Under the pieces are notes generated by a model that saw only the letters and a list, made by a program, of their open reading frames with translations, did not search any database and had not been told where the DNA came from. A DNA stretch of 64,000 bases from contig NSGV01000002.1 in assembly GCA_002300355.1 (NCBI GenBank), forward strand, positions 1,550,001 to 1,614,000. Reading direction: 5' to 3'. Positions 1-64,000 of the stretch are shown here, piece after piece. How positions within the stretch are numbered: position 1 is the stretch's first letter; each line of letters begins with the position of its first letter. The DNA comes from Streptomyces sp. TLI_235. Lineage in GTDB: Bacteria > Actinomycetota > Actinomycetes > Streptomycetales > Streptomycetaceae. The position numbers were made by a program, and so were the translations under genes.

Positions 1-667
1 GTGTCGCCGCCGGTCGGGCGCCGGGCAGGGTGTTCGGGGCGATGCCGACCAGCGGCAGCGCGGCGGGGGTGCCGGAGGGGACTTCCGCGGCGGTGGTGAA
101 GCCGCCTCCGTCAGCGGTGAGGCTGCCCCCGGTGCGTGGGTGGGCTCCCGGGTACGCGGAGGCCTTGAGGAAGGTGTCGTGCACGGTGACCGCCACGGCG
201 TTGGCGGCGCCCTTGGCCGGATCCTGGTCGTAGACCAGCCGGAAGATGATGCCGGCGGCCAGCATGGAGATCACCATCGGCATGAAGACCACCAGCTTGA
301 AGGCCGTGCCCCAGCGGATCCGCTCGGTCAGGACGGCGAAGATCAGGCCGAGGCCGGTGGCGGCGGTCGGGGCGACCACCACCCAGATGGCGTTGTTCTT
401 GAGAGCGGTGAGGGTGTGGCCGTCGGTCAGGACGGTGCCGTAGTTGCCCAGTCCGACGAACCGGGTGAAGCCGTCGGCGGCGAAGAGGCTCCTGGCCAGC
501 GACCACACGATCGGGTAGAGGACCAGTGCGCTGAGGAGCACCAGCGCGGGCAGCAGGAAGGCGGCTGCGATCCACCGGCGGGTGCTCATCGCCGAGCGGG
601 GCCGCTCGCGGCCGGTGGGCGGGGACGGCGGTGCGGGTGGGGCTTGCGGGGCGACGTGTGTCGTCAT
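1..667 (-). CDS. Sugar ABC transporter permease (CUT1, AglF/MalF-like), 3' end missing
   Basis: This is an inner-membrane permease subunit of a carbohydrate importer. The visible 222 residues begin MTTHVAPQAPPAPPSPP, a proline-rich cytoplasmic leader, followed by a first membrane helix (about residues 32-55, AAAFLLPALVLLSALVLYP) and the conserved stretches GLGNYGTVLTD and NNAIWVVVAPTAATGLGL typical of MalF/AglF-type subunits. Two further helices lie near residues 95-115 and 125-145. A hydrophilic extracytoplasmic segment (HPRTGGSLTADGGG onward) follows, as in AglF-like permeases. The gene starts 8 nt after the stop of the binding-protein gene (676-2019), so it is in the same operon. It runs off the left edge, so the EAA loop is not visible. 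The start ATG at 667 is the first Met in the frame after the neighbour. The family call is solid; the alpha-glucoside specificity is inferred from the GH13 neighbour. Confidence 0.9.
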   Translation of the reverse strand, partial: MTTHVAPQAPPAPPSPPTGRERPRSAMSTRRWIAAAFLLPALVLLSALVLYPIVWSLARSLFAADGFTRFVGLGNYGTVLTDGHTLTALKNNAIWVVVAPTAATGLGLIFAVLTERIRWGTAFKLVVFMPMVISMLAAGIIFRLVYDQDPAKGAANAVAVTVHDTFLKASAYPGAHPRTGGSLTADGGGFTTAAEVPSGTPAALPLVGIAPNTLPGARPAAT

Positions 668-675
668 GGCCGTCC

Positions 676-2019
676 TCAGCCCGCGTTCTTGTAGGCCTTG
701 GCGGCGTCCGCCTCCAGCTTCTGCTGCGCGCCGGCCACGTCGGAGGGGTTGGCCAGGAAGTCCTGGAGGTCCTTCCACTCGCCCTGGCCCTTGGTGCCGC
801 CGAACGCCCCCGGCGTCTGGTCGGACATGTCGAAGCGGAAGGAGTCACCGGACTGGATGAGCGACTTGGCAATGCCGCGCGTGATGTCGTCCGGGTACGC
901 GGAGAGGTCGAGCGACTTGTTCGGGGAGATGAAGCCGCCGAGCTGGGCCTCGATCTTGGCGGCCTCGGGGGAGGCGAGGTACTGCAGCAGGGCCTGCGCA
1001 CCGGGGCCGTCCTTGAGGGCGACTGCGGCGTCGCCGCCGCTGACGACCGGCGGCTTCCCGGAGTCGACGGCGGGGAAGGGGAAGAACTTGGCGTCGGTGC
1101 CGACCTTGGCCTTGGTCTCCTGGGCGATGTTGGTGGCGACGAAGTCGCCTTCGTACACCAGGCCGGCCTTCACCGGGTCGGCGAAGGCCTGGGCGACGGA
1201 CCCCGGGTAGTCGGTCTGCAGGGCGCCGCCGGGGCCGCCGGCGATCAGGGCGGGCTTACCGAACAGCTGGCCGAGGGTGGTCAGCGCCTTGGCGACGGAC
1301 GGGTCGGTCCAGGGGATCTGGCGCTTCGTCAGCTTGTCGTAGTTCTCGGGGCCGGCCTGGCTGAGGTAGATGTTCTCGAACCAGTCGGTGAGGGTCCAGC
1401 CGTCGGCGCCGCCGATCGCGACCGGGCTGACACCGGAGTCCGACACCGCCTGGGCGACCTTGAGGAACTCCGCCCAGGTGGTGGGCAGAGCGCTGATCCC
1501 GGCCTGGTCGAAGACCTTGGTGTTGTACCAGACGGTGGACTTGTTGGACGCCTTGAAGTAGACGCCGTACTGCTTGCCGCCGTAGCTGCCGAGGCTCTTC
1601 CAGGTGGAGCTGTAGTTCTTGGTCAGTGCGGCGTCGACGGCGGGGTCGACCGGCTTCAGCCAGCCCGCCTTGGCGAACTGGGCGAGCACCCCGACCTGGG
1701 GCAGGAAGGCCACGTCCGGAGCGGCGCCGCCCTGGATCTTGGTGCCGAGGAAGGTGGAGACGCTGTCCCCGGTCGGGACGAAGGTGGTGTGGGCTCCGGT
1801 GAGCCTGTCGAACTGCTCGATCACCTTGAGGAAGTTCTGCTGCTCGGGTCCGGTCCAGACGGCCGCCACCGAGAGGTTCTGGCCGTGCAGGTCCGGCAGG
1901 TGGAGGCTGCCGGTCGGGGAGGCCGCGGTCGAGCTGCTGGTGCTGCCGTTGCTGCACGCGGTGGAGAGCACCGCGAGGCTTGCGAGGATGGTGATGGCGG
2001 CTGCCGTTCTGCGGTTCAT
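676..2019 (-). CDS. Sugar ABC transporter substrate-binding lipoprotein (CUT1, AglE-like)
   Basis: This 447-aa exported binding protein carries a lipoprotein signal with the lipobox VLSTAC (Cys about 22) and is anchored to the outer face of the membrane. The mature part shows the family-1 solute-binding pattern: GPEQQNFLKVIEQFD near the N terminus, QGGAAPDVAFLPQ around residue 95, YFKASNKSTVWYNTKVF around 150 and DPSVAKALTTLGQL. The GPEQ opening resembles alpha-glucoside (AglE) binding proteins. It lies between the GH13 glucosidase upstream (86-nt gap) and the permease downstream (8-nt gap), which gives a hydrolase-SBP-permease operon. The start ATG at 2019 follows a GAGAAG ribosome-binding site. 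The substrate is probably an alpha-linked glucoside, by context only. Confidence 0.92.
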   Translation of the reverse strand: MNRRTAAAITILASLAVLSTACSNGSTSSSTAASPTGSLHLPDLHGQNLSVAAVWTGPEQQNFLKVIEQFDRLTGAHTTFVPTGDSVSTFLGTKIQGGAAPDVAFLPQVGVLAQFAKAGWLKPVDPAVDAALTKNYSSTWKSLGSYGGKQYGVYFKASNKSTVWYNTKVFDQAGISALPTTWAEFLKVAQAVSDSGVSPVAIGGADGWTLTDWFENIYLSQAGPENYDKLTKRQIPWTDPSVAKALTTLGQLFGKPALIAGGPGGALQTDYPGSVAQAFADPVKAGLVYEGDFVATNIAQETKAKVGTDAKFFPFPAVDSGKPPVVSGGDAAVALKDGPGAQALLQYLASPEAAKIEAQLGGFISPNKSLDLSAYPDDITRGIAKSLIQSGDSFRFDMSDQTPGAFGGTKGQGEWKDLQDFLANPSDVAGAQQKLEADAAKAYKNAG

Positions 2020-2105
2020 GGTCTTCTCTTCTCTCGTTCGCGGGGGGTCGCGGGTGGGGCGGTGGGTGGGGTGGAGGCGAACCGCCCGGGGAGGGCGGTG
2101 GGTCG

Positions 2106-3800
2106 TCAGGCCGTGAGGTGGTCGGAGATCCACCAGGCGGCGGTGTTGCCCGGGAGGGTCCCGCCCGGGCAGGGCCCGCTGGCCAGCAGCGGGGTGTCCT
2201 GGATGGGGGCGGGGACGGCGTGGTCGCCGAAGTTGACGGCGCACACCAGCCCGTCGCCGCGGACGAAGGCCAGGACCTGCGGCGGCGACTCCAGCCACCG
2301 CAGCGGGCCCTCGCCGAGCTGGGGCAGGCTCCGGCGCAGGTGCAGGGCGTCCCGGTAGAGGTGCCAGAACGATCCGGTGTCGGCCAGCGCCCGCTCGGTG
2401 GTGTGCTCGGCGAACCAGTCGGGCTGCGGGAGCCACGGCTGCGCGGGCGCCTCGCCGGTGGTGAAGCCGAACGGTGAGGCGTGCCCGGACCACGGCAGCG
2501 GCACCCGGCAGCCGTCGCGGATCCGCAGCCTGCTGCCGGTCCGGCGGAAGATCGGGTCGGTGAGCACCTCGTCCGGGAGGTCGACCACCTCGGGCAGTCC
2601 GAGCTCCTCGCCCTGGTAGACGTACGCCGCGCCGGGAAGGGCCAGCATCAGCAGGGCTGCCGCGCGGGCCCGGCTGCCTCCCGGGTGCGGCAGGTCGGTG
2701 TCGGCGTCCGGCGTGGGGGCCGCGTACCGGGTGACGGCCCGGATCTGGTCGTGGTTGTTGAGCACCCAGGTGATGGTCGAGCCGGTGCCGGCGATGTCGC
2801 GGAGCGCGTCGGTGATGACCCGTCGGAAGTGCTCGGACTGCCAGGGGGCCGTCAGCAGGTGGAAGAAGAAGGCCTGGTGGAGTTCGTCGGGTCGGACGTA
2901 GGCGGCCTGGTCGGCCGCGGTCGGCACCGAGACCTCGCCGACCAGCAGCCGGTCGAGGCCGTCCCGCGCGGTGTACTCCTCGCAGATGGCACGCCAGTCC
3001 CGCCAGATCCCGTGCACCTCGGGCTGGTTCCAGGCCAGCGGGTTGACGGAGTCCCGGGTGCGCTCGTCGGCCTCCGGGTCGTCGGAGTCCGGGAGGGCCG
3101 GGTGCTTGAACAGCCCGGCGGCCACGTCGATGCGGAAGCCGTCGACCCCGCGGTCCAGCCAGAACCGCAGCACCTGGTCGAAGTAGTGGCTCACCTCCGG
3201 GTTGCGCCAGTTGAGGTCCGGCTGCTCGGGGGTGAACAGGTGCAGGTACCACTGGCCCGGGCGGCCGTCGGGCTCGACCACCCGGGACCAGGCCGGGCCG
3301 CCGAACATCGCGTGCCAGTTGTTGGGCGGCAGTTCGCCGTGTGCGCCCCGCCCGTCCGCGAAGTGGAACCGGGCCCGGGCCGCACCGCCCGGCCCCTCGG
3401 CCAGCGCCGCACGGAACCACGGGTGCTCGGAGGAGCAGTGGTTGGGCACGATGTCGACCAGGCACTTCAGGCCCAGCCTGTGCGCATCGCAGACGAGTTG
3501 GTCGAAGTCGGCGAGAGTGCCGTAGACCGGGTCGACGTCGCGGTAGTCGGCGACGTCGTAGCCGTGGTCGTGCTGCGGCGAGGGGTAGAACGGGTTGATC
3601 CAGATCCCGTCGACGCCGAGCCGCTTGAGGTAGGGAAGGCCGGCGCGGATACCGGCGAGATCGCCGATGCCGTCACCGGTGCTGTCGAGAAAGCTTCGTA
3701 CGTACACCTGGTAGACCACGGCGTCCCGCCACCACTGCTGTGCGGAACTGCTCGGTTGCGGCTCGTCCGCGGGTGCGTTCTCGACGGTTGCGCTGATCAT
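2106..3800 (-). CDS. GH13 alpha-glucosidase (oligo-1,6-glucosidase/AglA type)
   Basis: This 564-aa intracellular glycoside hydrolase of family GH13 would release glucose from imported alpha-glucosides. It opens with WWRDAVVYQVYVRSF (residues about 23-37), the usual start of the TIM barrel, and has DIVPNH (116-121), the nucleophile Asp in GFRID (about 225), the acid/base Glu in GEVSVP (about 289) and the transition-state Asp in NNHDQ (about 351). No export signal is visible, so hydrolysis after uptake fits the SBP and permease genes immediately downstream. I chose the ATG at 3800. The frame is open to a GTG at 3860, but the added 20 residues (MRSPEATPVNGTHEGQDGVR) do not look like family sequence. 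The exact substrate (maltose, isomaltose, sucrose, trehalose) cannot be read from sequence. Confidence 0.93.
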   Translation of the reverse strand: MISATVENAPADEPQPSSSAQQWWRDAVVYQVYVRSFLDSTGDGIGDLAGIRAGLPYLKRLGVDGIWINPFYPSPQHDHGYDVADYRDVDPVYGTLADFDQLVCDAHRLGLKCLVDIVPNHCSSEHPWFRAALAEGPGGAARARFHFADGRGAHGELPPNNWHAMFGGPAWSRVVEPDGRPGQWYLHLFTPEQPDLNWRNPEVSHYFDQVLRFWLDRGVDGFRIDVAAGLFKHPALPDSDDPEADERTRDSVNPLAWNQPEVHGIWRDWRAICEEYTARDGLDRLLVGEVSVPTAADQAAYVRPDELHQAFFFHLLTAPWQSEHFRRVITDALRDIAGTGSTITWVLNNHDQIRAVTRYAAPTPDADTDLPHPGGSRARAAALLMLALPGAAYVYQGEELGLPEVVDLPDEVLTDPIFRRTGSRLRIRDGCRVPLPWSGHASPFGFTTGEAPAQPWLPQPDWFAEHTTERALADTGSFWHLYRDALHLRRSLPQLGEGPLRWLESPPQVLAFVRGDGLVCAVNFGDHAVPAPIQDTPLLASGPCPGGTLPGNTAAWWISDHLTA

Positions 3801-3964
3801 GCGGACACCATCCTGGCCTTCATGTGTCCCGTTCACGGGAGTTGCTTCGGGGGAGCGCACGGGTGCACCGGTCGGAGGTCACTGTCGTGCTGTACCGGCT
3901 CACCTGCGCGCTCGGTGTGCGCCGGCCGGTCTCCGCTTCGGTCGGGTAGGACCGGCGGGGTGTA

Positions 3965-4080
3965 ATGCATTCATGTTAGTTATCGGCTGCCCGACTGTGT
4001 CAACGGTGTAACCCGTGGTTTCTTGGCTGTTTCCCGATTCCAGCGCGCTGACCTGCACCGATGACATGCATAACATGTAA
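3965..4080. repeat. Pair of AT-rich motifs ATGCAT-n-ATGTtA around the glucosidase promoter
   Basis: ATGCATTCATGTTA (3965-3978) and ATGCATAACATGTAA (4066-4080) are near-copies about 101 nt apart. They are the two AT-rich spots in a gap that is otherwise GC-rich. The first overlaps the predicted -10; the second lies about 70 nt upstream of the -35. This layout would suit a repressor that loops or binds cooperatively, such as a LacI-type regulator, but no regulator gene for this operon is visible in the window. Confidence 0.35.
3973..4003 (-). promoter_or_regulatory. Candidate promoter of the GH13-SBP-permease operon
   Basis: On the minus strand, TTGACA (4003-3998) is followed after 19 nt by TAACAT (3978-3973). 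The -35 is perfect. The spacing is 1-2 nt longer than ideal. Transcription would start about 160 nt before the glucosidase ATG. Confidence 0.4.
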
Positions 4081-4232
4081 GTATCGAGGCAGTCGGCGCC
4101 CTCGGGCGTGAACAGCGGAGGGCGACCCGTGGAGGGCATGGCTCGGCCCCGCGGGGCGCACGGGGCCAACGCGGCTGCGCGGACGCCGGGGCAGGCGGTC
4201 CGGAGCGCGGGCGGGCGGGCGGCCCCGCGGGG

Positions 4233-5504
4233 TCAGGGGTTGCGGATGATCGCGTTCAGCTCGGTGGTGAGCCGGGCGGCCGTCTCCCCCGGAGAGCGGT
4301 TCTGCGACAGGGCGTCATGGACGATCTCGGACACGGCGAGCGTGACCTGGTCGTAGTCCGGACTCTTCGGCCGCGGCCTCGCGGACAGCAGGCTCTGCCG
4401 GAGCACCGGCAGGTACGGGAAGCGCCGGACCAGCTCCGGATCGCTGTACAACTCGGCCCAGACGGGCGGCAGCGAGCCCTTCAGCAGCACCTGCCGCTGG
4501 TTGTCCAACCCGGTCAGGTACTGGATCAGCCGCTGCGCCGACCGGGCGTGCCTGGAGTACGTGCTGACCGCGAGATCGGACCCGCCGAGCGTGCTGGAGC
4601 CCGGTCCGTCGGGCCCGGGCAGCGGGACCACCCCGAACCTGCCCGCGACCGCCGAACCCTGGGCCTGGGCCGAGTCGTAGACGTACGGCCAGTTGCGCAG
4701 GAAGAGGTACCGGCCGTCCTGGAAGGCCCGTCGCGACTCCTCCTCCTTGAAGGAGAGCGCCTCCTTCGGGATCCAGCCGTCCCGCACGCCGCCGACCAGG
4801 AAGTCGAGTCCGCGCCGCGCCGCCGCGCTGTCCGCGGCGACCCCGCTGCCCTCGCCGGTCAGGATCTGACCGCCGGCGGACTGCACGGCCTCCGCGTAGT
4901 TGACGGTCAGTCCCTCGTACGGCAGGAACTGGCCCGCATAGCCCTGCAGGCCGTACCTGGGTGCCACCGTCTTCGCCTCGTCGGCCAGTTCGGCCCACGT
5001 CCGCGGGGGAGCAAGGTGCTCCTGGTCGAGGACGTCCTTGCGGTAGTAGAGCATCCCGGCGTTCGTGGTGTAGGGCACGGCGTAGAGCCTGCCCTGGTAG
5101 GTGGCGGTGTCGATGACCGGCGGGAGGAACTTGTCGAGCGGGAAGTCGTTCCGGTCGAGCTGCCTGACCCAGCCGGCGCCGGCGAACTCGGCCGTCCACG
5201 CGACGTCCATGTTGAGGACGTCGTAACGGTCGCTCCTCGCCTGCAAGTTGCTGATCATCTGGGCGCGGACGTCGTCGGCGGCCTCCGGCAGCTCGATCAG
5301 CGTCGCCTTCTCGGCGGGGTGGGTCGCGTTCCACGCCGCCAGGCGACCGCCGAGGTAGCCGGTCAGGTCACGGCCGGTGGCCAGGGTCACCGGGCCGGTG
5401 CCGTCGGAGCCCGGGCCGTCGGTGGCGGAGACGGCCGGCAGGCTGCATCCCGAGAGGAGCAGGGCGCCGGCCAGCAGCAGGACCCGTAGCCGCGCCAACG
5501 TCAT
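4233..5504 (-). CDS. Orphan sugar-binding lipoprotein (CUT1, trehalose/maltose-binding LpqY/ThuE type)
   Basis: This 423-aa substrate-binding protein of a carbohydrate ABC importer has lipobox LLSGC (Cys 20). The core shows YDVLNMDVAWTAEFAGAGW (about residues 94-112), YAVPYTTNAGMLYYRKD (about 141-157), FKEEES (252-257) and FLRNWPY (about 268-274), a pattern of LpqY/ThuE-like proteins. The same FKE[ED]ES...FLRNW signature occurs in the second orphan SBP at 16116-17420. No permease or ATPase gene is adjacent: upstream is the PadR gene on the other strand, downstream is the glucosidase operon with its own SBP. The ATG at 5504 has GGGAGG just upstream; the frame extends to a GTG at 5540 without a better site. 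A TATACAT box on the minus strand near 5560 could be its -10. Confidence 0.88.
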   Translation of the reverse strand: MTLARLRVLLLAGALLLSGCSLPAVSATDGPGSDGTGPVTLATGRDLTGYLGGRLAAWNATHPAEKATLIELPEAADDVRAQMISNLQARSDRYDVLNMDVAWTAEFAGAGWVRQLDRNDFPLDKFLPPVIDTATYQGRLYAVPYTTNAGMLYYRKDVLDQEHLAPPRTWAELADEAKTVAPRYGLQGYAGQFLPYEGLTVNYAEAVQSAGGQILTGEGSGVAADSAAARRGLDFLVGGVRDGWIPKEALSFKEEESRRAFQDGRYLFLRNWPYVYDSAQAQGSAVAGRFGVVPLPGPDGPGSSTLGGSDLAVSTYSRHARSAQRLIQYLTGLDNQRQVLLKGSLPPVWAELYSDPELVRRFPYLPVLRQSLLSARPRPKSPDYDQVTLAVSEIVHDALSQNRSPGETAARLTTELNAIIRNP

Positions 5505-5671
5505 CTTGCCTCCCAGCGCACTGCTCTCGCCCGCGCCCACGAACGAGTGCTGTTATGTATACCTGGCAGGCCTGGGGGAAACTAGTGACTGGCTGGTAGC
5601 TGGGGTTGTTCGGCCCCGACCGGCAGCCGGACACATGACGAGTATCTATGCTGGGAGGAGGCGGGGCGACT

Positions 5672-6175
5672 GTGCGCCTACCGCTGCTTGCACTGGTCGC
5701 GAAGGAGCCGGCGCACGGCTACGAGCTGAAGCAGGCCCTTGAGCAGACCTTCGGCGCGGCGTATCCTCAGGCGAACATCGGCCAGATTTACGTGACTCTG
5801 GGCCGACTTGAGCAGAATGGGCTGATTCAGGGCGAGGACGTCAGCGACTCCAAGCGCCCCAAAAGGGTGTACGAGATCACCGACGCGGGCCGTAAGGTCC
5901 TCGCCGACTGGTTCGCAGAACCGACCGAGGGGCCCAAGGTCCGCGACGAGTTCTTCACGAAGCTCGTACTCGCGCCGGCGACCGGCGTGACGGACCGGAT
6001 CACGCTGATCAACCAGCAGCGCCGCCACTACCTCAATACGATGCGCGGGCTGTCCAAGCTCGCCGCGTCCGAGGACCGGGACAACCGCATCGCGCACCTG
6101 ATGATCGAGGGAGCCATGCTGCACCTGCAGGCCGACCTCGACTGGCTGGAGCGCTGTCAGGAGGAACTCGAGTGA
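5672..6175 (+). CDS. PadR-family transcriptional regulator
   Basis: This is a 167-aa DNA-binding regulator. The N-terminal winged helix begins RLPLLALVAKEPAHGYELK, contains NIGQIYVTLGRLEQNGLI (recognition helix and wing region) and KRVYEITDAGRKVLADW. The C-terminal helical part (RITLINQQRRHYLNTM) is the PadR/Vir-type dimerisation domain. I prefer the GTG at 5672, preceded by GGAGGAGG, to the ATG at 5648, which lies inside that purine run and would add eight glycine-rich residues. The gene ends inside the start of the ABC ATPase gene (4-nt GTGA overlap), so regulator and exporter are co-translated. PadR proteins next to such exporters usually repress them and respond to a toxic ligand; that role is inferred. 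Confidence 0.9.
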   Translation: MRLPLLALVAKEPAHGYELKQALEQTFGAAYPQANIGQIYVTLGRLEQNGLIQGEDVSDSKRPKRVYEITDAGRKVLADWFAEPTEGPKVRDEFFTKLVLAPATGVTDRITLINQQRRHYLNTMRGLSKLAASEDRDNRIAHLMIEGAMLHLQADLDWLERCQEELE

Positions 6176-6948
6176 GACGTCCGGGCCCCTCCCCCGCCGC
6201 CGCACCACCCGCGGAGGCCATGCTCTGGGTCAAGGACCTCGTCAAGGTCCACCGCACCGCCGCGGCCGCCACCCACGCCGTCCGCCACGTCGACCTCCGG
6301 GTGGACCGCGGCGAGTTCGTCGCGGTGATGGGCCCCTCCGGTGCGGGCAAGTCCACCCTGCTGCACCTGCTCGGCGGCCTCGACCGGCCCGACAGCGGTG
6401 AGATCTGGCTCGACGGGCGACGCGTCGACCGCCTCGGCGAGGCCGGCTGGGCCGTACTGCGCCGGCGCTCGGTCGGCTTCGTGTTCCAGTTCTCCAACCT
6501 GGTCTCCAACATGACCGTGGCCGACAACGTCGAGCTGCCCGCACTGCTGGCCGGCGTCCCCGCCCGCCAGGCCCGCACCCGCCGCGAGGAACTGCTCGCC
6601 GACCTCGGCCTCGCCGACAAGGCCCGGGCCGCCTCCACCGCCCTCTCCGGCGGTGAGCAGCAGCGCGTCGCCCTTGCCAGGGCGCTGGTCAACCACCCCG
6701 GTCTGCTGCTCGCCGACGAACCCACCGGCAACCTGGACAGCCGCAACACCCGCGACGTGCTGCGCCTGCTCACCCGCTTCCACGGCCGCGGTTGCACGAT
6801 CGTGCTGGTCACCCACGACGCCCGCGTCGCCAGCACCGCGGACCGCGTGATCAGCATCTTCGACGGTGAGATAGCCGACGACGCGCCGGTGGAGCTGCCG
6901 CCCCGCCCGCCGCGGACGGTCGCCGACGTGGTCAGGCTGGGGGACTGA
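6172..6948 (+). CDS. ABC transporter ATP-binding protein (MacB/LolD type)
   Basis: This 258-aa ATPase energises the FtsX-like permease encoded 6 nt downstream. It has Walker A GPSGAGKST (about 54-62), the Q-loop region FVFQFSNLVSNMTVADNVE, signature LSGGEQQRVALARAL (about 157-171), Walker B LLLADEPTG (about 179-187) and the switch His in VTHD. The tight spacing and the lack of a binding protein indicate an exporter or mechanotransmission complex rather than an importer. The GTG start at 6172 overlaps the PadR stop. Substrate unknown. Confidence 0.93.
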   Translation: MRRPGPSPAAAPPAEAMLWVKDLVKVHRTAAAATHAVRHVDLRVDRGEFVAVMGPSGAGKSTLLHLLGGLDRPDSGEIWLDGRRVDRLGEAGWAVLRRRSVGFVFQFSNLVSNMTVADNVELPALLAGVPARQARTRREELLADLGLADKARAASTALSGGEQQRVALARALVNHPGLLLADEPTGNLDSRNTRDVLRLLTRFHGRGCTIVLVTHDARVASTADRVISIFDGEIADDAPVELPPRPPRTVADVVRLGD

Positions 6949-6954
6949 GAACCG

Positions 6955-9249
6955 ATGCGGGCCGTCATTCGCTGGATCGTCGCCGATCTCCGCACCCACA
7001 GGGGTCAGGCAGCGCTGGTCACCGTGGTCACCGCGGTCGTCGTCATGTCGCTCGTGCTGGCGAGCGCGCTGCTCCAGGACACGGCCAACCCGTGGCAGCG
7101 GATCTTCAAGCAGTCCAACGGCGCACACGTGTGGCTGCACGTCCGTCCCGGGGCCGACACGAGCGCCGTGACCCGCCTGGACGGCGTCGCCGCGGTCGCC
7201 GGCCCGTACCGGGCGGCCCCGGTCACCCTGGTGCGCAGCACCGGAAAGGTCTCCCTGGAACTGCGCGGGGTCGGCCCCGAGCCGTCGGGGGTGGCGCAGC
7301 CCGTGCTGCGCTCCGGCCACTGGCTCGACCCGGCGGAGCCGGACGGCATCGTGCTGGAGAGCTCCCTCGCGCGCTCGGTGTGGACGGGCAACGGCGACCA
7401 CGTCACCATCCGCAGCCTCGACGGCGTCTCCCACAGCGTCCGGGTGGTGGGCATCGCCGACAGCGCCGACCAGGGCGGGTTCCCCAACTGGACGCCCGGC
7501 CTCGGCTGGGCGCTGCCCGGCACCCTCGACGCGATCGAACCGAACGCCAACCACACCGAGGACGTCCTGGGGCTGCGCCTCGGCGACCCGCTCGCCACCG
7601 ACTTCACCGCCCAGCAGGCCGTCACCGCGCTCGGCGGCGACCAGGTCACCCAGGTCTCCACCTGGAACCAGGTACGGGCCTCCATGGACCAGGACAACCG
7701 GCTGCTCGGGCTCCTGCTCGGCACGTTCGGCCTGGCCGCCCTGCTGGCCGCGGCGCTCGCCGTGGCCGGCGCCGCCGGCAGCCGGGTGCTCGGCCAGGTC
7801 CAGGACATCGCCGTCCTCAAGGCGGTCGGCTTCACCCCGGGCCAGATCGTCCGGATGTTCCTCTACGAGCACACCGCGCTCGCGCTGGTCGGCATCGCCC
7901 TCGGTGCCGGCGCCGCCAGGCTGCTCGGCCCGCTGCTCCCCGGCCGGATCGGCGAGTCCATGGCCGTGTGGCAGACCCTGCCCGGGCACACCGGCGTCCT
8001 GGCCCTGACCGGCGCCGGCGCGGTGCTCAGCATCGCGCTGGCCACCGTCCTGCCGGCCTGGCAGGCAGGACGGGTGCCGCCGACGCCGGCCCTCCGGACG
8101 GACCTGACCGGCACCCGGATGTCCCGCCTGGCCCGCCTCGCCCTGCTGCTGCACCTGCCGCCGGCCCTCGTCCTGGGAGCCCGGGACGCCTTCCACCGTC
8201 CGCTCCGCGCCACCCTCACCGTGGGGCGGCTGGCCATCCCGATCCTCCTGATCACCGTCGCGCTGGGGAACTGGGCCACGCTCGACGGCTTCCAGCAACG
8301 CCCGGAGCGGGTCGGCCTGGCCGGCGTCCTGACCGCGCGGCCGAACGCCATCGGCGACGTCGCGGCCCGCAGCCTGCTGGAACGGACCTCCGGCGTCGCC
8401 GCCGCCTACCCCGGCGTCGAGGTCGAGGCCCTCGTCCCCGGCCAGACCCGCACCGTCACCGTGCGCGGCCTCGGCACCTCGGAGCGGCCCTACCCGTACC
8501 CCGTCACCGAGGGCCGGGGCATCCGCGAACGCGACGAGGCCGTCGCAGGGCAGGGCCTGCTCGACCTGATGCACGTCCACGTCGGGTCCTGGGTGCGGGT
8601 GACCGCCGGCGGCACCCCGCACATCCTCCACATCGTCGGCCGGACCATCCAGCCCGATCACAACGGGGAGATCCTCTCCGTCGGCCTCGACGCGCTGGGC
8701 GGGCCCGGCGGTCTACCCCTCCCCCAGTACTACAGCGTGGTCCCGCGCCCGGGCACCAGCCCGACCGCCCTCCGGGCCGAGCTGCTCGACACGGCGGCCG
8801 GACGGCTCGACGTGCGGCCGGTGGACAATCCCGCCGACCGGCTCGGCGTCCTCCGGCCGGTGACCGTCGGACTCGTCGCCGTCCTCGCCCTGATCGGCCT
8901 GTCCGAGCTCCTGACCGCGACCAGCGGCGGACTGCGCGACCACACCCGTGACCTCGGCGTCCTGCGGGCGATCGGCCTGACCCCGCGCCAGGTCACCGCA
9001 GTGATCGTCACCAGCACCGCGCTGCTCGCGCTGACCGCGACGGTCGCCGGAACGGCGCTGGGCGTGCTGCTGTCGGACCGGCTGATCAACCTCCAGGGCC
9101 GTACCAGCGGCGTGGGCGCCGGCATCGCGCAGAGCCCCTCCCCGGCGATGCTGTTCCTGCTCGCGGCCTCGGCCGTCACCGTCGCCGCGGTCGTCTCCGC
9201 AATCCCGGCGGCCCGTGCGACGTCCCGGACCCCGGTGTCCTACCTGTAA
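6955..9249 (+). CDS. ABC transporter permease, FtsX/MacB family, duplicated
   Basis: This 764-aa membrane protein is the partner of the preceding ATPase. Layout: one N-terminal helix (about 17-42), an extracytoplasmic MacB-like domain (about 45-240), a first FtsX core with three helices (about 250-375, including GQVQDIAVLKAVGFTPGQI), a second single helix (about 420-440), a second periplasmic part, and a second FtsX core (about 630-760, RDLGVLRAIGLTPRQV). The two FtsX cores, each with a [AV]LKAVG/VLRAIG coupling motif, show an internal duplication, which is common in actinobacterial exporters. It ends with a 10-nt tail-to-tail overlap with the convergent gene at 9240-9785. Likely substrates are lipids, peptides or antibiotics, but nothing here decides. 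Confidence 0.92.
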   Translation: MRAVIRWIVADLRTHRGQAALVTVVTAVVVMSLVLASALLQDTANPWQRIFKQSNGAHVWLHVRPGADTSAVTRLDGVAAVAGPYRAAPVTLVRSTGKVSLELRGVGPEPSGVAQPVLRSGHWLDPAEPDGIVLESSLARSVWTGNGDHVTIRSLDGVSHSVRVVGIADSADQGGFPNWTPGLGWALPGTLDAIEPNANHTEDVLGLRLGDPLATDFTAQQAVTALGGDQVTQVSTWNQVRASMDQDNRLLGLLLGTFGLAALLAAALAVAGAAGSRVLGQVQDIAVLKAVGFTPGQIVRMFLYEHTALALVGIALGAGAARLLGPLLPGRIGESMAVWQTLPGHTGVLALTGAGAVLSIALATVLPAWQAGRVPPTPALRTDLTGTRMSRLARLALLLHLPPALVLGARDAFHRPLRATLTVGRLAIPILLITVALGNWATLDGFQQRPERVGLAGVLTARPNAIGDVAARSLLERTSGVAAAYPGVEVEALVPGQTRTVTVRGLGTSERPYPYPVTEGRGIRERDEAVAGQGLLDLMHVHVGSWVRVTAGGTPHILHIVGRTIQPDHNGEILSVGLDALGGPGGLPLPQYYSVVPRPGTSPTALRAELLDTAAGRLDVRPVDNPADRLGVLRPVTVGLVAVLALIGLSELLTATSGGLRDHTRDLGVLRAIGLTPRQVTAVIVTSTALLALTATVAGTALGVLLSDRLINLQGRTSGVGAGIAQSPSPAMLFLLAASAVTVAAVVSAIPAARATSRTPVSYL

Positions 9250-9785
9250 TCCCTCTCGAGGCCGAGGGCCTCACATTCGTCTCCTGTGACGGTGTCCGCC
9301 CCCTCGCCTTCGAAGCCGGCGTAGCACTCGACTTCACTCCGGTGGTCGGCCCCGGCCACGACGGTGAATATCTTGAGCACCTTTTCACCGTTCATCCGGA
9401 CCCGCAGGCCTTCAAAAGGCGCAAAAGGCAGAGTGCACACCTTGCTCCACTGCCGGTCGCTTGCAAAGGTGATGACGCTGACCCGGACCGGAAAAGCCGC
9501 CCGCACCGCGCGTTCACCAGGGGGCCCACATTCCACGAAGCCGAGCGATGCGCACTTCTTCGCGGTGAACTCGCCCCCGTCATCGTCGACCACCACGCAT
9601 GTCACGGCACCGTCGGGATCGTCGACCAGCACCGTGACGACGTTCAGCACCTCGTAGGCGCCAATGCGAACACCCATGCCGGGGAACGGGGCGAAGGGCA
9701 GGTCCAGGTCCCGCACCCATGTCTTTCCTTCCGCCTCGATAACGAGACGCACCCCGAAGGGGTCAGCCTGATCCTGGCTTCGCAT
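9240..9785 (-). CDS. Hypothetical protein made of two tandem copies of one ~80-aa unit
   Basis: This 181-aa protein is one I do not recognise. It contains the same unit twice: repeat 1 (about residues 10-84) has LPFAPFPGMGVRI, EVLNVVTVLVDD, Cys63 and KKCASLGF; repeat 2 (about 97-176) has LPFAPFEGLRVRM, KVLKIFTVVAGAD, Cys154 and DECEALGL. The offset is about 90 residues. No signal peptide or membrane helix is visible, so it is probably cytoplasmic; the composition is acidic. Base composition is a little more A+T-rich than the neighbours. It is convergent with, and overlaps by 10 nt, the ABC permease gene. The start ATG at 9785 has AGAAG upstream. The conserved cysteines and beta-rich pattern suggest a small domain duplicated within the gene. 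Confidence 0.75.
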   Translation of the reverse strand: MRSQDQADPFGVRLVIEAEGKTWVRDLDLPFAPFPGMGVRIGAYEVLNVVTVLVDDPDGAVTCVVVDDDGGEFTAKKCASLGFVECGPPGERAVRAAFPVRVSVITFASDRQWSKVCTLPFAPFEGLRVRMNGEKVLKIFTVVAGADHRSEVECYAGFEGEGADTVTGDECEALGLERDYR

Positions 9786-9985
9786 CTTCTCTCCCCGCCC
9801 TCACCGATTGTCGGCCGTCGCCCAGGACCACCTGCCTACCGGGTCTTCGGCCGCACAGATGCTAACAGCCCGGACCAGGAGCACTGCGTCTCACAGCCGA
9901 ATTTCAAGAAGCCGGATTCCGCGGCAAATGGAATGCGCCTGTCGATGAAACTCAGGTACAGGTGACACTCATTCGCCAGGGCCGG

Positions 9986-11254
9986 TCACGCCATGCCGTG
10001 GGCCCGCTGGGCGCGCCGCGATGCGGAGTCGATCAGTACGGCGGCGAGGAGCACCCCGGCCGTGATCACGAACTGGAGCGACCCCTGGACGCCGACGAGC
10101 GCCACTCCGGAGGCGATCGACTGGATGACGAGGATGCCGACCAGCGCCGACCAGGTCGTGCCGCGTGCACCGAACAGGCTGGCGCCGCCGAGCACGGCTG
10201 CGGCGAGGGCGCTCAGCAGCAGGGTGGGTGAGCTGGAGGGCTGGATGGTCGCCGCCGTCGGCGAGGCCAGCAGCAGCCCTCCGACGGCAGCCGTCGCGCC
10301 CGAGATCGTGAAGACGGTGATCCGGACCACCGCCACGTTGATGCCGGTGCGGCGGGCGGCCTCGGGTGCGCTGCCGAGCGCGAAGACCTTCCGGCCGTAC
10401 GGCATGCGGCGCAGCAGGTAGTCCATGACGGCGACGGCCGCCAGGAAGATCAGCAGAGCCAGCGGCAGCCCCTGGAACGCGTCGAGCACGGCGGCGGCGG
10501 TGAACGCGACCGCCGCGAGCGCACCGGTGCGCAGCGCGATGACGCCGACGGGTGCGGCCGGCATTCCGGCGGCCCTGCGGCGTCGGCGGTCGCGGTAGGA
10601 GGTGAGGAGGAACGCCGCTGTGCCGAGGGCCGCGAGGCCGTACGTCGCGGCCGGTTCGCCGAGGTAGCTGGTGGTGAGCGAGGCGACCAGGCCGGTGTCG
10701 CTGAAGTCGAGGGTGCCGCTGGCTCCCAGCAGGTAGAGCATCAGGCCGTACCAGCCGAGCAGCCCGGCCAGGGTGACGGCGTACGCCGGCACCCCCGACT
10801 TGGCGTGGAGGAACCCCTGCAGGGCTCCGATGGCGGCGCCGCAGAGGACGGCGAGGAGGACGGCGACGCCCTCCGGGATGCCGGAGCGCACGTTCAGGAC
10901 GGCGAAGACGACGGTCGACAGTCCTGCCACCGAGCCCACCGACAGGTCGATCTCCCCGAGTGCCAGCACGAAGACGAGGCCCAGCGCGATCATCCCGGTG
11001 CCTGCCATGTCCACGCTGATGTGGGACAGGTTGCGGGGCGAGAGGAAGTTGCCGTTGAAGGCCTGGAACGCGAGCCAGAGCGGGAGCAGGCCGAGGATGA
11101 TCCAGGGCCGGCCGATCTCTCCGCGCTGCATCATGAGCTTGAGCCACTGCCCGCTGCGCCGCAGTGCCCGTGCGCGCCCCGGTCCGGCCGTCCGGCCTGC
11201 TGCGTCGTGGGTGCCCCGGACGGGGCCTGCCTCGGGTGTTTCCAAGCGGCTCAC
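9986..11254 (-). CDS. Sugar ABC transporter permease (CUT2, XylH/RbsC-like)
   Basis: This 422-aa polytopic permease of a monosaccharide importer contains the characteristic CUT2 stretches FVLALGEIDLSVGSVAGL (about residues 95-112), AVLCGAAIGALQGFLHAKSG with PAYAVTLAGLLGW, LLRRMPYGRKVFALGSAPEA and a C-terminal block ALAAAVLGGASLFGARGT. The first ~50 residues are hydrophilic. I chose the GTG at 11254, which overlaps the ATPase stop by 4 nt (GTGA). It is the last gene of a four-gene set: phosphatase, binding protein, ATPase, permease. The nearest named relatives are xylose transporters (XylH); the actual sugar is inferred only by similarity. Confidence 0.92.
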   Translation of the reverse strand: MSRLETPEAGPVRGTHDAAGRTAGPGRARALRRSGQWLKLMMQRGEIGRPWIILGLLPLWLAFQAFNGNFLSPRNLSHISVDMAGTGMIALGLVFVLALGEIDLSVGSVAGLSTVVFAVLNVRSGIPEGVAVLLAVLCGAAIGALQGFLHAKSGVPAYAVTLAGLLGWYGLMLYLLGASGTLDFSDTGLVASLTTSYLGEPAATYGLAALGTAAFLLTSYRDRRRRRAAGMPAAPVGVIALRTGALAAVAFTAAAVLDAFQGLPLALLIFLAAVAVMDYLLRRMPYGRKVFALGSAPEAARRTGINVAVVRITVFTISGATAAVGGLLLASPTAATIQPSSSPTLLLSALAAAVLGGASLFGARGTTWSALVGILVIQSIASGVALVGVQGSLQFVITAGVLLAAVLIDSASRRAQRAHGMA

Positions 11255-12048
11255 AGACCCGCCTCCTCCCACTCCGCCGCCTCCGCCGCACGCATCGTGA
11301 CGGCGTTCTCCGTGGTGCCGATGACGGAGGAGACGATCTGTTCCTGGGACGTCATGTTGACGTCGTAGAAGCCGTTGTTGCGGCCGTGGCGCAGGACGGC
11401 CACCCAGTCCGCGACGGCCTTGACGTCGCTGAGGTTGTGGCTGACGAGCAGCACGCCGAGACCTCGGTCGCGGAGCTGCTCGATCAGGTCGAGGAACTGC
11501 CCGGTCTGCCTGATACCCAGGGCCGCCGTGGGTTCGTCGAGGAGTACGAGGTCCGGTTCGCCGAGCAGGGCGCGGCAGATCGCGAGGCTCTGCCGCTGTC
11601 CCGCCGAGAGCGTGGACACGGGAACGCGCAGGTCGGGGATGTGAACGGAGAGGATGTCCATCAGTTCGTGGGTGCGGCGCTCCATCTCCAGCTCGTCCAG
11701 TCCCAGGCCGCGGCGGAGCTCACGGCCGAGGAAGATGTTCGCGACCGCGTCGAGGGCGTCGCACAGGGCGAGGTCCTGGTACACCGTCGCGATGCCCAGT
11801 GCCTGCGCCTCATGAGGGCGGGTGAGCCGGACCTCCCGGCCCTGCCACTCGATGACGCCACCGTCGGCGGGCTCCACGCCCGCGATCAGTTTGACGAGCG
11901 TGGACTTCCCCGCACCGTTGTCGCCCATCAAGGCGACCACCTCGCCCGCGTTGACCTCGAGCTGTACGTCGGTGAGTGCCTGGACCGCGCCGTACCGTTT
12001 GGAGACCGCGTGCAGCGACAACAGGGGCGGGTCTGCGGTACGTGCCAT
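11251..12048 (-). CDS. Sugar ABC transporter ATP-binding protein (CUT2, single ABC domain, XylG-like)
   Basis: This 265-aa ATPase has Walker A GDNGAGKST (about 42-50), signature LSAGQRQSLAICRAL (about 146-160), Walker B LVLLDEPTAAL (about 169-179) and switch VSHN. Most CUT2 ATPases (RbsA, XylG of enterobacteria) are ~500-aa double ABC proteins. This is a single-domain version, as is common in actinobacterial xylose-type systems. It lies 65 nt after the binding-protein gene and overlaps the permease start by 4 nt. The ATG at 12048 has AAGGAG seven nt upstream. Confidence 0.92.
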   Translation of the reverse strand: MARTADPPLLSLHAVSKRYGAVQALTDVQLEVNAGEVVALMGDNGAGKSTLVKLIAGVEPADGGVIEWQGREVRLTRPHEAQALGIATVYQDLALCDALDAVANIFLGRELRRGLGLDELEMERRTHELMDILSVHIPDLRVPVSTLSAGQRQSLAICRALLGEPDLVLLDEPTAALGIRQTGQFLDLIEQLRDRGLGVLLVSHNLSDVKAVADWVAVLRHGRNNGFYDVNMTSQEQIVSSVIGTTENAVTMRAAEAAEWEEAGL

Positions 12049-12113
12049 CTGCTTTCTCCTTCACCGCCGGATCGTCCGGGGCAACGCGCGATGCGAGGGC
12101 TGCGGGGCCGTCG

Positions 12114-13232
12114 TCAGTCGAGCCCGGCGTTCCGGCACGCGGCTGCGAGTTCGGCGGTGCATATCTGGTGGACGGTGTACATCCCGTCCGCGACGACGGT
12201 GAGCTTGATGTTCTCGGCGGTCACGGCGACAGGGGTGAGCAGCACGGCGGGGACGCTCTTGGTCGTGAAGCTGTCGACCGTGGTCTTCGCGAGCCCGTCG
12301 AGGTTCCTGCCCCGGCCGAGCGCCACGGCCATCTGCGCTGCCGTGTCGGCCTCCGCCTCGTAGGGCTTGTAGACGGTCATGTACTGTTCGCCCGTCACGA
12401 GGCGCCGTAGGGCGGGAAGTTCGGCGTCCTCGCCGACCACCGGGGGCAGCGGGTCGACGTGGGCGGCCTTGAGGGCGGCGACGGCCCCGGCCGCGATCAC
12501 GTCGTCGGCGGCGTAGACACCGTCGATCGTGTCCGGGCCGGCGCTCGCGATGGCGGCGGACGTCGCCGCGTACGCGTCCTGCTTGTTGGGGGCCGGGATC
12601 GTGAACGCGCGCGCCGTGTTGAGCTGGACCCCGCCGCTCTTGAGGATGGGCATGGCCACGCTGGTCGACAGGGGGAACGAGGCCGGGGAATTCTTGAACG
12701 GGCTGGCGAGCCAGAGGACCTGGCCGCCCTGCGCCTTCGCCCCCATGGCCCTGAGCAGCGCCTGGGCCTGGAGCCGCCCGATGGCGTACGTGTCGAAGGA
12801 GACGAAGCCGGAGATCGGGCCGCCGGCGAGCCGGTCGTAGGCGATCACCGGAACTCCTGCGTCCCGGGCCTGCTGCACCGATCGCCGCATCGCCCCGGCG
12901 TCGACGGCATCGAAGATGAGGACCCTGACCCCGCTGATCAGCATGGTGTCCAACTGATGGCGCTGGGCGGAGGCGTCGCCCTGGGCGTTGGCGTACTTCA
13001 CCGTGCAGGCCCCGCAGAGCTCCTTGATCCTCTTCTCGATGAGCGGCTTGTCGAAGTTCTGGTAGCGGGTGGCGTTGTTGTCGGGCATCAGCACGCCGAC
13101 GCTGAAGCCGCCCGACCCCGCGGCACCCGCCGGCAGGTCGGCCGAACCGCCGGTCTGCGCGCAGGCGGCGAACACCAGGGCCGCGGAGACCGCCACGGCC
13201 AGGGCGGCGGAGCGGTGCTGTCGGATCCTCAC
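12114..13232 (-). CDS. Sugar-binding lipoprotein (CUT2, XylF-like)
   Basis: This 372-aa substrate-binding protein of the periplasmic-binding-protein 4 family has a lipobox near FAACAQ (Cys about 24). Family marks are GVLMPDNNATRYQNFDKPL, LISGVRVLIFDAVDAGAM, AGVPVIAYDRL, DGVYAADDVIAAG and GEDAELPALRRLVTGEQYMT followed by VYKPYEAEADTAAQMAV, close to the XylF pattern. The GTG start at 13232 overlaps by 4 nt the stop of the GAF/PAS/SpoIIE phosphatase gene, so its translation is coupled to that of a signalling protein. The likely ligand is a pentose or related monosaccharide. Confidence 0.92.
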   Translation of the reverse strand: MRIRQHRSAALAVAVSAALVFAACAQTGGSADLPAGAAGSGGFSVGVLMPDNNATRYQNFDKPLIEKRIKELCGACTVKYANAQGDASAQRHQLDTMLISGVRVLIFDAVDAGAMRRSVQQARDAGVPVIAYDRLAGGPISGFVSFDTYAIGRLQAQALLRAMGAKAQGGQVLWLASPFKNSPASFPLSTSVAMPILKSGGVQLNTARAFTIPAPNKQDAYAATSAAIASAGPDTIDGVYAADDVIAAGAVAALKAAHVDPLPPVVGEDAELPALRRLVTGEQYMTVYKPYEAEADTAAQMAVALGRGRNLDGLAKTTVDSFTTKSVPAVLLTPVAVTAENIKLTVVADGMYTVHQICTAELAAACRNAGLD

Positions 13233-15793
13233 GGCGACGACTCCCCGTCCCGGTCCGCACGGCCGGAGCCCTGGGCGCCGGGTGCCCCGCGTGCCGGCAG
13301 GGCGATTTCACTCCACACCTGTTTGCCGCCGCCGACCGGCACCGAGCCCCAGGCAGTGGACATCGCCTCCACGAGCATGATCCCGCGACCACCCGTCGAC
13401 TCCCAGTCCACGATGCGCGGCTTGACCGGTGCCCGCGGCAGCGAGTCGGTCACGGCGATGCGCAGCCGGTCCCCGGCCAGCGTCAGGTCCAGGTGGACAT
13501 CGCCCTGTGTGTGCACGACGGCATTCGTGACCAGCTCGGAGACGACGAGCAGGACCACGTCGGCCTCCTCCGTCACCCCCCAGGAGCGCACCGTGCGTGC
13601 GGTGAAACGGCGTGCGTGCATCACGGCATCGGGAAGGCGCCATGCCCGCCAGCTCGCCCGGACCGGCCGCAGCCCCATCCCGTCGTAGCGCAGGAGCAGC
13701 AGAGCCACGTCGTCGTGCCGGTCGGCGCCGCTGATCAGTTCGTCGGCCACCCGTCCGACGTCCGAGAAGTCGGCGGCACCGAGCACGTCACGGACCCGCC
13801 GTGTCCCGCCGTCCTCGGCCTGCTCCGCGGACACCACCAGGCCGTCCGTCACGAGAGCCAGCACCGCGCCGGGCGAGATGTCGACCACCGTGATGGGGAA
13901 GTCCGCATCCTCGACGACACCCAGCGGCGGACCGCCCGCCACGTCCACCTCCTCGGTGGTGCCGTCGGGGAGGCGCAACAGGGGAGCCGGATGGCCCGCC
14001 CGGACGAACCAGGCGATCCCCTCCTCCATGTTCACGGAGACGTAGCAGCAGGTGGCGAAGAGATCCGTCTTCATGCCGACGAGAAGGCGGTTGGCCCGGG
14101 CGAGGACGACGTCGGGCGGATGGCCCTCCGCCGAGTAGGCCCTGACCGCGGTGCTCACCTGGCCCATGATCGTCGCGGCCTCGGCACTGTGCCCCTGCAC
14201 GTCCCCGATGACGAGCGCGAGTTGGTTGTTGGAGATGATCACGTCGTACCAGTCGCCGCCCATCTCAAGGCCCGCCGTGCCGGGCAGGTAGCGGGCCACG
14301 GCCACGGCGCCGGGCAGCGACGGCAGCTCGCGGGGCAACAGGCTGGTCTGGAGCACGCGAACGAGTTCACGCTCGGTGTCGATCGCCTGGGCACGGGCCA
14401 GGGCCTCCGCCGCGCGTCCCGCGGTCACCGCGAGCCAGGACCGCTCCTGGGCGGTGACCCGGCGCGGAGCGTCCCAGCCGGCGAGGCAGGCTCCGACCAC
14501 CCGGCCCTCGGCGGACAACGGCAGCACGGCGAGGCCACCCGGGCCGACACCCGCCAGGCCCGGTTCGAGAGCGCCGCCCGCGGGCCACACGGTCGTCCGG
14601 CCCTCGCCCAGCACGGCGTCCAGAGCGGGGGAGGTCGAGAGGGAGAGTTCGAGCCACTCGGTGCGCCCGTCCGGCCGCCAGGTCCTCGGCCACGTCCCGG
14701 GTGTCGGCGGGTCCAGCGCGGTGACCGCCAGCCGGTCGCCGCGGAGGACGGCGAACGCCAGCCGGTCGGCGTTCAGCCGGGTGCCGAGGCTGTCCACCAC
14801 GATGCGCCCCACGTCCTGCACCGTCGTCGCCACGGCCAGGGCGGCGGTGAGTTCCTCCACCCGGGCGATCTCGGCAGGCGTGGCACCCTGCGGCATCACG
14901 TCGGCGACCACACCCAGGACGAGCCCCGGTCTGCCCCTGTCGTCGAGCCGTACCCGGCACCGCAGGTGCAGCCAGCGCGGCTCACCGGAGGACCGGCGGG
15001 CACGGAAGACCAGATCCCGCACCTCGGAGGTCGCTCCGCTGCGCCCCACGATGGACATGAAGGTGGGGAGGTCGTCCAGCAGCGTGTGGGCGATCAGGCT
15101 CTCCACGTGCCCGTCGAAGGTGCCCGGGTCGACGTCGAAGAGTTCGAGCATCGTCGCGTCCGTGTGGATGCGGCCGGTGCCGCGGTCGAGGGTGAAGGTA
15201 CCGATGCGGTCCCAGGGCAGCCGGTGGCCCCGGAGTGCGCCGCGCCCCGTCCGCTCGCCGCCGTCCACGTCCATGTACGTGGACACGAGGTCGGCGTACA
15301 GCTCCAGGAGGGTCCGCCGGTCGAGGACCGGCCCCGCCGGGTCGTCCCACACGACGACCAGGCACCCCGGCGCGGCACCCCCTGCCGCCGGCGGGACGGT
15401 CGTCAGGGGCATCACGCCCATCGAGGCGCCGAGGCCCGCCTCGCCGTAGGACACGACCTGCGCGGTGTCCAGCCAGAGCGGCCGGTTCGAACGGACCGCG
15501 TCGGCAAGGGGAGAGCGACCGCTCAGCGCGCAGACGGCAGGGAGGCCGTACCTGCCGGTGGCCGCACCGGCGGCTTCGGTGAGTCTCAGCTCGTGAGCGT
15601 CCGGATCCACCAGGTAGGCGGCGGCCTGGTCCGCGCCGGCCACCGCACGGAAGCGCTCTACTCCGCTTCGCAGCGGTCCGAGGTCCATGAGGTTCTCGAC
15701 CCAGCCGTTCGACGAGCCGCCGTCGCGACTCGCGCTCAGGGCGCCGTCGCTCACATTCCTGCCCATCGACACACCCCACCGCTCGTGGTACAT
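13229..15793 (-). CDS. Multi-domain signalling phosphatase: GAF-PAS-GAF-PP2C(SpoIIE)-HATPase
   Basis: This 854-aa cytoplasmic regulator has no membrane helix. Order read from sequence: GAF-like (about 30-180), PAS (about 195-310, DRIGTFTLDRGTGRIHTDA and RRSSGEPRWLHLRCRV), second GAF (about 318-470), SpoIIE/PP2C phosphatase (about 480-705, with VARYLPGTAGLEMGGDWYDV, LALVIGDVQGHSAEAA and the distal HDDVALLLLRYD metal site) and a C-terminal anti-sigma-type ATPase (about 715-840; SELVTNAVVHTQG, GGRGIMLVEAM). Such proteins control partner-switching cascades: the kinase part binds a sigma factor or phosphorylates an anti-anti-sigma and the phosphatase reverses it. The stop overlaps the start of the sugar-binding gene. 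Start: ATG 15793, or ATG 15766, which has GGTGGGG upstream. Being first gene of a sugar-import operon is unusual. Confidence 0.93.
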   Translation of the reverse strand: MYHERWGVSMGRNVSDGALSASRDGGSSNGWVENLMDLGPLRSGVERFRAVAGADQAAAYLVDPDAHELRLTEAAGAATGRYGLPAVCALSGRSPLADAVRSNRPLWLDTAQVVSYGEAGLGASMGVMPLTTVPPAAGGAAPGCLVVVWDDPAGPVLDRRTLLELYADLVSTYMDVDGGERTGRGALRGHRLPWDRIGTFTLDRGTGRIHTDATMLELFDVDPGTFDGHVESLIAHTLLDDLPTFMSIVGRSGATSEVRDLVFRARRSSGEPRWLHLRCRVRLDDRGRPGLVLGVVADVMPQGATPAEIARVEELTAALAVATTVQDVGRIVVDSLGTRLNADRLAFAVLRGDRLAVTALDPPTPGTWPRTWRPDGRTEWLELSLSTSPALDAVLGEGRTTVWPAGGALEPGLAGVGPGGLAVLPLSAEGRVVGACLAGWDAPRRVTAQERSWLAVTAGRAAEALARAQAIDTERELVRVLQTSLLPRELPSLPGAVAVARYLPGTAGLEMGGDWYDVIISNNQLALVIGDVQGHSAEAATIMGQVSTAVRAYSAEGHPPDVVLARANRLLVGMKTDLFATCCYVSVNMEEGIAWFVRAGHPAPLLRLPDGTTEEVDVAGGPPLGVVEDADFPITVVDISPGAVLALVTDGLVVSAEQAEDGGTRRVRDVLGAADFSDVGRVADELISGADRHDDVALLLLRYDGMGLRPVRASWRAWRLPDAVMHARRFTARTVRSWGVTEEADVVLLVVSELVTNAVVHTQGDVHLDLTLAGDRLRIAVTDSLPRAPVKPRIVDWESTGGRGIMLVEAMSTAWGSVPVGGGKQVWSEIALPARGAPGAQGSGRADRDGESSP

Positions 15794-16115
15794 GCCGGGC
15801 GCCCAGGCAGGTTGACGCCCACTGTGCGGTCACACCTTCGGCGACGAGCCTCCTTCCCGCTCTCGCCGGTGCCGGTTCCGCGTCGTGCGCTTCCGGTGTC
15901 CGGAAGGATGCGACATCCTCTCCCCGGAACGGGAGAAGACTTATACCAGCATGCCACCGGGATGTCGTGCGGGCCTCTCCGACTCTCCCGCTCCGCTGCC
16001 CAGTTCGAGCAGCCCCCGCCCCGGTGGCGGCACCGGGGCGGGAGCCCGCGTGCTTCAGGTGTCACATGAGTCTCCGTCGTCGACTCGCTGGTCCGCCCGG
16101 CGGGTCGTGGTGGTG
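15794..16115. other. Intergenic region upstream of the phosphatase-sugar importer operon
   Basis: These 322 nt lie between the stop of the orphan SBP (16116) and the phosphatase gene, both on the minus strand. They must hold the phosphatase promoter. The only AT-rich spot is TATAAG on the minus strand (15955-15950), a possible -10 without a good -35. I see no gene here. Confidence 0.4.
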
Positions 16116-17420
16116 TCAGGGGGTGGCGGCCAGCGCGGCGGTGATGTCGCTCTGGGCCTTCTTGAGGGCGTTGGCCGGGGTGCCGGTGCCGGTGAGGGCG
16201 GCGTTGAGGTCGGTGTAGATGGCCTTGCTGACGTTGGCGTAGTCGGCGGTCCAGGTGGGGCGGGTGACCATGCGGTTCATGAAGGCGACCTGGAAGACGG
16301 GGTTGGCGTTCTGGACGTCGAGGTCGTCGAGGACGCCGCTGCGGGCGGGCAGCAGGCCGCCCTTGACGGCGAGGATCTTCTGGGCTTCGAGGCCGGTCAT
16401 CCACCGGACGAAGGCGAGATCGGCGTCGATGTTCCTGCTGTGCGGGTTGACGTAGAGGCCCCAGCCGCCGACGGTGGTGCGGCCGCGGCCGATCTGGCCC
16501 TCGAAGGCCGGGAGGTTGACGACACCGACCTTGCCGCTGATCTTCGAGGCGGGGTTCTCCCGGGCATCGTTGTAGCCGTAGGCCCAGTTGCGCAGGAAGG
16601 CGCTCTGGCCGCTGTTGAACAGGGCCTGGGACTCGTCCTCCTTGAAGGTGGTGATCGCCTTGGGGGCGATGGCGTCGTCGATCAGGCCCTTCATGTAGGT
16701 GAGGGCTTTCAGGTTCTCGGGGCTGTCGATCTGGGCGGTACCGCCGTGGTAGTCGACGCTTCTGCCGCCGCTGTCGGCGGAGAACTCGGTCCAGCCGCAG
16801 GTGAGGCCCTCGTAGCCGGCCCACTGGGCGGAGAAGCCGTACTTGACGAGACCGGCGTCCTGGAGCTGCTTCGCCTCCTGCCGGAGCTGCTCCCAGGTGG
16901 TCGGGGCGGGCAGGCGGGCCTTGTCGAGGAGGTCCTTGCGGTAGAAGAGGAAGCCGTTGTCGGTGAAGAGCGGGGCGGCCATGATCTTGCCGTCGTACTG
17001 GAGGCCGTCGAGCAGAGTCCGGTCGAAGGACTGCCAGTAGGCGCCGTCGAGGTGCTCGCTCAGCGGAAGGGCGAGTCCTTCCCTGCCGAACTGGGCCGGC
17101 CAGACGACATCGCCGTTGTAGACGTCGATCTCGTCGGAACCCCGCAGGATGCTGCCGGTGATGGCGGCGCGATTCCGGTCGGTGTCGGAGGGGACGTCCT
17201 TGACGGTGACGTGGATGGCGGGGTGGACCTTCTCGAAAGCCTTGACGAGGGTCTTGCGGAGGTCGACGTCGTTGCGGCCGAACGTGCTCGAGTACCAGGT
17301 GATGGTTCCGCTCGGCTCGCTGCCCGGGCTCGTGCTGTGCGGGGCGGCGCAGGCGCTGCCGGTCACGGCGAGCACCGCGGTGGCGGCCATGGCGGTGAGG
17401 CGGGTTCTGGTGGTGCGCAC
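16116..17420 (-). CDS. Orphan sugar-binding lipoprotein (CUT1, LpqY/ThuE type), ROK-linked
   Basis: This 434-aa binding protein has lipobox VTGSAC (Cys 24). Typical marks: TWYSSTFGRNDVDLRKTLV, EIDVYNGDVVWPAQFGREG, FTDNGFLFYRKDLLDK, FKEDES (259-264) and FLRNWAYGYNDA (about 275-286). It shares the FKE[ED]ES...FLRNW pattern and overall layout with the SBP at 4233-5504, so the two are paralogous. I chose the GTG at 17420, preceded by GGAG; the frame stays open to 17489, but the extra residues are arginine-rich and precede the signal peptide. It has no permease or ATPase neighbour and is divergent from the ROK regulator at 18007-19224, which probably controls it. Confidence 0.9.
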   Translation of the reverse strand: MRTTRTRLTAMAATAVLAVTGSACAAPHSTSPGSEPSGTITWYSSTFGRNDVDLRKTLVKAFEKVHPAIHVTVKDVPSDTDRNRAAITGSILRGSDEIDVYNGDVVWPAQFGREGLALPLSEHLDGAYWQSFDRTLLDGLQYDGKIMAAPLFTDNGFLFYRKDLLDKARLPAPTTWEQLRQEAKQLQDAGLVKYGFSAQWAGYEGLTCGWTEFSADSGGRSVDYHGGTAQIDSPENLKALTYMKGLIDDAIAPKAITTFKEDESQALFNSGQSAFLRNWAYGYNDARENPASKISGKVGVVNLPAFEGQIGRGRTTVGGWGLYVNPHSRNIDADLAFVRWMTGLEAQKILAVKGGLLPARSGVLDDLDVQNANPVFQVAFMNRMVTRPTWTADYANVSKAIYTDLNAALTGTGTPANALKKAQSDITAALAATP

Positions 17421-18006
17421 GGGGACTCCAGGTGCGAAGGCGCGCCCGGTGCGGGCGGCAAGGGGGCGGCGTGACCGTGGAACGGGCATCCGGTGGCCAC
17501 GCCTCGGGGAACGGGGGTGGGGGGTGGGGGTGGGGGTTCACCACGGCCGGCCGGCGGCGCAGTCCCCGCGTGCCGGGCGGCGCCCTCCGCGGCTCTGGGG
17601 TGCGGCCGTGTACGGGCATGCCCGTCGGCCGCGTGGGCGCCTGACCGGCTGGCTGAGAGGCTGGCACTATTAATTTCACGTGTCAAGAAATAAGATGGAA
17701 ATCGCCGTGACGCACCCGACTGCTCGGCCTAGCGCGGTAGTGTCTCGGCGATGGGTGCGGCGCGTACGGAGGTCCTCGACCTCCCCGCCGGCCTGCTACT
17801 GGGCCCTCGACCGGGGCAGCGGGACCTGTCGCGTGGAGCTGATTCGCGGCGTTATCGAAATGTCCCCGACATTTTCCGGCATCAAGCAATTATCGCCAGC
17901 ATGGCACGGAGGCCCATCGGAGTACGGCAGCGTTCGAAGAAACGGGCAGACTGGGGCCCGTGGCGCCGATCGGTGGCCGAAGCAGTCCAGTGGAGGCAAG
18001 CCAACC
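17421..18006. other. Divergent intergenic region SBP / ROK regulator
   Basis: These 586 nt hold a very G-rich run (about 17510-17540), the AT-rich inverted repeat at 17673-17691 and the long leader of the ROK gene. The ROK reading frame stays open leftwards to 17680, but that extension is not ROK-like and precedes the ribosome-binding site, so I treat it as leader. No other gene is supported. Confidence 0.5.
17673..17691. promoter_or_regulatory. Candidate ROK operator: inverted repeat ATTTC-N9-GAAAT with TTGACA
   Basis: ATTTC (17673-17677) and GAAAT (17687-17691) form an inverted repeat with a 9-nt spacer inside the longest AT-rich patch of the region. The spacer contains TGTCAA, i.e. TTGACA on the minus strand, a possible -35 of the SBP gene, though no well-spaced -10 follows. 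The position between a ROK gene and its divergent SBP gene supports an operator. Confidence 0.4.
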
Positions 18007-19224
18007 GTGACCGTCCAGACGCCCGCCGGCCGTGCGGTGCCCCGGTTGCTCGCGCCCGCCCGTTCGGCCGTCGATCCGATCGGGCAGCGCACCCGGGCGG
18101 ATGTGTTCGCCGCGATCCTCACCGCAGGGCCGCTGTCGCGTGTGGAGGTCGCCCAGCGGCTGGAGCTGTCGCAGTCGACCGTGACCAAGGTGGTGAACCC
18201 TCTGATGGAGGCGGGCTACCTGGTCGAGTCCACCGCCGAGCCCGCGGGTGCGGTCGGGCGGCCGCGCCGGATGCTGCGGGTGCGCAAGGAACTGCGGCTG
18301 GCCGCCGGAGTGAAGATCGGCCCGTCGAAGGTGACCGCGGTCCTCACCGACCTGGGGGCGCAGGAGCTCGCCCGCCGGGAGCAGCCACTGGCCGACCACC
18401 GTGTCGAGACGGCGGTGGCGGCGACGGTGGAGGCCGTGCGGCACCTGGTGGCGTCGGTGCCGGGGGCCTCGGAGCGGATGCTGGGTGTGGGCGTGGGCCT
18501 GAACGGCCACGTGGACCCCACGAGCGGGGTGTGCCACTACTCGGCGCTGATGGACTGGCACGACGTGGACGTGGCCGGTCCGCTGGCCGAGGCGTGCGGG
18601 ATGCCGGTGGCGGTGAGCAACGACGTGAACACCCTGGTGGTGGCCGAGCAGTGGTTCGGGCACGGCCGGAACACCGACTCGTTCGCGGTCGTGACGGTGG
18701 GCGCGGGCGTGGGCTGCGGCCTGCTGCTGGGCGGGCGCCCCTACCTGGGGCGCAGTGGCCTGGCGGGCGAGTTCGGCCATGTCCCCCTCGACCCGGCAGG
18801 GCCGGTGTGCAGCTGCGGGAACGTCGGCTGCCTGGAGGCGCTCGCGTCCTATGACGCGGTACTGCGGCGGCTCCGGGAGGCGGGGCTGGCGGACTGCGAG
18901 GACATCGACCAGGCGGTGGTGCTTGCGCGCTCGGGCCGCGGGCCGGACGCGAAGGCGGCGCTGGCGGCGTTCGCGGCGGCCGGCGAGGCGCTGGGGCGGG
19001 GGCTCGCGGGGCTGTGCAACCTGCTGAACCTGGAGAAGATCGTCCTGGCGGGCGAGGGGGCGACGGCTCAGGATCTGTTCGGTCCGGCGCTGGTGGCGGC
19101 GCTGCGCGAGCACGCGTTCTCCACGGCGGCGGCCGACTGCGAGCTGGTGGTCGACGCGGTCACCGACGACCTGTGGGCGCGGGGCGCGGCCTGCCTGGTG
19201 ATCCGGGACGCGGTCGGAGCCTGA
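18007..19224 (+). CDS. ROK-family transcriptional regulator
   Basis: This 405-aa sugar-responsive repressor has an N-terminal winged helix-turn-helix at about residues 33-72 (LSRVEVAQRLELSQSTVTKV then VVNPLMEAGYL), followed by the ROK kinase-like fold: GVGVGLNGHVDPTSGVCHYS, NDVNTLVVAEQWFGHG, VTVGAGVGCGLLLGG and the zinc motif GEFGHVPLDP...CSCGNVGCLEAL. ROK regulators bind a sugar or sugar phosphate to release DNA. The GTG at 18007 has GGAGG 10 nt upstream and gives the family's usual N terminus. Divergent orientation from the orphan SBP indicates it controls that gene and possibly a permease encoded elsewhere. Confidence 0.92.
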   Translation: MTVQTPAGRAVPRLLAPARSAVDPIGQRTRADVFAAILTAGPLSRVEVAQRLELSQSTVTKVVNPLMEAGYLVESTAEPAGAVGRPRRMLRVRKELRLAAGVKIGPSKVTAVLTDLGAQELARREQPLADHRVETAVAATVEAVRHLVASVPGASERMLGVGVGLNGHVDPTSGVCHYSALMDWHDVDVAGPLAEACGMPVAVSNDVNTLVVAEQWFGHGRNTDSFAVVTVGAGVGCGLLLGGRPYLGRSGLAGEFGHVPLDPAGPVCSCGNVGCLEALASYDAVLRRLREAGLADCEDIDQAVVLARSGRGPDAKAALAAFAAAGEALGRGLAGLCNLLNLEKIVLAGEGATAQDLFGPALVAALREHAFSTAAADCELVVDAVTDDLWARGAACLVIRDAVGA

Positions 19225-19269
19225 GCACGGTGCGGCGACCCGCGGCCCCGCTTCCCGAGCGGTAGCGGC

Positions 19270-19932
19270 TCAGGTCGCGTCCGGGGCTTCCCAGAGGCCC
19301 GCGAAGAGCTGGTCGAGCCGGTCGTCGCCGACCGGCGGTTCGGGGAGCGGGTGGGCGGCGCGGGTGCGGAAGCCGTCCAGCAGCAGGGCGAGATGGCGCC
19401 GCCACAGGCCCGGCCGGAGGCCGTCCGCGGCGGGCACCGCGCGGCAGAGCGGGCCGAGCAGGAACAGCAGGTCCATCGGGACGACGTCGCGCCGCATCGT
19501 GCCCTGCTCCTGGGCCCGGGCGACCAGGGTGCCGACGGTCTCCGCGTTGCGGTGGCTCATCTCTGCGAGCACCGGGACGGTCGGAATGGCCATCGTCACC
19601 AGGTCGTTGATGCCCCGGTTGGTGGCGACGAGTTCGAAGATCCGCGTGAAGTAGCCCTCGACGGCCGTCCAGGCGTCGTCGACCGCCAGGGCCTCCTCGC
19701 CCGCCTCCGCGAGGACGGCGGCAGCTGCCCGAAAGACCTCGCCGATCAGGTCCTCGCGGGTCGGGAAGTGCCGGTAGAGGGTGGCGTTGCCGACCCCGGC
19801 CCGCCGGGCGATGACGTCGAGCGGGGCGTCGAGGCCGAGTTCGGCGAAGACGTCGGCGGCGGCCGCGACCAGCGCCTCGCGATTGCGCCGCGCGTCCCGC
19901 CGCTGCGGCGCTGGCCGCTCTCCGTCTGCCAT
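19270..19932 (-). CDS. TetR-family transcriptional regulator
   Basis: This 220-aa repressor has an N-terminal HTH at about residues 18-62, with NREALVAAAADVFAELGLDA, LDVIARRAGVGNATLYRHFP and TREDLI. The C-terminal ligand domain (about 75-205) is helical and divergent. It is divergent from the damaged cytochrome b gene; the gap carries two similar GGGGAG inverted repeats, likely its operators. The start ATG at 19932 is followed directly by the conserved region, so there is little doubt. Ligand unknown. Confidence 0.92.
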   Translation of the reverse strand: MADGERPAPQRRDARRNREALVAAAADVFAELGLDAPLDVIARRAGVGNATLYRHFPTREDLIGEVFRAAAAVLAEAGEEALAVDDAWTAVEGYFTRIFELVATNRGINDLVTMAIPTVPVLAEMSHRNAETVGTLVARAQEQGTMRRDVVPMDLLFLLGPLCRAVPAADGLRPGLWRRHLALLLDGFRTRAAHPLPEPPVGDDRLDQLFAGLWEAPDAT

Positions 19933-19956
19933 GCGGACACCCTAACAACCCGAAAG

Positions 19957-20017
19957 CGGGGAGCTCTCCCCGTTACTGCTAGGGTGTGGCCACAAAATGG
20001 GGAGCCTCCCCCGTTTT
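19957..20017. promoter_or_regulatory. Two candidate TetR operators
   Basis: Site 1 (19957-19972) is a perfect 7-bp inverted repeat, CGGGGAG-CT-CTCCCCG, followed by TTACT. Site 2 (19994-20017) is AAAATGGGGAGCCTCCCCC then GTTTT, an imperfect palindrome with the same GGGGAG...CTCCCC core and flanking AAAA/TTTT. The two centres are about 41 nt apart and fill the gap between the TetR start (19932) and the cytochrome b start (20054). Two similar sites between divergent genes is the usual layout for a TetR repressor controlling itself and its neighbour. Confidence 0.55.
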
Positions 20018-20053
20018 GGCTCCGGACAACGCCGGCCCGCCCAGGGAGACGTG

Positions 20054-21647
20054 ATGCCCCATCCACAGACCATCGACCGGCGGGGCACCCCCGCGGCACC
20101 GGGCCGGGCGCAGCGCGCCGCGGACTGGGCGGACGGACGGCTGGGGCTCTACGCCCTCGCCAAGTCGAACATCCGCAAGGTCTTTCCGGACCACTGGTCG
20201 TTCATGCTCGGCGAGATATGCCTCTACAGCCTCGTGGTGATCATCCTGACCGGCGTCTATCTGACGCTGTTCTTCAAGCCGAGCATGGCCGAGACCGTGT
20301 ACCACGGTCCGTACGCCCCGCTCAACGGCATCCGGATGTCCGGGGCGTACGCCTCGACCATGGACATCAGCTTCGAGGTGCGCGGCGGTCTGCTGATCCG
20401 TCAGATCCACCACTGGGCTGCTCTGGTGTTCGTGGCCGCGATGTTCGTCCACATGATGCGGGTGTTCTTCACCGGGGCGTTCCGCAAGCCGCGCGAGATC
20501 AACTGGCTGTTCGGGTTCCTGCTGCTCTTCCTCGGCATGTTCGACGGTTTCATGGGCTACTCGCTGCCGGACGACCTGCTGTCCGGTACCGGTATCCGCT
20601 TCATGGAGGGCGCGATCCTGGCGGTGCCGCTGGTCGGCACGTACCTGCAGATGTTCCTGTTCGGCGGTCAGTTCCCCGGCACCGACATCGTGCCGCGGTT
20701 CTTCACCGTCCACGTGCTGCTGATCCCGGGCATCACCTGGGCCTGCTGGTGGCCCACCTGATCCTGGTCTTCCACCACAAGCACACCCAGTGGGCCGGGC
20801 CCGGCCGGACCGAGGAGAACGTGATCGGCATGCCGCTGATGCCGGTCTACCTGGCCAAGGCCGGCGGGTTCTTCTTCCTGGTGTTCGACGTCATCGCGGC
20901 CGTCTCCGCGATCGCCACGATCAACCCGATCTGGGCGTACGGCCCGTACCGCCCCGACCAGGTGTCCACCGACGCCCAGCCCGACTGGTACATGGGCTTC
21001 GCGGAGGGCCTGATCCGGGTGATGCCGGGCTGGGAGGTCCGGGCCTGGGGCCACACCCTCAACCTCGGCATCCTGATCCCCTTCCTGGCCTTCCCCGCCG
21101 TGCTCGGCGCGATCGCCGGCTATCCCTTCCTGAAGCGTGGCTCACCCGCGACCGGCGCGAGGGCCACCTGCTGGACCGGCCGCGCAACGCCCCGGTGCGG
21201 ACCGCCCTCGGCGCGGCCTGGATCAGCCTCTACCTGGTGCTGCTGGCCGGCGGGGGCAACGACCTGATCGCCACCCACCTGCACCTGTCGCTCGACTCGA
21301 TCACCTACGTCGTCCGTCTCGGCTGCTTCGTCGTCCCGGTGCTGACCTTCTTCGCCGCCAAGCGGTGGTGCCTCGGGCTGCAGCGCCGCGACCGGGACAA
21401 GGTGCTGCACGGCCGGGAGAGCGGCATCGTCACGCGCCTGCCGCACGGCGAGTACACCGAGTCGCACACCCCGCTGCCCCCCGCCGACCTGCACCGGCTC
21501 ACCGCCCACCACCAGCACCGGCCGGCCGACGGGGGCACCCGGCTCCACGCCGCCCTCTCCCGTACCTGGTTCGGCCCGGGCGGCCAGATCGCCAAGCCCA
21601 CCGCCGAGGAGTACCGCGAGGTCACCGACGGCTCCGGACACCACTGA
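20054..21647 (+). pseudogene. Cytochrome b subunit (QcrB-like paralogue), two 1-nt deletions
   Basis: The reconstructed protein is about 531 aa, close to actinobacterial QcrB, the cytochrome b of the bc1 complex. Segment 1 (20054 to ~20734) has [40 protein letters not shown] with haem-ligand histidines, and ends HVLLIPGI. Segment 2 (~20737 to ~21132, next frame) has [19 protein letters not shown] and PDWYMGFAEG, the quinol-site PEWY region. Segment 3 (~21136 to 21647) has LLDRPRNAPVRTALGAAWIS. A single nucleotide is missing near 20735 (expected ATC-A-C-CTG) and near 21133. As read, translation stops at 20761. It lacks qcrA/qcrC neighbours, so it is a stand-alone paralogue. The deletions may be real decay or assembly errors. 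ATG 20054 follows GGGAG. Confidence 0.85.
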
Positions 21648-21663
21648 CCGGCGGAGGGGAACG

Positions 21664-22095
21664 ATGAGCCACCCACCCGACGGTCTCGCCGACGCCCGTC
21701 GCCTCCTGCTGACCACCTTCGGCCCGGACGGCGCCACCACCACCGCCGCCACCTGGGTCGTCCCGGACGGCTCCGGACTGGGCGTCTGGGCACCTGCCGA
21801 CTCCCCCGCCGTCCGGCAGGTCCGCAGCAGGCCCCGGATGCTGGTCGCCGCCTGCGACCCGTACGGCCGGCCGGTCGGCCGGGTGCTGGCCGCCCGCGCG
21901 GCGGTGTGCGGCCCCGAGCACACCGCCCGCTACCGCACCTCGCTGATCGACAAGTACGGGCTCGCCGCGGTGTTCGCCCTCGCCCGCAGCCGCCTGCGGG
22001 TCGGCCTCGCCGGCACCGTCGGCATCCGCATCACCCTCGCCGCCCCCGCCCTGCTCCACCCCTGGCACCCCGACCCGTGGTACAGCCCGAACTGA
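21664..22095 (+). CDS. PPOX-class flavin/F420-dependent oxidoreductase-like protein
   Basis: This 143-aa small split-barrel protein resembles the pyridoxamine-phosphate-oxidase-like group that often binds F420 or FMN in actinobacteria. The sequence RRLLLTTFGPDGATTTAATWVV (about residues 12-33), SPAVRQVRSRPRMLVAACDPYG (about 47-68) and RYRTSLIDKYGLA fit that family; the last contains the usual tyrosine/lysine pair. It starts 16 nt after the cytochrome b reading frame, with GGAGGGGAA before the ATG, so it may be co-transcribed with it under TetR control. The substrate cannot be predicted. Confidence 0.82.
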   Translation: MSHPPDGLADARRLLLTTFGPDGATTTAATWVVPDGSGLGVWAPADSPAVRQVRSRPRMLVAACDPYGRPVGRVLAARAAVCGPEHTARYRTSLIDKYGLAAVFALARSRLRVGLAGTVGIRITLAAPALLHPWHPDPWYSPN

Positions 22096-22186
22096 CGGAG
22101 CGAGCCCAGGGCCCCTGTCGGCTGCACGGGCCGGTGCCGCAGGATCCGCCGGCCCGACCCGCCCGGCCCGACCCGCAGTCGCCCGG

Positions 22187-22783
22187 CTACGCCCGGTCGG
22201 CGGTCAGCTGCTCCCAGACCTCCCGGACGCGGGCGGTGAGTTCGTCCAGCGTGCCGCTGTTGTCGACGACGATGTCGGCGACGGCGAGCCGGTCCTCGCG
22301 GGTGGCCTGGGCGGCCATCCGGGCCTTGGCCTCGTCCTCGGCCATGCCGCGCAGCCGCACCAGCCGGTCGAGCCGGGTCTCGTCGGGCACGTCGACGACG
22401 ACGACCTTCTCGTAGAGCGGGGCGAGCCCGTTCTCGGCGAGCAGCGGGACGTCGTGCACGACGATGTCGTCCGGCCCGGCGGCGGCCTCGAGTTCGGCGG
22501 AGCGGGCACGCACCAGCGGGTGGACGATCGCGTTGAGCGCGGCGAGCCGGGCGGGGTCGCCGAAGACGAGGCGGCCGAGGGCGGGCCGGTCGAGCGAGCC
22601 GTCGGGCTGCAGCACCTCGGGGCCGAACTCGGCGACGACGGCGCGCAGTCCGCCGGTGCCGGGAGCCACCGCCTCGCGGGCGATCAGGTCGGAGTCCACG
22701 ATCACCGCGCCGAGCGCGGCGAGCTGCCGGGACACCTCGCTCTTGCCCGCGCCGATCCCGCCTGTCAGTCCGATCCTCAGCAT
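22187..22783 (-). CDS. coaE: Dephospho-CoA kinase
   Basis: This 198-aa enzyme is the last step of coenzyme A synthesis: it phosphorylates the ribose 3'-OH of dephospho-CoA with ATP. The P-loop is [11 protein letters not shown] (about 5-15), followed by [20 protein letters not shown], the CoA-site motif, and [10 protein letters not shown] around residue 112. The lid region has [17 protein letters not shown]. The length matches other single-domain CoaE proteins; some mycobacterial homologues carry an extra C-terminal GrpB-like domain, absent here. Start ATG 22783 directly precedes LRIGLTGG. In streptomycetes coaE lies close to rpsA, as here, about 6 kb away. Confidence 0.97.
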
Positions 22784-22973
22784 GGCGCCCAGGCTACCGT
22801 CCGGTCACCTGCGCGGGTCGACCGCTCCCCCGGCCTGGTCGCGGCGGGTCGAACGGCGGTCGAACATCCGGCGCCGGCACGGCGAACTCCCCGCGTGCGG
22901 GGGTGCGAACGGACGGCTGGGAGTCCGGTACTGGTTAGGGTGCCGGGGATCGTCCGACCCGAGAGGAGCACCG

Positions 22974-23861
22974 ATGTCCCCCACCTGGCCCGCCGGTCCG
23001 AGGCGGGTGCTGGTCGTCGGCATCGACGGCGTCCGGCTCGACCTGCTGCCGTCGCTGCACACCCCGCACCTGGACAAGGTGGCCGAGGCGGGCTTCCTCG
23101 CCGAGGTGCGGGTGGACGAGGCGACGCCCACGATGTCCGGCCCGTGCTGGGCGACCGTGGTGACCGGTGTCGGGGTGGCCAAGCACGGCGTGTTCGGCAA
23201 CCACTTCGGCGGCAACCGGCTGGACGTCTTCCCGGACTTCACCACCCGGCTGGCGGCCGTGCACCGGCGCCGGACCTTCGCGGCGGGCGGCTGGGAGCCG
23301 CTGTTCCTGGCCCGCAGCGGCGGCCCGCTGTTCGCGGCACCGGGGCGCCTGGCGTACATCGCGCCGCTGGAGGACACCCCGGAGGCGTGGGAGGTCTGCG
23401 ACGAGCGGGTGACGGCGGAGGCCGAGTACGTACTGGGCCGCAGCGACGACGATCCGCAGGCGTCCTTCGTCTACCTGGGCGCGGTCGACGAGACGGCGCA
23501 CTTCGTGGGCTGCGGCGAGGAGTACCGGCGTTCGGTGGAGGCGGCGGACGTCCGGCTGGGCCGGCTGCTGGCGGCGGTCCGCGGCCGGTCCTCGTACGCC
23601 GAGGAGGAGTGGACGGTGATCGTGGTGACCGACCACGGGCATCTGGACGGCGGCGGGCACGGCGGGCGTACCGAGGTGGAGCGGACGGCCTGGATCGCGG
23701 CGTGCGGCCCGGGGATCGTCCCCGGCGGTCCGGTGCTGCCACTGCACCACACCGATGTGGCGGCGCACGTGTTCGCGGCGCTGGAGATCGTGCCGGACCC
23801 GCACTGGACGTTGGACGGCCGCCCGTTCACCCCTGTGGCAGAACCGGTCGCAGCGATCTGA
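22974..23861 (+). CDS. Alkaline phosphatase-superfamily phosphodiesterase/nucleotide pyrophosphatase
   Basis: This 295-aa enzyme of the type I phosphodiesterase/nucleotide pyrophosphatase family shows GIDGVRLDLLPSLHTPHLDK (metal-site Asp), TPTMSGPCWATVVTGVG (the Thr/Ser nucleophile region), HGVFGNHF, GAVDETAHFVGCG (Asp and His metal ligands) and VVTDHGHLDGGGHGG (third metal site). Normal family motifs are therefore complete. No signal peptide is visible, so it is probably cytoplasmic. The ATG at 22974 follows GAGAGGAG. It likely hydrolyses a phosphate mono- or diester; the substrate is unknown. It stands alone between convergent coaE and the sortase gene. Confidence 0.88.
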   Translation: MSPTWPAGPRRVLVVGIDGVRLDLLPSLHTPHLDKVAEAGFLAEVRVDEATPTMSGPCWATVVTGVGVAKHGVFGNHFGGNRLDVFPDFTTRLAAVHRRRTFAAGGWEPLFLARSGGPLFAAPGRLAYIAPLEDTPEAWEVCDERVTAEAEYVLGRSDDDPQASFVYLGAVDETAHFVGCGEEYRRSVEAADVRLGRLLAAVRGRSSYAEEEWTVIVVTDHGHLDGGGHGGRTEVERTAWIAACGPGIVPGGPVLPLHHTDVAAHVFAALEIVPDPHWTLDGRPFTPVAEPVAAI

Positions 23862-23868
23862 TAGGTCG

Positions 23869-24567
23869 TCACAGCGCCTGCACGAGGTGGGCGTAGACGA
23901 CGACGTTGCCCAGGTAGCCGGTGGCGCGGGTGTAGCCGCCGCCGCAGGTGATGACGCGCAGTTCCGGGCGGGCGGTGGCGCCGTAGACCCGGTCGTCGGG
24001 GAAGCCGTCCTTGGGCAGCACCTCGACGGCGTCGACGGCGAAGCGGGCGGTGCTGCCGTCGGCGCGCAGCACGTCGAGGGTGTTGCCGCGGTGGAGGGAG
24101 CCGAGCGACCAGAAGACGGCGCGGCCGCGGTCGGTGTCGACGTGGCCGACCAGCAGGGCGTTCCCGGCGCTGCCGGGGGCCGCGCCGAGGCGGTACCAGC
24201 CGGCGAGGTTGCGGTCGGCCTCGGGCGGCACCTGGAGGCCGCCGCGGGTGTCCAGGCCGACCCCGGTGACGGGGGCGTCGACGCCGATGGCCGGGATGCG
24301 CAGCCGGGTCGGCAGGGAGAAGGGCATGGCGGCGGGCATGCCCGCCGCGGCCCGCGCGGCCGCCGCCGGCGTCGGCCGGTCGGCGGCAGTGGCAGCGGCA
24401 GCGGCAGCGGCGGGCCGGGCGTCGGCCGCGGCGGGCACGGGCGGGGATTGGGTGCGGGTGCCGTCGTGCACCAGCCAGGCGCCGGCGGTGGCAAAGGCCG
24501 CGGCCGCGGCGAGGGCCGCGCGGGCCCCGCGGGTCGGTGGTCGTCGCACCGTCGGCGCCTCCTGCAC
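23869..24567 (-). CDS. Class F sortase
   Basis: This 232-aa membrane-anchored transpeptidase has one N-terminal helix (about residues 16-35), an Ala/Pro linker (about 40-80), then the sortase barrel beginning PTRLRIPAIGVDAPVTGVGLD. Catalytic residues: His in LLVGHVDTDRG (about 142), Cys in VITCGGGY (about 208) and an Arg in TRATGYLGNVV shortly after. Class F enzymes are common in actinobacteria, and their substrates are poorly defined. It is encoded 9 nt after the cell-surface protein gene at 24577-25083, so the pair is probably one operon and the neighbour a candidate substrate. Confidence 0.92.
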   Translation of the reverse strand: MQEAPTVRRPPTRGARAALAAAAAFATAGAWLVHDGTRTQSPPVPAAADARPAAAAAAATAADRPTPAAAARAAAGMPAAMPFSLPTRLRIPAIGVDAPVTGVGLDTRGGLQVPPEADRNLAGWYRLGAAPGSAGNALLVGHVDTDRGRAVFWSLGSLHRGNTLDVLRADGSTARFAVDAVEVLPKDGFPDDRVYGATARPELRVITCGGGYTRATGYLGNVVVYAHLVQAL

Positions 24568-24576
24568 GGTGGGCGG

Positions 24577-25083
24577 TCAGGCCCGGCCAGCGCGCCGGCG
24601 GCGCAGCAGGACGGTGCCGCCGGCGAGGCCGGCCGCGAGAAGGGCCCCGCCGGCGGCGGTCTCGACCGGGTCCACCCCGAGGATGCCGCCGCCGCCTCCG
24701 GCGAGGGACGGCCCCTTGGGCACGAACGCGGTGGTGGTGGGGAAGAGTTCGGGCCCGCAGGTGACGGCGGCGGAGGCGCCGCCGACGGTCACCTCGACGG
24801 TGTCGGCGCTCTTGGTGAGCACCTTCGTCCCGGCGGAGGTGGTGAAGCTCGTGCCCGGCGCGCCGGGGACGTGCTCGCCCTGGGCGTCGACGACGCGGAC
24901 CTCGCCGACGCCGGCGCAGGCGACGACGTCGCCGTTCACCAACTCCAGACTGCCGCCCTCGGTGCGGCCCTTGAACGGTGTGGCCGCGCCGTCCGCGTAC
25001 GCAATGCCCGCACCGGCGGTGAGCGTGGCCAGCACTCCGCAGGCCACGGCGGCGGCCGCACCCGCCCTCGTCCCGATCGACAT
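24577..25083 (-). CDS. Secreted, C-terminally membrane-anchored protein, partner of the sortase
   Basis: This 168-aa exported protein has a signal peptide ending near GIAYA-DGA (about residue 31), a mature domain with two cysteines (VVACAG and AVTCGP, about 54 residues apart, probably a disulfide), a Gly-rich stretch, then a hydrophobic helix and RRRR tail (AAGGALLAAGLAGGTVLLRR). That tail has the layout of a sorting signal, but no LPXTG or LAXTG motif precedes the helix; the nearest candidate is DPVETA. I do not recognise a named family. It is the first gene of the pair with the sortase. Start ATG 25083 follows AAGGAGG. Confidence 0.85.
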   Translation of the reverse strand: MSIGTRAGAAAAVACGVLATLTAGAGIAYADGAATPFKGRTEGGSLELVNGDVVACAGVGEVRVVDAQGEHVPGAPGTSFTTSAGTKVLTKSADTVEVTVGGASAAVTCGPELFPTTTAFVPKGPSLAGGGGGILGVDPVETAAGGALLAAGLAGGTVLLRRRRAGRA

Positions 25084-25266
25084 CCGTCCTCCTTGCCCGT
25101 GGAGCCGCGACGGTTACGCGGCCCCCTGGCCCCACAGGGTCCCGGACCGGAGACGGACATACCACCGCCAATCGGGTGTTTATCACGACAACTCACATAA
25201 TCCGCTTACGAATTGTCAGGGCGGCGCCCAACGGCCGGGCGCGGCACGGACGAACGGCACGGGCCG

Positions 25267-25908
25267 TCAGCCGAGGTCGAGTTGTTCCCCCGCGGCGAGC
25301 TGCGTGAACGGAGCGCCCGTCCCCGGGCCGCCCTCGCCGAGCAGCCGCCCGTGCACCATCTGCCCGACGTCGCTGAGCACCGCCTCGTGGATCGCCAGCG
25401 CCCGGCCGGGGCCGGCCTCCCGGACGTAGTCGATCAGTTCGGACACCTTGGCCCAGGGCCCGGCGATCGGCAGCAGCAGGGTGTCCACCGGGTGCGGCGG
25501 CACGGTGAGCGCGTCGCCGGGGTGGAAGAGCCGCCCGTCGAGCAGGAAGCCGATGTTGCCGACGCGCGGGATGTCGGGGTGGATGACGGCGTGCCACTCG
25601 CCGTGCACACTCACCTCGAGGCCGTCGATGTCGAAGGCGTCGCCCTCGCCGACCACGGTGACCCGCGCGCCGATGCCCTCCAGCTTGTCGGCCACCGAGC
25701 GGTTGGTCCAGATCCGCAGGCCCGGCTCGGCCTCGACGGCGGCACGCAGCCGCTCCTCGGCGAAGTGGTCCATGTGCTCGTGGGTGATCAGAACGGCGTC
25801 CGCGCCCCGGGTGGCGTCGGCCTCGGTGAACAGGCCGGGGTCGATGACGACGGTGGTGCCCTGGCGTTCGATGCGGACGCAGGCGTGTCCGAGCTTGGTC
25901 AGTCGCAT
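25267..25908 (-). CDS. MBL-fold metal-dependent hydrolase
   Basis: This 213-aa metallo-beta-lactamase fold protein has KLGHACVRIE (start), VVIDPGLF, the metal motif THEHMDHF (about residues 42-49), GEWHAVIHPDIP and FHPGDAL (metal-bridging Asp). This is the UlaG-like/RNase-Z-like branch of small hydrolases without a signal peptide. It is divergent from the MarR gene at 25963, with a 24-bp palindrome between them. The start ATG at 25908 is directly followed by conserved sequence. Substrate unknown; MarR control suggests a response to a small aromatic or oxidant. Confidence 0.9.
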   Translation of the reverse strand: MRLTKLGHACVRIERQGTTVVIDPGLFTEADATRGADAVLITHEHMDHFAEERLRAAVEAEPGLRIWTNRSVADKLEGIGARVTVVGEGDAFDIDGLEVSVHGEWHAVIHPDIPRVGNIGFLLDGRLFHPGDALTVPPHPVDTLLLPIAGPWAKVSELIDYVREAGPGRALAIHEAVLSDVGQMVHGRLLGEGGPGTGAPFTQLAAGEQLDLG

Positions 25909-25920
25909 GGCAAAACACTA

Positions 25921-25944
25921 CAGCAAGACTGCACAGTTTGGCTG
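25921..25944. promoter_or_regulatory. Candidate MarR operator, 24-bp imperfect palindrome
   Basis: The arms are CAGCAAGACTG and CAGTTTGGCTG around a CA centre; 9 of 11 positions pair. It lies in the 54-nt gap between the divergent MBL hydrolase and MarR genes, where an auto-regulating MarR dimer would bind to control both. Confidence 0.6.
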
Positions 25945-25962
25945 CAGGAGGTTCTCGGTAGC

Positions 25963-26388
25963 ATGATCCCCATGGACGAGGTCGACCCCCTGGAACTGGC
26001 CGCCGAGCTGCGCACCGCCATCGGCACCCTGGTGCGCACCCTCCGCCCCGGCGACGAACTGCCGCAGAACCAGGCCGCCGTCCTCGGCTGGCTGGTCCGC
26101 GAGGGCCCCCGCACCACCAGCGAGCTGGCCGCCCTGCAGCGGGTGCGCCACCAGTCGATGGCCCGCACCGTCGCCCTGCTCACCGAGGCCGGCCTGGTCG
26201 AGCAGCGGCCGCACGAGACGGACGGACGGAAGCTGCTGATCGCTCCGACGGCGGCGGGCACCGCGGCCCTGCACGCCCAGCGCGCACGCCGCGAGGGCAC
26301 CATCGCGACCGCCCTGACCGAACGGCTCACCCCGGAGGAGCGCCTGCTGCTGCAGCAGGCCGTCCCGCTGCTGCGCCGGCTGGCCTGA
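25963..26388 (+). CDS. MarR-family transcriptional regulator
   Basis: This 141-aa winged-helix regulator has an N-terminal dimerisation helix (DPLELAAELRTAIGTLVRTL), then the HTH at about residues 48-92 with LGWLVREGPRTTSELAALQR and VRHQSMARTVALLTEAGLVE, the wing (RRPHETDGRK-like: QRPHETDGRKLLIAPT) and a C-terminal helix. ATG 25963 is preceded by AGGAGG, at a rather long 11-nt spacing; a second ATG lies at 25972. It is divergent from the MBL-fold gene and probably represses both itself and that gene. Confidence 0.92.
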   Translation: MIPMDEVDPLELAAELRTAIGTLVRTLRPGDELPQNQAAVLGWLVREGPRTTSELAALQRVRHQSMARTVALLTEAGLVEQRPHETDGRKLLIAPTAAGTAALHAQRARREGTIATALTERLTPEERLLLQQAVPLLRRLA

Positions 26389-26498
26389 GCACCGGTCGCG
26401 GGTTCGCTCCGGGCTCACCCGGACGGGCGCATGCCGGGCCGTCCGGTCGCGCGTTGGGCAGGCCGCCCGCTACCCGCGCCTTCGAAGGGACGCCCGCC

Positions 26499-26645
26499 AT
26501 GACCCCCGTCCGCACCGCCCTGGTCCTCGCCGCCGCCGTCTGCGGCCTGCTGCTCGGCACCGCCGGCGCCGCCTCCGCCTGCGGCCCGCTGGACGTGGCG
26601 GCCGGCCTGGCCCCCGGCTTCGGCAACGCCTGCGTCAACCGCTGA
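26499..26645 (+). CDS. Small secreted two-cysteine peptide
   Basis: This 48-aa product begins MTPVRTALVLAAAVCGLL, a clear signal peptide with cleavage probably after GAASA. The mature peptide is about 22 residues, CGPLDVAAGLAPGFGNACVN then R, with cysteines at both ends that could close one disulfide ring. ATG 26499 has AAGGGA eight nt upstream. It is a single gene between the MarR gene and the convergent MMPL gene (gap 19 nt). I do not recognise a family; it is too short for standard gene callers to score well. Confidence 0.6.
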   Translation: MTPVRTALVLAAAVCGLLLGTAGAASACGPLDVAAGLAPGFGNACVNR

Positions 26646-26664
26646 GCGCTGCCGGTGGCCGGCG

Positions 26665-28872
26665 TCAGCCGGCGAGTGCGACCTGCTCCGCCTCGGTGCG
26701 CTGCCCGGGCAGCACCGCCCGCGCGCCGAGCGGCGGCAGCTCCACGTGCTCGCTCAGGCCGATCTTCCGGTGCAGCCTGCGCAGCGGCGCGGGCGCCCAC
26801 CAGTTGAACTCGCCGGCCAGACTCATCGCGGCCGGCACCAGCAGACAGCGCACCAGGGTGGCGTCCACCGCGACGGCCACCGCCAGCGCGATGCCCATCT
26901 GCTTGACCATCAGCATCTGCCCGGCCGCGAAGCCGGCGAAGACGATCACCATCAGCAGCCCCGCCGAGGTGATGATCTTCCCGCTGCGCTGCAGGCCGAG
27001 CTGGACGGACCGGGTGCAGTCGTGCCCCTGGTCGTACAGCTCCTTGATCCGGGCGAGCAGGAAGACCTCGTAGTCCATGGACAGGCCGAAGGCGAAGGCG
27101 AAGACCAGCACCGGGACGAAGGTCTCCAGGCCGCCCGAGGGGGTGAAGCCGAGCAGGCTGCTGAACCAGCCGTGCTGGAAGACCATGGTGAGCGCGCCGA
27201 GCGAGGCGCCCAGCGACAGCAGGTTCATCAGCAGCGCCTTGACCGGCATCACGACCGAGCCGGTCATCAGGAACAGCAGGACGAGCGTGCCGAGGGCGAC
27301 GAGCCCGAGCGCCCACGGCCCGCGGGTGGCGACCTCGTGCTGGAAGTCGGCGACCGAGGCGGCGTCACCGGTGACATAGGTGGTCAGCCCGCCGCGGTCG
27401 GCCCGCAGCTCGCCGACGACCTTCTTGGCGTGGCTGCCCTGCGGGTCGCCCTTCACCAGGACGTCGATCGTGGTCAGGTCGTCGCCGACCGGGGCGACCG
27501 CCCGGACGCCCGCCACGCCGGGCAGCTTCTCGACCACGTCGTCCGCGTACGCCTGCGCGGCCTTCTGGTCGCTCGCCACCACCACTGTGATCGGGGCGGC
27601 GGCCTGGTCCGGGAAGCGCTGGGCGACGGTGTCGGCGACCTGCCGGGAGGCGAACGACTTCGGCAGCACGTCGGCGCCGGAGCTGCGCGGGTGGGCGCCG
27701 AGGAACGGCGCGCCGGCGGCGGTCAGCAGCGCGACGCACACCAGCATCACCGGCAGCGCGCGCTTCTGGACGCGGCGCACCGTGCGGGAGAAGAAGCCCT
27801 CGTCGGGCACCGGCTCGGTCGGCGTCTTGATCCTCCGGCCGACGAAGCCGAGCAGCGCCGGGACGAGGGTGAGCGCGGCCGCGACCGCGATCACCACGAC
27901 GCTCACGCCGGCCACGCCGACCGCCCGGAACACCGGGCTGGTGAAGACGAACAGGCCGGACAGCGCGACCGCGACGGTCAGCCCGGAGAAGGCGACGGTG
28001 CGCCCGGCGGTGGCCGCGGTGCGTTCCACGGCCTGCTCGATGGTGGCGCCGTGGCCGCGCTCCTCGCGGAAGCGGTTGACCATCAGCAGCGCGTAGTCGA
28101 TGGACAGGCCGAGGCCGAGCACGGTGGCGATCGGCAGCACGCTGGTGTCGATGTCCATGATCCGGCTGAAGCCGAACATGGCGAGCAGGGCGCCGCCCAC
28201 CGAGGCGATCGCGCCGATGCCGGGCAGGCCGGCGGCGGCGAGGCCGCCGAAGACCAGCACCATGACGATCAGGGTCAGCGGCAGGGTGACGATCTCGCCG
28301 AAGCGGGTGTCCTTCTCGGTCTGCGCCTTGACCTCCTGCTCCAGCACGAGGTCGCCGCCGACGGTCACGTGCGTGCCGGCGGCGTCGATCGCGTCGAGCC
28401 GCTCGGTGACGGCGTCGAGCTGCGCCGGGGTGGAGGCATCGGCCATCCGGACGGCGACCAGGCTCGCCCGGCCGTCGGCCGCGGCCAGGCCGGGGGCACC
28501 GGAGTAGGCGTCGGCGACCGAGACCACGCCCGGCAGGTGGGAGATGTCGGCGGTGGCGGCCGTGACCGCCGTGCGTACCGCCTGGTCGCTCACCGGCGCG
28601 CCGTCCACCACGGCGGTGACGGTCCCCTTCACCGGGTCCGCGGCCTGGACGACGGCCGAGCCGCGGGCGGCCTCCGAGCCGCCGGAACCGCCGCCAGCGA
28701 CCGTCCCCTCGAACACCCGGCCGCCGATCAGAACACCGGCCGCCAGCACCAGGGCCCAGAAGGCGAGCACCCAGCGACGGTGGCGGAAGCTCGCCCGGCC
28801 GAGGGCTGCGAGCCGCCCGCCGACGCGGTGGTCGGCGGGCGAAGGCGATGCGGCGGTACGGGGTTTGCGCAT
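26665..28872 (-). CDS. MMPL/RND-family transporter
   Basis: This 735-aa inner-membrane exporter has an N-terminal helix after about 35 residues (RRWVLAFWALVLAAGVLIGG), a first extracytoplasmic domain (about 60-180), helices 2-6 (about 190-345, including the duplicated motif GLGLSIDYALLMVNRFREE), a second extracytoplasmic domain (about 385-515) and helices 7-12 with AFAFGLSMDYEVFLLARIKE. The paired D-Y motifs are the proton-relay sites of MMPL proteins. In actinobacteria these export lipids, polyketides or pigments. It stands alone; an inverted repeat in the promoter suggests a repressor coded elsewhere. Confidence 0.94.
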   Translation of the reverse strand: MRKPRTAASPSPADHRVGGRLAALGRASFRHRRWVLAFWALVLAAGVLIGGRVFEGTVAGGGSGGSEAARGSAVVQAADPVKGTVTAVVDGAPVSDQAVRTAVTAATADISHLPGVVSVADAYSGAPGLAAADGRASLVAVRMADASTPAQLDAVTERLDAIDAAGTHVTVGGDLVLEQEVKAQTEKDTRFGEIVTLPLTLIVMVLVFGGLAAAGLPGIGAIASVGGALLAMFGFSRIMDIDTSVLPIATVLGLGLSIDYALLMVNRFREERGHGATIEQAVERTAATAGRTVAFSGLTVAVALSGLFVFTSPVFRAVGVAGVSVVVIAVAAALTLVPALLGFVGRRIKTPTEPVPDEGFFSRTVRRVQKRALPVMLVCVALLTAAGAPFLGAHPRSSGADVLPKSFASRQVADTVAQRFPDQAAAPITVVVASDQKAAQAYADDVVEKLPGVAGVRAVAPVGDDLTTIDVLVKGDPQGSHAKKVVGELRADRGGLTTYVTGDAASVADFQHEVATRGPWALGLVALGTLVLLFLMTGSVVMPVKALLMNLLSLGASLGALTMVFQHGWFSSLLGFTPSGGLETFVPVLVFAFAFGLSMDYEVFLLARIKELYDQGHDCTRSVQLGLQRSGKIITSAGLLMVIVFAGFAAGQMLMVKQMGIALAVAVAVDATLVRCLLVPAAMSLAGEFNWWAPAPLRRLHRKIGLSEHVELPPLGARAVLPGQRTEAEQVALAG

Positions 28873-28913
28873 GAAGGAGCCTTTCGGGCAGTTCCCCTCA
28901 ATGTAGGCGCAAA

Positions 28914-28937
28914 GTCCGTTTCGTCCTAGAGACGGAC
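28914..28937. promoter_or_regulatory. Candidate operator upstream of the MMPL transporter
   Basis: GTCCGTTTC (28914-28922) and GAGACGGAC (28929-28937) form an inverted repeat (8 of 9 pairs, 6-nt spacer) 41 nt upstream of the MMPL start. This resembles TetR-type operators that control MMPL exporters. Confidence 0.45.
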
Positions 28938-28999
28938 GATGAGCGGCATATCACAAATCCTGTGACGTAAACGACACATAAGAAATACCGGACAACAAA

Positions 29000-29039
29000 G
29001 CGGAACCCCCGCCCGGACGATGCCGGGCGGGGGTTCCGC
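29000..29039 (-). terminator. Strong terminator downstream of rpsA
   Basis: A perfect 17-bp stem (29000-29016 with 29023-29039, arms GCGGAACCCCCGCCCGG) closes a 6-nt loop. On the minus strand it is followed by TTTGTTGT, so it is a classical intrinsic terminator for rpsA. Confidence 0.85.
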
Positions 29040-29076
29040 CTGCTACTGCTCAGCCGTCAGGCTGTGCGCGCTGCGA

Positions 29077-30567
29077 TCAGCTCTGGCCGCCGGCCAGCTT
29101 CTCGCGGAGCGCGGCGAGCGCCTCGTCCGAAGCGAGAGCGCCGGAGCCCTCGTCGCTGCTGGAGGAGTACGAGCCGCCACCGGAGACCGGGGCCTCCTCG
29201 CCGGCCTCGGCGGCAGCGGCGGCGTCGGCCTCGCGGCTCTTGATGACCTGGGCCTGGTGCTGCTCGAAGCGGGCCTGGGCCTCGGCGTACTGCCGCTCCC
29301 ACTCCTCACGCTGCTTCTCGAAGCCGGGCAGCCAGTCGTTCGCCTCGGGGTCGAAGCCCTCCGGGTAGATGTAGTTGCCCTGGTCGTCGTAGGACGCGGC
29401 CATGCCGTACAGGGTCGGGTCGAACTCGACCGACGCCGGGTCGGCACCGAGGGACTCGTTGGCCTGCTTCAGCGAGAGGCTGATGCGACGACGCTCGAGG
29501 TCGATGTCGATGACCTTGACGAAGATCTCGTCGCCGACCTGGACGACCTGCTCCGGGATCTCGACGTGGCGCTCGGCCAGCTCGGAGATGTGGACCAGAC
29601 CCTCGATGCCCTCGTCCACGCGGACGAACGCACCGAACGGAACCAGCTTGGTGACCTTGCCGGGGACGACCTGGCCGATCTGGTGCGTCCGGGCGAACTG
29701 CTGCCACGGGTCCTCCTGGGTCGCCTTCAGCGACAGGGAGACGCGCTCGCGGTCCATGTCCACGTCGAGAACCTCGACGGTGACCTCCTGGCCGACCTCG
29801 ACAACCTCGGACGGGTGGTCGATGTGCTTCCAGGACAGCTCGGAGACGTGCACCAGGCCGTCGACGCCACCCAGGTCCACGAAGGCACCGAAGTTGACGA
29901 TCGAGGAGACGACGCCGGAGCGCACCTGGCCCTTCTGCAGGGTGGTGAGGAAGGTCTGGCGGACCTCGCTCTGGGTCTGCTCCAGCCAGGCACGGCGGGA
30001 CAGGACCACGTTGTTGCGGTTCTTGTCCAGCTCGATGATCTTGGCCTCGAGCTCCTTGCCGACGTACGGCTGGAGGTCGCGGACGCGGCGCATCTCGACC
30101 AGCGAGGCCGGGAGGAAGCCACGGAGGCCGATGTCGAGGATGAGACCACCCTTGACGACCTCGATGACGGTACCGGTGACGATGCCGTCCTCTTCCTTGA
30201 TCTTCTCGATCGTGCCCCAGGCGCGCTCGTACTGCGCACGCTTCTTGGACAGGATGAGACGACCCTCCTTGTCCTCCTTCTGGAGAACCAGGGCCTCGAT
30301 GTTGTCACCAACGGAGACAACCTCGTGGGGGTCGACGTCGTGCTTGATCGAGAGCTCGCGGGACGGGATGACACCCTCGGTCTTGTAACCGATGTCGAGG
30401 AGCACCTCGTCACGGTCGACCTTCACGATGACGCCCTCAACGATGTCGCCGTCGTTGAAGTACTTGATGGTCTCGTCGATCGCCGCGAGGAACGCGTCCG
30501 CGTCGCCGATGTCGTTGACCGCAACCTGCGGGGTGGTGCTGACAGAGGTGTCGGTGGGGCTCGTCAT
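29077..30567 (-). CDS. rpsA: 30S ribosomal protein S1
   Basis: This 496-aa protein binds mRNA on the 30S subunit and helps translation start. Four S1 domains are visible at about residues 37-105 (GDIVEGVIVKVDRDEVLLDI), 123-190 (GIVTGTVIEVVKGGLILDIG), 208-276 (GQVRSGVVSSIVNFGAFVDL) and 293-362 (GQVVPGKVTKLVPFGAFVRV). This is the four-domain actinobacterial form, compared with six in E. coli. The C terminus is low-complexity, acidic and Ser/Ala-rich. The ATG at 30567 begins MTSPTDTSVSTTPQVAVNDI; the frame is open further upstream, but that part is transcript leader. A consensus promoter precedes it and a strong hairpin follows. The G+C is visibly lower and codon choice more biased than in neighbours, as expected for a highly expressed gene. 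Confidence 0.98.
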   Translation of the reverse strand: MTSPTDTSVSTTPQVAVNDIGDADAFLAAIDETIKYFNDGDIVEGVIVKVDRDEVLLDIGYKTEGVIPSRELSIKHDVDPHEVVSVGDNIEALVLQKEDKEGRLILSKKRAQYERAWGTIEKIKEEDGIVTGTVIEVVKGGLILDIGLRGFLPASLVEMRRVRDLQPYVGKELEAKIIELDKNRNNVVLSRRAWLEQTQSEVRQTFLTTLQKGQVRSGVVSSIVNFGAFVDLGGVDGLVHVSELSWKHIDHPSEVVEVGQEVTVEVLDVDMDRERVSLSLKATQEDPWQQFARTHQIGQVVPGKVTKLVPFGAFVRVDEGIEGLVHISELAERHVEIPEQVVQVGDEIFVKVIDIDLERRRISLSLKQANESLGADPASVEFDPTLYGMAASYDDQGNYIYPEGFDPEANDWLPGFEKQREEWERQYAEAQARFEQHQAQVIKSREADAAAAAEAGEEAPVSGGGSYSSSSDEGSGALASDEALAALREKLAGGQS

Positions 30568-30995
30568 TAGGAAAAGGGCTCCGGTACGGACATGAAGTCG
30601 TAGGTAATGCCACGCGGAGGGCCCGTATCGCTCCCACCGAAAGCCGGACAGCCAAGAACACGGCGCACCGACCCCGAACTGCATACCTGGGGGGTGTCCG
30701 TCTTGCAGACCGTGGGGTCTTCGACAGATGCGAGCGCGACCTGCTCCGTCCGAGGCGCGCAGGCCCGCAGCGCAACTTGTAGCATACGGGGACAGCCGGG
30801 CACGGTCAACGCCGAAGCCGGCGAGACCGGTGGAGGCCGGGATCGATCAGGCCATATCCTCCGATAGCGCACCAGAACGGCGGCTGTCGCAGGCGGACAT
30901 CCCCGGATGCCACCACCCCGACCCGGTTCCACAGGGATCCGGCTCACGGCAGCGGCGCTTCCGCACCCACACCCTACGCGACGGGCCTCAGCATC
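30568..30995. other. Divergent intergenic region rpsA / methyltransferase
   Basis: These 428 nt contain the rpsA promoter and its ~205-nt leader. The leader is long enough for autoregulation by S1, but I find no conserved fold I can name. No gene is supported here. Confidence 0.45.
30781..30809 (-). promoter_or_regulatory. Probable rpsA promoter
   Basis: On the minus strand, TTGACC (30809-30804), a 17-nt spacer and TATGCT (30786-30781) match the housekeeping sigma-factor consensus. Transcription would start near 30774, leaving a leader of about 205 nt before rpsA. Confidence 0.65.
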
Positions 30996-31859
30996 GTGAC
31001 CACCACCCCCGACCATCTCGCCGGCGACGTCAGCGCCCAGAGCGCCCAGAGCGACGAGGACGACGCCGTACGGCGCGCGGCCGGCCCCGGCGAGTCCAGC
31101 CGGGCCAGCCGCCACTGGTGGGACCGCAACGCCGACGAGTACCAGGACGAGCACGGCGCCTTCCTCGGCGACGACCGCTTCACCTGGTGCCCCGAGGGAC
31201 TGGACGAGGCCGACGCCCGCCTGCTCGGCGACCCCGCCGCACTGAAGGGCCTCGACGTGCTGGAGCTCGGTGCCGGCGCCGCCCAGTGCTCCCGCTGGCT
31301 GGCCTCCCGCGGCGCCCGCCCGGTCGCCCTCGACATCTCCTTCCGCCAGCTCCAGCACTCCCGGCGGATCGACCTCGGCCGCGGCACCGAACCCGTCGCC
31401 GTCGTCCAGGCCGACGCCGCGGTGCTCCCCTTCGCCGACGGCTCCTTCGGCCTCGCCTGCTCCGCCTACGGCGCGGTGCCCTTCTCCGCCGACACCGCCG
31501 CCCTGATGCGCGAGGTCCACCGCGTGCTGCGGCCGGGCGCCCGCTGGGTGTTCTCGGTGACCCACCCGATCCGCTGGGCCTTCCCCGACGAGCCCGGCGC
31601 CGAGGGCCTCACCGCCACCGCCTCCTACTTCGACCGCACCCCCTACGTCGAGCAGGACGAGCAGGGCCGTGCCACCTACGTCGAGCACCACCGCACCCTC
31701 GGCGACCGGGTCCGCGAGCTCACCGCCGCCGGCTTCCGGCTGCTCGACCTCGTCGAGCCGGAGTGGCCCGAGGGCCTCCAGCAGGAGTGGGGCGGCTGGT
31801 CGCCGCTGCGCGGCCGGCTCATCCCCGGCACCGCGATCTTCGTCGCGCAGCGGGGCTGA
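30996..31859 (+). CDS. Class I SAM-dependent methyltransferase
   Basis: This 287-aa methyltransferase has motif I VLELGAGAAQCSRWLASRGA (about residues 87-106), followed by PVALDISFRQLQHSR (post-I acidic residue), ADAAVLPFADGSFGLACSAY (motif II/III) and VHRVLRPGARWVFSVTHPIR (motif post-III). N-terminal SRHWWDRNADEYQDEHG-like sequence is usual in actinobacterial relatives of the UbiE/tRNA-mo5U group. The GTG start at 30996 is the first in frame after the promoter region. It is immediately followed by hrpB (stop and start adjacent), so the two are co-translated. The substrate cannot be predicted. Confidence 0.9.
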   Translation: MTTTPDHLAGDVSAQSAQSDEDDAVRRAAGPGESSRASRHWWDRNADEYQDEHGAFLGDDRFTWCPEGLDEADARLLGDPAALKGLDVLELGAGAAQCSRWLASRGARPVALDISFRQLQHSRRIDLGRGTEPVAVVQADAAVLPFADGSFGLACSAYGAVPFSADTAALMREVHRVLRPGARWVFSVTHPIRWAFPDEPGAEGLTATASYFDRTPYVEQDEQGRATYVEHHRTLGDRVRELTAAGFRLLDLVEPEWPEGLQQEWGGWSPLRGRLIPGTAIFVAQRG

Positions 31860-34370
31860 GTGCCGGTGCGTCCCGCAGGACTGGAACTGCCCGTCCGCAC
31901 CGCCGTCGCGCCGCTGCAGCGCGCCCTCGCCGGGCACGGCGCCGCCGTGCTCGCCGCGCCGCCCGGCACGGGCAAGACCACCCTCGTCCCGCTCGCCCTC
32001 GCCGGGCTCGCGGACGGCCTGCCCGGCCCGGCCCGCCGCGTCCTGGTCGCCGAGCCGCGCCGGCTCGCGGTGCGGGCGGCCGCCCGCCGGATGGCCTGGC
32101 TGCTCGGCGGCGGCGTCGGCGAGCAGGTCGGACTCACCGTCCGCGGCGAGCGGCGGACGGGCCCGCGCACGGTCGTCGAGGTGGTCACCACCGGCGTGCT
32201 GCTGCAGCGCCTGCAGCGCGACCCGGAGCTGCCCGGCGTCGACGCCGTCGTCCTCGACGAGTGCCACGAACGCCACCTGGACGCCGACACCGCGCTCGCC
32301 TTCCTGCTCGACGTCCGCGCGGCCCTGCGGCCCGAGCTGCAGCTGGTCTGCGCCTCGGCGACCTCCGACACCGCGGCCTGGGCGGCGCTGCTCGGCGGCG
32401 CGCCCGTCGTCGAGGCGCACGGCGCCTCCCACCCCGTCGAGGTCGTCCACGCGCCCCCGCCGCGGGCCGTCCGGCCGCCGCACGGCACCCGCACCGACCC
32501 GCTGCTGCTCGAACACGTCGCCGCGACCGTCCGCCGGGCCCTCGCCGAACGCGAGGGCGACGTGCTCTGCTTCCTGCCCGGCGTCGGCGAGATCGCCCGG
32601 GTCGCCGGGATGCTCGGCGTCGACGCCGAGGTCCTGCAGTTGCACGGACAGGCCCCGCAGGCCGTTCAGGACGCGGCGCTCGCCCCCGGCGGCCGGCGCC
32701 GTGTCGTGCTCGCCACCTCCGTCGCCGAGTCCTCGCTGACCGTGCCCGGCGTGCGTACAGTCGTCGACTCCGGCCTCGCCCGCGAGCCGCGCACCGACCA
32801 CGCCCGCGGCCTCGCCGGCCTGGTCACCGTCCGCGCCTCGCTGGCCGCCGCACGGCAGCGCGCCGGCCGTGCCGGCCGCGAGGCCCCCGGCACCGTCTAC
32901 CGGTGCTGGGCCGAGGCCGAGGACGCCCGTACCCAGCCCTTCCCCACTCCCGAGATCGCCCTCGCCGACCTCACCGGCTTCGCCCTGCAGGCCGCCTGCT
33001 GGGGCGACCCGGACGCCCGCGGCCTCGCCCTGCCCGACCCGCCGCCGGCCGGCGCGATGGCCGCCGCCCGCGACACCCTGCGGGCCCTCGGCGCGGTCGA
33101 CGCCGACGGCCGGGCCACCGACCGCGGCCGCCGGATCGCCCGGACGGGGCTCCACCCGCGGCTCGCCCGCGCCCTGATCGACGGCACCGACCTGGTCGGC
33201 GCCCGCCGCGCCGCCGAACTCGTCGCCCTGCTCTCCGAGGAGCCGCCGCGCGCCCTCGGCGACGACCTGCTCGCCGTCTGGCGGACCGTCCGTGGCGCCG
33301 ACGACCCGTACGCCCGCCGTTGGCGGGACGAGACCCGGCGGCTGCGCCGCGACGCCGGCGACGCCGACCGGACGGACACCGTCCCGGACGGGACCGCGGC
33401 CGGACTGGTGGTGGCGCTCGCACACCCCGAGCGGATCGCCCGCGCCCGCGGCGGCGACCGCGGCCACCTGATGGCCTCCGGCACCGCCGCCGCCCTCGGC
33501 CCCGGCTCCCACCTCGCAGGCACCGAATGGCTCGCGATCGCCGTCGCGGACCGCCCGGCCGGCTCGCCCTCCGCCCGGATCCTGCGGGCCGTGGCCCTCA
33601 ACGAGGCCACCGCCCGGCGGGCCGGCGCCGCCCTCGTCACCGAACGCGAGGAGGTGCACTGGTCGGCCCGCGAAGGCGAGCTGACCGCCCGCCGGGTCGC
33701 CCGGCTCGGCGCGGTCGAACTCACCGCCGCCCCGCTGAAGGACCCCGACCCGGCGCTGGTGCGGGCCGCCCTCCTCGACGGGCTGGCCCGCGAGGGCGTC
33801 TCGGCACTGCTCGGCTGGCCCGCCGGGGCGGCCGCGCTGCGGCAGCGGCTCGCCTTCCTGCACCGGGTGCTCGGCGGCCCCTGGCCGGACGTCGCCGACG
33901 AGGCGCTGCTCGCCCGGGCCGGCGACTGGCTGGAACCGGAGCTCTCCCGCGCCCGCCGCCGGGCCGGCCTGGCCCGGATCGACACCGCCGCCGCCCTGCA
34001 GCGGCTCCTGCCCTGGGCGACCGGCGAGGCCGCCCGGCTGGACGAGCTGGCGCCGGAGCGGATCGCCGTCCCGGGCGGCTCCAAGGTCCGGGTCGACTAC
34101 ACCGGCGACCGGCCGGTGCTCGCGGTCAAGCTCCAGGAGCTGTTCGGCTGGCAGGCCGCCCCCGCCCTGGCCGGCGGACGGGTGCCGCTCACCGTGCACC
34201 TGCTCTCGCCCGCCGGCCGCCCGGCCGCCGTCACCGGCGACCTCGCATCCTTCTGGCGGGACGGCTACCGCGCCGTCCGCGCCGAACTCCGCGGCCGCTA
34301 CCCGCGCCACCCCTGGCCCGAGGACCCGGCCACGGCCGAGCCGACCCGGCGGGTCAATCCGCGGCGGTGA
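31860..34370 (+). CDS. hrpB: ATP-dependent helicase HrpB
   Basis: This 836-aa DEAH-box helicase has motif I APPGTGKTT (about residues 36-44), Ia EPRRLAVRAAARRMA, II DECHERHLD (DECH variant of DEAH, about 138-146), III CASATSDT, a helicase C domain with VVLATSVAESSLT and QRAGRAGREAPG (motif VI), then the HA2/winged region and the C-terminal HrpB-specific domain ending PRHPWPEDPATAEPTRR, typical of HrpB. The GTG start abuts the methyltransferase stop, with no gap. HrpB proteins are conserved but their bacterial role in RNA metabolism is poorly defined. Confidence 0.95.
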   Translation: MPVRPAGLELPVRTAVAPLQRALAGHGAAVLAAPPGTGKTTLVPLALAGLADGLPGPARRVLVAEPRRLAVRAAARRMAWLLGGGVGEQVGLTVRGERRTGPRTVVEVVTTGVLLQRLQRDPELPGVDAVVLDECHERHLDADTALAFLLDVRAALRPELQLVCASATSDTAAWAALLGGAPVVEAHGASHPVEVVHAPPPRAVRPPHGTRTDPLLLEHVAATVRRALAEREGDVLCFLPGVGEIARVAGMLGVDAEVLQLHGQAPQAVQDAALAPGGRRRVVLATSVAESSLTVPGVRTVVDSGLAREPRTDHARGLAGLVTVRASLAAARQRAGRAGREAPGTVYRCWAEAEDARTQPFPTPEIALADLTGFALQAACWGDPDARGLALPDPPPAGAMAAARDTLRALGAVDADGRATDRGRRIARTGLHPRLARALIDGTDLVGARRAAELVALLSEEPPRALGDDLLAVWRTVRGADDPYARRWRDETRRLRRDAGDADRTDTVPDGTAAGLVVALAHPERIARARGGDRGHLMASGTAAALGPGSHLAGTEWLAIAVADRPAGSPSARILRAVALNEATARRAGAALVTEREEVHWSAREGELTARRVARLGAVELTAAPLKDPDPALVRAALLDGLAREGVSALLGWPAGAAALRQRLAFLHRVLGGPWPDVADEALLARAGDWLEPELSRARRRAGLARIDTAAALQRLLPWATGEAARLDELAPERIAVPGGSKVRVDYTGDRPVLAVKLQELFGWQAAPALAGGRVPLTVHLLSPAGRPAAVTGDLASFWRDGYRAVRAELRGRYPRHPWPEDPATAEPTRRVNPRR

Positions 34371-34385
34371 CGCGGCGCCGCCGGG

Positions 34386-34970
34386 TCAGCCGGTCTGCGG
34401 GGGCTCCCACGGGCTGAACCACGGGTCGGGCCACTGCTCGGCAGCGGCCATGAGCGGGTAGAGGGTGGCGCCGTCGATGGTCTCCCGGATGACGTCGGCG
34501 TGGCCGCCGTGCCGGGCGGTCTCCTCGATCAGGTGCAGCAGCACCCACCGCACCGACCACGCCTCGACGTCGGCGGGGAACCACGGCACGCCTCTCGGTA
34601 CCGGCACCGGCTGCCCGAGGTCGGCGATGCCGTGCACGACCGCGTCGGTCTCGGCGGCGGCCTGCGCGTAGTCCGCCAGGACCCCGGCGAGCGTCTCGTC
34701 GGGGCCGAGGACGAAGTCGGAGGCGTCGTCCTCGTCGGGCGTGCGCTCGGGGCCGCGGGTGCGCTGCAGCACGAGGTCCGTCCAGCCGCGCTCGCAGCGG
34801 GCGGCGTGCTTGATCAGCCCGGCGATGTTGAGCTCGCTGGCGGAGGGCGCCGACCGGGCCTGCTCGTCGGTGAGGCCGTACGCGGTGACCCGCAGGCTCT
34901 GGCGCTGCTGGGCGAGATAGGCGAGGAGGGCGTCGCGCTCGTCGGTGACGGGCGGGGCGTGTCCGGGCAT
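34386..34970 (-). CDS. DinB/DUF664-family protein
   Basis: This 194-aa helical-bundle protein belongs to the DinB/mycothiol-dependent transferase superfamily: ERDALLAYLAQQRQSLRVTA (about 11-30), LNIAGLIKHAARCERGWTD (metal-ligand His, about 49-67), VEAWSVRWVLLHLIEETARH then GGHADVIRE (two more His). The three histidines are the expected zinc/nickel ligands. The ATG at 34970 begins MPGHAPPVTDERD; the open frame further upstream to 35063 is arginine/proline-rich and not family-like. It is convergent with hrpB (15-nt gap). The thiol substrate is unknown. Confidence 0.88.
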   Translation of the reverse strand: MPGHAPPVTDERDALLAYLAQQRQSLRVTAYGLTDEQARSAPSASELNIAGLIKHAARCERGWTDLVLQRTRGPERTPDEDDASDFVLGPDETLAGVLADYAQAAAETDAVVHGIADLGQPVPVPRGVPWFPADVEAWSVRWVLLHLIEETARHGGHADVIRETIDGATLYPLMAAAEQWPDPWFSPWEPPQTG

Positions 34971-35088
34971 GCGGGGGCGCCTTTCGGGCGGGTGAGTGGG
35001 TGGCCGCAGGGCGGCGCGCACGCCCGCAGGTCGACCCTCCCGCCCGGCGTCGGCCCGGGTCAAGAGAAACCGAAAACAATTTCAGCAA

Positions 35089-35099
35089 CTTGCTGCAAG
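35089..35099. promoter_or_regulatory. Inverted repeat CTTGC-T-GCAAG upstream of the DinB-like gene
   Basis: A perfect 5-bp inverted repeat lies in the only AT-rich patch of this gap (about 35060-35115), about 120 nt upstream of the DinB-like start. It may be an operator or part of the promoter; no regulator is adjacent. Confidence 0.3.
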
Positions 35100-35135
35100 C
35101 AATTGCAGCCATGCCATGTCATGGCGGAACCGGCG

Positions 35136-35167
35136 CAGCGGGCCCGCCCCCGAGGGCGGGCCCGCTG
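35136..35167 (-). terminator. Hairpin downstream of polA
   Basis: A perfect 14-bp stem (35136-35149 with 35154-35167, arms CAGCGGGCCCGCCC) with a 4-nt loop begins 24 nt after the polA stop. No T-run follows, as is usual for Streptomyces terminators. Confidence 0.7.
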
Positions 35168-35190
35168 CCACGGATCGGGTGTGCCGCCGG

Positions 35191-37956
35191 TCAGTGCGCG
35201 GCGGCCTCCCAGTTCGGGCCGGAGCCGACGGAGACGTCGAGCGGGGCGCGGAGCGGGTAGGCGCCGGCCATCTGCTCGCGGACGAGCGCCTCGGCCTGCT
35301 CACGCTCGCCGGGGGCGACCTCCAGCACGATTTCGTCGTGCACCTGGAGGAGCATCCGGGAGCCGAGGCCGGCCGCGGTGAGGGCGCGGTCGACGTTCAG
35401 CATGGCGATCTTGACGATGTCCGCGGCAGAACCCTGGATCGGCGCGTTCAGCGCCATCCGCTCGGCCATCTCGCGGCGCTGCCGGTTGTCGCTGGTGAGA
35501 TCGGGCAGGTAGCGGCGGCGGCCGAGCAGGGTCTCGGTGTAGCCGACCGCGCGGGCCTCCTCGACGACGTTGTGCAGGTAGTCGCGGACGCCGCCGAAAC
35601 GCTCGAAGTACGTGTCCATCAGGCCCTGCGCCTCGGCTGGCTTGATGCCGAGCTGCTGGGAGAGGCCGTAGGCGGAGAGGCCGTACGCCAGGCCGTAGGA
35701 CATCGCCTTGATCTTGCGGCGCATCTCGGCGTCCACGGCGTCCCGGGCGACCTCGAACACCTGGGAGGCGACGGTGGTGTGCAGGTCCTCGCCGCTGAGG
35801 AAGGCCTCGATCAGGGCCTCGTCCTCGGAGAGGTGGGCCATGATGCGCAGCTCGATCTGCGAGTAGTCCGCGGTGAGCAGCGACTCGTAGCCCTCGCCGA
35901 CGACGAAGGCGCGGCGGATCGCGCGGCCCTCCTCGGTGCGGACGGGGATGTTCTGCAGGTTCGGGTCCTGCGAGGAGAGCCGGCCGGTGGCGGCGACCAT
36001 CTGGTTGAACGTGGTGTGGATGCGGCCCTGCGGGGAGACCGTCTTCAGCAGGCCCTCGACGGTGGTGCGCAGCTTCGCCTGGTCGCGGTGGCGGAGCAGG
36101 ATGACCGGGAGCTCGTTGGTGGTCTGGGTGGCGAGCCAGGTGAGCGCGTCGGCGTCGGTGGTGTACCCGGTCTTGATCTTCTTGGTCTTGGGCAGGCCGA
36201 GCTCGCCGAAGAGGATCTCCTGGAGCTGCTTGGGCGAGCCGAGGTTGAACGGGTGGCCGGCGGCGGCGTGCGCCTCGTCGACGCAGCGCTGGATCTCGGC
36301 GGCGAACTGCGACTCCAGGCCGGTCAGCCAGTCGCGGTCGGCGGCGATGCCGTAGCGCTCCATCCGGGCGAGGAGCTCGGCGATCGGCAGCTCCATGTCG
36401 TGGAAGAGCTCGGCGGCGCCGACCTCGGCGAGGCGGGTGTCGAAGAGTTCGGCGAGGTCGAGGATCGCCCGGGCCTGCGTCATGAGGGCGCGGGCGGCGG
36501 CGCCGGAGTCCTCCTCAGGGGCGTCGAAGGAGAGCTGGCCGGTCTCGGCCGCGGCGGCGGGCGCCAGCGAGCGGGCGAGGTACTCCTCGGCGAGGACGTC
36601 GAGGGTGAAGGTGCGTCGCCCGGGCTTCTCCAGGTAGGCGGCGAGGGCGGTGTCGGCGGTGACGCCCCCGATCCGCCAGCCCTGCTCGGCGAAGGCGCGC
36701 ATCACCTGCTTGGCGATGTGCAGGGCCTTGGGGTGGTCGGGGTCGGCGAGCCAGGCGGTGAAGGCCTGGTCGTCGGCCTGGTCGAGGGCGGCCGGGTCGA
36801 ACCAGGCGGCGGCGTCCCCGGCGGCGAGGGCGACCTCCTGGACGCGGCCGGCGCCGAGCGCCCAGGTGTAGAGGGCGGCGATCGCGGTGCGGTCCTTGCC
36901 GTGCTCGGCGAGCCAGGCGGTGAGGGCGCCGGGTGCGATGAGCTGCTCGCCGTCGACCTCGGGGCCGGCGACGGTCTCGGGGGTCTCGGTCTCGGCGGCG
37001 CCGGCCGGGTCCAGGGCGTAGACCCGGTCGCGGAAGTTCGGGTTGCGGAACTCCAGCGCCTCCATGATCCGGCCGACGCCCGCCTTGTCGAAGGGGGTGC
37101 GGACGAGGTCGGGCACGCCGAGCGGCAGGTGGACGTCGCGGACCAGCTCGGTGAGGACGCGGTTGCGCTTGACCGAGTCGAGGTGCTCGCGGAGCTTCTC
37201 GCCGATCTTGCCCTTGACCTCGTCGGCGCGGGCGACCAGCTCGTCGAAGGAGCCGAACTGGTTGACCCACTTCGCGGCGGTCTTCTCACCGACGCCGGGG
37301 ATGCCTGGCAGGTTGTCCGACGGGTCGCCGCGCAGCGCCGCGAGGTCCGGGTACTGGGCGGGGGTGACGCCGTACTTCTCGGCGACCTTCTCGGGGGTGT
37401 AGCGGGTGAGCTCGGAGACGCCCTTGGTCGGGTAGAGCACGGTGGTGTGCTCGCCGACGAGCTGGAGGGAATCGCGGTCGCCGGTGACGATGAGCACCTC
37501 GAAGCCCTCGGCCGCGGCGGCGGTGGCCAGGGTGGCGATCACGTCGTCGGCCTCGAAGCCCTCCGCGGTGATCCGCGGGATGCTCATCGCGTCGAGGAGC
37601 TCGCCGATCAGCGGGACCTGGCTGCGGAACTCGTCCGGGGTGGCGGAGCGGTTCGCCTTGTAGTCGGGGAACTCCGCGGAGCGGAAGGTCTGCCGGGAGA
37701 GGTCGAAGGCGACCGCGAGGTGCGTCGGCTGCTCGTCGCGCACCGTGTTCGCCAGCATCGACGCGAAGCCGTACACGGCGTTGGTCGGCTGCCCGGTGGT
37801 GGTGTTGAAGTTCTCCACGGGCAGCGCGTAGAAGGCCCGGTAGGCCATCGAATGCCCGTCGAGCAGCATCAGCCGGCGCCGCCCGCCGCCCGCCACGTCC
37901 TTGCCCGCACCCTGCACAGCCACGTCAACGTCCGTTCCTGCCGGTTCCTCTGCCAC
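35191..37956 (-). CDS. polA: DNA polymerase I
   Basis: This 921-aa enzyme serves gap filling, RNA-primer removal and repair. The 5'-3' exonuclease domain (about 30-310) has LMLLDGHSMAYRAFYALP, VTGDRDSLQL and IPGVGEKTAAKW; the middle domain (about 335-520) keeps the 3'-5' exonuclease fold but I see none of the usual acidic catalytic motifs, as in other actinobacterial PolA. The polymerase domain (about 540-921) has motif A LLTADYSQIELRIMAHLSED, motif B RRKIKAMSYGLAYGLS and motif C LLQVHDEIVLEV. The GTG at 37956 is the first start; a later Met (37869) begins MLLDGHSMAYR and is an alternative. A 14-bp hairpin follows the stop. Confidence 0.98.
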   Translation of the reverse strand: MAEEPAGTDVDVAVQGAGKDVAGGGRRRLMLLDGHSMAYRAFYALPVENFNTTTGQPTNAVYGFASMLANTVRDEQPTHLAVAFDLSRQTFRSAEFPDYKANRSATPDEFRSQVPLIGELLDAMSIPRITAEGFEADDVIATLATAAAAEGFEVLIVTGDRDSLQLVGEHTTVLYPTKGVSELTRYTPEKVAEKYGVTPAQYPDLAALRGDPSDNLPGIPGVGEKTAAKWVNQFGSFDELVARADEVKGKIGEKLREHLDSVKRNRVLTELVRDVHLPLGVPDLVRTPFDKAGVGRIMEALEFRNPNFRDRVYALDPAGAAETETPETVAGPEVDGEQLIAPGALTAWLAEHGKDRTAIAALYTWALGAGRVQEVALAAGDAAAWFDPAALDQADDQAFTAWLADPDHPKALHIAKQVMRAFAEQGWRIGGVTADTALAAYLEKPGRRTFTLDVLAEEYLARSLAPAAAAETGQLSFDAPEEDSGAAARALMTQARAILDLAELFDTRLAEVGAAELFHDMELPIAELLARMERYGIAADRDWLTGLESQFAAEIQRCVDEAHAAAGHPFNLGSPKQLQEILFGELGLPKTKKIKTGYTTDADALTWLATQTTNELPVILLRHRDQAKLRTTVEGLLKTVSPQGRIHTTFNQMVAATGRLSSQDPNLQNIPVRTEEGRAIRRAFVVGEGYESLLTADYSQIELRIMAHLSEDEALIEAFLSGEDLHTTVASQVFEVARDAVDAEMRRKIKAMSYGLAYGLSAYGLSQQLGIKPAEAQGLMDTYFERFGGVRDYLHNVVEEARAVGYTETLLGRRRYLPDLTSDNRQRREMAERMALNAPIQGSAADIVKIAMLNVDRALTAAGLGSRMLLQVHDEIVLEVAPGEREQAEALVREQMAGAYPLRAPLDVSVGSGPNWEAAAH

Positions 37957-38100
37957 GCCTCGATCCTAGGGCGCGGCACCGACACGGCCCGCCACGCCGT
38001 CGGGGCGGCGGCGGTGCCGGGGCCGACCGCCCGGGCGCCCGGGGCCCGGTCGTACGATCACAGACAGCACGACGACGCGACCACCACCGGCAGGAGCACC

Positions 38101-38556
38101 ATGACCGACGCGGCCCCCGTAGTACTGAACGTGCCCCAGGACGTCCTCGACCACTTCGCGAAGCTCGGGGTCAGCCCGGAGACCTTCTCGGGCGGGCACC
38201 TCGGCGAGAAGCTCGGCATCACGATCACCGAGGCCTCGCCGGACCGCGTCGTGGGCACCATGCCGGTCGAGGGCAACCAGCAGCCGTACGGGCTGCTGCA
38301 CGGCGGCGCCTCGGCGGCGCTGGCCGAGACGATCGGGTCGATCGGCGCGATGCTGCACGCCGGTCCCGGCCGCTACGCGGTGGGCGTGGACCTGAACGCC
38401 ACCCACCACCGGTCGGCGACCTCCGGGCTGGTGACGGGCGTGGCGACGGCGGTCTTCAAGGGCCGCACCGCCGCGACGTACGAGATCGCGGTGACCGACG
38501 ACACCGGCCGGCGGATCACCAGCTGCCGGCTGACCTGCATGCTGCGCGACCTGTAG
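38101..38556 (+). CDS. PaaI-like hotdog-fold thioesterase
   Basis: This 151-aa acyl-CoA thioesterase has LGEKLGITITEASPDRVVGT (about residues 40-59), the catalytic HGGASAALAETIGSIGAML block (about 74-92) and GVDLNATHHRSATSGLVTGV, the typical PaaI/menaquinone-thioesterase pattern. ATG 38101 has GGAG six nt upstream. It is divergent from polA, a neighbour it has in many Streptomyces genomes (from memory). It probably releases an aryl- or hydroxyaryl-CoA; a role in phenylacetate or menaquinone metabolism cannot be settled here. Confidence 0.93.
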   Translation: MTDAAPVVLNVPQDVLDHFAKLGVSPETFSGGHLGEKLGITITEASPDRVVGTMPVEGNQQPYGLLHGGASAALAETIGSIGAMLHAGPGRYAVGVDLNATHHRSATSGLVTGVATAVFKGRTAATYEIAVTDDTGRRITSCRLTCMLRDL

Positions 38557-38579
38557 CACCGGCTCCGCCGCGCGCCGTC

Positions 38580-38617
38580 CCGCCGCGCCCCCGCCGCGTC
38601 GGCCGGGGGCGCGGCGG
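38580..38617 (+). terminator. Terminator after the thioesterase gene
   Basis: A 13-bp stem (38580-38592 with 38605-38617, arms CCGCCGCGCCCCC / GGGGGCGCGGCGG) is followed by TTCCGTTT, 23 nt after the stop. Confidence 0.7.
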
Positions 38618-38673
38618 TTCCGTTTGGACACGGCCGGACCGGGGCAGATCCTCCCGGACGAGGGGGCATCAGC

Positions 38674-39336
38674 ATGTCCGGCGCACGGCACGACGGAGCC
38701 GATCCCGGCGGTCACGGATACCTCGGCCCCATCGAACCGGCCGAGGGCACCGAGGCACCGCCGCCCCCGCCGCTGCCCCTGCACCGGCTGTTGAGCGGCC
38801 GTCAGAAGATCGTGCTGGCCGTCCTGTTCGCGTCCGTGGTGGTGGTGCTGACGCTGCGCCACCCAGCCCGCGACCCGCAGCCCCCGCCGGCCGCCGATCC
38901 GCCGCCGGTGCCCTCGGTGATCTCCCGCCTGTCCTACGCCGGCCCGGCGGCACCGCCGGGCGGTCCGGGGCAGGACTTCGCGCTGCGGGTGACCGCGGAG
39001 GCCGACGGACCGTACGACGTGGTGGCGGTTCGCCAGAGCTATCCGGGTTTGTCCGTCACCGTGCGCGGTGGACTGCCGGTCACCGTGAGACCGGAGCAGC
39101 CGGTGCTGCTGACCGTGGAGTACCGGGTCACCGACTGCGCGGGGGCGCCGCCCGACGCCGGAATGCCTTTCCTCGATGTAACGCTGCGTAACACGCGCGC
39201 AATCCAGACCATCAGCCAGATCCTCGGCCCGAAGTACGCCCGCGACCTGTCCGAAAGACTGCATTCGACCTGCCCGATTTCCGGCTATCGGACGGGGGTG
39301 TCCGCACCCACGGCGACGGACAGTCACGTCCGATAG
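38674..39336 (+). CDS. Single-pass membrane protein with extracytoplasmic domain, unknown function
   Basis: This 220-aa protein has about 45 cytoplasmic residues rich in Gly/Pro, a membrane helix near residues 46-62 (KIVLAVLFASVVVVLTL), a proline-rich linker (DPQPPPAADPPPVPSVISR) and a ~130-residue outside domain with two cysteines (TDCAGAPP and HSTCPIS). The domain contains VRQSYPGLSVTVRGG and LLTVEYRVTDCAG, beta-rich sequence. ATG 38674 is the first in frame. I know similar unnamed proteins beside the polA/liv region in streptomycetes, but no function. It is a single gene between thioesterase and liv operon. Confidence 0.8.
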   Translation: MSGARHDGADPGGHGYLGPIEPAEGTEAPPPPPLPLHRLLSGRQKIVLAVLFASVVVVLTLRHPARDPQPPPAADPPPVPSVISRLSYAGPAAPPGGPGQDFALRVTAEADGPYDVVAVRQSYPGLSVTVRGGLPVTVRPEQPVLLTVEYRVTDCAGAPPDAGMPFLDVTLRNTRAIQTISQILGPKYARDLSERLHSTCPISGYRTGVSAPTATDSHVR

Positions 39337-39436
39337 TCGAACACCGCCGGTAGCAGGGGTTTTCCGGTACGACTCCGTTTCGGTGGGCGAGACAGGTCTT
39401 AGCACCCCGCGCAGAACGGGGCGCGAATGACCAATA

Positions 39437-39451
39437 TTCGAGATTCTCGAA
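39437..39451. promoter_or_regulatory. Perfect palindrome TTCGAGA-T-TCTCGAA upstream of the liv operon
   Basis: Two perfect 7-bp arms with a 1-nt centre sit about 170 nt upstream of the livK start, in an AT-rich stretch (GACCAATATTCGAG and GCATAACAAGAGAATC nearby). It could overlap the -35 of a promoter whose -10 is CATAAC (39470-39475). It is a candidate operator for nitrogen or leucine control. Confidence 0.4.
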
Positions 39452-39622
39452 GAGGTCCGCATAACAAGAGAATCACAGCATGTCCGCAGGTCTGCCGGAG
39501 CCTGCCGAAGCCGTTCTAGAGTCACGGCCAGTCACCGCGCCAACCGATCGGGCCAGGCCCCAGCGCGCGACCCGGCACCGCCACTCCGGCGCGCTGCCTA
39601 CCTGATCTAGAAGGGGAACTTC

Positions 39623-40846
39623 GTGCGTAACCGTTCAATGCTTGTCGTGAGCATCGCCGTCGTCGGAGCGCTCACCCTGTCCGCCTGCGGCTCCCGCGGT
39701 GAGAAGTCCGGCAGCGGCGACGCGGGTGGGACCACGGTCACCATCGGCGTCGACGCGCCGCTGACCGGCCCGCTCTCCGCGCTCGGCCTCGGCATCCAGC
39801 ACTCCGTCGAGCTGGCTGCCAAGATCGCCAACGACAACAAGGAAGTTCCCGGCGTCACCTTCAAGGTCAAGGCCCTGGACGACAAGAAGTCGCCCCAGGA
39901 AGGCCAGCAGAACGCCACCGCCCTGGTCGCCGACAAGAGCGTCCTCGGTGTCGTCGGCCCGCTGAACTCCGGCGTCGCCCAGTCGATGCAGCAGGTCTTC
40001 GAGTCGGCCAGCCTCGTCGAGGTCTCGCCGGCCAACACGAACCCCGCCCTCACCCAGGGCGAGAAGTTCGAGACCGAGAAGAAGCGCACCTTCAAGACGT
40101 ACTTCCGCACCGCGACCACGGACGCCATCCAGGGCCCGTTCGCCGCGCAGTACGCCTACACCGACCTCGGCAAGAAGACCGCCTACCTGATCGACGACAA
40201 GAAGACCTACGGCGTGGGTCTGGTCGGCGCCTTCCAGAAGGAGTTCACCAAGCTCGGCGGCACCATCAAGGGCCAGGACCACATCGACGAGAACAACCTG
40301 GACTTCTCGGCCGTGGTCACCAAGGCCAAGGCCGCCGGCGCCGACGTGATCTACTACGGTGGCGAGTACCCGCAGTCCGGCCCGCTCTCCGACCAGCTCA
40401 AGAAGGCCGGCGTCACCGCCCCCGTCTTCGGCGGCGACGGCATGTACGACCCGGAGTACATCAACAAGGCCAACAAGAACGCCAACGGCGACCTCGCGAC
40501 CTCCGTCGGCGCCCCGGTCGAGTCCCTCGACTCCGCCAAGAAGTTCGTCGCCGACTACAAGACGGCCGGCTACTCCGACCCGTACGCGGCCTACGGCGGC
40601 TACTCCTACGACGCCGCCTGGTCGATCGTCCAGGCCGTCAAGGCCGTCGTCGCCGACAACGGCGGCAAGGTGCCGTCCGACGCCCGTGCCAAGGTCGTCA
40701 CCGCGATGAGCAAGGTCAGCTTCGACGGTGTCACCGGCAAGGTCGGCTTCGACGAGTACGGCGACGCCGTCAACAAGCAGCTGACCGTCTACACCGTCAA
40801 GGACGGCGCCTGGTCGGTCGCCAAGTCCGGCACCTACGCCGGCTGA
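39623..40846 (+). CDS. livK: Branched-chain amino acid-binding lipoprotein (LivK)
   Basis: This 407-aa periplasmic-type binding protein is the uptake receptor for leucine, isoleucine and valine. Lipobox TLSACGS (Cys about 22). The core shows VTIGVDAPLTGPLSALGLGI, GVVGPLNSGVAQSMQQVFES, NTNPALTQGE and VIYYGGEYPQSGPLSDQLKK, typical of the LivK/amidase-regulator fold. The GTG at 39623 has AAGGGGAA upstream. Codon use is highly biased and the lysine content high, suggesting strong expression. It is the first gene of livKHMGF, separated from livH by a hairpin that probably reduces downstream expression. Confidence 0.97.
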   Translation: MRNRSMLVVSIAVVGALTLSACGSRGEKSGSGDAGGTTVTIGVDAPLTGPLSALGLGIQHSVELAAKIANDNKEVPGVTFKVKALDDKKSPQEGQQNATALVADKSVLGVVGPLNSGVAQSMQQVFESASLVEVSPANTNPALTQGEKFETEKKRTFKTYFRTATTDAIQGPFAAQYAYTDLGKKTAYLIDDKKTYGVGLVGAFQKEFTKLGGTIKGQDHIDENNLDFSAVVTKAKAAGADVIYYGGEYPQSGPLSDQLKKAGVTAPVFGGDGMYDPEYINKANKNANGDLATSVGAPVESLDSAKKFVADYKTAGYSDPYAAYGGYSYDAAWSIVQAVKAVVADNGGKVPSDARAKVVTAMSKVSFDGVTGKVGFDEYGDAVNKQLTVYTVKDGAWSVAKSGTYAG

Positions 40847-40912
40847 CCCACCGTCTGAACGGCGGCCGACCCACACGGCCGCACCCGGACACCACGCAAC
40901 AGAACGAACCAA

Positions 40913-40945
40913 CGGCGGGGGCGCTGAGAACCAGCGTCCCCGCCG
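40913..40945 (+). terminator. Attenuating hairpin between livK and livH
   Basis: A 14-bp stem with one G-T pair (40913-40926 with 40932-40945) closes a 5-nt loop, with no T-run. It lies 66 nt after livK, inside the operon. Such hairpins let the binding protein be made in excess of the membrane subunits and stabilise the upstream mRNA. Confidence 0.7.
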
Positions 40946-41014
40946 CATCACAACGGTTCGTCCCCACCCCAGAAGCGAACCCCCAGTACCCCGAACCCAC
41001 TCGGAGGCCCAGCG

Positions 41015-41944
41015 GTGCATGAACTGCCGCAGCAGCTGGCCAACGGCCTGATCCTCGGCTCCCTCTACGGGCTGATCGCGATCGGCTACACAATGGTCTA
41101 CGGCATTGTCCAGCTCATCAACTTCGCCCACGGCGAGATCTTCATGACCGGTGGGTTCGGAGCCCTCACCACATACTTGGTCCTTCCCCCCGGCACCGGA
41201 CTCTGGCTCGCCCTGCCGCTCATGCTCCTCGGTGGCGTGCTCATCTCCGTCATCGTCGCCGTGGCCGCCGAGCGCTTCGCCTACCGCCCGCTGCGCGGCG
41301 CCCCGAAGCTCGCTCCGCTCATCACCGCGATCGGCCTCTCCCTGGCGCTCCAGCAGGTCGTCGAGCAGTTCTACCCCGGCGCCAAGTCCGGCCGCAGCTT
41401 CCCGCAGCTGCCCGGCGGCCCGTACCACATCGGCAGCGTCACCCTGCAGCCCGCCGACATCTTCCTCTTCGTCGCCGCCCCGCTCTGCATGGGCGCACTC
41501 GCCGCCTTCGTCGGCAAGACCCGCACCGGCCGCGGCATGCAGGCCACCGCGCAGGACCCCGACACGGCCAAGCTGATGGGCATCAACACCGACCGCATCA
41601 TCGTGATCGCGTTCGCCCTCGGCGCCGCCTTCGCCGCGGTCGCCGCCGTCGGCTGGGGCCTGCGCTACGGCCAGGTCTCCCCCACCATGGGCTTCCTCGC
41701 CGGCCTGAAGGCCTTCACCGCGGCCGTCCTCGGCGGCATCGGCAACATCTACGGCGCCATGCTCGGCGGCCTCGTCCTCGGCGTCGCGGAGGCCCTCGCC
41801 ACCGCGTACATCCAGGAGATCCCCGGCATGAACCAGCTCGGCGGCGGCTCCTGGGCCAACGTCTGGGCCTTCGTCCTCCTGATCGTCGTGCTTCTCGTGC
41901 GGCCACAAGGCCTACTCGGCGAACGCGTCGCGGACCGAGCCTGA
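41015..41944 (+). CDS. livH: Branched-chain amino acid ABC transporter permease LivH
   Basis: This 309-aa membrane subunit has about eight helices. Diagnostic blocks: LANGLILGSLYGLIAIGYTM (about 9-28), VQLINFAHGEIFMTGGFGAL, GRGMQATAQDPDTAKLMGIN (the cytoplasmic loop contacting the ATPases) and GFLAGLKAFTAAVLGGIGNI. The GTG at 41015 is preceded by ACTCGGAGG. It pairs with LivM and is energised by LivG and LivF. Confidence 0.97.
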   Translation: MHELPQQLANGLILGSLYGLIAIGYTMVYGIVQLINFAHGEIFMTGGFGALTTYLVLPPGTGLWLALPLMLLGGVLISVIVAVAAERFAYRPLRGAPKLAPLITAIGLSLALQQVVEQFYPGAKSGRSFPQLPGGPYHIGSVTLQPADIFLFVAAPLCMGALAAFVGKTRTGRGMQATAQDPDTAKLMGINTDRIIVIAFALGAAFAAVAAVGWGLRYGQVSPTMGFLAGLKAFTAAVLGGIGNIYGAMLGGLVLGVAEALATAYIQEIPGMNQLGGGSWANVWAFVLLIVVLLVRPQGLLGERVADRA

Positions 41945-41961
41945 GGAACGGAGCAGCCACC

Positions 41962-43788
41962 ATGACCACCATCAAGAGCCCCGCCCTCCCGCTGCCGCTC
42001 CCGGCCGCCAAGGCGCTCGTCCTCGCCGGCGGCCTCGCCACCGCCGCCTCCACGTTCATCCACTGGACCTGGACCTCGGAGTTCCCCGGCGACCTCACGG
42101 TCGACGGCTACCCCGGCGGCCTGCAGATCCTCACCCTCGCCGCCGGCCTGATCATCGCCCTCTTCTCGCTGCCGCTGTACGGCGTGAAGGGCACCCGCTG
42201 GCTGACCCCCGCCGGCCCCAACGCGCCGCTGCTCGTCCTCGGCGCGGCCGCCGCGGCCACCACCTGGTTCACCCTGATCGCGATCGGCACCGAACTCGGC
42301 GGCCTCGCCAACCTGGAGCCCGGCGGCTGGATCGCCGGCGTCGCCTCGCTCCTCCCGCTGATCGGCGCCCTCGGCCTGCCGCAGACCGGCCCCACCGTCG
42401 GACTCCCCTCCTCCGGCGGCGTTCTCGCCATCGCGCGGCACTACCTCGGCTCCTTCGCCCGCCTCGTCGGCCCCAACCCCGACCTGGCCCCCGTGAAGCC
42501 GCTCAACCGCTGGGTCGAGACGCTGGTCATCATCGCGGTCGCCGCCCTCGGCCTGACGGTCTTCACGTACGGCATCGTCACCGAGTACGGCGAGCTGTTC
42601 ATCGGCTTCCTCATCCTCACCGCGCTCTGCACCTGGGCCCTGATGCGAGCCGGCCTCGTCTCCCGGCTCACCGCGCTCACCGCCCGCCACCGCGGCACCA
42701 CCACCGCAGCCGCGTTCGCCGCGGCCGCCGCCTTCCCCTTCACCCAGAGCGACGACCACTTCGCCTCGGTCGGCGTCAACATCCTGATCTTCGCCACCGT
42801 CGCCCTCGGCCTGAACGTCGTCGTCGGCCTCGCCGGCCTCCTCGACCTCGGCTACGTCGCCTTCCTCGGTGTCGGCGCCTACGCCGCCGCCCTGGTCTCC
42901 GGCTCCACCAGCTCCCCCGTCGGCCTGCACCTGCCCTTCTGGGGCGCCGCACTGGTCGGCATGGGCGCGGCCCTGGTCTTCGGCGTCGTCATCGGCGCCC
43001 CCACCCTGCGGCTGCGCGGCGACTACCTCGCCATCGTGACCCTCGGCTTCGGAGAGATCTTCCGCATCGCCGTCAACAGCCTCGACGGCGTCTCCGGCCC
43101 CAAGGTCACCAACGGCCCCAACGGCATCCGCAACATTCCGGACCTCGACATCCTCGGATTCGACTTCGGCCAGGCCCACACCTTCGGGTCCTTCACCCTC
43201 GGGCGCTTCGCCAACTACTTCCTGCTGATGCTGCTCGTCACCGCGTTCGTCGTGACGGTCTTCAGCCGGGCCAACGACTCCCGCATCGGCCGGGCCTGGG
43301 TCGCCATCCGTGAGGACGAGACCGCCGCGCAGGCCATGGGCATCAACGGCTTCAAGCTCAAGCTCCTCGCCTTCGCCCTCGGCGCCGCGCTCGCCGGCCT
43401 CGCCGGCACCGTCATGGCCCACGTCAGCTACAGCGTCGTCCCCGACCCGTACCAGTTCGCCGGAGCCGTCCCGCCCAACAGCGCCTTCCTGGTCGCAGCC
43501 GTCGTCCTCGGCGGCATGGGCACCATCGCCGGCCCGCTGCTCGGTGCCACCCTGCTCTACCTCATCCCGGAGAAGCTCGTCTTCCTGAAGGAGTACCAGC
43601 TCCTCGTCTTCGGCATCGCGCTCGTCCTCCTGATGCGCCTGCGCCCCGAGGGCCTCATCGCCAACCGCCGCGCCCAGCTCGAGTTCCACGACAAGGACAC
43701 CGACGACGCGGCCCCGGCGGAGACCGACGACGCACCCGCCAGCACCGACCCCGGCAGCACCGCCGGCCTCACCACCGCAGGGGCGTGA
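41962..43788 (+). CDS. livM: Branched-chain amino acid ABC transporter permease LivM, long form
   Basis: This 608-aa protein is long for the family, because about 235 residues precede the LivM core. The extra part has five or six hydrophobic segments (for example VLAGGLATAASTFIHWTWTS, LQILTLAAGLIIALFSLPLY, TWFTLIAIGTELGG, VETLVIIAVAALGLTVFTYG). The core begins near SVGVNILIFATVALGLNVVV and contains GLLDLGYVAFLGVGAYAAAL, GDYLAIVTLGFGEIFRI and RIGRAWVAIREDETAAQAMG, the ATPase-contact loop. The C terminus is hydrophilic and Asp/Thr-rich. The long form is usual in streptomycetes. ATG 41962 has GGAACGGAG upstream; the stop overlaps the possible livG GTG start. Confidence 0.95.
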   Translation: MTTIKSPALPLPLPAAKALVLAGGLATAASTFIHWTWTSEFPGDLTVDGYPGGLQILTLAAGLIIALFSLPLYGVKGTRWLTPAGPNAPLLVLGAAAAATTWFTLIAIGTELGGLANLEPGGWIAGVASLLPLIGALGLPQTGPTVGLPSSGGVLAIARHYLGSFARLVGPNPDLAPVKPLNRWVETLVIIAVAALGLTVFTYGIVTEYGELFIGFLILTALCTWALMRAGLVSRLTALTARHRGTTTAAAFAAAAAFPFTQSDDHFASVGVNILIFATVALGLNVVVGLAGLLDLGYVAFLGVGAYAAALVSGSTSSPVGLHLPFWGAALVGMGAALVFGVVIGAPTLRLRGDYLAIVTLGFGEIFRIAVNSLDGVSGPKVTNGPNGIRNIPDLDILGFDFGQAHTFGSFTLGRFANYFLLMLLVTAFVVTVFSRANDSRIGRAWVAIREDETAAQAMGINGFKLKLLAFALGAALAGLAGTVMAHVSYSVVPDPYQFAGAVPPNSAFLVAAVVLGGMGTIAGPLLGATLLYLIPEKLVFLKEYQLLVFGIALVLLMRLRPEGLIANRRAQLEFHDKDTDDAAPAETDDAPASTDPGSTAGLTTAGA

Positions 43789-43796
43789 GACACACC

Positions 43797-44644
<848 letters not shown>

Positions 44645-44648
<4 letters not shown>

Positions 44649-45361
44649 CAGCCCTTCTCGAGGTCGAGGACCTCCGCGTCGCCTACGGCAAGATCGAAGC
44701 CGTCAAGGGGATCAGCTTCACCGTCAAGCAGGGCGAGGTCACCACGCTCATCGGCACCAACGGCGCCGGCAAGACCACCACCCTGCGCACCCTCTCCGGG
44801 CTGCTGAAGCCCACCCAGGGGAAGATCACCTTCGACGGGCAGGCGCTCTCCACGGTCCCCGCCCACAAGATCGTGTCGCTGGGCCTGGCCCACTCCCCCG
44901 AGGGCCGGCACATCTTCCCGCGCATGAGCATCGAGGAGAACCTCCTCCTCGGCGCCTTCCTGCGCAAGGACTCCACCGGCATCACCGAGGACGTCGAGCG
45001 CGCCTACACGCTCTTCCCGATCCTCGGCGAGCGCCGCAAGCAGGCCGCCGGCACCCTCTCCGGCGGCGAGCAGCAGATGCTCGCCATGGGCCGCGCCCTG
45101 ATGTCCCGGCCCAAGCTGCTCATGCTGGACGAGCCCTCCATGGGCCTGTCCCCGCTCATGATGCAGAAGATCATGGCGACCATCGTCGAGCTCAAGGCCT
45201 CCGGCACCACCATCCTGCTCGTCGAGCAGAACGCCCAGGCCGCGCTCTCGCTCTCCGACCGGGGCTACGTCATGGAGACCGGCCGCATCGTGCTCACCGG
45301 CACCGGCGCCGACCTGCTCCACGACGAGTCCGTCCGCAAGGCCTACCTCGGCGAGGACTGA
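44645..45361 (+). CDS. livF: Branched-chain amino acid ABC transporter ATP-binding protein LivF
   Basis: This 238-aa ATPase is the second nucleotide-binding subunit of the importer. It has LEVEDLRVAYGKIEAVKGIS, Walker A IGTNGAGKTT (about 36-45), SPEGRHIFPRMSIEENLLLG, signature LSGGEQQMLAMGRALM, Walker B LLMLDEPSMGLSPLM and LVEQNAQAALSLSDRGYV. The GTG at 44645 overlaps the livG stop (GTGA). It is the last gene of the operon; a strong hairpin follows 26 nt after its stop. Confidence 0.97.
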
Positions 45362-45387
45362 CCCCGCGCACACCTCGCGCACACAGC

Positions 45388-45421
45388 AGGAGGCCCGGCC
45401 GCATCTGCGGCCGGGCCTCCT
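45388..45421. terminator. Terminator between livF and the convergent response regulator gene
   Basis: A perfect 15-bp stem (45388-45402 with 45407-45421, arms AGGAGGCCCGGCCGC) closes an ATCT loop. It lies between two converging genes, so it probably works in both directions. Confidence 0.85.
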
Positions 45422-45451
45422 GGCGTTCCCGGAACGAGCCCGGGGACCGCG

Positions 45452-46111
45452 TCAGCCCTCGTCCTTGCCCGCGTCGGCCTTCTTGCGGTCCTGCGCCTCG
45501 CCCTCCTCGATCACGGCCTGCGCCACCGCGGCCATGGTCATCCGGCGGTCCATCGAGGTCTTCTGGATCCAGCGGAACGCGGCCGGCTCCGTCAGCCCGA
45601 ACTTCGTCTGCAGCACGCTCTTCGCACGGTCCACCAGCTTGCGGGTCTCCAGCCGCTGGGAGAGATCCGCGATCTCCTCCTCGAGCGTGCGCATCTCGGT
45701 GTAGCGCGAGACCGCCATCTCGATCGCCGGCACCAGGTCGCTCTTGCTGAACGGCTTGACGATGTACGCCATCGCACCGGCGTCGCGGGCGCGGTCGACG
45801 AGCTCGCGCTGCGAGAACGCCGTCAGCATCAGCACCGGGGCGAGGTGCTGCTCGTGGATCCGCTCGGCAGCCGACAGGCCGTCCAGGACGGGCATCTTCA
45901 CGTCCAGGATCACCAGGTCCGGCTTCAGCTCCTCGACCAGATTCACCGCCGTCTCGCCGTCCCCGGCCTCACCGACGACGGTGTATCCCTCCTCCTCCAG
46001 CATCTCCTTGAGATCCAGGCGGATCAGCGCCTCGTCCTCGGCAATGACGATGCGGGTGATCTGGGGCGAATCGATCTCAAGCGGCTGGGGCTGCTCGTCG
46101 GCGGTGCTCAC
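45452..46111 (-). CDS. Response regulator with ANTAR RNA-binding domain (PdtaR-like)
   Basis: This 219-aa protein combines a receiver domain (about 19-135) with an ANTAR domain (about 145-205). Receiver: RIVIAEDEALIRLDL (acidic pocket), phospho-acceptor Asp in PDLVILDVKMP (about 70) and Lys in AYIVKPFSKSDL. ANTAR: RLETRKLVDRAKSVLQTKFG and AFRWIQKTSMDRRMTMAAVA, the conserved Ala/Ala/Arg pattern. ANTAR proteins bind paired hairpins in mRNA leaders and act as antiterminators when phosphorylated. I chose the GTG at 46111, preceded by GAGGAG; the frame extends to an ATG at 46141 without a better site. It is an orphan without a sensor kinase gene next to it. Confidence 0.94.
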   Translation of the reverse strand: MSTADEQPQPLEIDSPQITRIVIAEDEALIRLDLKEMLEEEGYTVVGEAGDGETAVNLVEELKPDLVILDVKMPVLDGLSAAERIHEQHLAPVLMLTAFSQRELVDRARDAGAMAYIVKPFSKSDLVPAIEMAVSRYTEMRTLEEEIADLSQRLETRKLVDRAKSVLQTKFGLTEPAAFRWIQKTSMDRRMTMAAVAQAVIEEGEAQDRKKADAGKDEG

Positions 46112-46203
46112 GGGGCTCCTCGTTCCGGCGGGGTGCTGCATGCACGAGCCTACCTAGCTGCGGCATGAGACGCGCACAGGGTATCCTGCTCACGCCCAGC
46201 CGA

Positions 46204-46286
46204 GCCGGGTTGGTGGAATGGCATACACGGATGTCTCAAACACATCTGCCCGAGAGGGCTTGCGGGTTCGAATCCCGCACCCGGCA
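46204..46286 (+). tRNA. trnL: tRNA-Leu (anticodon CAA)
   Basis: This 83-nt type II tRNA has acceptor stem GCCGGGT (46204-46210) paired with ACCCGGC (46279-46285), discriminator A at 46286 and no encoded CCA. Anticodon arm GATGT-CTCAAAC-ACATC gives anticodon CAA, which reads UUG. A long variable arm (TGCCCGAGAGGGCT) and the T arm GCGGGTTCGAATCCCGC complete it. It is not the UUA-reading tRNA encoded by bldA, which would have a TAA anticodon. Confidence 0.95.
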
Positions 46287-46399
46287 CTGTCATTACCGAT
46301 GATTCGTAGGCGTTACAGCCAATTCGGCACTTTCATCTTCACGGGCGAGTTAGCCCCCACACGCCCACGCCCCGGTCCGGGCGACCGCATCGTGGACAC

Positions 46400-47185
46400 A
46401 TGACCGAACCCACGCTGTGCGAACAGGCCGTCCGACTGCTGCGTGACGGCGTCCCCAACGCGGAGGTCGCCCGCCGGTTGGGCGTGCCGCCCGGCACCGT
46501 CGCGTGGTGGAAGCACCGCGACCGGTCCCGCCACGGCGAACTGCCGGGCCGCAAACGGTCCACCTGCCCGCACTGCTACGGCGATCCGTTGGACGGGGCC
46601 GCGTACAGCCATCTGCTCGGGCTCTACCTCGGCGACGGCCACATCCTCCACTCCCCGTGGCACCGGGCACCGCACCTCTCGATCACCTGCGACGACCGGT
46701 GGCCCGGCGTCATGGACTCGGTGGAGCGCGCGATGCAACTGGTCCTGCCGAACAACTCGCCCTGCCGGGTGCGGCGCCAGGGCTGCCACGACGTCAAGGT
46801 GTACTCCACCCACCTGGTCTGCCACTTCCCGCAGCACGGCCCAGGCCGGAAGCACGAGCGCCGGATCGCCCTGGAGCCGTGGCAGCAGACGGCGGTGGAC
46901 GCGCACCCGTGGGATTTGCTGCGCGGGCTGCTGCACTCGGACGGCTGCCGGATCACCAACTGGGCCACCCGCACGGTCGGTGGGGCGGTCCGCCGGCACG
47001 AGTACCCGCGATGGTTCTTCACCAACACCTCCGCCGACATCCGGCGCATATTCACCGACACCCTCGACGCGGTCGGTGTGGACTGGCGCGCCTCGGCGCC
47101 GCGGCCCCGCGGCCAGGTGAACATCTCGGTGGCGCGGCGCGCGTCGGTGGCGCTGTTGGACGAGCACGTGGGGCCGAAGTGGTGA
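46400..47185 (+). CDS. HTH + two-motif LAGLIDADG endonuclease-like protein
   Basis: This 261-aa protein has an N-terminal homeodomain-like HTH (about 8-38; NAEVARRLGVPPGTVAWWKH), a CPHC zinc-knuckle pair (Cys56, Cys59) and two LAGLIDADG-type motifs about 100 residues apart: LLGLYLGDGHI (72-82) and LLRGLLHSDGCRI (173-185), each ending in the acidic residue expected at the active site. That arrangement is of single-chain LAGLIDADG homing endonucleases, here neither in an intron nor in an intein but in its own gene 113 nt after tRNA-Leu. Databases often name such actinobacterial proteins only 'HTH domain-containing'. ATG 46400 has no strong ribosome-binding site. A 12-bp hairpin follows the stop. 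Confidence 0.8.
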   Translation: MTEPTLCEQAVRLLRDGVPNAEVARRLGVPPGTVAWWKHRDRSRHGELPGRKRSTCPHCYGDPLDGAAYSHLLGLYLGDGHILHSPWHRAPHLSITCDDRWPGVMDSVERAMQLVLPNNSPCRVRRQGCHDVKVYSTHLVCHFPQHGPGRKHERRIALEPWQQTAVDAHPWDLLRGLLHSDGCRITNWATRTVGGAVRRHEYPRWFFTNTSADIRRIFTDTLDAVGVDWRASAPRPRGQVNISVARRASVALLDEHVGPKW

Positions 47186-47221
47186 CGGCGCAGCCCTCCC
47201 CCCATCGGTGGGCTGCGCCGT
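47185..47221. terminator. Terminator after the LAGLIDADG-like gene
   Basis: A perfect 12-bp stem (47185-47196 with 47210-47221, arms ACGGCGCAGCCC) with a 13-nt loop starts at the stop codon of the LAGLIDADG-like gene. It lies between convergent genes. Confidence 0.75.
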
Positions 47222-47246
47222 CGGTCCTCGGGTGGTGCGGGGCGGG

Positions 47247-48221
47247 TCAGCCGACGGGGCCGGCGGCGGTGACGCCGGTGACGTGGAAGACCGCGGTGGC
47301 GGGGGTGCCGTTGTGGTCGGGGTCGGTGACGGTGAGGGTGTAGTCGCCGTCGGTGGCGCCGCTGAAGACGAACCAGGCGGCCTGGTTCTGGCGGGTGGGC
47401 CGGTCCGGGTAGATGGCCTCGATGGGGGCGCTGCTGGGGCCGACCTCCTGGCCGCCGGGCAGGCGCAGGCGCAGGCTGTCGCCGCTGACGGCCATGCCGG
47501 CGGGGCCGACGGTGCCGGTCATGTCGTAGGTGATGTAGAGGGCGCGCTCGCCGAGCTTGAGCGGGGTGTTGGCGGTGTCGGCGCGCAGTTGGGCGCTCTT
47601 GAGGGTGAGGGCGAGGCGGCCTCCGGTGACGGTGTGGCCGGCGGGGAGGGCGAGGTCGAGGGGCTTGAGGTCGGCGGCGGTGCGGCCGCCGGTGCCGAGC
47701 GGGAGGATCGCCTGGTTCTGGCCGGGGTCGCCGAGCACGAGGGAGGCGCCGTCGAGGGTGAAGCCGGTGGGGGTGGTGAAGGTGATCGGGAGGGTGTTGC
47801 TCGCGCCGGGGGTGGGCGGGGCGGCGGTGCCGTGGTCGCCGGCGATGGGGGTGCCGTTGACGTCGATGCTGAGCGTGGGCCAGTCGTTGACGGGGGTGGT
47901 GCGGAAGGTGTTGGTGACGGTGGTGGTGAGGACGAGCCGGCCGCCGGTGGTGTCGGTGGCGGGGGTGGCGGCGGCGGTCTTGACGTCGAAGCGCAGGCCG
48001 CCCCAGTAGACGGTGTGGCCGACGGTGGTGGTGCCGGCGGCGGCGGTGCCGGCCGCGGTGTGGCCGGTAGCAGTGGCAGTGGCGGTGGCCTTGGCGGGCG
48101 GTGCGGCGGGGCTGTTGGTGCCGTCGGGGGTGCACGCGGTGGCGAGGCCGACCGTGAGGAGGACGGTGGCGGCGGCGAGGGCGGTGGCTCTCGGGGTGCG
48201 GGGTCTGGTGCTGCTGCTCAT
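47247..48221 (-). CDS. Putative lipoprotein with beta-rich repeats, unknown function
   Basis: This 324-aa exported lipoprotein has lipobox GLATACT (Cys about 31), then a Thr/Ala linker. The mature protein is rich in Thr, Gly and Val, with few charged residues, and reads as two similar beta-sandwich halves: HTVYWGGLRFDVKTAAATPA...GRLVLTTTVTNTF (about 66-112) and HTVTGGRLALTLKSAQLRAD (about 195-214). The end DGDYTLTVTDPDHNG resembles an Ig-like strand pair. I do not recognise a named domain. ATG 48221 follows GGGGGAA. It is convergent with the LAGLIDADG-like gene. Confidence 0.8.
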   Translation of the reverse strand: MSSSTRPRTPRATALAAATVLLTVGLATACTPDGTNSPAAPPAKATATATATGHTAAGTAAAGTTTVGHTVYWGGLRFDVKTAAATPATDTTGGRLVLTTTVTNTFRTTPVNDWPTLSIDVNGTPIAGDHGTAAPPTPGASNTLPITFTTPTGFTLDGASLVLGDPGQNQAILPLGTGGRTAADLKPLDLALPAGHTVTGGRLALTLKSAQLRADTANTPLKLGERALYITYDMTGTVGPAGMAVSGDSLRLRLPGGQEVGPSSAPIEAIYPDRPTRQNQAAWFVFSGATDGDYTLTVTDPDHNGTPATAVFHVTGVTAAGPVG

Positions 48222-48364
48222 GGCGGTGTTCCCCCTTCGGGCGGCCCTGCTGCCGGGCCGGTCGACGGGAACGTACCCGCGACGGGCGGGCGGGCGGCGG
48301 GCTGTCACCGGATGGGGACGGTTCCGGTGCGCCGTCGGGGTGTTCGCAGCGGTGGTGTGACGGT

Positions 48365-48390
48365 GCGACCCCCGCTGGGGGCGGGGTCGC
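48365..48390 (-). terminator. Hairpin downstream of pyk
   Basis: GCGACCCC (48365-48372) pairs with GGGGTCGC (48383-48390), extended by two pairs after a bulge, 17 nt after the pyk stop. It separates pyk from the lipoprotein gene, which is on the same strand. Confidence 0.55.
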
Positions 48391-48406
48391 GGGTGAACGG
48401 GCGGCG

Positions 48407-49834
48407 TCAGTTGTCGAGTTCGCCGACGTGGTGGACGCGGACGAGGTTGGTGGAGCCGGCCAGGCCGGGGGGCGAGCCGGCGGTGATGACGACGATGTCG
48501 CCCTTCTGGCAGCGGCCGAGGCCGATGAGTTGGGCGTCGACCTGGGCGACCATCTCGTCGGTGGTGGGGACGAACGGGCCGAGGAAGGTCTCCACGCCCC
48601 AGGTGAGGGCGAGTTGGCTGCGGACGGCGGGTTCGTAGGTGAAGGCGAGGACGGGGATGGGCGAGCGGTAGCGGGTGAGGCGGCGGGCGGTGTCGCCGCT
48701 CTGGGTGAAGGCGATGAGGTACTTGGCGTGCAGGAAGTCGCCGATCTCGGCGGCGGCGCGGGCGACGGCCCCGCCCTGGGTGCGGGGCTTGTTGCGTTCG
48801 GTGAGTGGGGGGAGTCCGGCGCCGAGGACGTCGGCCTCGGCGGCCTCGATGATCCGGCTCATGGTGCGGACGGTCTCGACGGGGTACTTCCCGACGGAGG
48901 TCTCGCCGGAGAGCATGACGGCGTCGGTGCCGTCGAGGACGGCGTTGGCGACGTCGGAGGCCTCGGCGCGGGTGGGCCGGGAGGCGTGGATCATCGAGTC
49001 GAGCATCTGGGTGGCGACGATGACCGGCTTGGCGTTCCGCTTGGCGAGCTTGACGGCGCGCTTCTGGACGACGGGCACCTGCTCCAGGGGCATTTCGACG
49101 CCGAGGTCGCCGCGGGCGACCATGAGGCCGTCGAAGGCGTCGACGATGGAGTCGAGGGCGGCGACGGCCTGCGGCTTCTCGATCTTGGCGATGACGGGGA
49201 CGCGGCGGCCCTCCTCGTCCATGATGCGGTGGACGTCGTCGGCGTCGCGCCCGCTGCGGACGAAGGAGAGGGCGACCAGGTCGGCCCCGAGGCGGAGTGC
49301 CCAGCGCAGGTCGTCGACGTCCTTGTCGCTCAGCGCGGGCACGGAGACGGAGATGCCGGGGAGGTTGAGCCCCTTGTGATCGGAGACGAGGCCGCCCTCG
49401 AGGACGGTGGTGCGCACCCGGGGGCCGTCGACGGCGGTGACCTGGAGGCAGACCCGGCCGTCGTCGACGAGGATGTGCTCGCCGGCGAGGACGTCGGAGG
49501 CGAGGCCGGCGTAGGTGGTGCTGCAGGTGTCGCGGGTGCCGGGGACGTCCTCGACGGTGATGGTGAAGTCGTCGCCGCGTTCAAGAAGTACGGGGCCGTC
49601 GGCGAAGGTGCCGAGCCGGATCTTCGGGCCTTGGAGGTCGACGAGGATGCCGACGCTGCGGCCGGCTTCGTCGGCGGCCTTGCGGACCCGGTGGTAGCGC
49701 TCCTCGTGTTCGAGTTGGGAGCCGTGGCTGAGGTTGAACCGGGCGATGTCCATGCCGGCCTCGACCAGGGCCTTGATCTGGTCGTACGAGTCGGCGGCGG
49801 GCCCGAGTGTGCAGACGATTTTTGCTCGGCGCAT
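48407..49834 (-). CDS. pyk: Pyruvate kinase
   Basis: This 475-aa glycolytic enzyme transfers phosphate from phosphoenolpyruvate to ADP. It begins MRRAKIVCTLGPAADSYDQI; barrel motifs include FNLSHGSQLEHEERYH, VGILVDLQGPKIRLGTF, the lid (VLLERGDDFTITVEDVPG), VIAKIEKPQAVAALDSIVDA (catalytic Lys), GLMVARGDLGVEMPLEQVP and KPVIVATQMLDSM. The C-terminal regulatory domain follows (GDTARRLTRYRSPIPVLAFT). Length and order match a standard bacterial pyruvate kinase. The gene is single; a hairpin follows. Confidence 0.98.
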   Translation of the reverse strand: MRRAKIVCTLGPAADSYDQIKALVEAGMDIARFNLSHGSQLEHEERYHRVRKAADEAGRSVGILVDLQGPKIRLGTFADGPVLLERGDDFTITVEDVPGTRDTCSTTYAGLASDVLAGEHILVDDGRVCLQVTAVDGPRVRTTVLEGGLVSDHKGLNLPGISVSVPALSDKDVDDLRWALRLGADLVALSFVRSGRDADDVHRIMDEEGRRVPVIAKIEKPQAVAALDSIVDAFDGLMVARGDLGVEMPLEQVPVVQKRAVKLAKRNAKPVIVATQMLDSMIHASRPTRAEASDVANAVLDGTDAVMLSGETSVGKYPVETVRTMSRIIEAAEADVLGAGLPPLTERNKPRTQGGAVARAAAEIGDFLHAKYLIAFTQSGDTARRLTRYRSPIPVLAFTYEPAVRSQLALTWGVETFLGPFVPTTDEMVAQVDAQLIGLGRCQKGDIVVITAGSPPGLAGSTNLVRVHHVGELDN

Positions 49835-50115
49835 GCCTGTAGAGCGTAGGGATTACCGGAGCGTAACAACGGTGTTCCGGCGGGCTACCTTGCGGCTGTT
49901 GCAGAAAGTTTTGATTAACAAACTGACACAACGTGAGCTTTGGCGCTGTGAGATCGAGTTGGCGCCCGAAGCGGTCGCCGCCGACCTGCGCGAACGCGGC
50001 GGACGGGCGGCGCACGGGGCGGGTGCGGGGGGTGCGGCCCGCCCGAAGGGTGAGTTGCCCGGTGCCGTATTGACGGGGTGTCGGCCGAATGGAGGGGCGG
50101 TGGGCGTCATGTCGG

Positions 50116-50137
50116 GGTCACCGACATCTCACCTCTC
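50116..50137 (+). promoter_or_regulatory. Candidate PHO box upstream of the nucleotidase
   Basis: GGTCACCGACA followed directly by TCTCACCTCTC gives two 11-nt direct repeat units with TCACC at the same position in each, the layout of Streptomyces PhoP-binding sites (consensus GTTCACC-type units every 11 nt). It lies about 135 nt upstream of the phosphate-releasing enzyme. Confidence 0.4.
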
Positions 50138-50182
50138 CGCAACGTCCGGGGGCTGTCGCGCGGGGCGAATCCGCGGCAGACT

Positions 50183-50207
50183 TCTACGCGCGTTTCTCTA
50201 CGCGCGT
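50183..50207 (+). repeat. Direct repeat TCTACGCGCGT x2
   Basis: Two exact 11-nt copies with a 14-nt period lie 65-89 nt upstream of the nucleotidase start. They may be part of its promoter or an operator. Confidence 0.5.
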
Positions 50208-50271
50208 CACCACCTGTCGGCGGTGGCACCGCAGCTGACCGTCCGTCCGTCGCCCCACGCTGGAGTCCTCC

Positions 50272-52092
50272 ATGCCCCTGAACCGCCGTGAGTTCGTCTC
50301 GCGCTCGGCCGCCACCGCGGCCGGCGCCGCCCTGGCCGGCGGCCTGCCGGTCGTCGCGGCCGCCCCGGCCGCCGCGGCCCAGGGCGGGGACGACGCCCTC
50401 CGGAAGGCCCCGCAGAAGCAGAGCTTCACCGTGATGGGCACCACCGACCTGCACGGCCGGGTGCTCAACTGGGACTACTTCACCGACGCCGAGTACGACG
50501 ACAAGGCGCACAACGACGTCGGCCTCGCCAAGATCTCCACCCTGGTGAAGCAGGTCCGCGAGGAGAAGGGCTGCCACCGCACCCTGCTGATCGACTCCGG
50601 CGACACCATCCAGGGCACCCAGCTCAGCTACTACTACGCCCGCGTCGAGCCGATCACCGCCAAGCGCCCGCCGCGCCACCCGATGGCCGCCGCGATGAAC
50701 GCCATCGGCTACGACGCCGCCGCCCTCGGCAACCACGAGTTCAACTACGGCATCCCGCTGCTGCGCGCCTACGAGGAGCAGCTGGACTTCCCGCTGCTCG
50801 GCGCGAACGCGCTGTACGCCAAGAACGAGCGGCCGGCCTTCGAGCCGTACGTCATCAAGGAGATGCACCTCGGGCACGGCCGCCCGCTGCGGGTCGGCAT
50901 CCTCGGCCTGACCAACCCGGGCATCGCGATCTGGGACAAGGCGAACGTCTCCGGGAAGATGGTCTTCCCGGGGATCGTCGAGGCGGCGAAGAAGTACGTG
51001 CCGCGGATGCGCGCGGCCGGCGCGGACGTGGTCGTGGTCTCCTCGCACTCCGGTGCGGACGGCGCGACCTCGTACGGCGACCAGCTGCCGTGGGGCGAGA
51101 ACGTGTCGGCGCAGCTCGCCGAGGAGGTGCCGGGGCTCGACGCGGTGCTGGTGGGCCACGCGCACAAGGAGATCCCGCAGCGGCTGGTGGTGAACAAGCA
51201 GACCGGGAAGAACGTGGTGCTGTCCGAGCCGCTGTGCTGGGGCCAGCGGCTGACCTGCTTCGACTTCGAGGTGGAGTACGCGCACGGCTCCTGGCAGGTG
51301 TCGTCGGTGTCCTCCCGGGTGCTGAACTCCAACACGGTGCCGGAGGACCCGGCGATCGTGAAGCTGATCGCCGGCCAGCACAAGAAGGTGGTGGCCTACG
51401 TCAACCAGGTCATCGGCACCTGCAAGACCGAACTGTCCATCGCTGAGGCGCCGTTCAAGGACGTGCCGATCATCGACCTGATCGGCCGGGTGCAGGCGGA
51501 CACGGTGAAGGCGGCGCTGGCGTCCACCGAGTACGCGAACCTGCCGGTGCTGGCGCAGGCGGCGCCGTTCAACCGCACCGCGGTGATCCCCGCGGGCGAC
51601 GTGCGGCTGCGGGACGCGGCGGGCCTGTACATCTACGAGAACACCCTGGAGGCGCGCGTCCTCACCGGTGCGCAGATCAAGGACTACCTGGAGTTCTCCG
51701 CCCGGTACTTCGCGCAGCTGGCGCCGGGTGCGCCGGTGGACCTGGGCACGCTGACCAACGCCGGGTCCACGCCGGACTACAACTACGACTCGGTGTACGG
51801 CGTCTCGTACGACATCGACATCGCGCAGCCGGCGGGCTCGCGGATCGTCGGCCTGTCGTACAACGGCGCGCCGATCGACCCGGCGGCGCAGTTCGTGCTG
51901 GCGGTGAACAACTACCGGGCGGGCGGCGGCGGCAACTTCCCGCACGTCGCGGCGGCGAAGCAGGTGTGGGCGAACTCCGAGGAGATCCGCAACACGATGA
52001 TCTCCTGGGTGAAGGCGAAGGGCGTCATCGACCCGGCCGACTTCGGCGGCGTCTCCTGGCGCCTGGTCCGCGCGGGCGTGCCGCTGTTCTAG
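50272..52092 (+). CDS. Tat-exported 5'-nucleotidase / 2',3'-cyclic phosphodiesterase-like enzyme
   Basis: This 606-aa secreted metallophosphoesterase has a Tat signal (NRREFVSRSAATAAGAALAG, twin arginine at residues 5-6) cleaved near AAAAAQ. The metallophosphatase domain (about 52-370) has MGTTDLHGRVL (metal Asp/His), LLIDSGDTIQGTQ, AALGNHEFNYG (NHE), SSHSGAD and VGHAHKEI. The C-terminal 5'-nucleotidase domain (about 395-590) contains DLIGRVQADTVKAALASTEY, NYRAGGGGNFP and the purine-stacking tyrosine-rich segment YNYDSVYGVSYDID. It releases phosphate and nucleosides outside the cell. ATG 50272 follows GGAG. A candidate PHO box precedes it and a 19-bp hairpin follows. Confidence 0.95.
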   Translation: MPLNRREFVSRSAATAAGAALAGGLPVVAAAPAAAAQGGDDALRKAPQKQSFTVMGTTDLHGRVLNWDYFTDAEYDDKAHNDVGLAKISTLVKQVREEKGCHRTLLIDSGDTIQGTQLSYYYARVEPITAKRPPRHPMAAAMNAIGYDAAALGNHEFNYGIPLLRAYEEQLDFPLLGANALYAKNERPAFEPYVIKEMHLGHGRPLRVGILGLTNPGIAIWDKANVSGKMVFPGIVEAAKKYVPRMRAAGADVVVVSSHSGADGATSYGDQLPWGENVSAQLAEEVPGLDAVLVGHAHKEIPQRLVVNKQTGKNVVLSEPLCWGQRLTCFDFEVEYAHGSWQVSSVSSRVLNSNTVPEDPAIVKLIAGQHKKVVAYVNQVIGTCKTELSIAEAPFKDVPIIDLIGRVQADTVKAALASTEYANLPVLAQAAPFNRTAVIPAGDVRLRDAAGLYIYENTLEARVLTGAQIKDYLEFSARYFAQLAPGAPVDLGTLTNAGSTPDYNYDSVYGVSYDIDIAQPAGSRIVGLSYNGAPIDPAAQFVLAVNNYRAGGGGNFPHVAAAKQVWANSEEIRNTMISWVKAKGVIDPADFGGVSWRLVRAGVPLF

Positions 52093-52101
52093 GACGCGTC
52101 T

Positions 52102-52144
52102 GCGGCCCCGCCCGTGCCGGCCTGTCCGGTGCGGGCGGGGCCGC
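52102..52144 (+). terminator. Terminator after the nucleotidase gene
   Basis: A 19-bp stem with two mismatches (52102-52120 with 52126-52144, arms GCGGCCCCGCCC...) closes a 5-nt loop, 9 nt after the stop. Confidence 0.75.
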
Positions 52145-52156
52145 TGCCGTACTCCC

Positions 52157-52411
52157 TCAGCCTGCGCACATCTCGTCGAGGAAGGCGTCGAGGACGCCGA
52201 GGTAGGTGTCGATGTCGGCGGTGTCGTGGGCGAAGCCGGCGTGCGGGCCGGAGGAGCCGATGGCGTCCCAGACGCCGCGGTTGGCGAAGTAGACCCGCCG
52301 CGTGTCGGTGAACAGCGGGTCGAGGCCGGCGTGTGCCTCGCGGGCGTTGCGGGGCAGCTCCGGTTGCAGGCAGTAGCCGGAGCGGGCGCCGAACCGGTGG
52401 GCGCTCCAGCA
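52157..52411 (-). pseudogene. C-terminal remnant of a class III aminotransferase
   Basis: Reading the minus strand from 52411 gives 84 in-frame residues ending at the TGA 52159-52157: CWSAHRFGARSGYCLQPELP, RNAREAHAGLDPLFTDTRRV, YFANRGVWDAIGSSGPHAGF, AHDTADIDTYLGVLDAFLDE. This is the C-terminal small domain of class III (glutamate-1-semialdehyde aminomutase-like) aminotransferases, which are about 420-460 aa long. The N-terminal 80%, with the PLP lysine, is missing: an in-frame stop lies 14 codons upstream and no homologous sequence precedes it. A tandem 13-bp repeat sits at the breakpoint (52429-52457). It is a deletion remnant, not an expressed gene. Confidence 0.75.
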
Positions 52412-52428
52412 CGGGCTCGCGGCCGTCC

Positions 52429-52457
52429 GTGCGCGCGGCCGTCAGTGCGCGCGGCCG
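52429..52457. repeat. Tandem 13-bp repeat at the aminotransferase breakpoint
   Basis: GTGCGCGCGGCCG occurs at 52429-52441 and again at 52445-52457, separated by TCA. It lies just upstream of the remaining aminotransferase sequence and may mark the junction left by the deletion. Confidence 0.6.
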
Positions 52458-52516
52458 CGGTGCCCGGCCGGGCCGACCGAGGCGGGCTCGGCGGGCGCCG
52501 GCCGGGCGGGAGCGGG

Positions 52517-52738
52517 TCAGGCGCGGCGGCGGACGGTCGAGGGCGGGGTGAGTTCCTGACGGCCGCCGGTGGCGAGCATGCGGATCTCGTCCCGGTCGCT
52601 GATCTCGGCACGGACGATGCCGCTGTCGTCGGTGTACACCGGGTGGCCGCCGGGGCCGAGGGTGCCGGTGGGGTGCACCACGACGATGTCATCGGTGTCC
52701 TGGCCGGGGTGCGGGAAGGAAAGCTCGTACTCGGTCAT
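52517..52738 (-). CDS. DUF6296-like small protein
   Basis: This 73-aa protein matches my memory of DUF6296 proteins of Kitasatospora and Streptomyces: YELSFPHPGQDTDDIVVVH, TGTLGPGGHPVYTDDSGIVR, AEISDRDEIRMLATGG. It is acidic, without a signal peptide. ATG 52738 has AGGAGG six nt upstream, so expression is likely. Function unknown. It is divergent from the lipoprotein gene at 52882 and close to the aminotransferase remnant. Confidence 0.82.
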   Translation of the reverse strand: MTEYELSFPHPGQDTDDIVVVHPTGTLGPGGHPVYTDDSGIVRAEISDRDEIRMLATGGRQELTPPSTVRRRA

Positions 52739-52881
52739 GGGGCACCTCCTCGGGCCGCGCGGGTGCGGGACCGCTCACCAGTGTCGCGCCGCGGCGCGGT
52801 CCGCGCGCTTCGGGAACCCGCGGACGGGGTGCTGCGTCCCACTGCCGTCCGATTGGTTCGTACCGGCAGGGGGTTGCGGGA

Positions 52882-53781
52882 ATGCGCAGAGGTGTGGTCG
52901 GAGCGCTGCTGGCGCTGGTGCTGACGGGGTGCGCCAGCACGGTGGTGCCCGCGGGCCCCGGGGGCGGGCCGACCGGCGGCGGGGACGCGGCGCAGCGGCG
53001 GGCGGCGGAGGTCGCGGCGGCATGGCCGGGCTCGGCGCAGGAGAAGGTGTGGAGGTCGGGCTACTTCCCGGTGGACGTGCCGGCGGAGTGGCTGCCGAAG
53101 GAGGCGTTCCACAGCGGCGAGGACAAGGACGCGTACCAGTCGGGGCGGCTGGTGCTGGCGGGCGGGCTGCCGCAGACGTTCTCGGGGCTGACGCAGGTGC
53201 GGTGGGCGGACGGTTCGCAGCTGACGCTGCCGCTGCGGTCGGCGGACGCGGTGTTCCGGTCGCTGACGGAGGGCAGGCCTGGGTGCAACGGCCGGTGCGA
53301 GCACCCGCTGAAGGTGACCGGGGCGGAGCCGGGGACGCGGGAGGTGTCGACCAGCCGCGGCCGGGCGGAGATCCCCGTGTGGCAGTTCCGGGTGGCGGGC
53401 TACACGGACCCGTTCACGTATCCGGCGGTGGAGGGGCAGCAGCCGCCGTCCGCGCCTGCGAAGGAGGTGCCGGGGGCGCGCGGGGCGGCGTTCGTCTCGG
53501 TGTCGGCGGACGGCCGGACCCTGACGGCGACGGTGGCGCGCGGCTCCTGCGAGCGGGTGGAGCGCACGGAGGCGTACGAGACGGAGGCGGCGGTGGTGCT
53601 GTACGTCCTGGTCCGGTCGACGGCGAAGCCCGGGACGGCGTGCAGCCTGGCGATGCACCTGTCGCCGGAGCAGTTCCGGCTGGCCCGCCCGCTGGACAAC
53701 CGGGTGGTGCTCGACCTGGCCACCGGCGTCCCCCAGCTCCCGAAGGGCGACCTCTCCCGCGGCCAGGACGGCGGCCAGTAA
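52882..53781 (+). CDS. Putative lipoprotein, unknown function
   Basis: This 299-aa exported protein has lipobox LVLTGCAS (Cys about 17), then a Gly-rich linker. The mature protein shows WRSGYFPVDVPAEWLPKEAF, DKDAYQSGRLVLAGGLPQTF, two Cys pairs (PGCNGRCEHP and GSCER/TACSLAM) and REVSTSRGRAEIPVWQFRVA. No catalytic motif is recognised. ATG 52882 is the first start, with TTGCGGGA upstream. It is single, between divergent DUF6296 and convergent MFS genes. Confidence 0.82.
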   Translation: MRRGVVGALLALVLTGCASTVVPAGPGGGPTGGGDAAQRRAAEVAAAWPGSAQEKVWRSGYFPVDVPAEWLPKEAFHSGEDKDAYQSGRLVLAGGLPQTFSGLTQVRWADGSQLTLPLRSADAVFRSLTEGRPGCNGRCEHPLKVTGAEPGTREVSTSRGRAEIPVWQFRVAGYTDPFTYPAVEGQQPPSAPAKEVPGARGAAFVSVSADGRTLTATVARGSCERVERTEAYETEAAVVLYVLVRSTAKPGTACSLAMHLSPEQFRLARPLDNRVVLDLATGVPQLPKGDLSRGQDGGQ

Positions 53782-53904
53782 CCACCGCTCGGGGGCTGGC
53801 GGACGGGAGTCGGGAGGGGCAGGACCGGCATCTCCTCGGCGCCCACCCGGCCGGCGGGGCGAGCGGGCCAGCCCGGAGGCGAGCGGGCGACGAAACAGCC
53901 CTGC

Positions 53905-55218
53905 TCAGTGCGCCGGCGGTGTGGGGGCGGTGCGGTCCTGCGGCCCGGCCGTGCGTTCCAGGAGGAGCAGCGCGGGGACGGCGGCGAGGGCCGTGGCGGC
54001 GAGGAAGAGCCAGGGCAGGACGGCGCCGTGGCCGAGGAGGAGGGTGAGCAGGGCGGGGGCGGTGACCTGCCCGAGCGTCCAGGAGAGCTGGTACACGGCG
54101 AGGTAGCGGCCGCGCATCGCGGGGTGGGCGAGGTGGACGCTGAGGTTCTCGGCGAACGGGGTGGCCATGGTCTCGGCGGCGTTGTAGACGACCATCGCGG
54201 CGTACAGGCCGGCCAGGACGGCCCAGCCGGGTGCGGCGGAGAGGGTGGCGAAGAGGCCGAAGGCGACCGCGTTGAGGCCGTGGGCGGCGGCGATGACCCG
54301 GGTGGGGCGGAAGCGTTCGAGGCGGCGGGTGACGGCGGTCTGGGTGAGGACGACCTGGGCGCTGTTGAGGACGAGCAGGGAGCCGGCGACCCAGGCCTGC
54401 TGGTGGAGGCCGTCGGTGAGGTAGACGGCGAGCAGCAGGCTGAGGACGAGCGTGGCGAAGACGTTGGCGAGGTTGACGGTGACGAGGAGCAGGTAGCGGC
54501 GGTCGCGCAGGACGGTGCGGTAGCTGCCCGGGGCGGGGGTGCCGGCGGGTGCGGTGCGGGCCGGCGGGTGGGCGGGGCGCCAGGTGGCGAGCAGGGCGGC
54601 GGCGGTGAGGAAGCTGGCGGCGTTGAGGAGGGCGGTGGCGCGCAGTCCGGTGGTGCCGCCGACGGCGAGGAGGAGGGCGCCGAGGGCGCCGCCGAGGGCG
54701 AGTCCGGCGTTGCGGAGGGTGCTGACGAGGGCGAACCAGCGGGTGCGGCGGGTCTCGTCGGCGGCGAGGACGACGAGGCCGGTGCTGGAGGTCCAGTAGG
54801 CGGCGTGGCCGATCTGGGCGAGCAGGATGACGGCGACGATCTGCCAGGCCCGGTGGGCGAGCAGGAAGCCGGCGTAGGCGAGGCCGGAGAGCAGGTTGGC
54901 GGCGGTGGCGACGGCGCGGGCGCCGTAGCGGTCGAGGACGGGTCCGGTGAGGACGGCGGTGGGCAGGGCGAGGAGCCGGCCGAGGCTGATGGCGGCGCCG
55001 ACGGCGGTGAGGGTGAGCGGGGTGGTGCGGACGAAGTAGACGACGGTGAAGGTGAGGATGAGGCCGCTGCCGAGGCTGTCGACGAGGTGGGCGCCGAGGA
55101 GGGGGCGCTGCCCGGCGGTGTCGGGCAGGCCGAGGCGGTCGGCGAGGGTGTCGCGGCCGGTGCGGCCGGTGCGGCCGGCGGTGCGGCTGCGCGGCCGGTT
55201 GGGGGTGGTGGTGGGCAT
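53905..55218 (-). CDS. MFS transporter
   Basis: This 437-aa polytopic exporter of the major facilitator superfamily has about 12 hydrophobic segments. The N-terminal half contains GAAISLGRLLALPTAVLTGP then VLDRYGARAV (loop 2-3 motif) and the C-terminal half repeats VLTQTAVTRRLERFRPTRVI. Both ends are cytoplasmic and charged. It is divergent from the ArsR-type regulator (55320-56291), which probably controls it. Substrate unknown, perhaps a drug or metabolite. Confidence 0.9.
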   Translation of the reverse strand: MPTTTPNRPRSRTAGRTGRTGRDTLADRLGLPDTAGQRPLLGAHLVDSLGSGLILTFTVVYFVRTTPLTLTAVGAAISLGRLLALPTAVLTGPVLDRYGARAVATAANLLSGLAYAGFLLAHRAWQIVAVILLAQIGHAAYWTSSTGLVVLAADETRRTRWFALVSTLRNAGLALGGALGALLLAVGGTTGLRATALLNAASFLTAAALLATWRPAHPPARTAPAGTPAPGSYRTVLRDRRYLLLVTVNLANVFATLVLSLLLAVYLTDGLHQQAWVAGSLLVLNSAQVVLTQTAVTRRLERFRPTRVIAAAHGLNAVAFGLFATLSAAPGWAVLAGLYAAMVVYNAAETMATPFAENLSVHLAHPAMRGRYLAVYQLSWTLGQVTAPALLTLLLGHGAVLPWLFLAATALAAVPALLLLERTAGPQDRTAPTPPAH

Positions 55219-55270
55219 GGCCCCGATCCTTCGCCGGGTGACGGGGCGGCAGAATTGATTTCGTCCTGGT

Positions 55271-55295
55271 GGAATCCTGGGGCGGAATCCTGGGG
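55271..55295. promoter_or_regulatory. Tandem GGAATCCTGGGG repeat between MFS and ArsR genes
   Basis: Two exact 12-nt copies (55271-55282 and 55284-55295) with a 13-nt period lie in the gap between the divergent MFS and ArsR-type genes. This is a candidate operator for the regulator. Confidence 0.4.
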
Positions 55296-55319
55296 TGGAG
55301 TGGGGCGGGGTGGGGTGCG

Positions 55320-56291
55320 GTGCTGACGCTGCGGTTCTCGGCGCAGGATCTGGCGGTGACCCGGTTCGCGTGTTCGCCGCTGACCGAACTCACCAACAGC
55401 GTGCAGGTGTTGAAGGAGCCGGGCGAGCACGGGGTGCATCTGCCGTGGGTGCGGGAGGCGCGGCGGCGGCTGGCGGGTGTGGAGTTCGCGCTGCTGGCGG
55501 AGCTGGTGCCGATCCCGGCGGTGTACACGCCGGACTTCCTGACCCCGGTGCCGGCGTCCTCGGCGCCGGGGATCGAGGAGGAGCTGGCGGGGCTGGCGGC
55601 GGTGCCGGCCGCGCAGGTGCGGGCGGACCTGGACCGCTGGGCGGGGCCGATGCCGCCGCTGGTGGCGGCGCTGCGGGCGGATCCGGAGGCGGGGCTGGCC
55701 CGGTTGGCGGGTGAGGTGCGGGCGTACTGGGCGGCGGCGGTGGAGCCGTTCTGGGGCCGGATCGCGCGGCTGGTGGAGGGCGAGATCCTGTACCGGGCGC
55801 GGCAGATGTCGGCGGACGGTCCGGCGGCGCTGTTCGCGGACCTGCATCCGCGGGTGTCGTGGGAGCGGGGGACGCTGCGGGTGCGGCACATCTGGTTCCG
55901 GGCGGAGCGCCGGCTGGACGGCGAGCGGGGGCTGGTGCTGGTGCCGTCGGTGTTCGCGTGGCCGGGGGTGTACTCGCAGACTGATCCGCCGGGGCGGCCC
56001 GGGCTGGTGTATCCGCCGCGCGGGGTGGCGACGCTGTGGGAGGCGCCGGCGGCCGCCCCGGACGGCCTGGCGGGGGTGCTGGGGCGGGCGCGGGCGCAGT
56101 TGCTGGTGGAGTTGGCGGCGCCGGCGTCGACGACCGAACTGGCCCTGCGGACGGGCCTGTCGGCGCCGAACGTGTCGCACCATCTGGCGGCGCTGCATGT
56201 GGCGGGACTGGTGGCACGGCACCGCAGTGGCCGCAGCGTCCTGTACCTGCGGACGCCGGTGGCGGAGGCCCTGGTGGGGGCAGGCGGCTGA
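55320..56291 (+). CDS. ArsR-type winged-helix regulator with N-terminal DUF5937-like domain
   Basis: This 323-aa protein has an N-terminal effector domain of about 225 residues (LRFSAQDLAVTRFACSPLTE start, as in DUF5937 proteins) and a C-terminal winged HTH at about residues 245-315: LLVELAAPASTTELALRTGL, SAPNVSHHLAALHVAGLVAR, HRSGRSVLYLRT. Normal ArsR proteins are about 110 aa; this is the long actinobacterial form. The GTG at 55320 gives the usual N terminus; the frame continues to a GTG at 55269 through G-rich sequence without homology. It is divergent from the MFS gene with a tandem repeat between. Confidence 0.88.
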   Translation: MLTLRFSAQDLAVTRFACSPLTELTNSVQVLKEPGEHGVHLPWVREARRRLAGVEFALLAELVPIPAVYTPDFLTPVPASSAPGIEEELAGLAAVPAAQVRADLDRWAGPMPPLVAALRADPEAGLARLAGEVRAYWAAAVEPFWGRIARLVEGEILYRARQMSADGPAALFADLHPRVSWERGTLRVRHIWFRAERRLDGERGLVLVPSVFAWPGVYSQTDPPGRPGLVYPPRGVATLWEAPAAAPDGLAGVLGRARAQLLVELAAPASTTELALRTGLSAPNVSHHLAALHVAGLVARHRSGRSVLYLRTPVAEALVGAGG

Positions 56292-56347
56292 GCGGGCTCG
56301 CCTTCAGTCGGGCGCCCCTGTCGGACATGGCCGGGTGCCGTGGACGG

Positions 56348-56455
56348 CTAGCGCGGAGCGAGGTCCCGCAGGCGGGCGAGGGCGGCGTCCGAGGGCCCGG
56401 TGTCGTAGGGCCGCAGGGTGCGGCCGTCGGGCAGGGTGAGGAGGGTCTCCGTCAT
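56348..56455 (-). pseudogene. Possible N-terminal remnant of an alpha/beta hydrolase
   Basis: A 35-codon frame reads MTETLLTLPDGRTLRPYDTG then PSDAALARLRDLAPR and stops. The first 20 residues match the usual opening of proline-iminopeptidase-like alpha/beta hydrolases, after which a glycine-rich oxyanion motif should follow but does not. Either a truncated remnant or a short unrelated peptide. No good ribosome-binding site is visible. Confidence 0.35.
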
Positions 56456-56520
56456 GGGACGGACGCTACCGGCCGGGACCGACGACGGGCCCCGGCCGAC
56501 AGTGCGTCAGAACGGCCGCG

Positions 56521-57978
56521 TCAGAACGGGAAGCGGCTGCGGCCGTGCTGGATGGAGATCCACTTGACGGTGGTGAAGGCCTCCACGGTGGCGTCGCCGT
56601 TGAGGCGGCCGACGCCGGAGTTCTTCTCGCCGCCGAAGGGGACGATCGGCTCGTCGGCGATGGTGCCGTCGTTGATGTGGATCATGCCGGTGTCGATCCG
56701 CCGGGCGAACCGGACGCCACGCTCGATGTTGCCGGTGTGGACGGCGCCGCTGAGGCCGAACGGGGTGTCGTTGGCGATCTCGACGGCCTCGTCGTCGCCG
56801 TCGAAGGGCACCACGACGACGACCGGGCCGAAGATCTCGCGGCGCAGCACGGGGGCGTCGTGCGGGAGGCCGGTGAGGACGACCGGGTCCATCAGCGTGC
56901 CGACGGTGCTGCCGCGGAGCAGGACCTCGGCGCCGCCGGCGACGGCCTCGTCGACCTGGGCGGTGATGGCGTCGGCCTGGGCGGAGTTGATGAGCGGGCC
57001 GATGTCGGTGCCCGGGTCCCGGGGGTCGCCGACGGTGAGGGTGCGGATCTTGGCGACGAACCTGGCGGTGAACTCGTCGAGGACGGAGCGGTCGACGAGG
57101 ACGCGGTTGGCGGCCATGCAGACCTGGCCCTGGTGGGCGAAGCGGCTGAAGACGGCGGCGTCGACGGCATAGTCGAGGTCGGCGTCGTCGAGGACGACGA
57201 GGGCGCTGTTGCCGCCGAGTTCGAGGACGGTCCGCTTGAAGTGGGAGGCGGCGACGGTGGCGACGTGCCGGCCGACGTTGTCGGAGCCGGTGAAGGCGAT
57301 GACCTTGGGGACGGGGTGCTCGATGAAGGCGTCGCCGATCTCGGCGATGTCGGTGAGGACGACGTTGAGCAGGCCGGCGGGCAGGCCGGCGTCCTCGAAG
57401 AGCTTGGCGATCAGGGTGCCGCCGGTGATCGGGGCGTCCTGGTGGGGCTTGAGGACGACGCCGTTGCCGAGGGCGAGGGCGGGGGCGACGGCCTTGAGGG
57501 AGAGGAACAGCGGGAAGTTGAACGGGCTGATGACGCCGACGACGCCGACCGGGAGGCGGTAGAGCCGGTTCTCCTTGCCGTCGATCGGCGAGGGCAGGAT
57601 GCGGCCCTCGGCACGCAGCGAGAGCTGCATGCACTCGCGGAGCATGTCCTTGGAGAGGGAGAGCTCGAACGCGGCCTTGAGCCGGGTGCCGCCGAGTTCG
57701 GCGATGATGGTGTCGGTGATCTCCTGCTCGCGCTCCTCGAGGAGGCGCAGGGCGCGTTCGAAGACGAGGCGGCGGGTGTAGGGGTTGGTCTCGGCCCAGG
57801 TGCGCTGGGTGCGCTGGGCGGCGCGGTAGGCCTCGTCGACCTCGCCGGCGGTGGCGACGGTGATGGCGGCGAGCTTCTCCCCGTTGTACGGGTTGATGTC
57901 GACGATGTCCCACGAGCCGCTGCCGGGGCACCACCGGCCGTCGATGTACTGCTGCGACAGTTCCGTGAAGTGAGACAT
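56521..57978 (-). CDS. NAD(P)-dependent aldehyde dehydrogenase
   Basis: This 485-aa ALDH oxidises an aldehyde to an acid. Cofactor and catalytic marks: VISPFNFPLFLSLKAVAPAL (about residues 149-168, Asn of the oxyanion hole), KPHQDAPITGGT, FTGSDNVGRHVA (nucleotide fold), LELGGNSALVVLDDADLD (general-base Glu) and QGQVCMAANRVLV (catalytic Cys, about 287). The end HINDGTIADEPIVPFGGEKN is typical of benzaldehyde/vanillin-type members. ATG 57978 follows GAAAGG. It is a single gene upstream of nothing obvious; the aldehyde is unknown. Confidence 0.95.
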   Translation of the reverse strand: MSHFTELSQQYIDGRWCPGSGSWDIVDINPYNGEKLAAITVATAGEVDEAYRAAQRTQRTWAETNPYTRRLVFERALRLLEEREQEITDTIIAELGGTRLKAAFELSLSKDMLRECMQLSLRAEGRILPSPIDGKENRLYRLPVGVVGVISPFNFPLFLSLKAVAPALALGNGVVLKPHQDAPITGGTLIAKLFEDAGLPAGLLNVVLTDIAEIGDAFIEHPVPKVIAFTGSDNVGRHVATVAASHFKRTVLELGGNSALVVLDDADLDYAVDAAVFSRFAHQGQVCMAANRVLVDRSVLDEFTARFVAKIRTLTVGDPRDPGTDIGPLINSAQADAITAQVDEAVAGGAEVLLRGSTVGTLMDPVVLTGLPHDAPVLRREIFGPVVVVVPFDGDDEAVEIANDTPFGLSGAVHTGNIERGVRFARRIDTGMIHINDGTIADEPIVPFGGEKNSGVGRLNGDATVEAFTTVKWISIQHGRSRFPF

Positions 57979-58046
57979 CCGCTGCCTTTCGGTGAGGTCC
58001 GCCCTCGTGACCGGATTTGACGGAACCTCATCCTACTGACCGTCGA

Positions 58047-58912
58047 TCAGATGTCCTGAAGAACGGAGCGGAGAAGTGCGAGTGAATCCTCCGGGGTCAG
58101 GCTCGCCGCGCTGAGCCGGCGCAGCGCCGCGCTGTACTCGGCGACCTCGGACCGCCGGTCGAGGTAGAGGGCGCTGGTGAACTGCTCCAGGTAGACGACG
58201 TCGGGCAGCTCCGGTTCGGCGAAGCCGAGGACGGAGAAGGCGCCGGCCTCCGCGCCGGGCAGGTCGGTGCCGAGCGGCACCACCTGCAGGGTGACGTCGG
58301 GTCGGTCGGCGGCCTCCAGGAGGTGCCGCAGCTGGCCGCGCATGACCTCCGGACCGCCGGAGGGCCGGCGCAGCGCGGCCTCGTCGATGACGGCGTGCAG
58401 GGCGGGGGTGCGGCCGCCGGCGAGGATCTGCTGGCGGCGCATCCGGACGGCGACCCGGCGGTCGACCTCCTGCGCGGTGGCGCGGTGCCGGCCGAGCAGG
58501 ACGACGGCGCGGGCGTAGGCCTCGGTCTGCAGCAGGCCGGGGACGAACTGGATCTCGTAGCTGGAGATGCGGGCGGCGGCCTCCTCCAGGCCGAGGTAGG
58601 TCTGGAACCAGGTGGGGACGACGTCCTCGTACCCGTGCCACCAGGAGACGGCGTTGGCCTCGGGATGAGGCCGAGCAGGGTGGTGCGTTCCTCGCCCTGG
58701 TCGACGCCGTAGAGGGTGAGCAGGTCGGCGACGTCGCGCTCCTTGAAGCCGACCCGGCCGAGCTCCATCCGGCTGATCTTGGACTCGGACGCCCGGATCG
58801 AGTAGCCGGCCTCCTCGCGGGTCACGCCGCGGGCCTCGCGCAGCCGCCGCAGCTGGGAGCCCAGCAGCAGCCGGTGCGCGGTTACCCCGCCACCCGTGTG
58901 GAGCATGCTCAT
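58047..58912 (-). pseudogene. XRE-family HTH regulator with DUF5753 domain, one 1-nt deletion
   Basis: Reading from ATG 58912 gives MSMLHTGGGVTAHRLLLGSQ, LRRLREARGVTREEAGYSIR and ASESKISRMELGRVGFKERD, a complete HTH ending LLGLI. At about 58662 the frame shifts: the expected R-E-A-N-A-V continuation (ATC-CGG-GAG-GCC) is read as ATC-CC-GAG-GCC, missing one G. In the shifted frame the DUF5753 domain follows: EANAVSWWHGYEDVVPTWFQ, YLGLEEAAARISSYEIQFVP, GLLQTEAYARAV, and so on to 58047. Corrected length is 288 aa, normal for the family. It is the HTH half of the usual XRE/DUF397 pair; no DUF397 gene is adjacent. Either a real pseudogene or an assembly error. Confidence 0.8.
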
Positions 58913-59210
58913 CGCGCCGACCTCCGTGTCCGGTAAGGCAGTTGCCCCGTCGGGCGCAGTCTGCCACCCGGGTCCGACAGTCGGAAGGGCGCGCCGGTCC
59001 GCTCCCCGCCGATTGGCAGGAAAGCCGCCGGTTTGCGACCCCGGTCCGACGCCGGCGGGGCGGTGTACGGGCCGTCGGCGTCCGAACAGCAGGCAGCGCC
59101 TGCCCCCAACTGGTCGGGGAGTGGGCAGGCGCTGCAACCGCATGGTCCCGGCGGCTCTGGCGGGTCGCGGTGTACTGCAGCCGGAGGTGCCTCCGGTAGT
59201 ACGGGGTGTG
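58913..59210. other. Intergenic region XRE / gltD
   Basis: These 298 nt contain the gltD terminator hairpin and the upstream region of the XRE gene. No gene is supported. Confidence 0.5.
59093..59135 (-). terminator. Terminator downstream of gltD
   Basis: A perfect 13-bp stem (59093-59105 with 59123-59135, arms GCAGCGCCTGCCC) with a 17-nt loop lies 76 nt after the gltD stop on the minus strand. Confidence 0.65.
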
Positions 59211-60671
59211 TCAGACCACCAGCGGGCGGTCGGTGGGGCGGATCGGTGCGGGCAGCGGCGTCTTGCCGCCCAGGAACTTGTCCACCGCGGCGGCGGCGGA
59301 CCGTCCCTCGGCGATCGCCCAGACGATGAGCGACTGGCCGCGGCCGGCGTCACCGCAAACGTACACGCCCTCGACGTTCGTGGCGAACTTGTCGTCACGG
59401 GCCACGTTGCCCCGGTTGTCCAGCTCGACGCCGAGCTGTTCGACCAGGCCGTTCTTGACGTCCGTTCCGGTGAAGCCCATGGCCAGGGTGACGAGCTGGG
59501 CCGGGATGGCGCGCTCGCTGCCGGGCACCTGCTCGAACCTGCCGTCCTTGAACTCGACCTCGACGAGGTGGAGCTGCTGGACGTTGCCGTCCTCGTCGCC
59601 GCTGAAGTGGGTGGTGGAGACGGAGTAGATCCGCTCGCCGCCCTCCTCGTGCGCGGAGGTGACCTTGTAGGTCATCGGCATCGTCGGCCAGGGCTGGTGG
59701 CCGGGGCGCTGGTCGCCGGGCCGCGGCATGATCTCCAGCTGGGTGACGGAGGCCGCGCCCTGGCGGTGGGCGGTGCCGACGCAGTCCGCGCCGGTGTCGC
59801 CGCCGCCGATGACGACCACGTGCTTGCCCTTGGCGCTGATCGGGGAGTCGACGTAGTCGCCCTCCTGCACCTTGTTGGCCAGCGGCAGGTACTCCATGGC
59901 CTGGTGGATGCCGGTCAGCTCCCGGCCCGGGACGGGCAGGTCGCGGGCGGTGGTGGCGCCGGCCGCGATGACGACGGCGTCGAAGCGCTCGCGCAGCTGC
60001 TGGCCGGTGATGTCCTCGCCGACGTGGACGCCGGTGCGGAAGCGGGTGCCCTCCGCGCGCATCTGCTCGATGCGGCGGTTGATGTGGCGCTTCTCCATCT
60101 TGAACTCGGGGATGCCGTAGCGCAGCAGGCCGCCGACGCGGTCGGCGCGCTCGTACACGACCACGGTGTGGCCGGCCCGGGTGAGCTGCTGGGCGGCGGC
60201 CAGGCCGGCCGGGCCGGAGCCGACGACGGCCACGGTCTTGCCGGAGAGGCGCTCCGGGACCTGCGCGGCGACGCCGCCGCGGTCCCAGGCCTTGTCGATG
60301 ATGGTGACCTCGACGTTCTTGATGGTCACCGCGTCCTGGTTGATGCCGAGGACGCACGCCGACTCACAGGGCGCCGGGCAGAGGCGGCCGGTGAACTCCG
60401 GGAAGTTGTTGGTGGCGTGCAGGCGCTCGATGGCGCCCGCCCAGTCGTCCCGGTAGGCCAGGTCGTTCCACTCGGGGATGAGGTTCCCGAGCGGGCAGCC
60501 GTTGTGGCAGAACGGGATGCCGCAGTCCATGCAGCGGCCGGCCTGCTTGGTGATGATCGGCAGGAGGCTGCGCTCGACGTAGACCTCGTTCCAGTCCCGC
60601 AGACGGACGTCCACGGGACGGCGCTCGGCCAGCTGCTTGGGCGTGGTCAGGAAGCCCTTGGGGTCAGCCAT
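59211..60671 (-). CDS. gltD: Glutamate synthase small subunit
   Basis: This 486-aa beta subunit of NADPH-dependent glutamate synthase passes electrons from NADPH to the large subunit. The N-terminal iron-sulfur region has [20 protein letters not shown] and [12 protein letters not shown] (8 cysteines, two 4Fe-4S clusters). The FAD site is [20 protein letters not shown] (about 150-169) and the NADPH site [20 protein letters not shown] (about 287-306). The C-terminal [20 protein letters not shown] binds FAD. ATG 60671 overlaps the gltB stop by 8 nt, so the two are translationally coupled. A hairpin follows the gene. Confidence 0.97.
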
Positions 60672-63600
60672 GTGCCGCCTCCATCATCTTGCGAGTGGTC
60701 TCGGACTCGGAGAGCCCGTCGCGCTCAGCGGCGTCCTTGGCGGCGAGCACAGCCTTGTAGTCGGTCGGCATGATCTTGGAGAAGCGGGAGACGCCGCTGC
60801 CCCAGTCCGCCAGGAGTTCGGCGGCGACGGTGGAGCCGGTCTCCTCGTAGTGCTGCTGCACGGTCTCGCGCAGCCAGTCGCGGTCCTTCGCGTCCGGGGC
60901 CTCGATGCCGACCATGCCGCCGTTGACATTGGCCGGGCGCAGGTCGAGGACGTACGCGATGCCGCCGGACATGCCGGCCGCGAGGTTGCGCCCGGTCTCG
61001 CCGAGGACGACGACCCGGCCGCCGGTCATGTACTCGAGGCCGTGGTCGCCCACGCCCTCGACGACCAGGGTGGCACCGGAGTTGCGGACGGCGAAGCGCT
61101 CGCCGGCCTTGCCGCGCAGGTGGATGCGGCCGCCGGTGGCGCCGTAGCCGATGGTGTTGCCGGCGATGACGTGGTTCTGGGCGTCGGCGCCGATGGCCGC
61201 GGCGTCGCGGGCCGGGCGGACGACGATCACGCCGCCGGACAGGCCCTTGCCGACGTAGTCGTTGGCGTCGCCCTCCAGCCGCAGGGTCACGCCCTTGGGC
61301 ACGAAGGCGCCGAACGACTGGCCGGCGGAGCCGGTGAAGGTCACGTCGATGGTGCCCTCGGGCAGGCCCTCGCCGCGGTACTTCTTGGTGACCCGGTTGC
61401 CGAGCATGGTGCCGACCGTGCGGTTGACGTTGCGGATCGGCAGCTGGATGCGGACGGCCTCGCCGCGCTCCAGGGCGTCCTCGGCCAGCTCGATGAGCTG
61501 GTTGTCGAGGGCCTTGTCGAGCGAGTGGTCCTGCACGGTGGTGTTGTGCAGGGCCGCGCCCTCGGGCAGCTCGGGCACGTGGAAGAGCGGCGCCAGGTCG
61601 AGGCCGGCGGCCTTCCAGTGGTCGATCGCGGCGGCCGCGTCGATGTGCTCGGCGTGGCCGACGGCCTCCTCGATGGAGCGGAAGCCCAGCTCGGCGAGGA
61701 TCTCGCGGACCTCCTCGGCGATGAACTCGAAGAAGTTCACCACGAACTCGGGCTTGCCGGAGAAGCGCTCGCGGAGCACCGGGTTCTGGGTGGCGACGCC
61801 GACCGGGCAGGTGTCCAGGTGGCAGACGCGCATCATGATGCAGCCGGAGACCACCAGCGGGGCGGTCGCGAAGCCGAACTCCTCGGCGCCCAGCAGGGCG
61901 GCGATGACGACGTCGCGGCCGGTCTTCAGCTGGCCGTCGGTCTGCACGACGATGCGGTCGCGCAGGCCGTTCAGCAGCAGGGTCTGCTGGGTCTCGGCGA
62001 GGCCGAGCTCCCAGGGTCCGCCCGCGTGCTTGAGCGAGGTCAGCGGCGAGGCGCCGGTGCCGCCGTCGTGGCCGGAGACGAGCACCACGTCGGCGTGCGC
62101 CTTGGAGACGCCGGCGGCGACGGTGCCGACGCCGACCTCGGAGACCAGCTTCACGTGGATGCGGGCCTCGGGGTTGGCGTTCTTGAGGTCGTGGATCAGC
62201 TGAGCCAGGTCCTCGATGGAGTAGATGTCGTGGTGCGGCGGCGGGGAGATCAGGCCGACACCCGGGGTGGAGTGCCGGGTCTTCGCGACCCACGGGTACA
62301 CCTTGTGGCCGGGCAGCTGGCCGCCCTCGCCGGGCTTGGCGCCCTGGGCCATCTTGATCTGGATGTCGTCCGCGTTGACCAGGTACTCGCTGGTGACGCC
62401 GAAGCGGCCGGAGGCGACCTGCTTGATCGCGGAGCGGCGCTCCGGGTCGTACAGGCGCTCCGGGTCCTCGCCGCCCTCACCGGTGTTGGACTTGCCGCCC
62501 AGCCGGTTCATGGCGATCGCGAGGGTCTCGTGCGCCTCCATCGAGATGGAGCCGTAGGACATCGCGCCGGTGGAGAAGCGCTTGACGATCTCGGAGACCG
62601 GCTCGACCTCGTCGATCGAGATCGGGGTGCGGCCCTTGGCGTCCAGCGCGAACAGGCCGCGCAGCGTCATCAGGCGCTCGGACTGCTCGTTCACCCGGGA
62701 GGTGTACTGCTTGAAGATGTCGTACCGCTTGTTGCGGGTGGAGTGCTGCAGGCGGAAGACGGTGTCCGGGTCGAACAGGTGCGGCTCGCCCTCGCGGCGC
62801 CACTGGTACTCGCCGCCGATCTCCAGCGCGCGGTGCGCGGCCGGGATGCCGGAGGCCGGGTAGGCCTTGGCGTGGCGGGCGGCGGTCTCCTTGGCGATCT
62901 CGTCCAGGCCGATGCCGCCGAGCTTGGTGGTGGTGCCGGCGAAGTAGTTGTCGACCAGCTCCTGGGAGAGGCCGATCGACTCGAAGACCTGGGCCCCGCG
63001 GTACGAGGCCACGGTGGAGATGCCCATCTTCGACATGACCTTGAGCACGCCCTTGCCGAGCGCCTTGATCAGGTTCTTGATGGCCTTCTCGGGCTCGACA
63101 CCCTCGATGAAGACGCCCTGCGCGACGAGGTCCTCCACGGACTCCATCGCCAGGTACGGGTTGACCGCGCCGGCGCCGTACCCGACCAGCAGCGCGACGT
63201 GGTGCACCTCGCGGACGTCGCCGGCCTCGACGATCAGGGACACCTGGGTGCGCTGCTTGGTGCGGATCAGGTGGTGGTGGATCGCGGAGGTGAGCAGCAG
63301 CGAGGGGATCGGCGCGTGCTCGGCGTCCGAGTGGCGGTCGGAGAGGACCACGATGCGGGCGCCGTCGGCGATCGCCGCGTCGGCCTCGGCGGCGATCTCG
63401 GCGAGGCGGGTGGCGAGGCCCGCGCCGCCGGTGGAGACCTTGTACAGGCCGGACAGCGTTACGGCCTTCAGGCCGGACTGGTCGCCGTCGGCGTTGATGT
63501 GGATGAGCTTGGCCAGCTCGTCGTTGTCGATCACCGGGAAGGTGATTCCGACGGAGCGGCAGTGCGACGGAGAGGCGTCGAGCAGGTTGCCCTCGGGGCC

Positions 63601-64000
63601 GAGGTTGCTCAGCAGCGAGGTGACGAGCTCCTCGCGGATGGCGTCCAGCGGCGGGTTGGTGACCTGCGCGAAGAGCTGCACGAAGTAGTCGAACAGCAGG
63701 CGCGGCTTCTCGGAGAGCGCGGCGATCGGCGAGTCGGTGCCCATCGAGCCGAGCGCCTCGGCGCCGGTCTTGGCCATCGGCGCCAGGATGACGCGCAGCT
63801 CCTCCTCGGTGTAGCCGAAGGTCTGCTGACGGCGGGTCACCGAGGCGTGGGTGTGGGCGATGTGCTCGCGCTCGGGGAGCTTGGCGAGCTGGATCTGCCC
63901 GGCGGCGATCCACTCCTCGTAGGGGTGCTCGGCGGCGAGGGCGGACTTGATCTCCTCGTCCTCGACGATGCGGCCCTCGACGGTGTCCACCAGGAACATC
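60664..64000 (-). CDS. gltB: Glutamate synthase large subunit, 5' end missing
   Basis: The visible ~1111 residues are the C-terminal three quarters of a ~1,500-aa alpha subunit; the N-terminal glutaminase domain with the Cys nucleophile lies beyond the right edge. Visible: central domain ([40 protein letters not shown]), the FMN domain ([53 protein letters not shown]), the 3Fe-4S site [16 protein letters not shown], and the C-terminal GXGXG domain ([40 protein letters not shown]). Together with GltD it makes two glutamates from 2-oxoglutarate and glutamine. It reads continuously to position 64000. Confidence 0.97.

Follow-up and report, generated by a model that had tools for sequence, protein, structure and literature searches.

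The stretch of DNA analysed here (the window) comprises 64,000 nucleotides of the genome of Streptomyces sp. TLI_235. The original prediction had described a phosphatase gene followed by genes for a XylF-like binding protein, an ATPase and a permease, and all four were found on the minus strand at the places given for them. The genes and associated features are as follows.

13229..15793, minus strand: protein phosphatase of GAF-PAS-GAF-SpoIIE(PPM)-HATPase_c_2 architecture, 854 aa, ATG at 15793
12114..13232, minus strand: XylF-like sugar-binding lipoprotein (Peripla_BP_4), 372 aa, GTG start
11251..12048, minus strand: XylG-like ATPase (ABC_tran), 265 aa, one ABC domain
9986..11254, minus strand: XylH-like permease (BPD_transp_2), 422 aa from the GTG at 11254
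13227..13246, minus strand: phosphatase/XylF junction, with a GGGGAG ribosome-binding-like site, an 8-nt spacer and a GTGA stop/start overlap
15940..15951, minus strand: -10-like element TGCTGGTATAAG, including TATAAG, about 145 nt upstream of the phosphatase start codon
16013..16043, minus strand: perfect, G+C-rich inverted repeat TCCCGCCCCGGTGCCGCCACCGGGGCGGGGG forming a strong hairpin, in the gap that separates the phosphatase gene from the SBP gene upstream

Organization of the operon

The phosphatase stop codon and the GTG of XylF had been proposed to overlap by 4 nt, and this is borne out by the plus-strand TCAC at 13229-13232, which reads GTGA on the minus strand. The GGGGAG site, 8 nt ahead of the GTG, lies within the phosphatase gene. 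The XylH start likewise overlaps the end of XylG by 4 nt, and the gaps from binding protein to ATPase and from ATPase to permease are 65 and -4 nt. On the best explanation, the phosphatase and its binding protein are translated jointly. A promoter and terminator dividing the pair had been named as grounds for regarding it as accidental; no obvious one was seen in the sequence between the two genes.

Because orthologues align only from about residue 41-47, a phosphatase start at ATG 15766 (845 aa) is as plausible as that at 15793. Further upstream, the hairpin at 16013-16043 likely separates the transcription units of the SBP gene and the phosphatase; it is not returned by a terminator scan because TCCCGCCCCGGTGCCGCCACCGGGGCGGGGG has no T run. 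The element TGCTGGTATAAG is a weak candidate for the promoter of the phosphatase operon, and no consensus -35 partnering it was found.

The phosphatase protein

Pfam assigns PAS_3 (residues 209-296), GAF_2 (322-465), SpoIIE (522-703) and HATPase_c_2 (720-826) domains to the phosphatase. The first GAF domain (about 40-175) is missed by Pfam in this protein and is recognised in the orthologue at locus L163, as GAF_2 at 8-133. The SpoIIE domain (PF07228) scores 152.4 bits against a cut-off of 25 and covers positions 2-191 of the 192 in the profile, and HATPase_c_2 (PF13581) scores 42.7 bits against 27.4. The catalytic metal-binding residues Asp514, Asp531, Asp650 and Asp694/695 are invariant among 53 aligned relatives; invariant in the alignment of phosphatase relatives, too, are the ATP-binding N-box residues Glu753 and Asn757, together with D783, G801, G802 and G804. 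No clear membrane helix is present, the highest 19-residue hydropathy (1.78) falling within the SpoIIE domain. The best reading is a cytosolic PPM phosphatase of the SpoIIE/RsbU type.

The phosphatases RsbU, RsbP and RsbZ of the general stress response share with this protein the PF07228 PPM domain with its catalytic aspartates, and PAS or GAF sensors joined to it via a helical linker (PMC12143880). Activation through the linker has been reported in RsbU, and has been proposed to operate in phosphatases with GAF and PAS domains (PMC12143880). Unlike those systems, the window phosphatase has no RsbT or RsbQ partner and no RsbV/RsbW/sigma operon; it carries an additional C-terminal HATPase domain and is encoded with a sugar importer. 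The nearest sequence in the PDB is Rv1364c of Mycobacterium tuberculosis (3ke6; E 7e-25, residues 490-813), in which SpoIIE is likewise followed by an RsbW-like HATPase domain. Rv1364c, however, carries its own C-terminal STAS domain, whereas the window phosphatase has GAF domains and terminates at residue 854 with the HATPase as its last domain, no STAS domain being found by Pfam; it is not a SpoIIE-HATPase-STAS single chain of the Rv1364c type. Within Streptomyces, OsaC is a PPM phosphatase serving a SigB-type response, and we know of no transporter linkage for it. The OsaC protein of S. coelicolor contains GAF and PAS sensor domains (PMC12143880), and it is by these, from domain descriptions, that it resembles the window phosphatase. 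A search of the available papers found none joining SpoIIE with a sugar ABC transporter or a solute-binding protein, none of the related papers listed contained both SpoIIE and xylF, and the passages on SpoIIE in a pan-genome synteny paper do not mention the phosphatase-importer pair.

The sugar importer

The occurrence of PF13407, PF00005 and PF02653 in one operon identifies a CUT2-type sugar importer. The binding protein matches Peripla_BP_4 with an E-value of 4.7e-45 and has the lipobox FAAC; its nearest relative in the PDB is 4ywh, and XylF (3m9w) and ChvE (3urm) are also related. Against the XylF equivalog TIGR02634 it scores 164.5 bits, below the cut-off of 389.55, and its substrate-binding pocket differs from that of E. 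coli XylF at several positions. The ATPase reaches 179.8 bits against the XylG equivalog TIGR02633 (two ABC domains; cut-off 723.65) and aligns only to the first half of the XylG and YtfR profiles, having one ABC domain where E. coli XylG has two. Single-domain ATPases are also found in Streptomycetaceae relatives, including those linked to ROK genes. For the permease the best NCBIfam match is GguB, at 197 bits against a cut-off of 450. Since every equivalog cut-off is missed, the system should be read as a 'XylF/ChvE-like monosaccharide importer', with no particular sugar assigned, rather than as 'XylFGH'.

STAS proteins and other SpoIIE-type genes

An HMM derived from the STAS domains of this genome found no STAS-type gene beside the operon in the first 24 kb of the window, in agreement with the earlier statement that no anti-anti-sigma gene lies nearby. 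The genome-wide search that had been proposed returned 25 STAS_2 matches elsewhere at E <= 0.001, at least 22 of them over the family cut-off, and none inside the window. A partner-switching module, taken as a STAS anti-anti-sigma or sigma gene adjoining the phosphatase, is not found here, and in the fetched flanks of the linked loci described below the sole STAS gene lies about 8 kb off, at L100. At least one strong relative among SpoIIE-type phosphatases is present in 68 of 70 genomes of the genus.

Conservation of the phosphatase-importer pairing

The N-terminal half of the phosphatase was used as the query against 150 Streptomycetaceae genomes, so that the transporter formed no part of the query. 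The scan gave 50 matches in 43 genomes, and the phosphatase tree contains one clade of 30 (SH-aLRT 100). In 27 of these 30, spread over seven genera, the phosphatase adjoins XylF or XylGH; the sister clade has no XylF neighbour at all. Separation of the pair in related strains had been offered as the observation that would speak against it, and instead the pairing is kept, in several gene orders. A scan for XylF in the 150 family genomes, with tblastn of the flanks, showed that many of the top-ranking relatives, at 60-70% identity, have a SpoIIE gene immediately upstream in the same orientation.

With S denoting the phosphatase, F, G and H the genes for XylF, XylG and XylH, F' a lone XylF copy and Lnnn a locus, the orders found are S-F-G-H, F-G-H-S (L059), S-G-H without F (L163), and S-F' with a divergent F-G-H (L097, L107, L108, L109 and L124). 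The phosphatase-coupled orphan F' proteins form a separate subclade in the XylF tree. Remaining neighbour genes are common to at most 3-4 loci, mostly in sibling genomes. Junctions at -4 nt (ATGA or GTGA) occur in 12 of 24 S-F pairs, against 15% of other same-strand neighbours (Fisher p about 1e-4, with rows that are not independent). A 4-nt overlap alone is ordinary, as that 15% figure shows.

The three clade members without an importer neighbour (L162, L164 and L165) have lost it. At L164 the phosphatase is retained at what seems to be the same locus, with the importer absent. Since the sister clade works without an XylF neighbour, the phosphatase in principle needs no such neighbour. One sister phosphatase, at L090, was considered as lying beside another ABC importer and was rejected, its neighbours being dTDP-sugar genes and a RamC-like synthetase. 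Outside the Streptomycetaceae the module was not seen in a sample of the class. A peptide-pattern search of the genome collection returned three loci only. Placed on the phosphatase tree, the linkage arose once, and gene order across the family indicates that the pairing of phosphatase and sugar importer is not accidental.

Comparison with ROK-linked operons

In sister xylFGH operons the position of the phosphatase is usually filled by a ROK repressor of the Rok7B7 type, and ROK genes occupy this position outside the Streptomycetaceae as well. Rok7B7 represses xylFGH (PMC8966007). The Rok7B7-xylFGH operons of S. coelicolor and S. avermitilis (PMC8966007) share with the window the importer type with a single-domain ATPase and a regulatory gene directly ahead of xylF. 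Those operons have a DNA-binding ROK repressor as their regulator, whereas its counterpart in the window is a PPM phosphatase with an ATPase domain, and the window XylF falls opposite the Rok7B7-linked XylF across a split supported at 100/99. The window genome also holds a ROK-xylFGH arrangement (L126).

Interpretation

SpoIIE-type phosphatases normally switch on stress genes. To our knowledge, streptomycetes have many such phosphatases and STAS proteins, and the signals read by most of the phosphatases are unknown. A functional link between phosphatase and importer is highly probable on the evidence above. The account we favour, and consider reasonably probable, is that of a module belonging to the Streptomycetaceae: a phosphatase dedicated to a XylF-type importer reports uptake to a partner-switching protein whose gene lies at another locus. 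Ligand, target and direction of control are inferred, and with them the tie to a partner-switching sigma cascade. The GAF-PAS-GAF sensors would read the imported sugar, its product or the state in which the transporter is working, and the signal would reach the phosphatase dimer via the helical linker at about residues 455-490. The dimer would dephosphorylate a STAS anti-anti-sigma protein, likewise encoded at another locus, and the phosphatase's own HATPase domain may serve as the opposing kinase; sugar supply would thereby set sigma-factor output. That the target is a STAS protein is likely, and sugar or transport is somewhat more readily seen as the input than expression of the transporter as the output. 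Weighing against this account are the three clade members that lost the importer neighbour, the unlinked sister clade, the departures of the XylF pocket from E. coli XylF and the lack of enriched sigma-B-type promoters upstream of the operons.

The phosphatase could conceivably be an operon regulator replacing the ROK repressor, controlling the importer via a sigma factor, with sugar sensing as feedback only. Its location in the ROK repressor's position, and mostly as first gene of the operon like many local regulators, would suit such a role. This is nevertheless unlikely: the conserved upstream sequences show no enrichment of sigma-B-type promoters (1 in 27 operons, against 0.56 expected), and at the five S-F' loci the phosphatase is tied to the lone F' and not to the transporter operon. 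Transporter-linked sensors exist in other bacteria, and comparably the binding protein and importer could here be the receptor, the phosphatase reading the conformation of XylG/XylH by putative direct contact. The binding protein does stay coupled even where G and H lie apart or run divergently, and the one S-G-H locus fits a physical complex; we regard this as rather improbable, however, for a soluble phosphatase whose cytosolic GAF/PAS domains suffice as sensors. Chance, in which a phosphatase gene that is mobile or subject to local shuffling happens to precede a sugar importer, might be invoked in organisms rich in SpoIIE-domain genes (this genome has 116 candidates at a first look) and in which 4-nt overlaps are common. 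It is extremely improbable given the linkage of 27 of 30 clade members in seven genera, amid differing surroundings and in several gene orders; by a rough estimate, a genome of some 8000 genes, about four of them for XylF, would place the phosphatase next to one of these by chance with a probability near 0.001.

The recurrence of the pairing in seven genera suggests that these bacteria connect sugar uptake to a switch for stress or development. The favoured module would join carbon supply to sporulation, stress and antibiotic switches by a route without the Rok7B7 repressor, and the importer-locked phosphatase provides a candidate input for one SpoIIE-type enzyme that is testable by sugar feeding. 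More tentatively, a one-protein phosphatase/kinase switch might read an ABC sugar importer physically or metabolically, with its own dedicated binding protein (the lone F'), and feed nutrient uptake directly into the partner switching that controls stress and development; if so, ABC importers would be receptors for sigma-factor cascades. A natural comparison is offered by this genome, which contains both versions of the importer type, that of the clade governed by a repressor and that of the clade adjoining a phosphatase.

Organization of the operon

The phosphatase gene and those of the importer were called as listed below, together with two elements 5' of the phosphatase gene that were located by sequence inspection.

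16013-16043, perfect G+C-rich hairpin, 5' of the phosphatase gene
15940-15951, TATAAG element, 5' of the phosphatase gene
13229-15793 (-), phosphatase gene
12114-13232 (-), XylF-like lipoprotein gene
11251-12048 (-), XylG-like ATPase gene
9986-11254 (-), XylH-like permease gene

The phosphatase gene ends and the XylF gene begins in a common GTGA (13232-13229), with a GGGGAG site 8 nt 5' of the XylF GTG; the window thus bears out the 4-nt overlap first described, the ATPase and permease genes following the XylF gene. The XylG and XylH genes overlap by 4 nt, and a gap of 65 nt separates XylF from XylG. Given the hairpin and TATAAG element 5' of the phosphatase gene, and since no obvious terminator or promoter was found in the window sequence between it and the XylF gene, the phosphatase gene, judged from sequence, looks like the first of the operon.

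A 181-aa protein (9240-9785, -) without a Pfam or NCBIfam match is encoded in the interval that separates an FtsX-type gene from the importer operon. A lone CUT1-type sugar-binding protein gene (16116-17489, -), without adjoining permease or ATPase genes, has a divergent ROK regulator gene (18007-19224, +). Adjoining a TetR-type gene, a 235-aa protein (20054-20761, +) corresponds to the N-terminal portion of cytochrome b alone (PF13631) and looks truncated or specialised.

Conservation of the pairing

When 150 Streptomycetaceae genomes were searched with XylF and the flanks of the matches examined by tblastn, a phosphatase gene stood directly before XylF on the same strand in 15 of the 29 top relatives (window excluded), with 60-70% identity over the C-terminal half; most of the others carry a ROK regulator at this place. 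A second search of 150 Streptomycetaceae genomes used the N-terminal half of the phosphatase, and was therefore blind to the transporter. It returned 50 matches in 43 genomes, for which the surroundings were fetched, genes called by codon usage and a phosphatase tree built. All 27 linked cases, in which the phosphatase gene adjoins XylF or XylGH, fall within one clade of 30 phosphatases (SH-aLRT 100) whose unlinked members are at loci L162, L164 and L165; if only matches of the N-terminal query are counted, 25 of its members are linked and 3 unlinked. The other 23 members of the family are unlinked and belong to lineages that lie outside this clade. The linked cases cover seven GTDB genera (codes g1, g5, g7, g8, g10, g14 and g15). 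No neighbour family besides F, G and H (the XylF-, XylG- and XylH-like genes) is common to more than three or four loci, and these are mostly from sibling genomes. Three independent lines, namely the XylF search, the phosphatase search with its tree, and the unshared other neighbours, thus argue that the pairing is real.

At L164 (5737-8127) a linked-clade phosphatase has lost its importer, a natural decoupled case. The distal neighbours there, a pectate-lyase-like and a methyltransferase-like protein, resemble by eye those of locus L097.

Gene order and junctions

The usual order at linked loci is phosphatase-F-G-H, and the association persists through changes of it. In L059, the sole same-genus genome with a phosphatase orthologue among 70, the phosphatase gene follows F-G-H; in L119 the phosphatase gene and F-G-H are divergent, and in L163 the phosphatase gene precedes G and H without F. 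In L097, L107, L108, L109 and L124 a 4-nt overlap couples it to a lone binding-protein gene (F'), from which a second F is divergent, with G and H in four of these and with H alone in L107. The order in L093 is phosphatase-F'-F-G-H. In the XylF tree, these F' group with the F coupled to the phosphatase in L093 and L095 in a subclade of their own, apart from the F of the divergent transporters. The component that has kept its translational tie to the phosphatase in the rearranged lineages is the binding protein. A 4-nt overlap occurs at 12 of 24 phosphatase-F junctions versus 15% of other same-strand neighbours (p near 1e-4, indicative only, as the rows are related), and the F-G junction of the same operons never overlaps.

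The 10-mers CAGAATCGCA, CCTCCCGTCC and GCATGTCCGC are common to the 460 nt around the phosphatase start in L093, L095, L097, L107, L108, L109 and L124, and also L119; in these closely related genomes they possibly serve the phosphatase-F' operon as an operator.

Relationship to ROK repressors

The XylF tree is split (support 100/99) into one side mostly with a ROK gene before xylF and another that goes with the phosphatase or with neither regulator; the window genome also has a ROK-F-G-H operon (L126). The xylose-responsive Rok7B7 represses xylFGH (PMC8966007). In the class members sampled outside Streptomycetaceae, most XylF relatives have ROK genes beside them and the XylF flanks showed no SpoIIE gene, and the phosphatase N-terminal query had no match outside the family in 246 class genomes. 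The linkage therefore appears to be a Streptomycetaceae invention, with the phosphatase at the place held by the repressor in sister operons; it may either have taken over from the repressor or have joined a repressor-free copy.

Domains and probable function

Pfam recognises PAS_3, GAF_2, SpoIIE and HATPase_c_2 domains in the phosphatase, the first GAF being below detection here and recognised in an orthologue. No clear membrane helix was found by hydropathy (19-residue windows), the single value above 1.6 (1.78) falling in the SpoIIE domain. In 53 relatives every metal-binding aspartate of the phosphatase is invariant, as are the ATP-binding residues of the HATPase, so that both activities are probably alive. 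The solved protein closest in sequence, Rv1364c (3ke6), has a STAS domain, unlike the window phosphatase. RsbU is activated when a helical linker becomes ordered and brings its phosphatase domains together as a dimer, a mechanism also proposed for GAF- and PAS-bearing phosphatases including OsaC and Rv1364c (PMC12143880); a comparable stretch before the SpoIIE domain is a putative helical linker here.

The XylF-like protein of the window scores 164.5 bits against a XylF cut-off of 389.6 and departs from XylF relatives at several conserved pocket positions, such as an Asn-to-Asp change within the ASND motif. The permease best fits GguB, far under the GguB cut-off.

In agreement with the original prediction, a search of the first 24 kb of the window revealed no STAS gene; none was found beside the linked loci, the one in L100 being about 8 kb off. 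The genome-wide check for STAS proteins gave 25 STAS_2 matches, 22 of them over the cut-off. One of these matches, L011, looks like BldG, a core streptomycete anti-anti-sigma factor, and is a lead.

The module is real and conserved, and comparative evidence lends good support to the view that one partner, phosphatase or importer, serves the other; the involvement of a sigma cascade, the ligand and which partner controls which are what we infer. We class the module as a phosphatase of the partner-switching type that is dedicated to an ABC sugar importer, for which no published report was found in a literature search that reached few subscription journals.

Unlinked sister phosphatases

Many unlinked sister phosphatases are divergent from a protein of about 860-910 aa (L090:5068-10346, and similarly L168, L174, L176, L177, L178, L181, L187 and L188), which is a second recurrent partner of the family. 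In L090, where Pfam was applied, it comprises RamC_N, kinase and LanC-like domains and is a class III lanthipeptide synthetase. Two proteins of about 600 aa follow it, and several sister phosphatases also precede genes of dTDP-rhamnose size.
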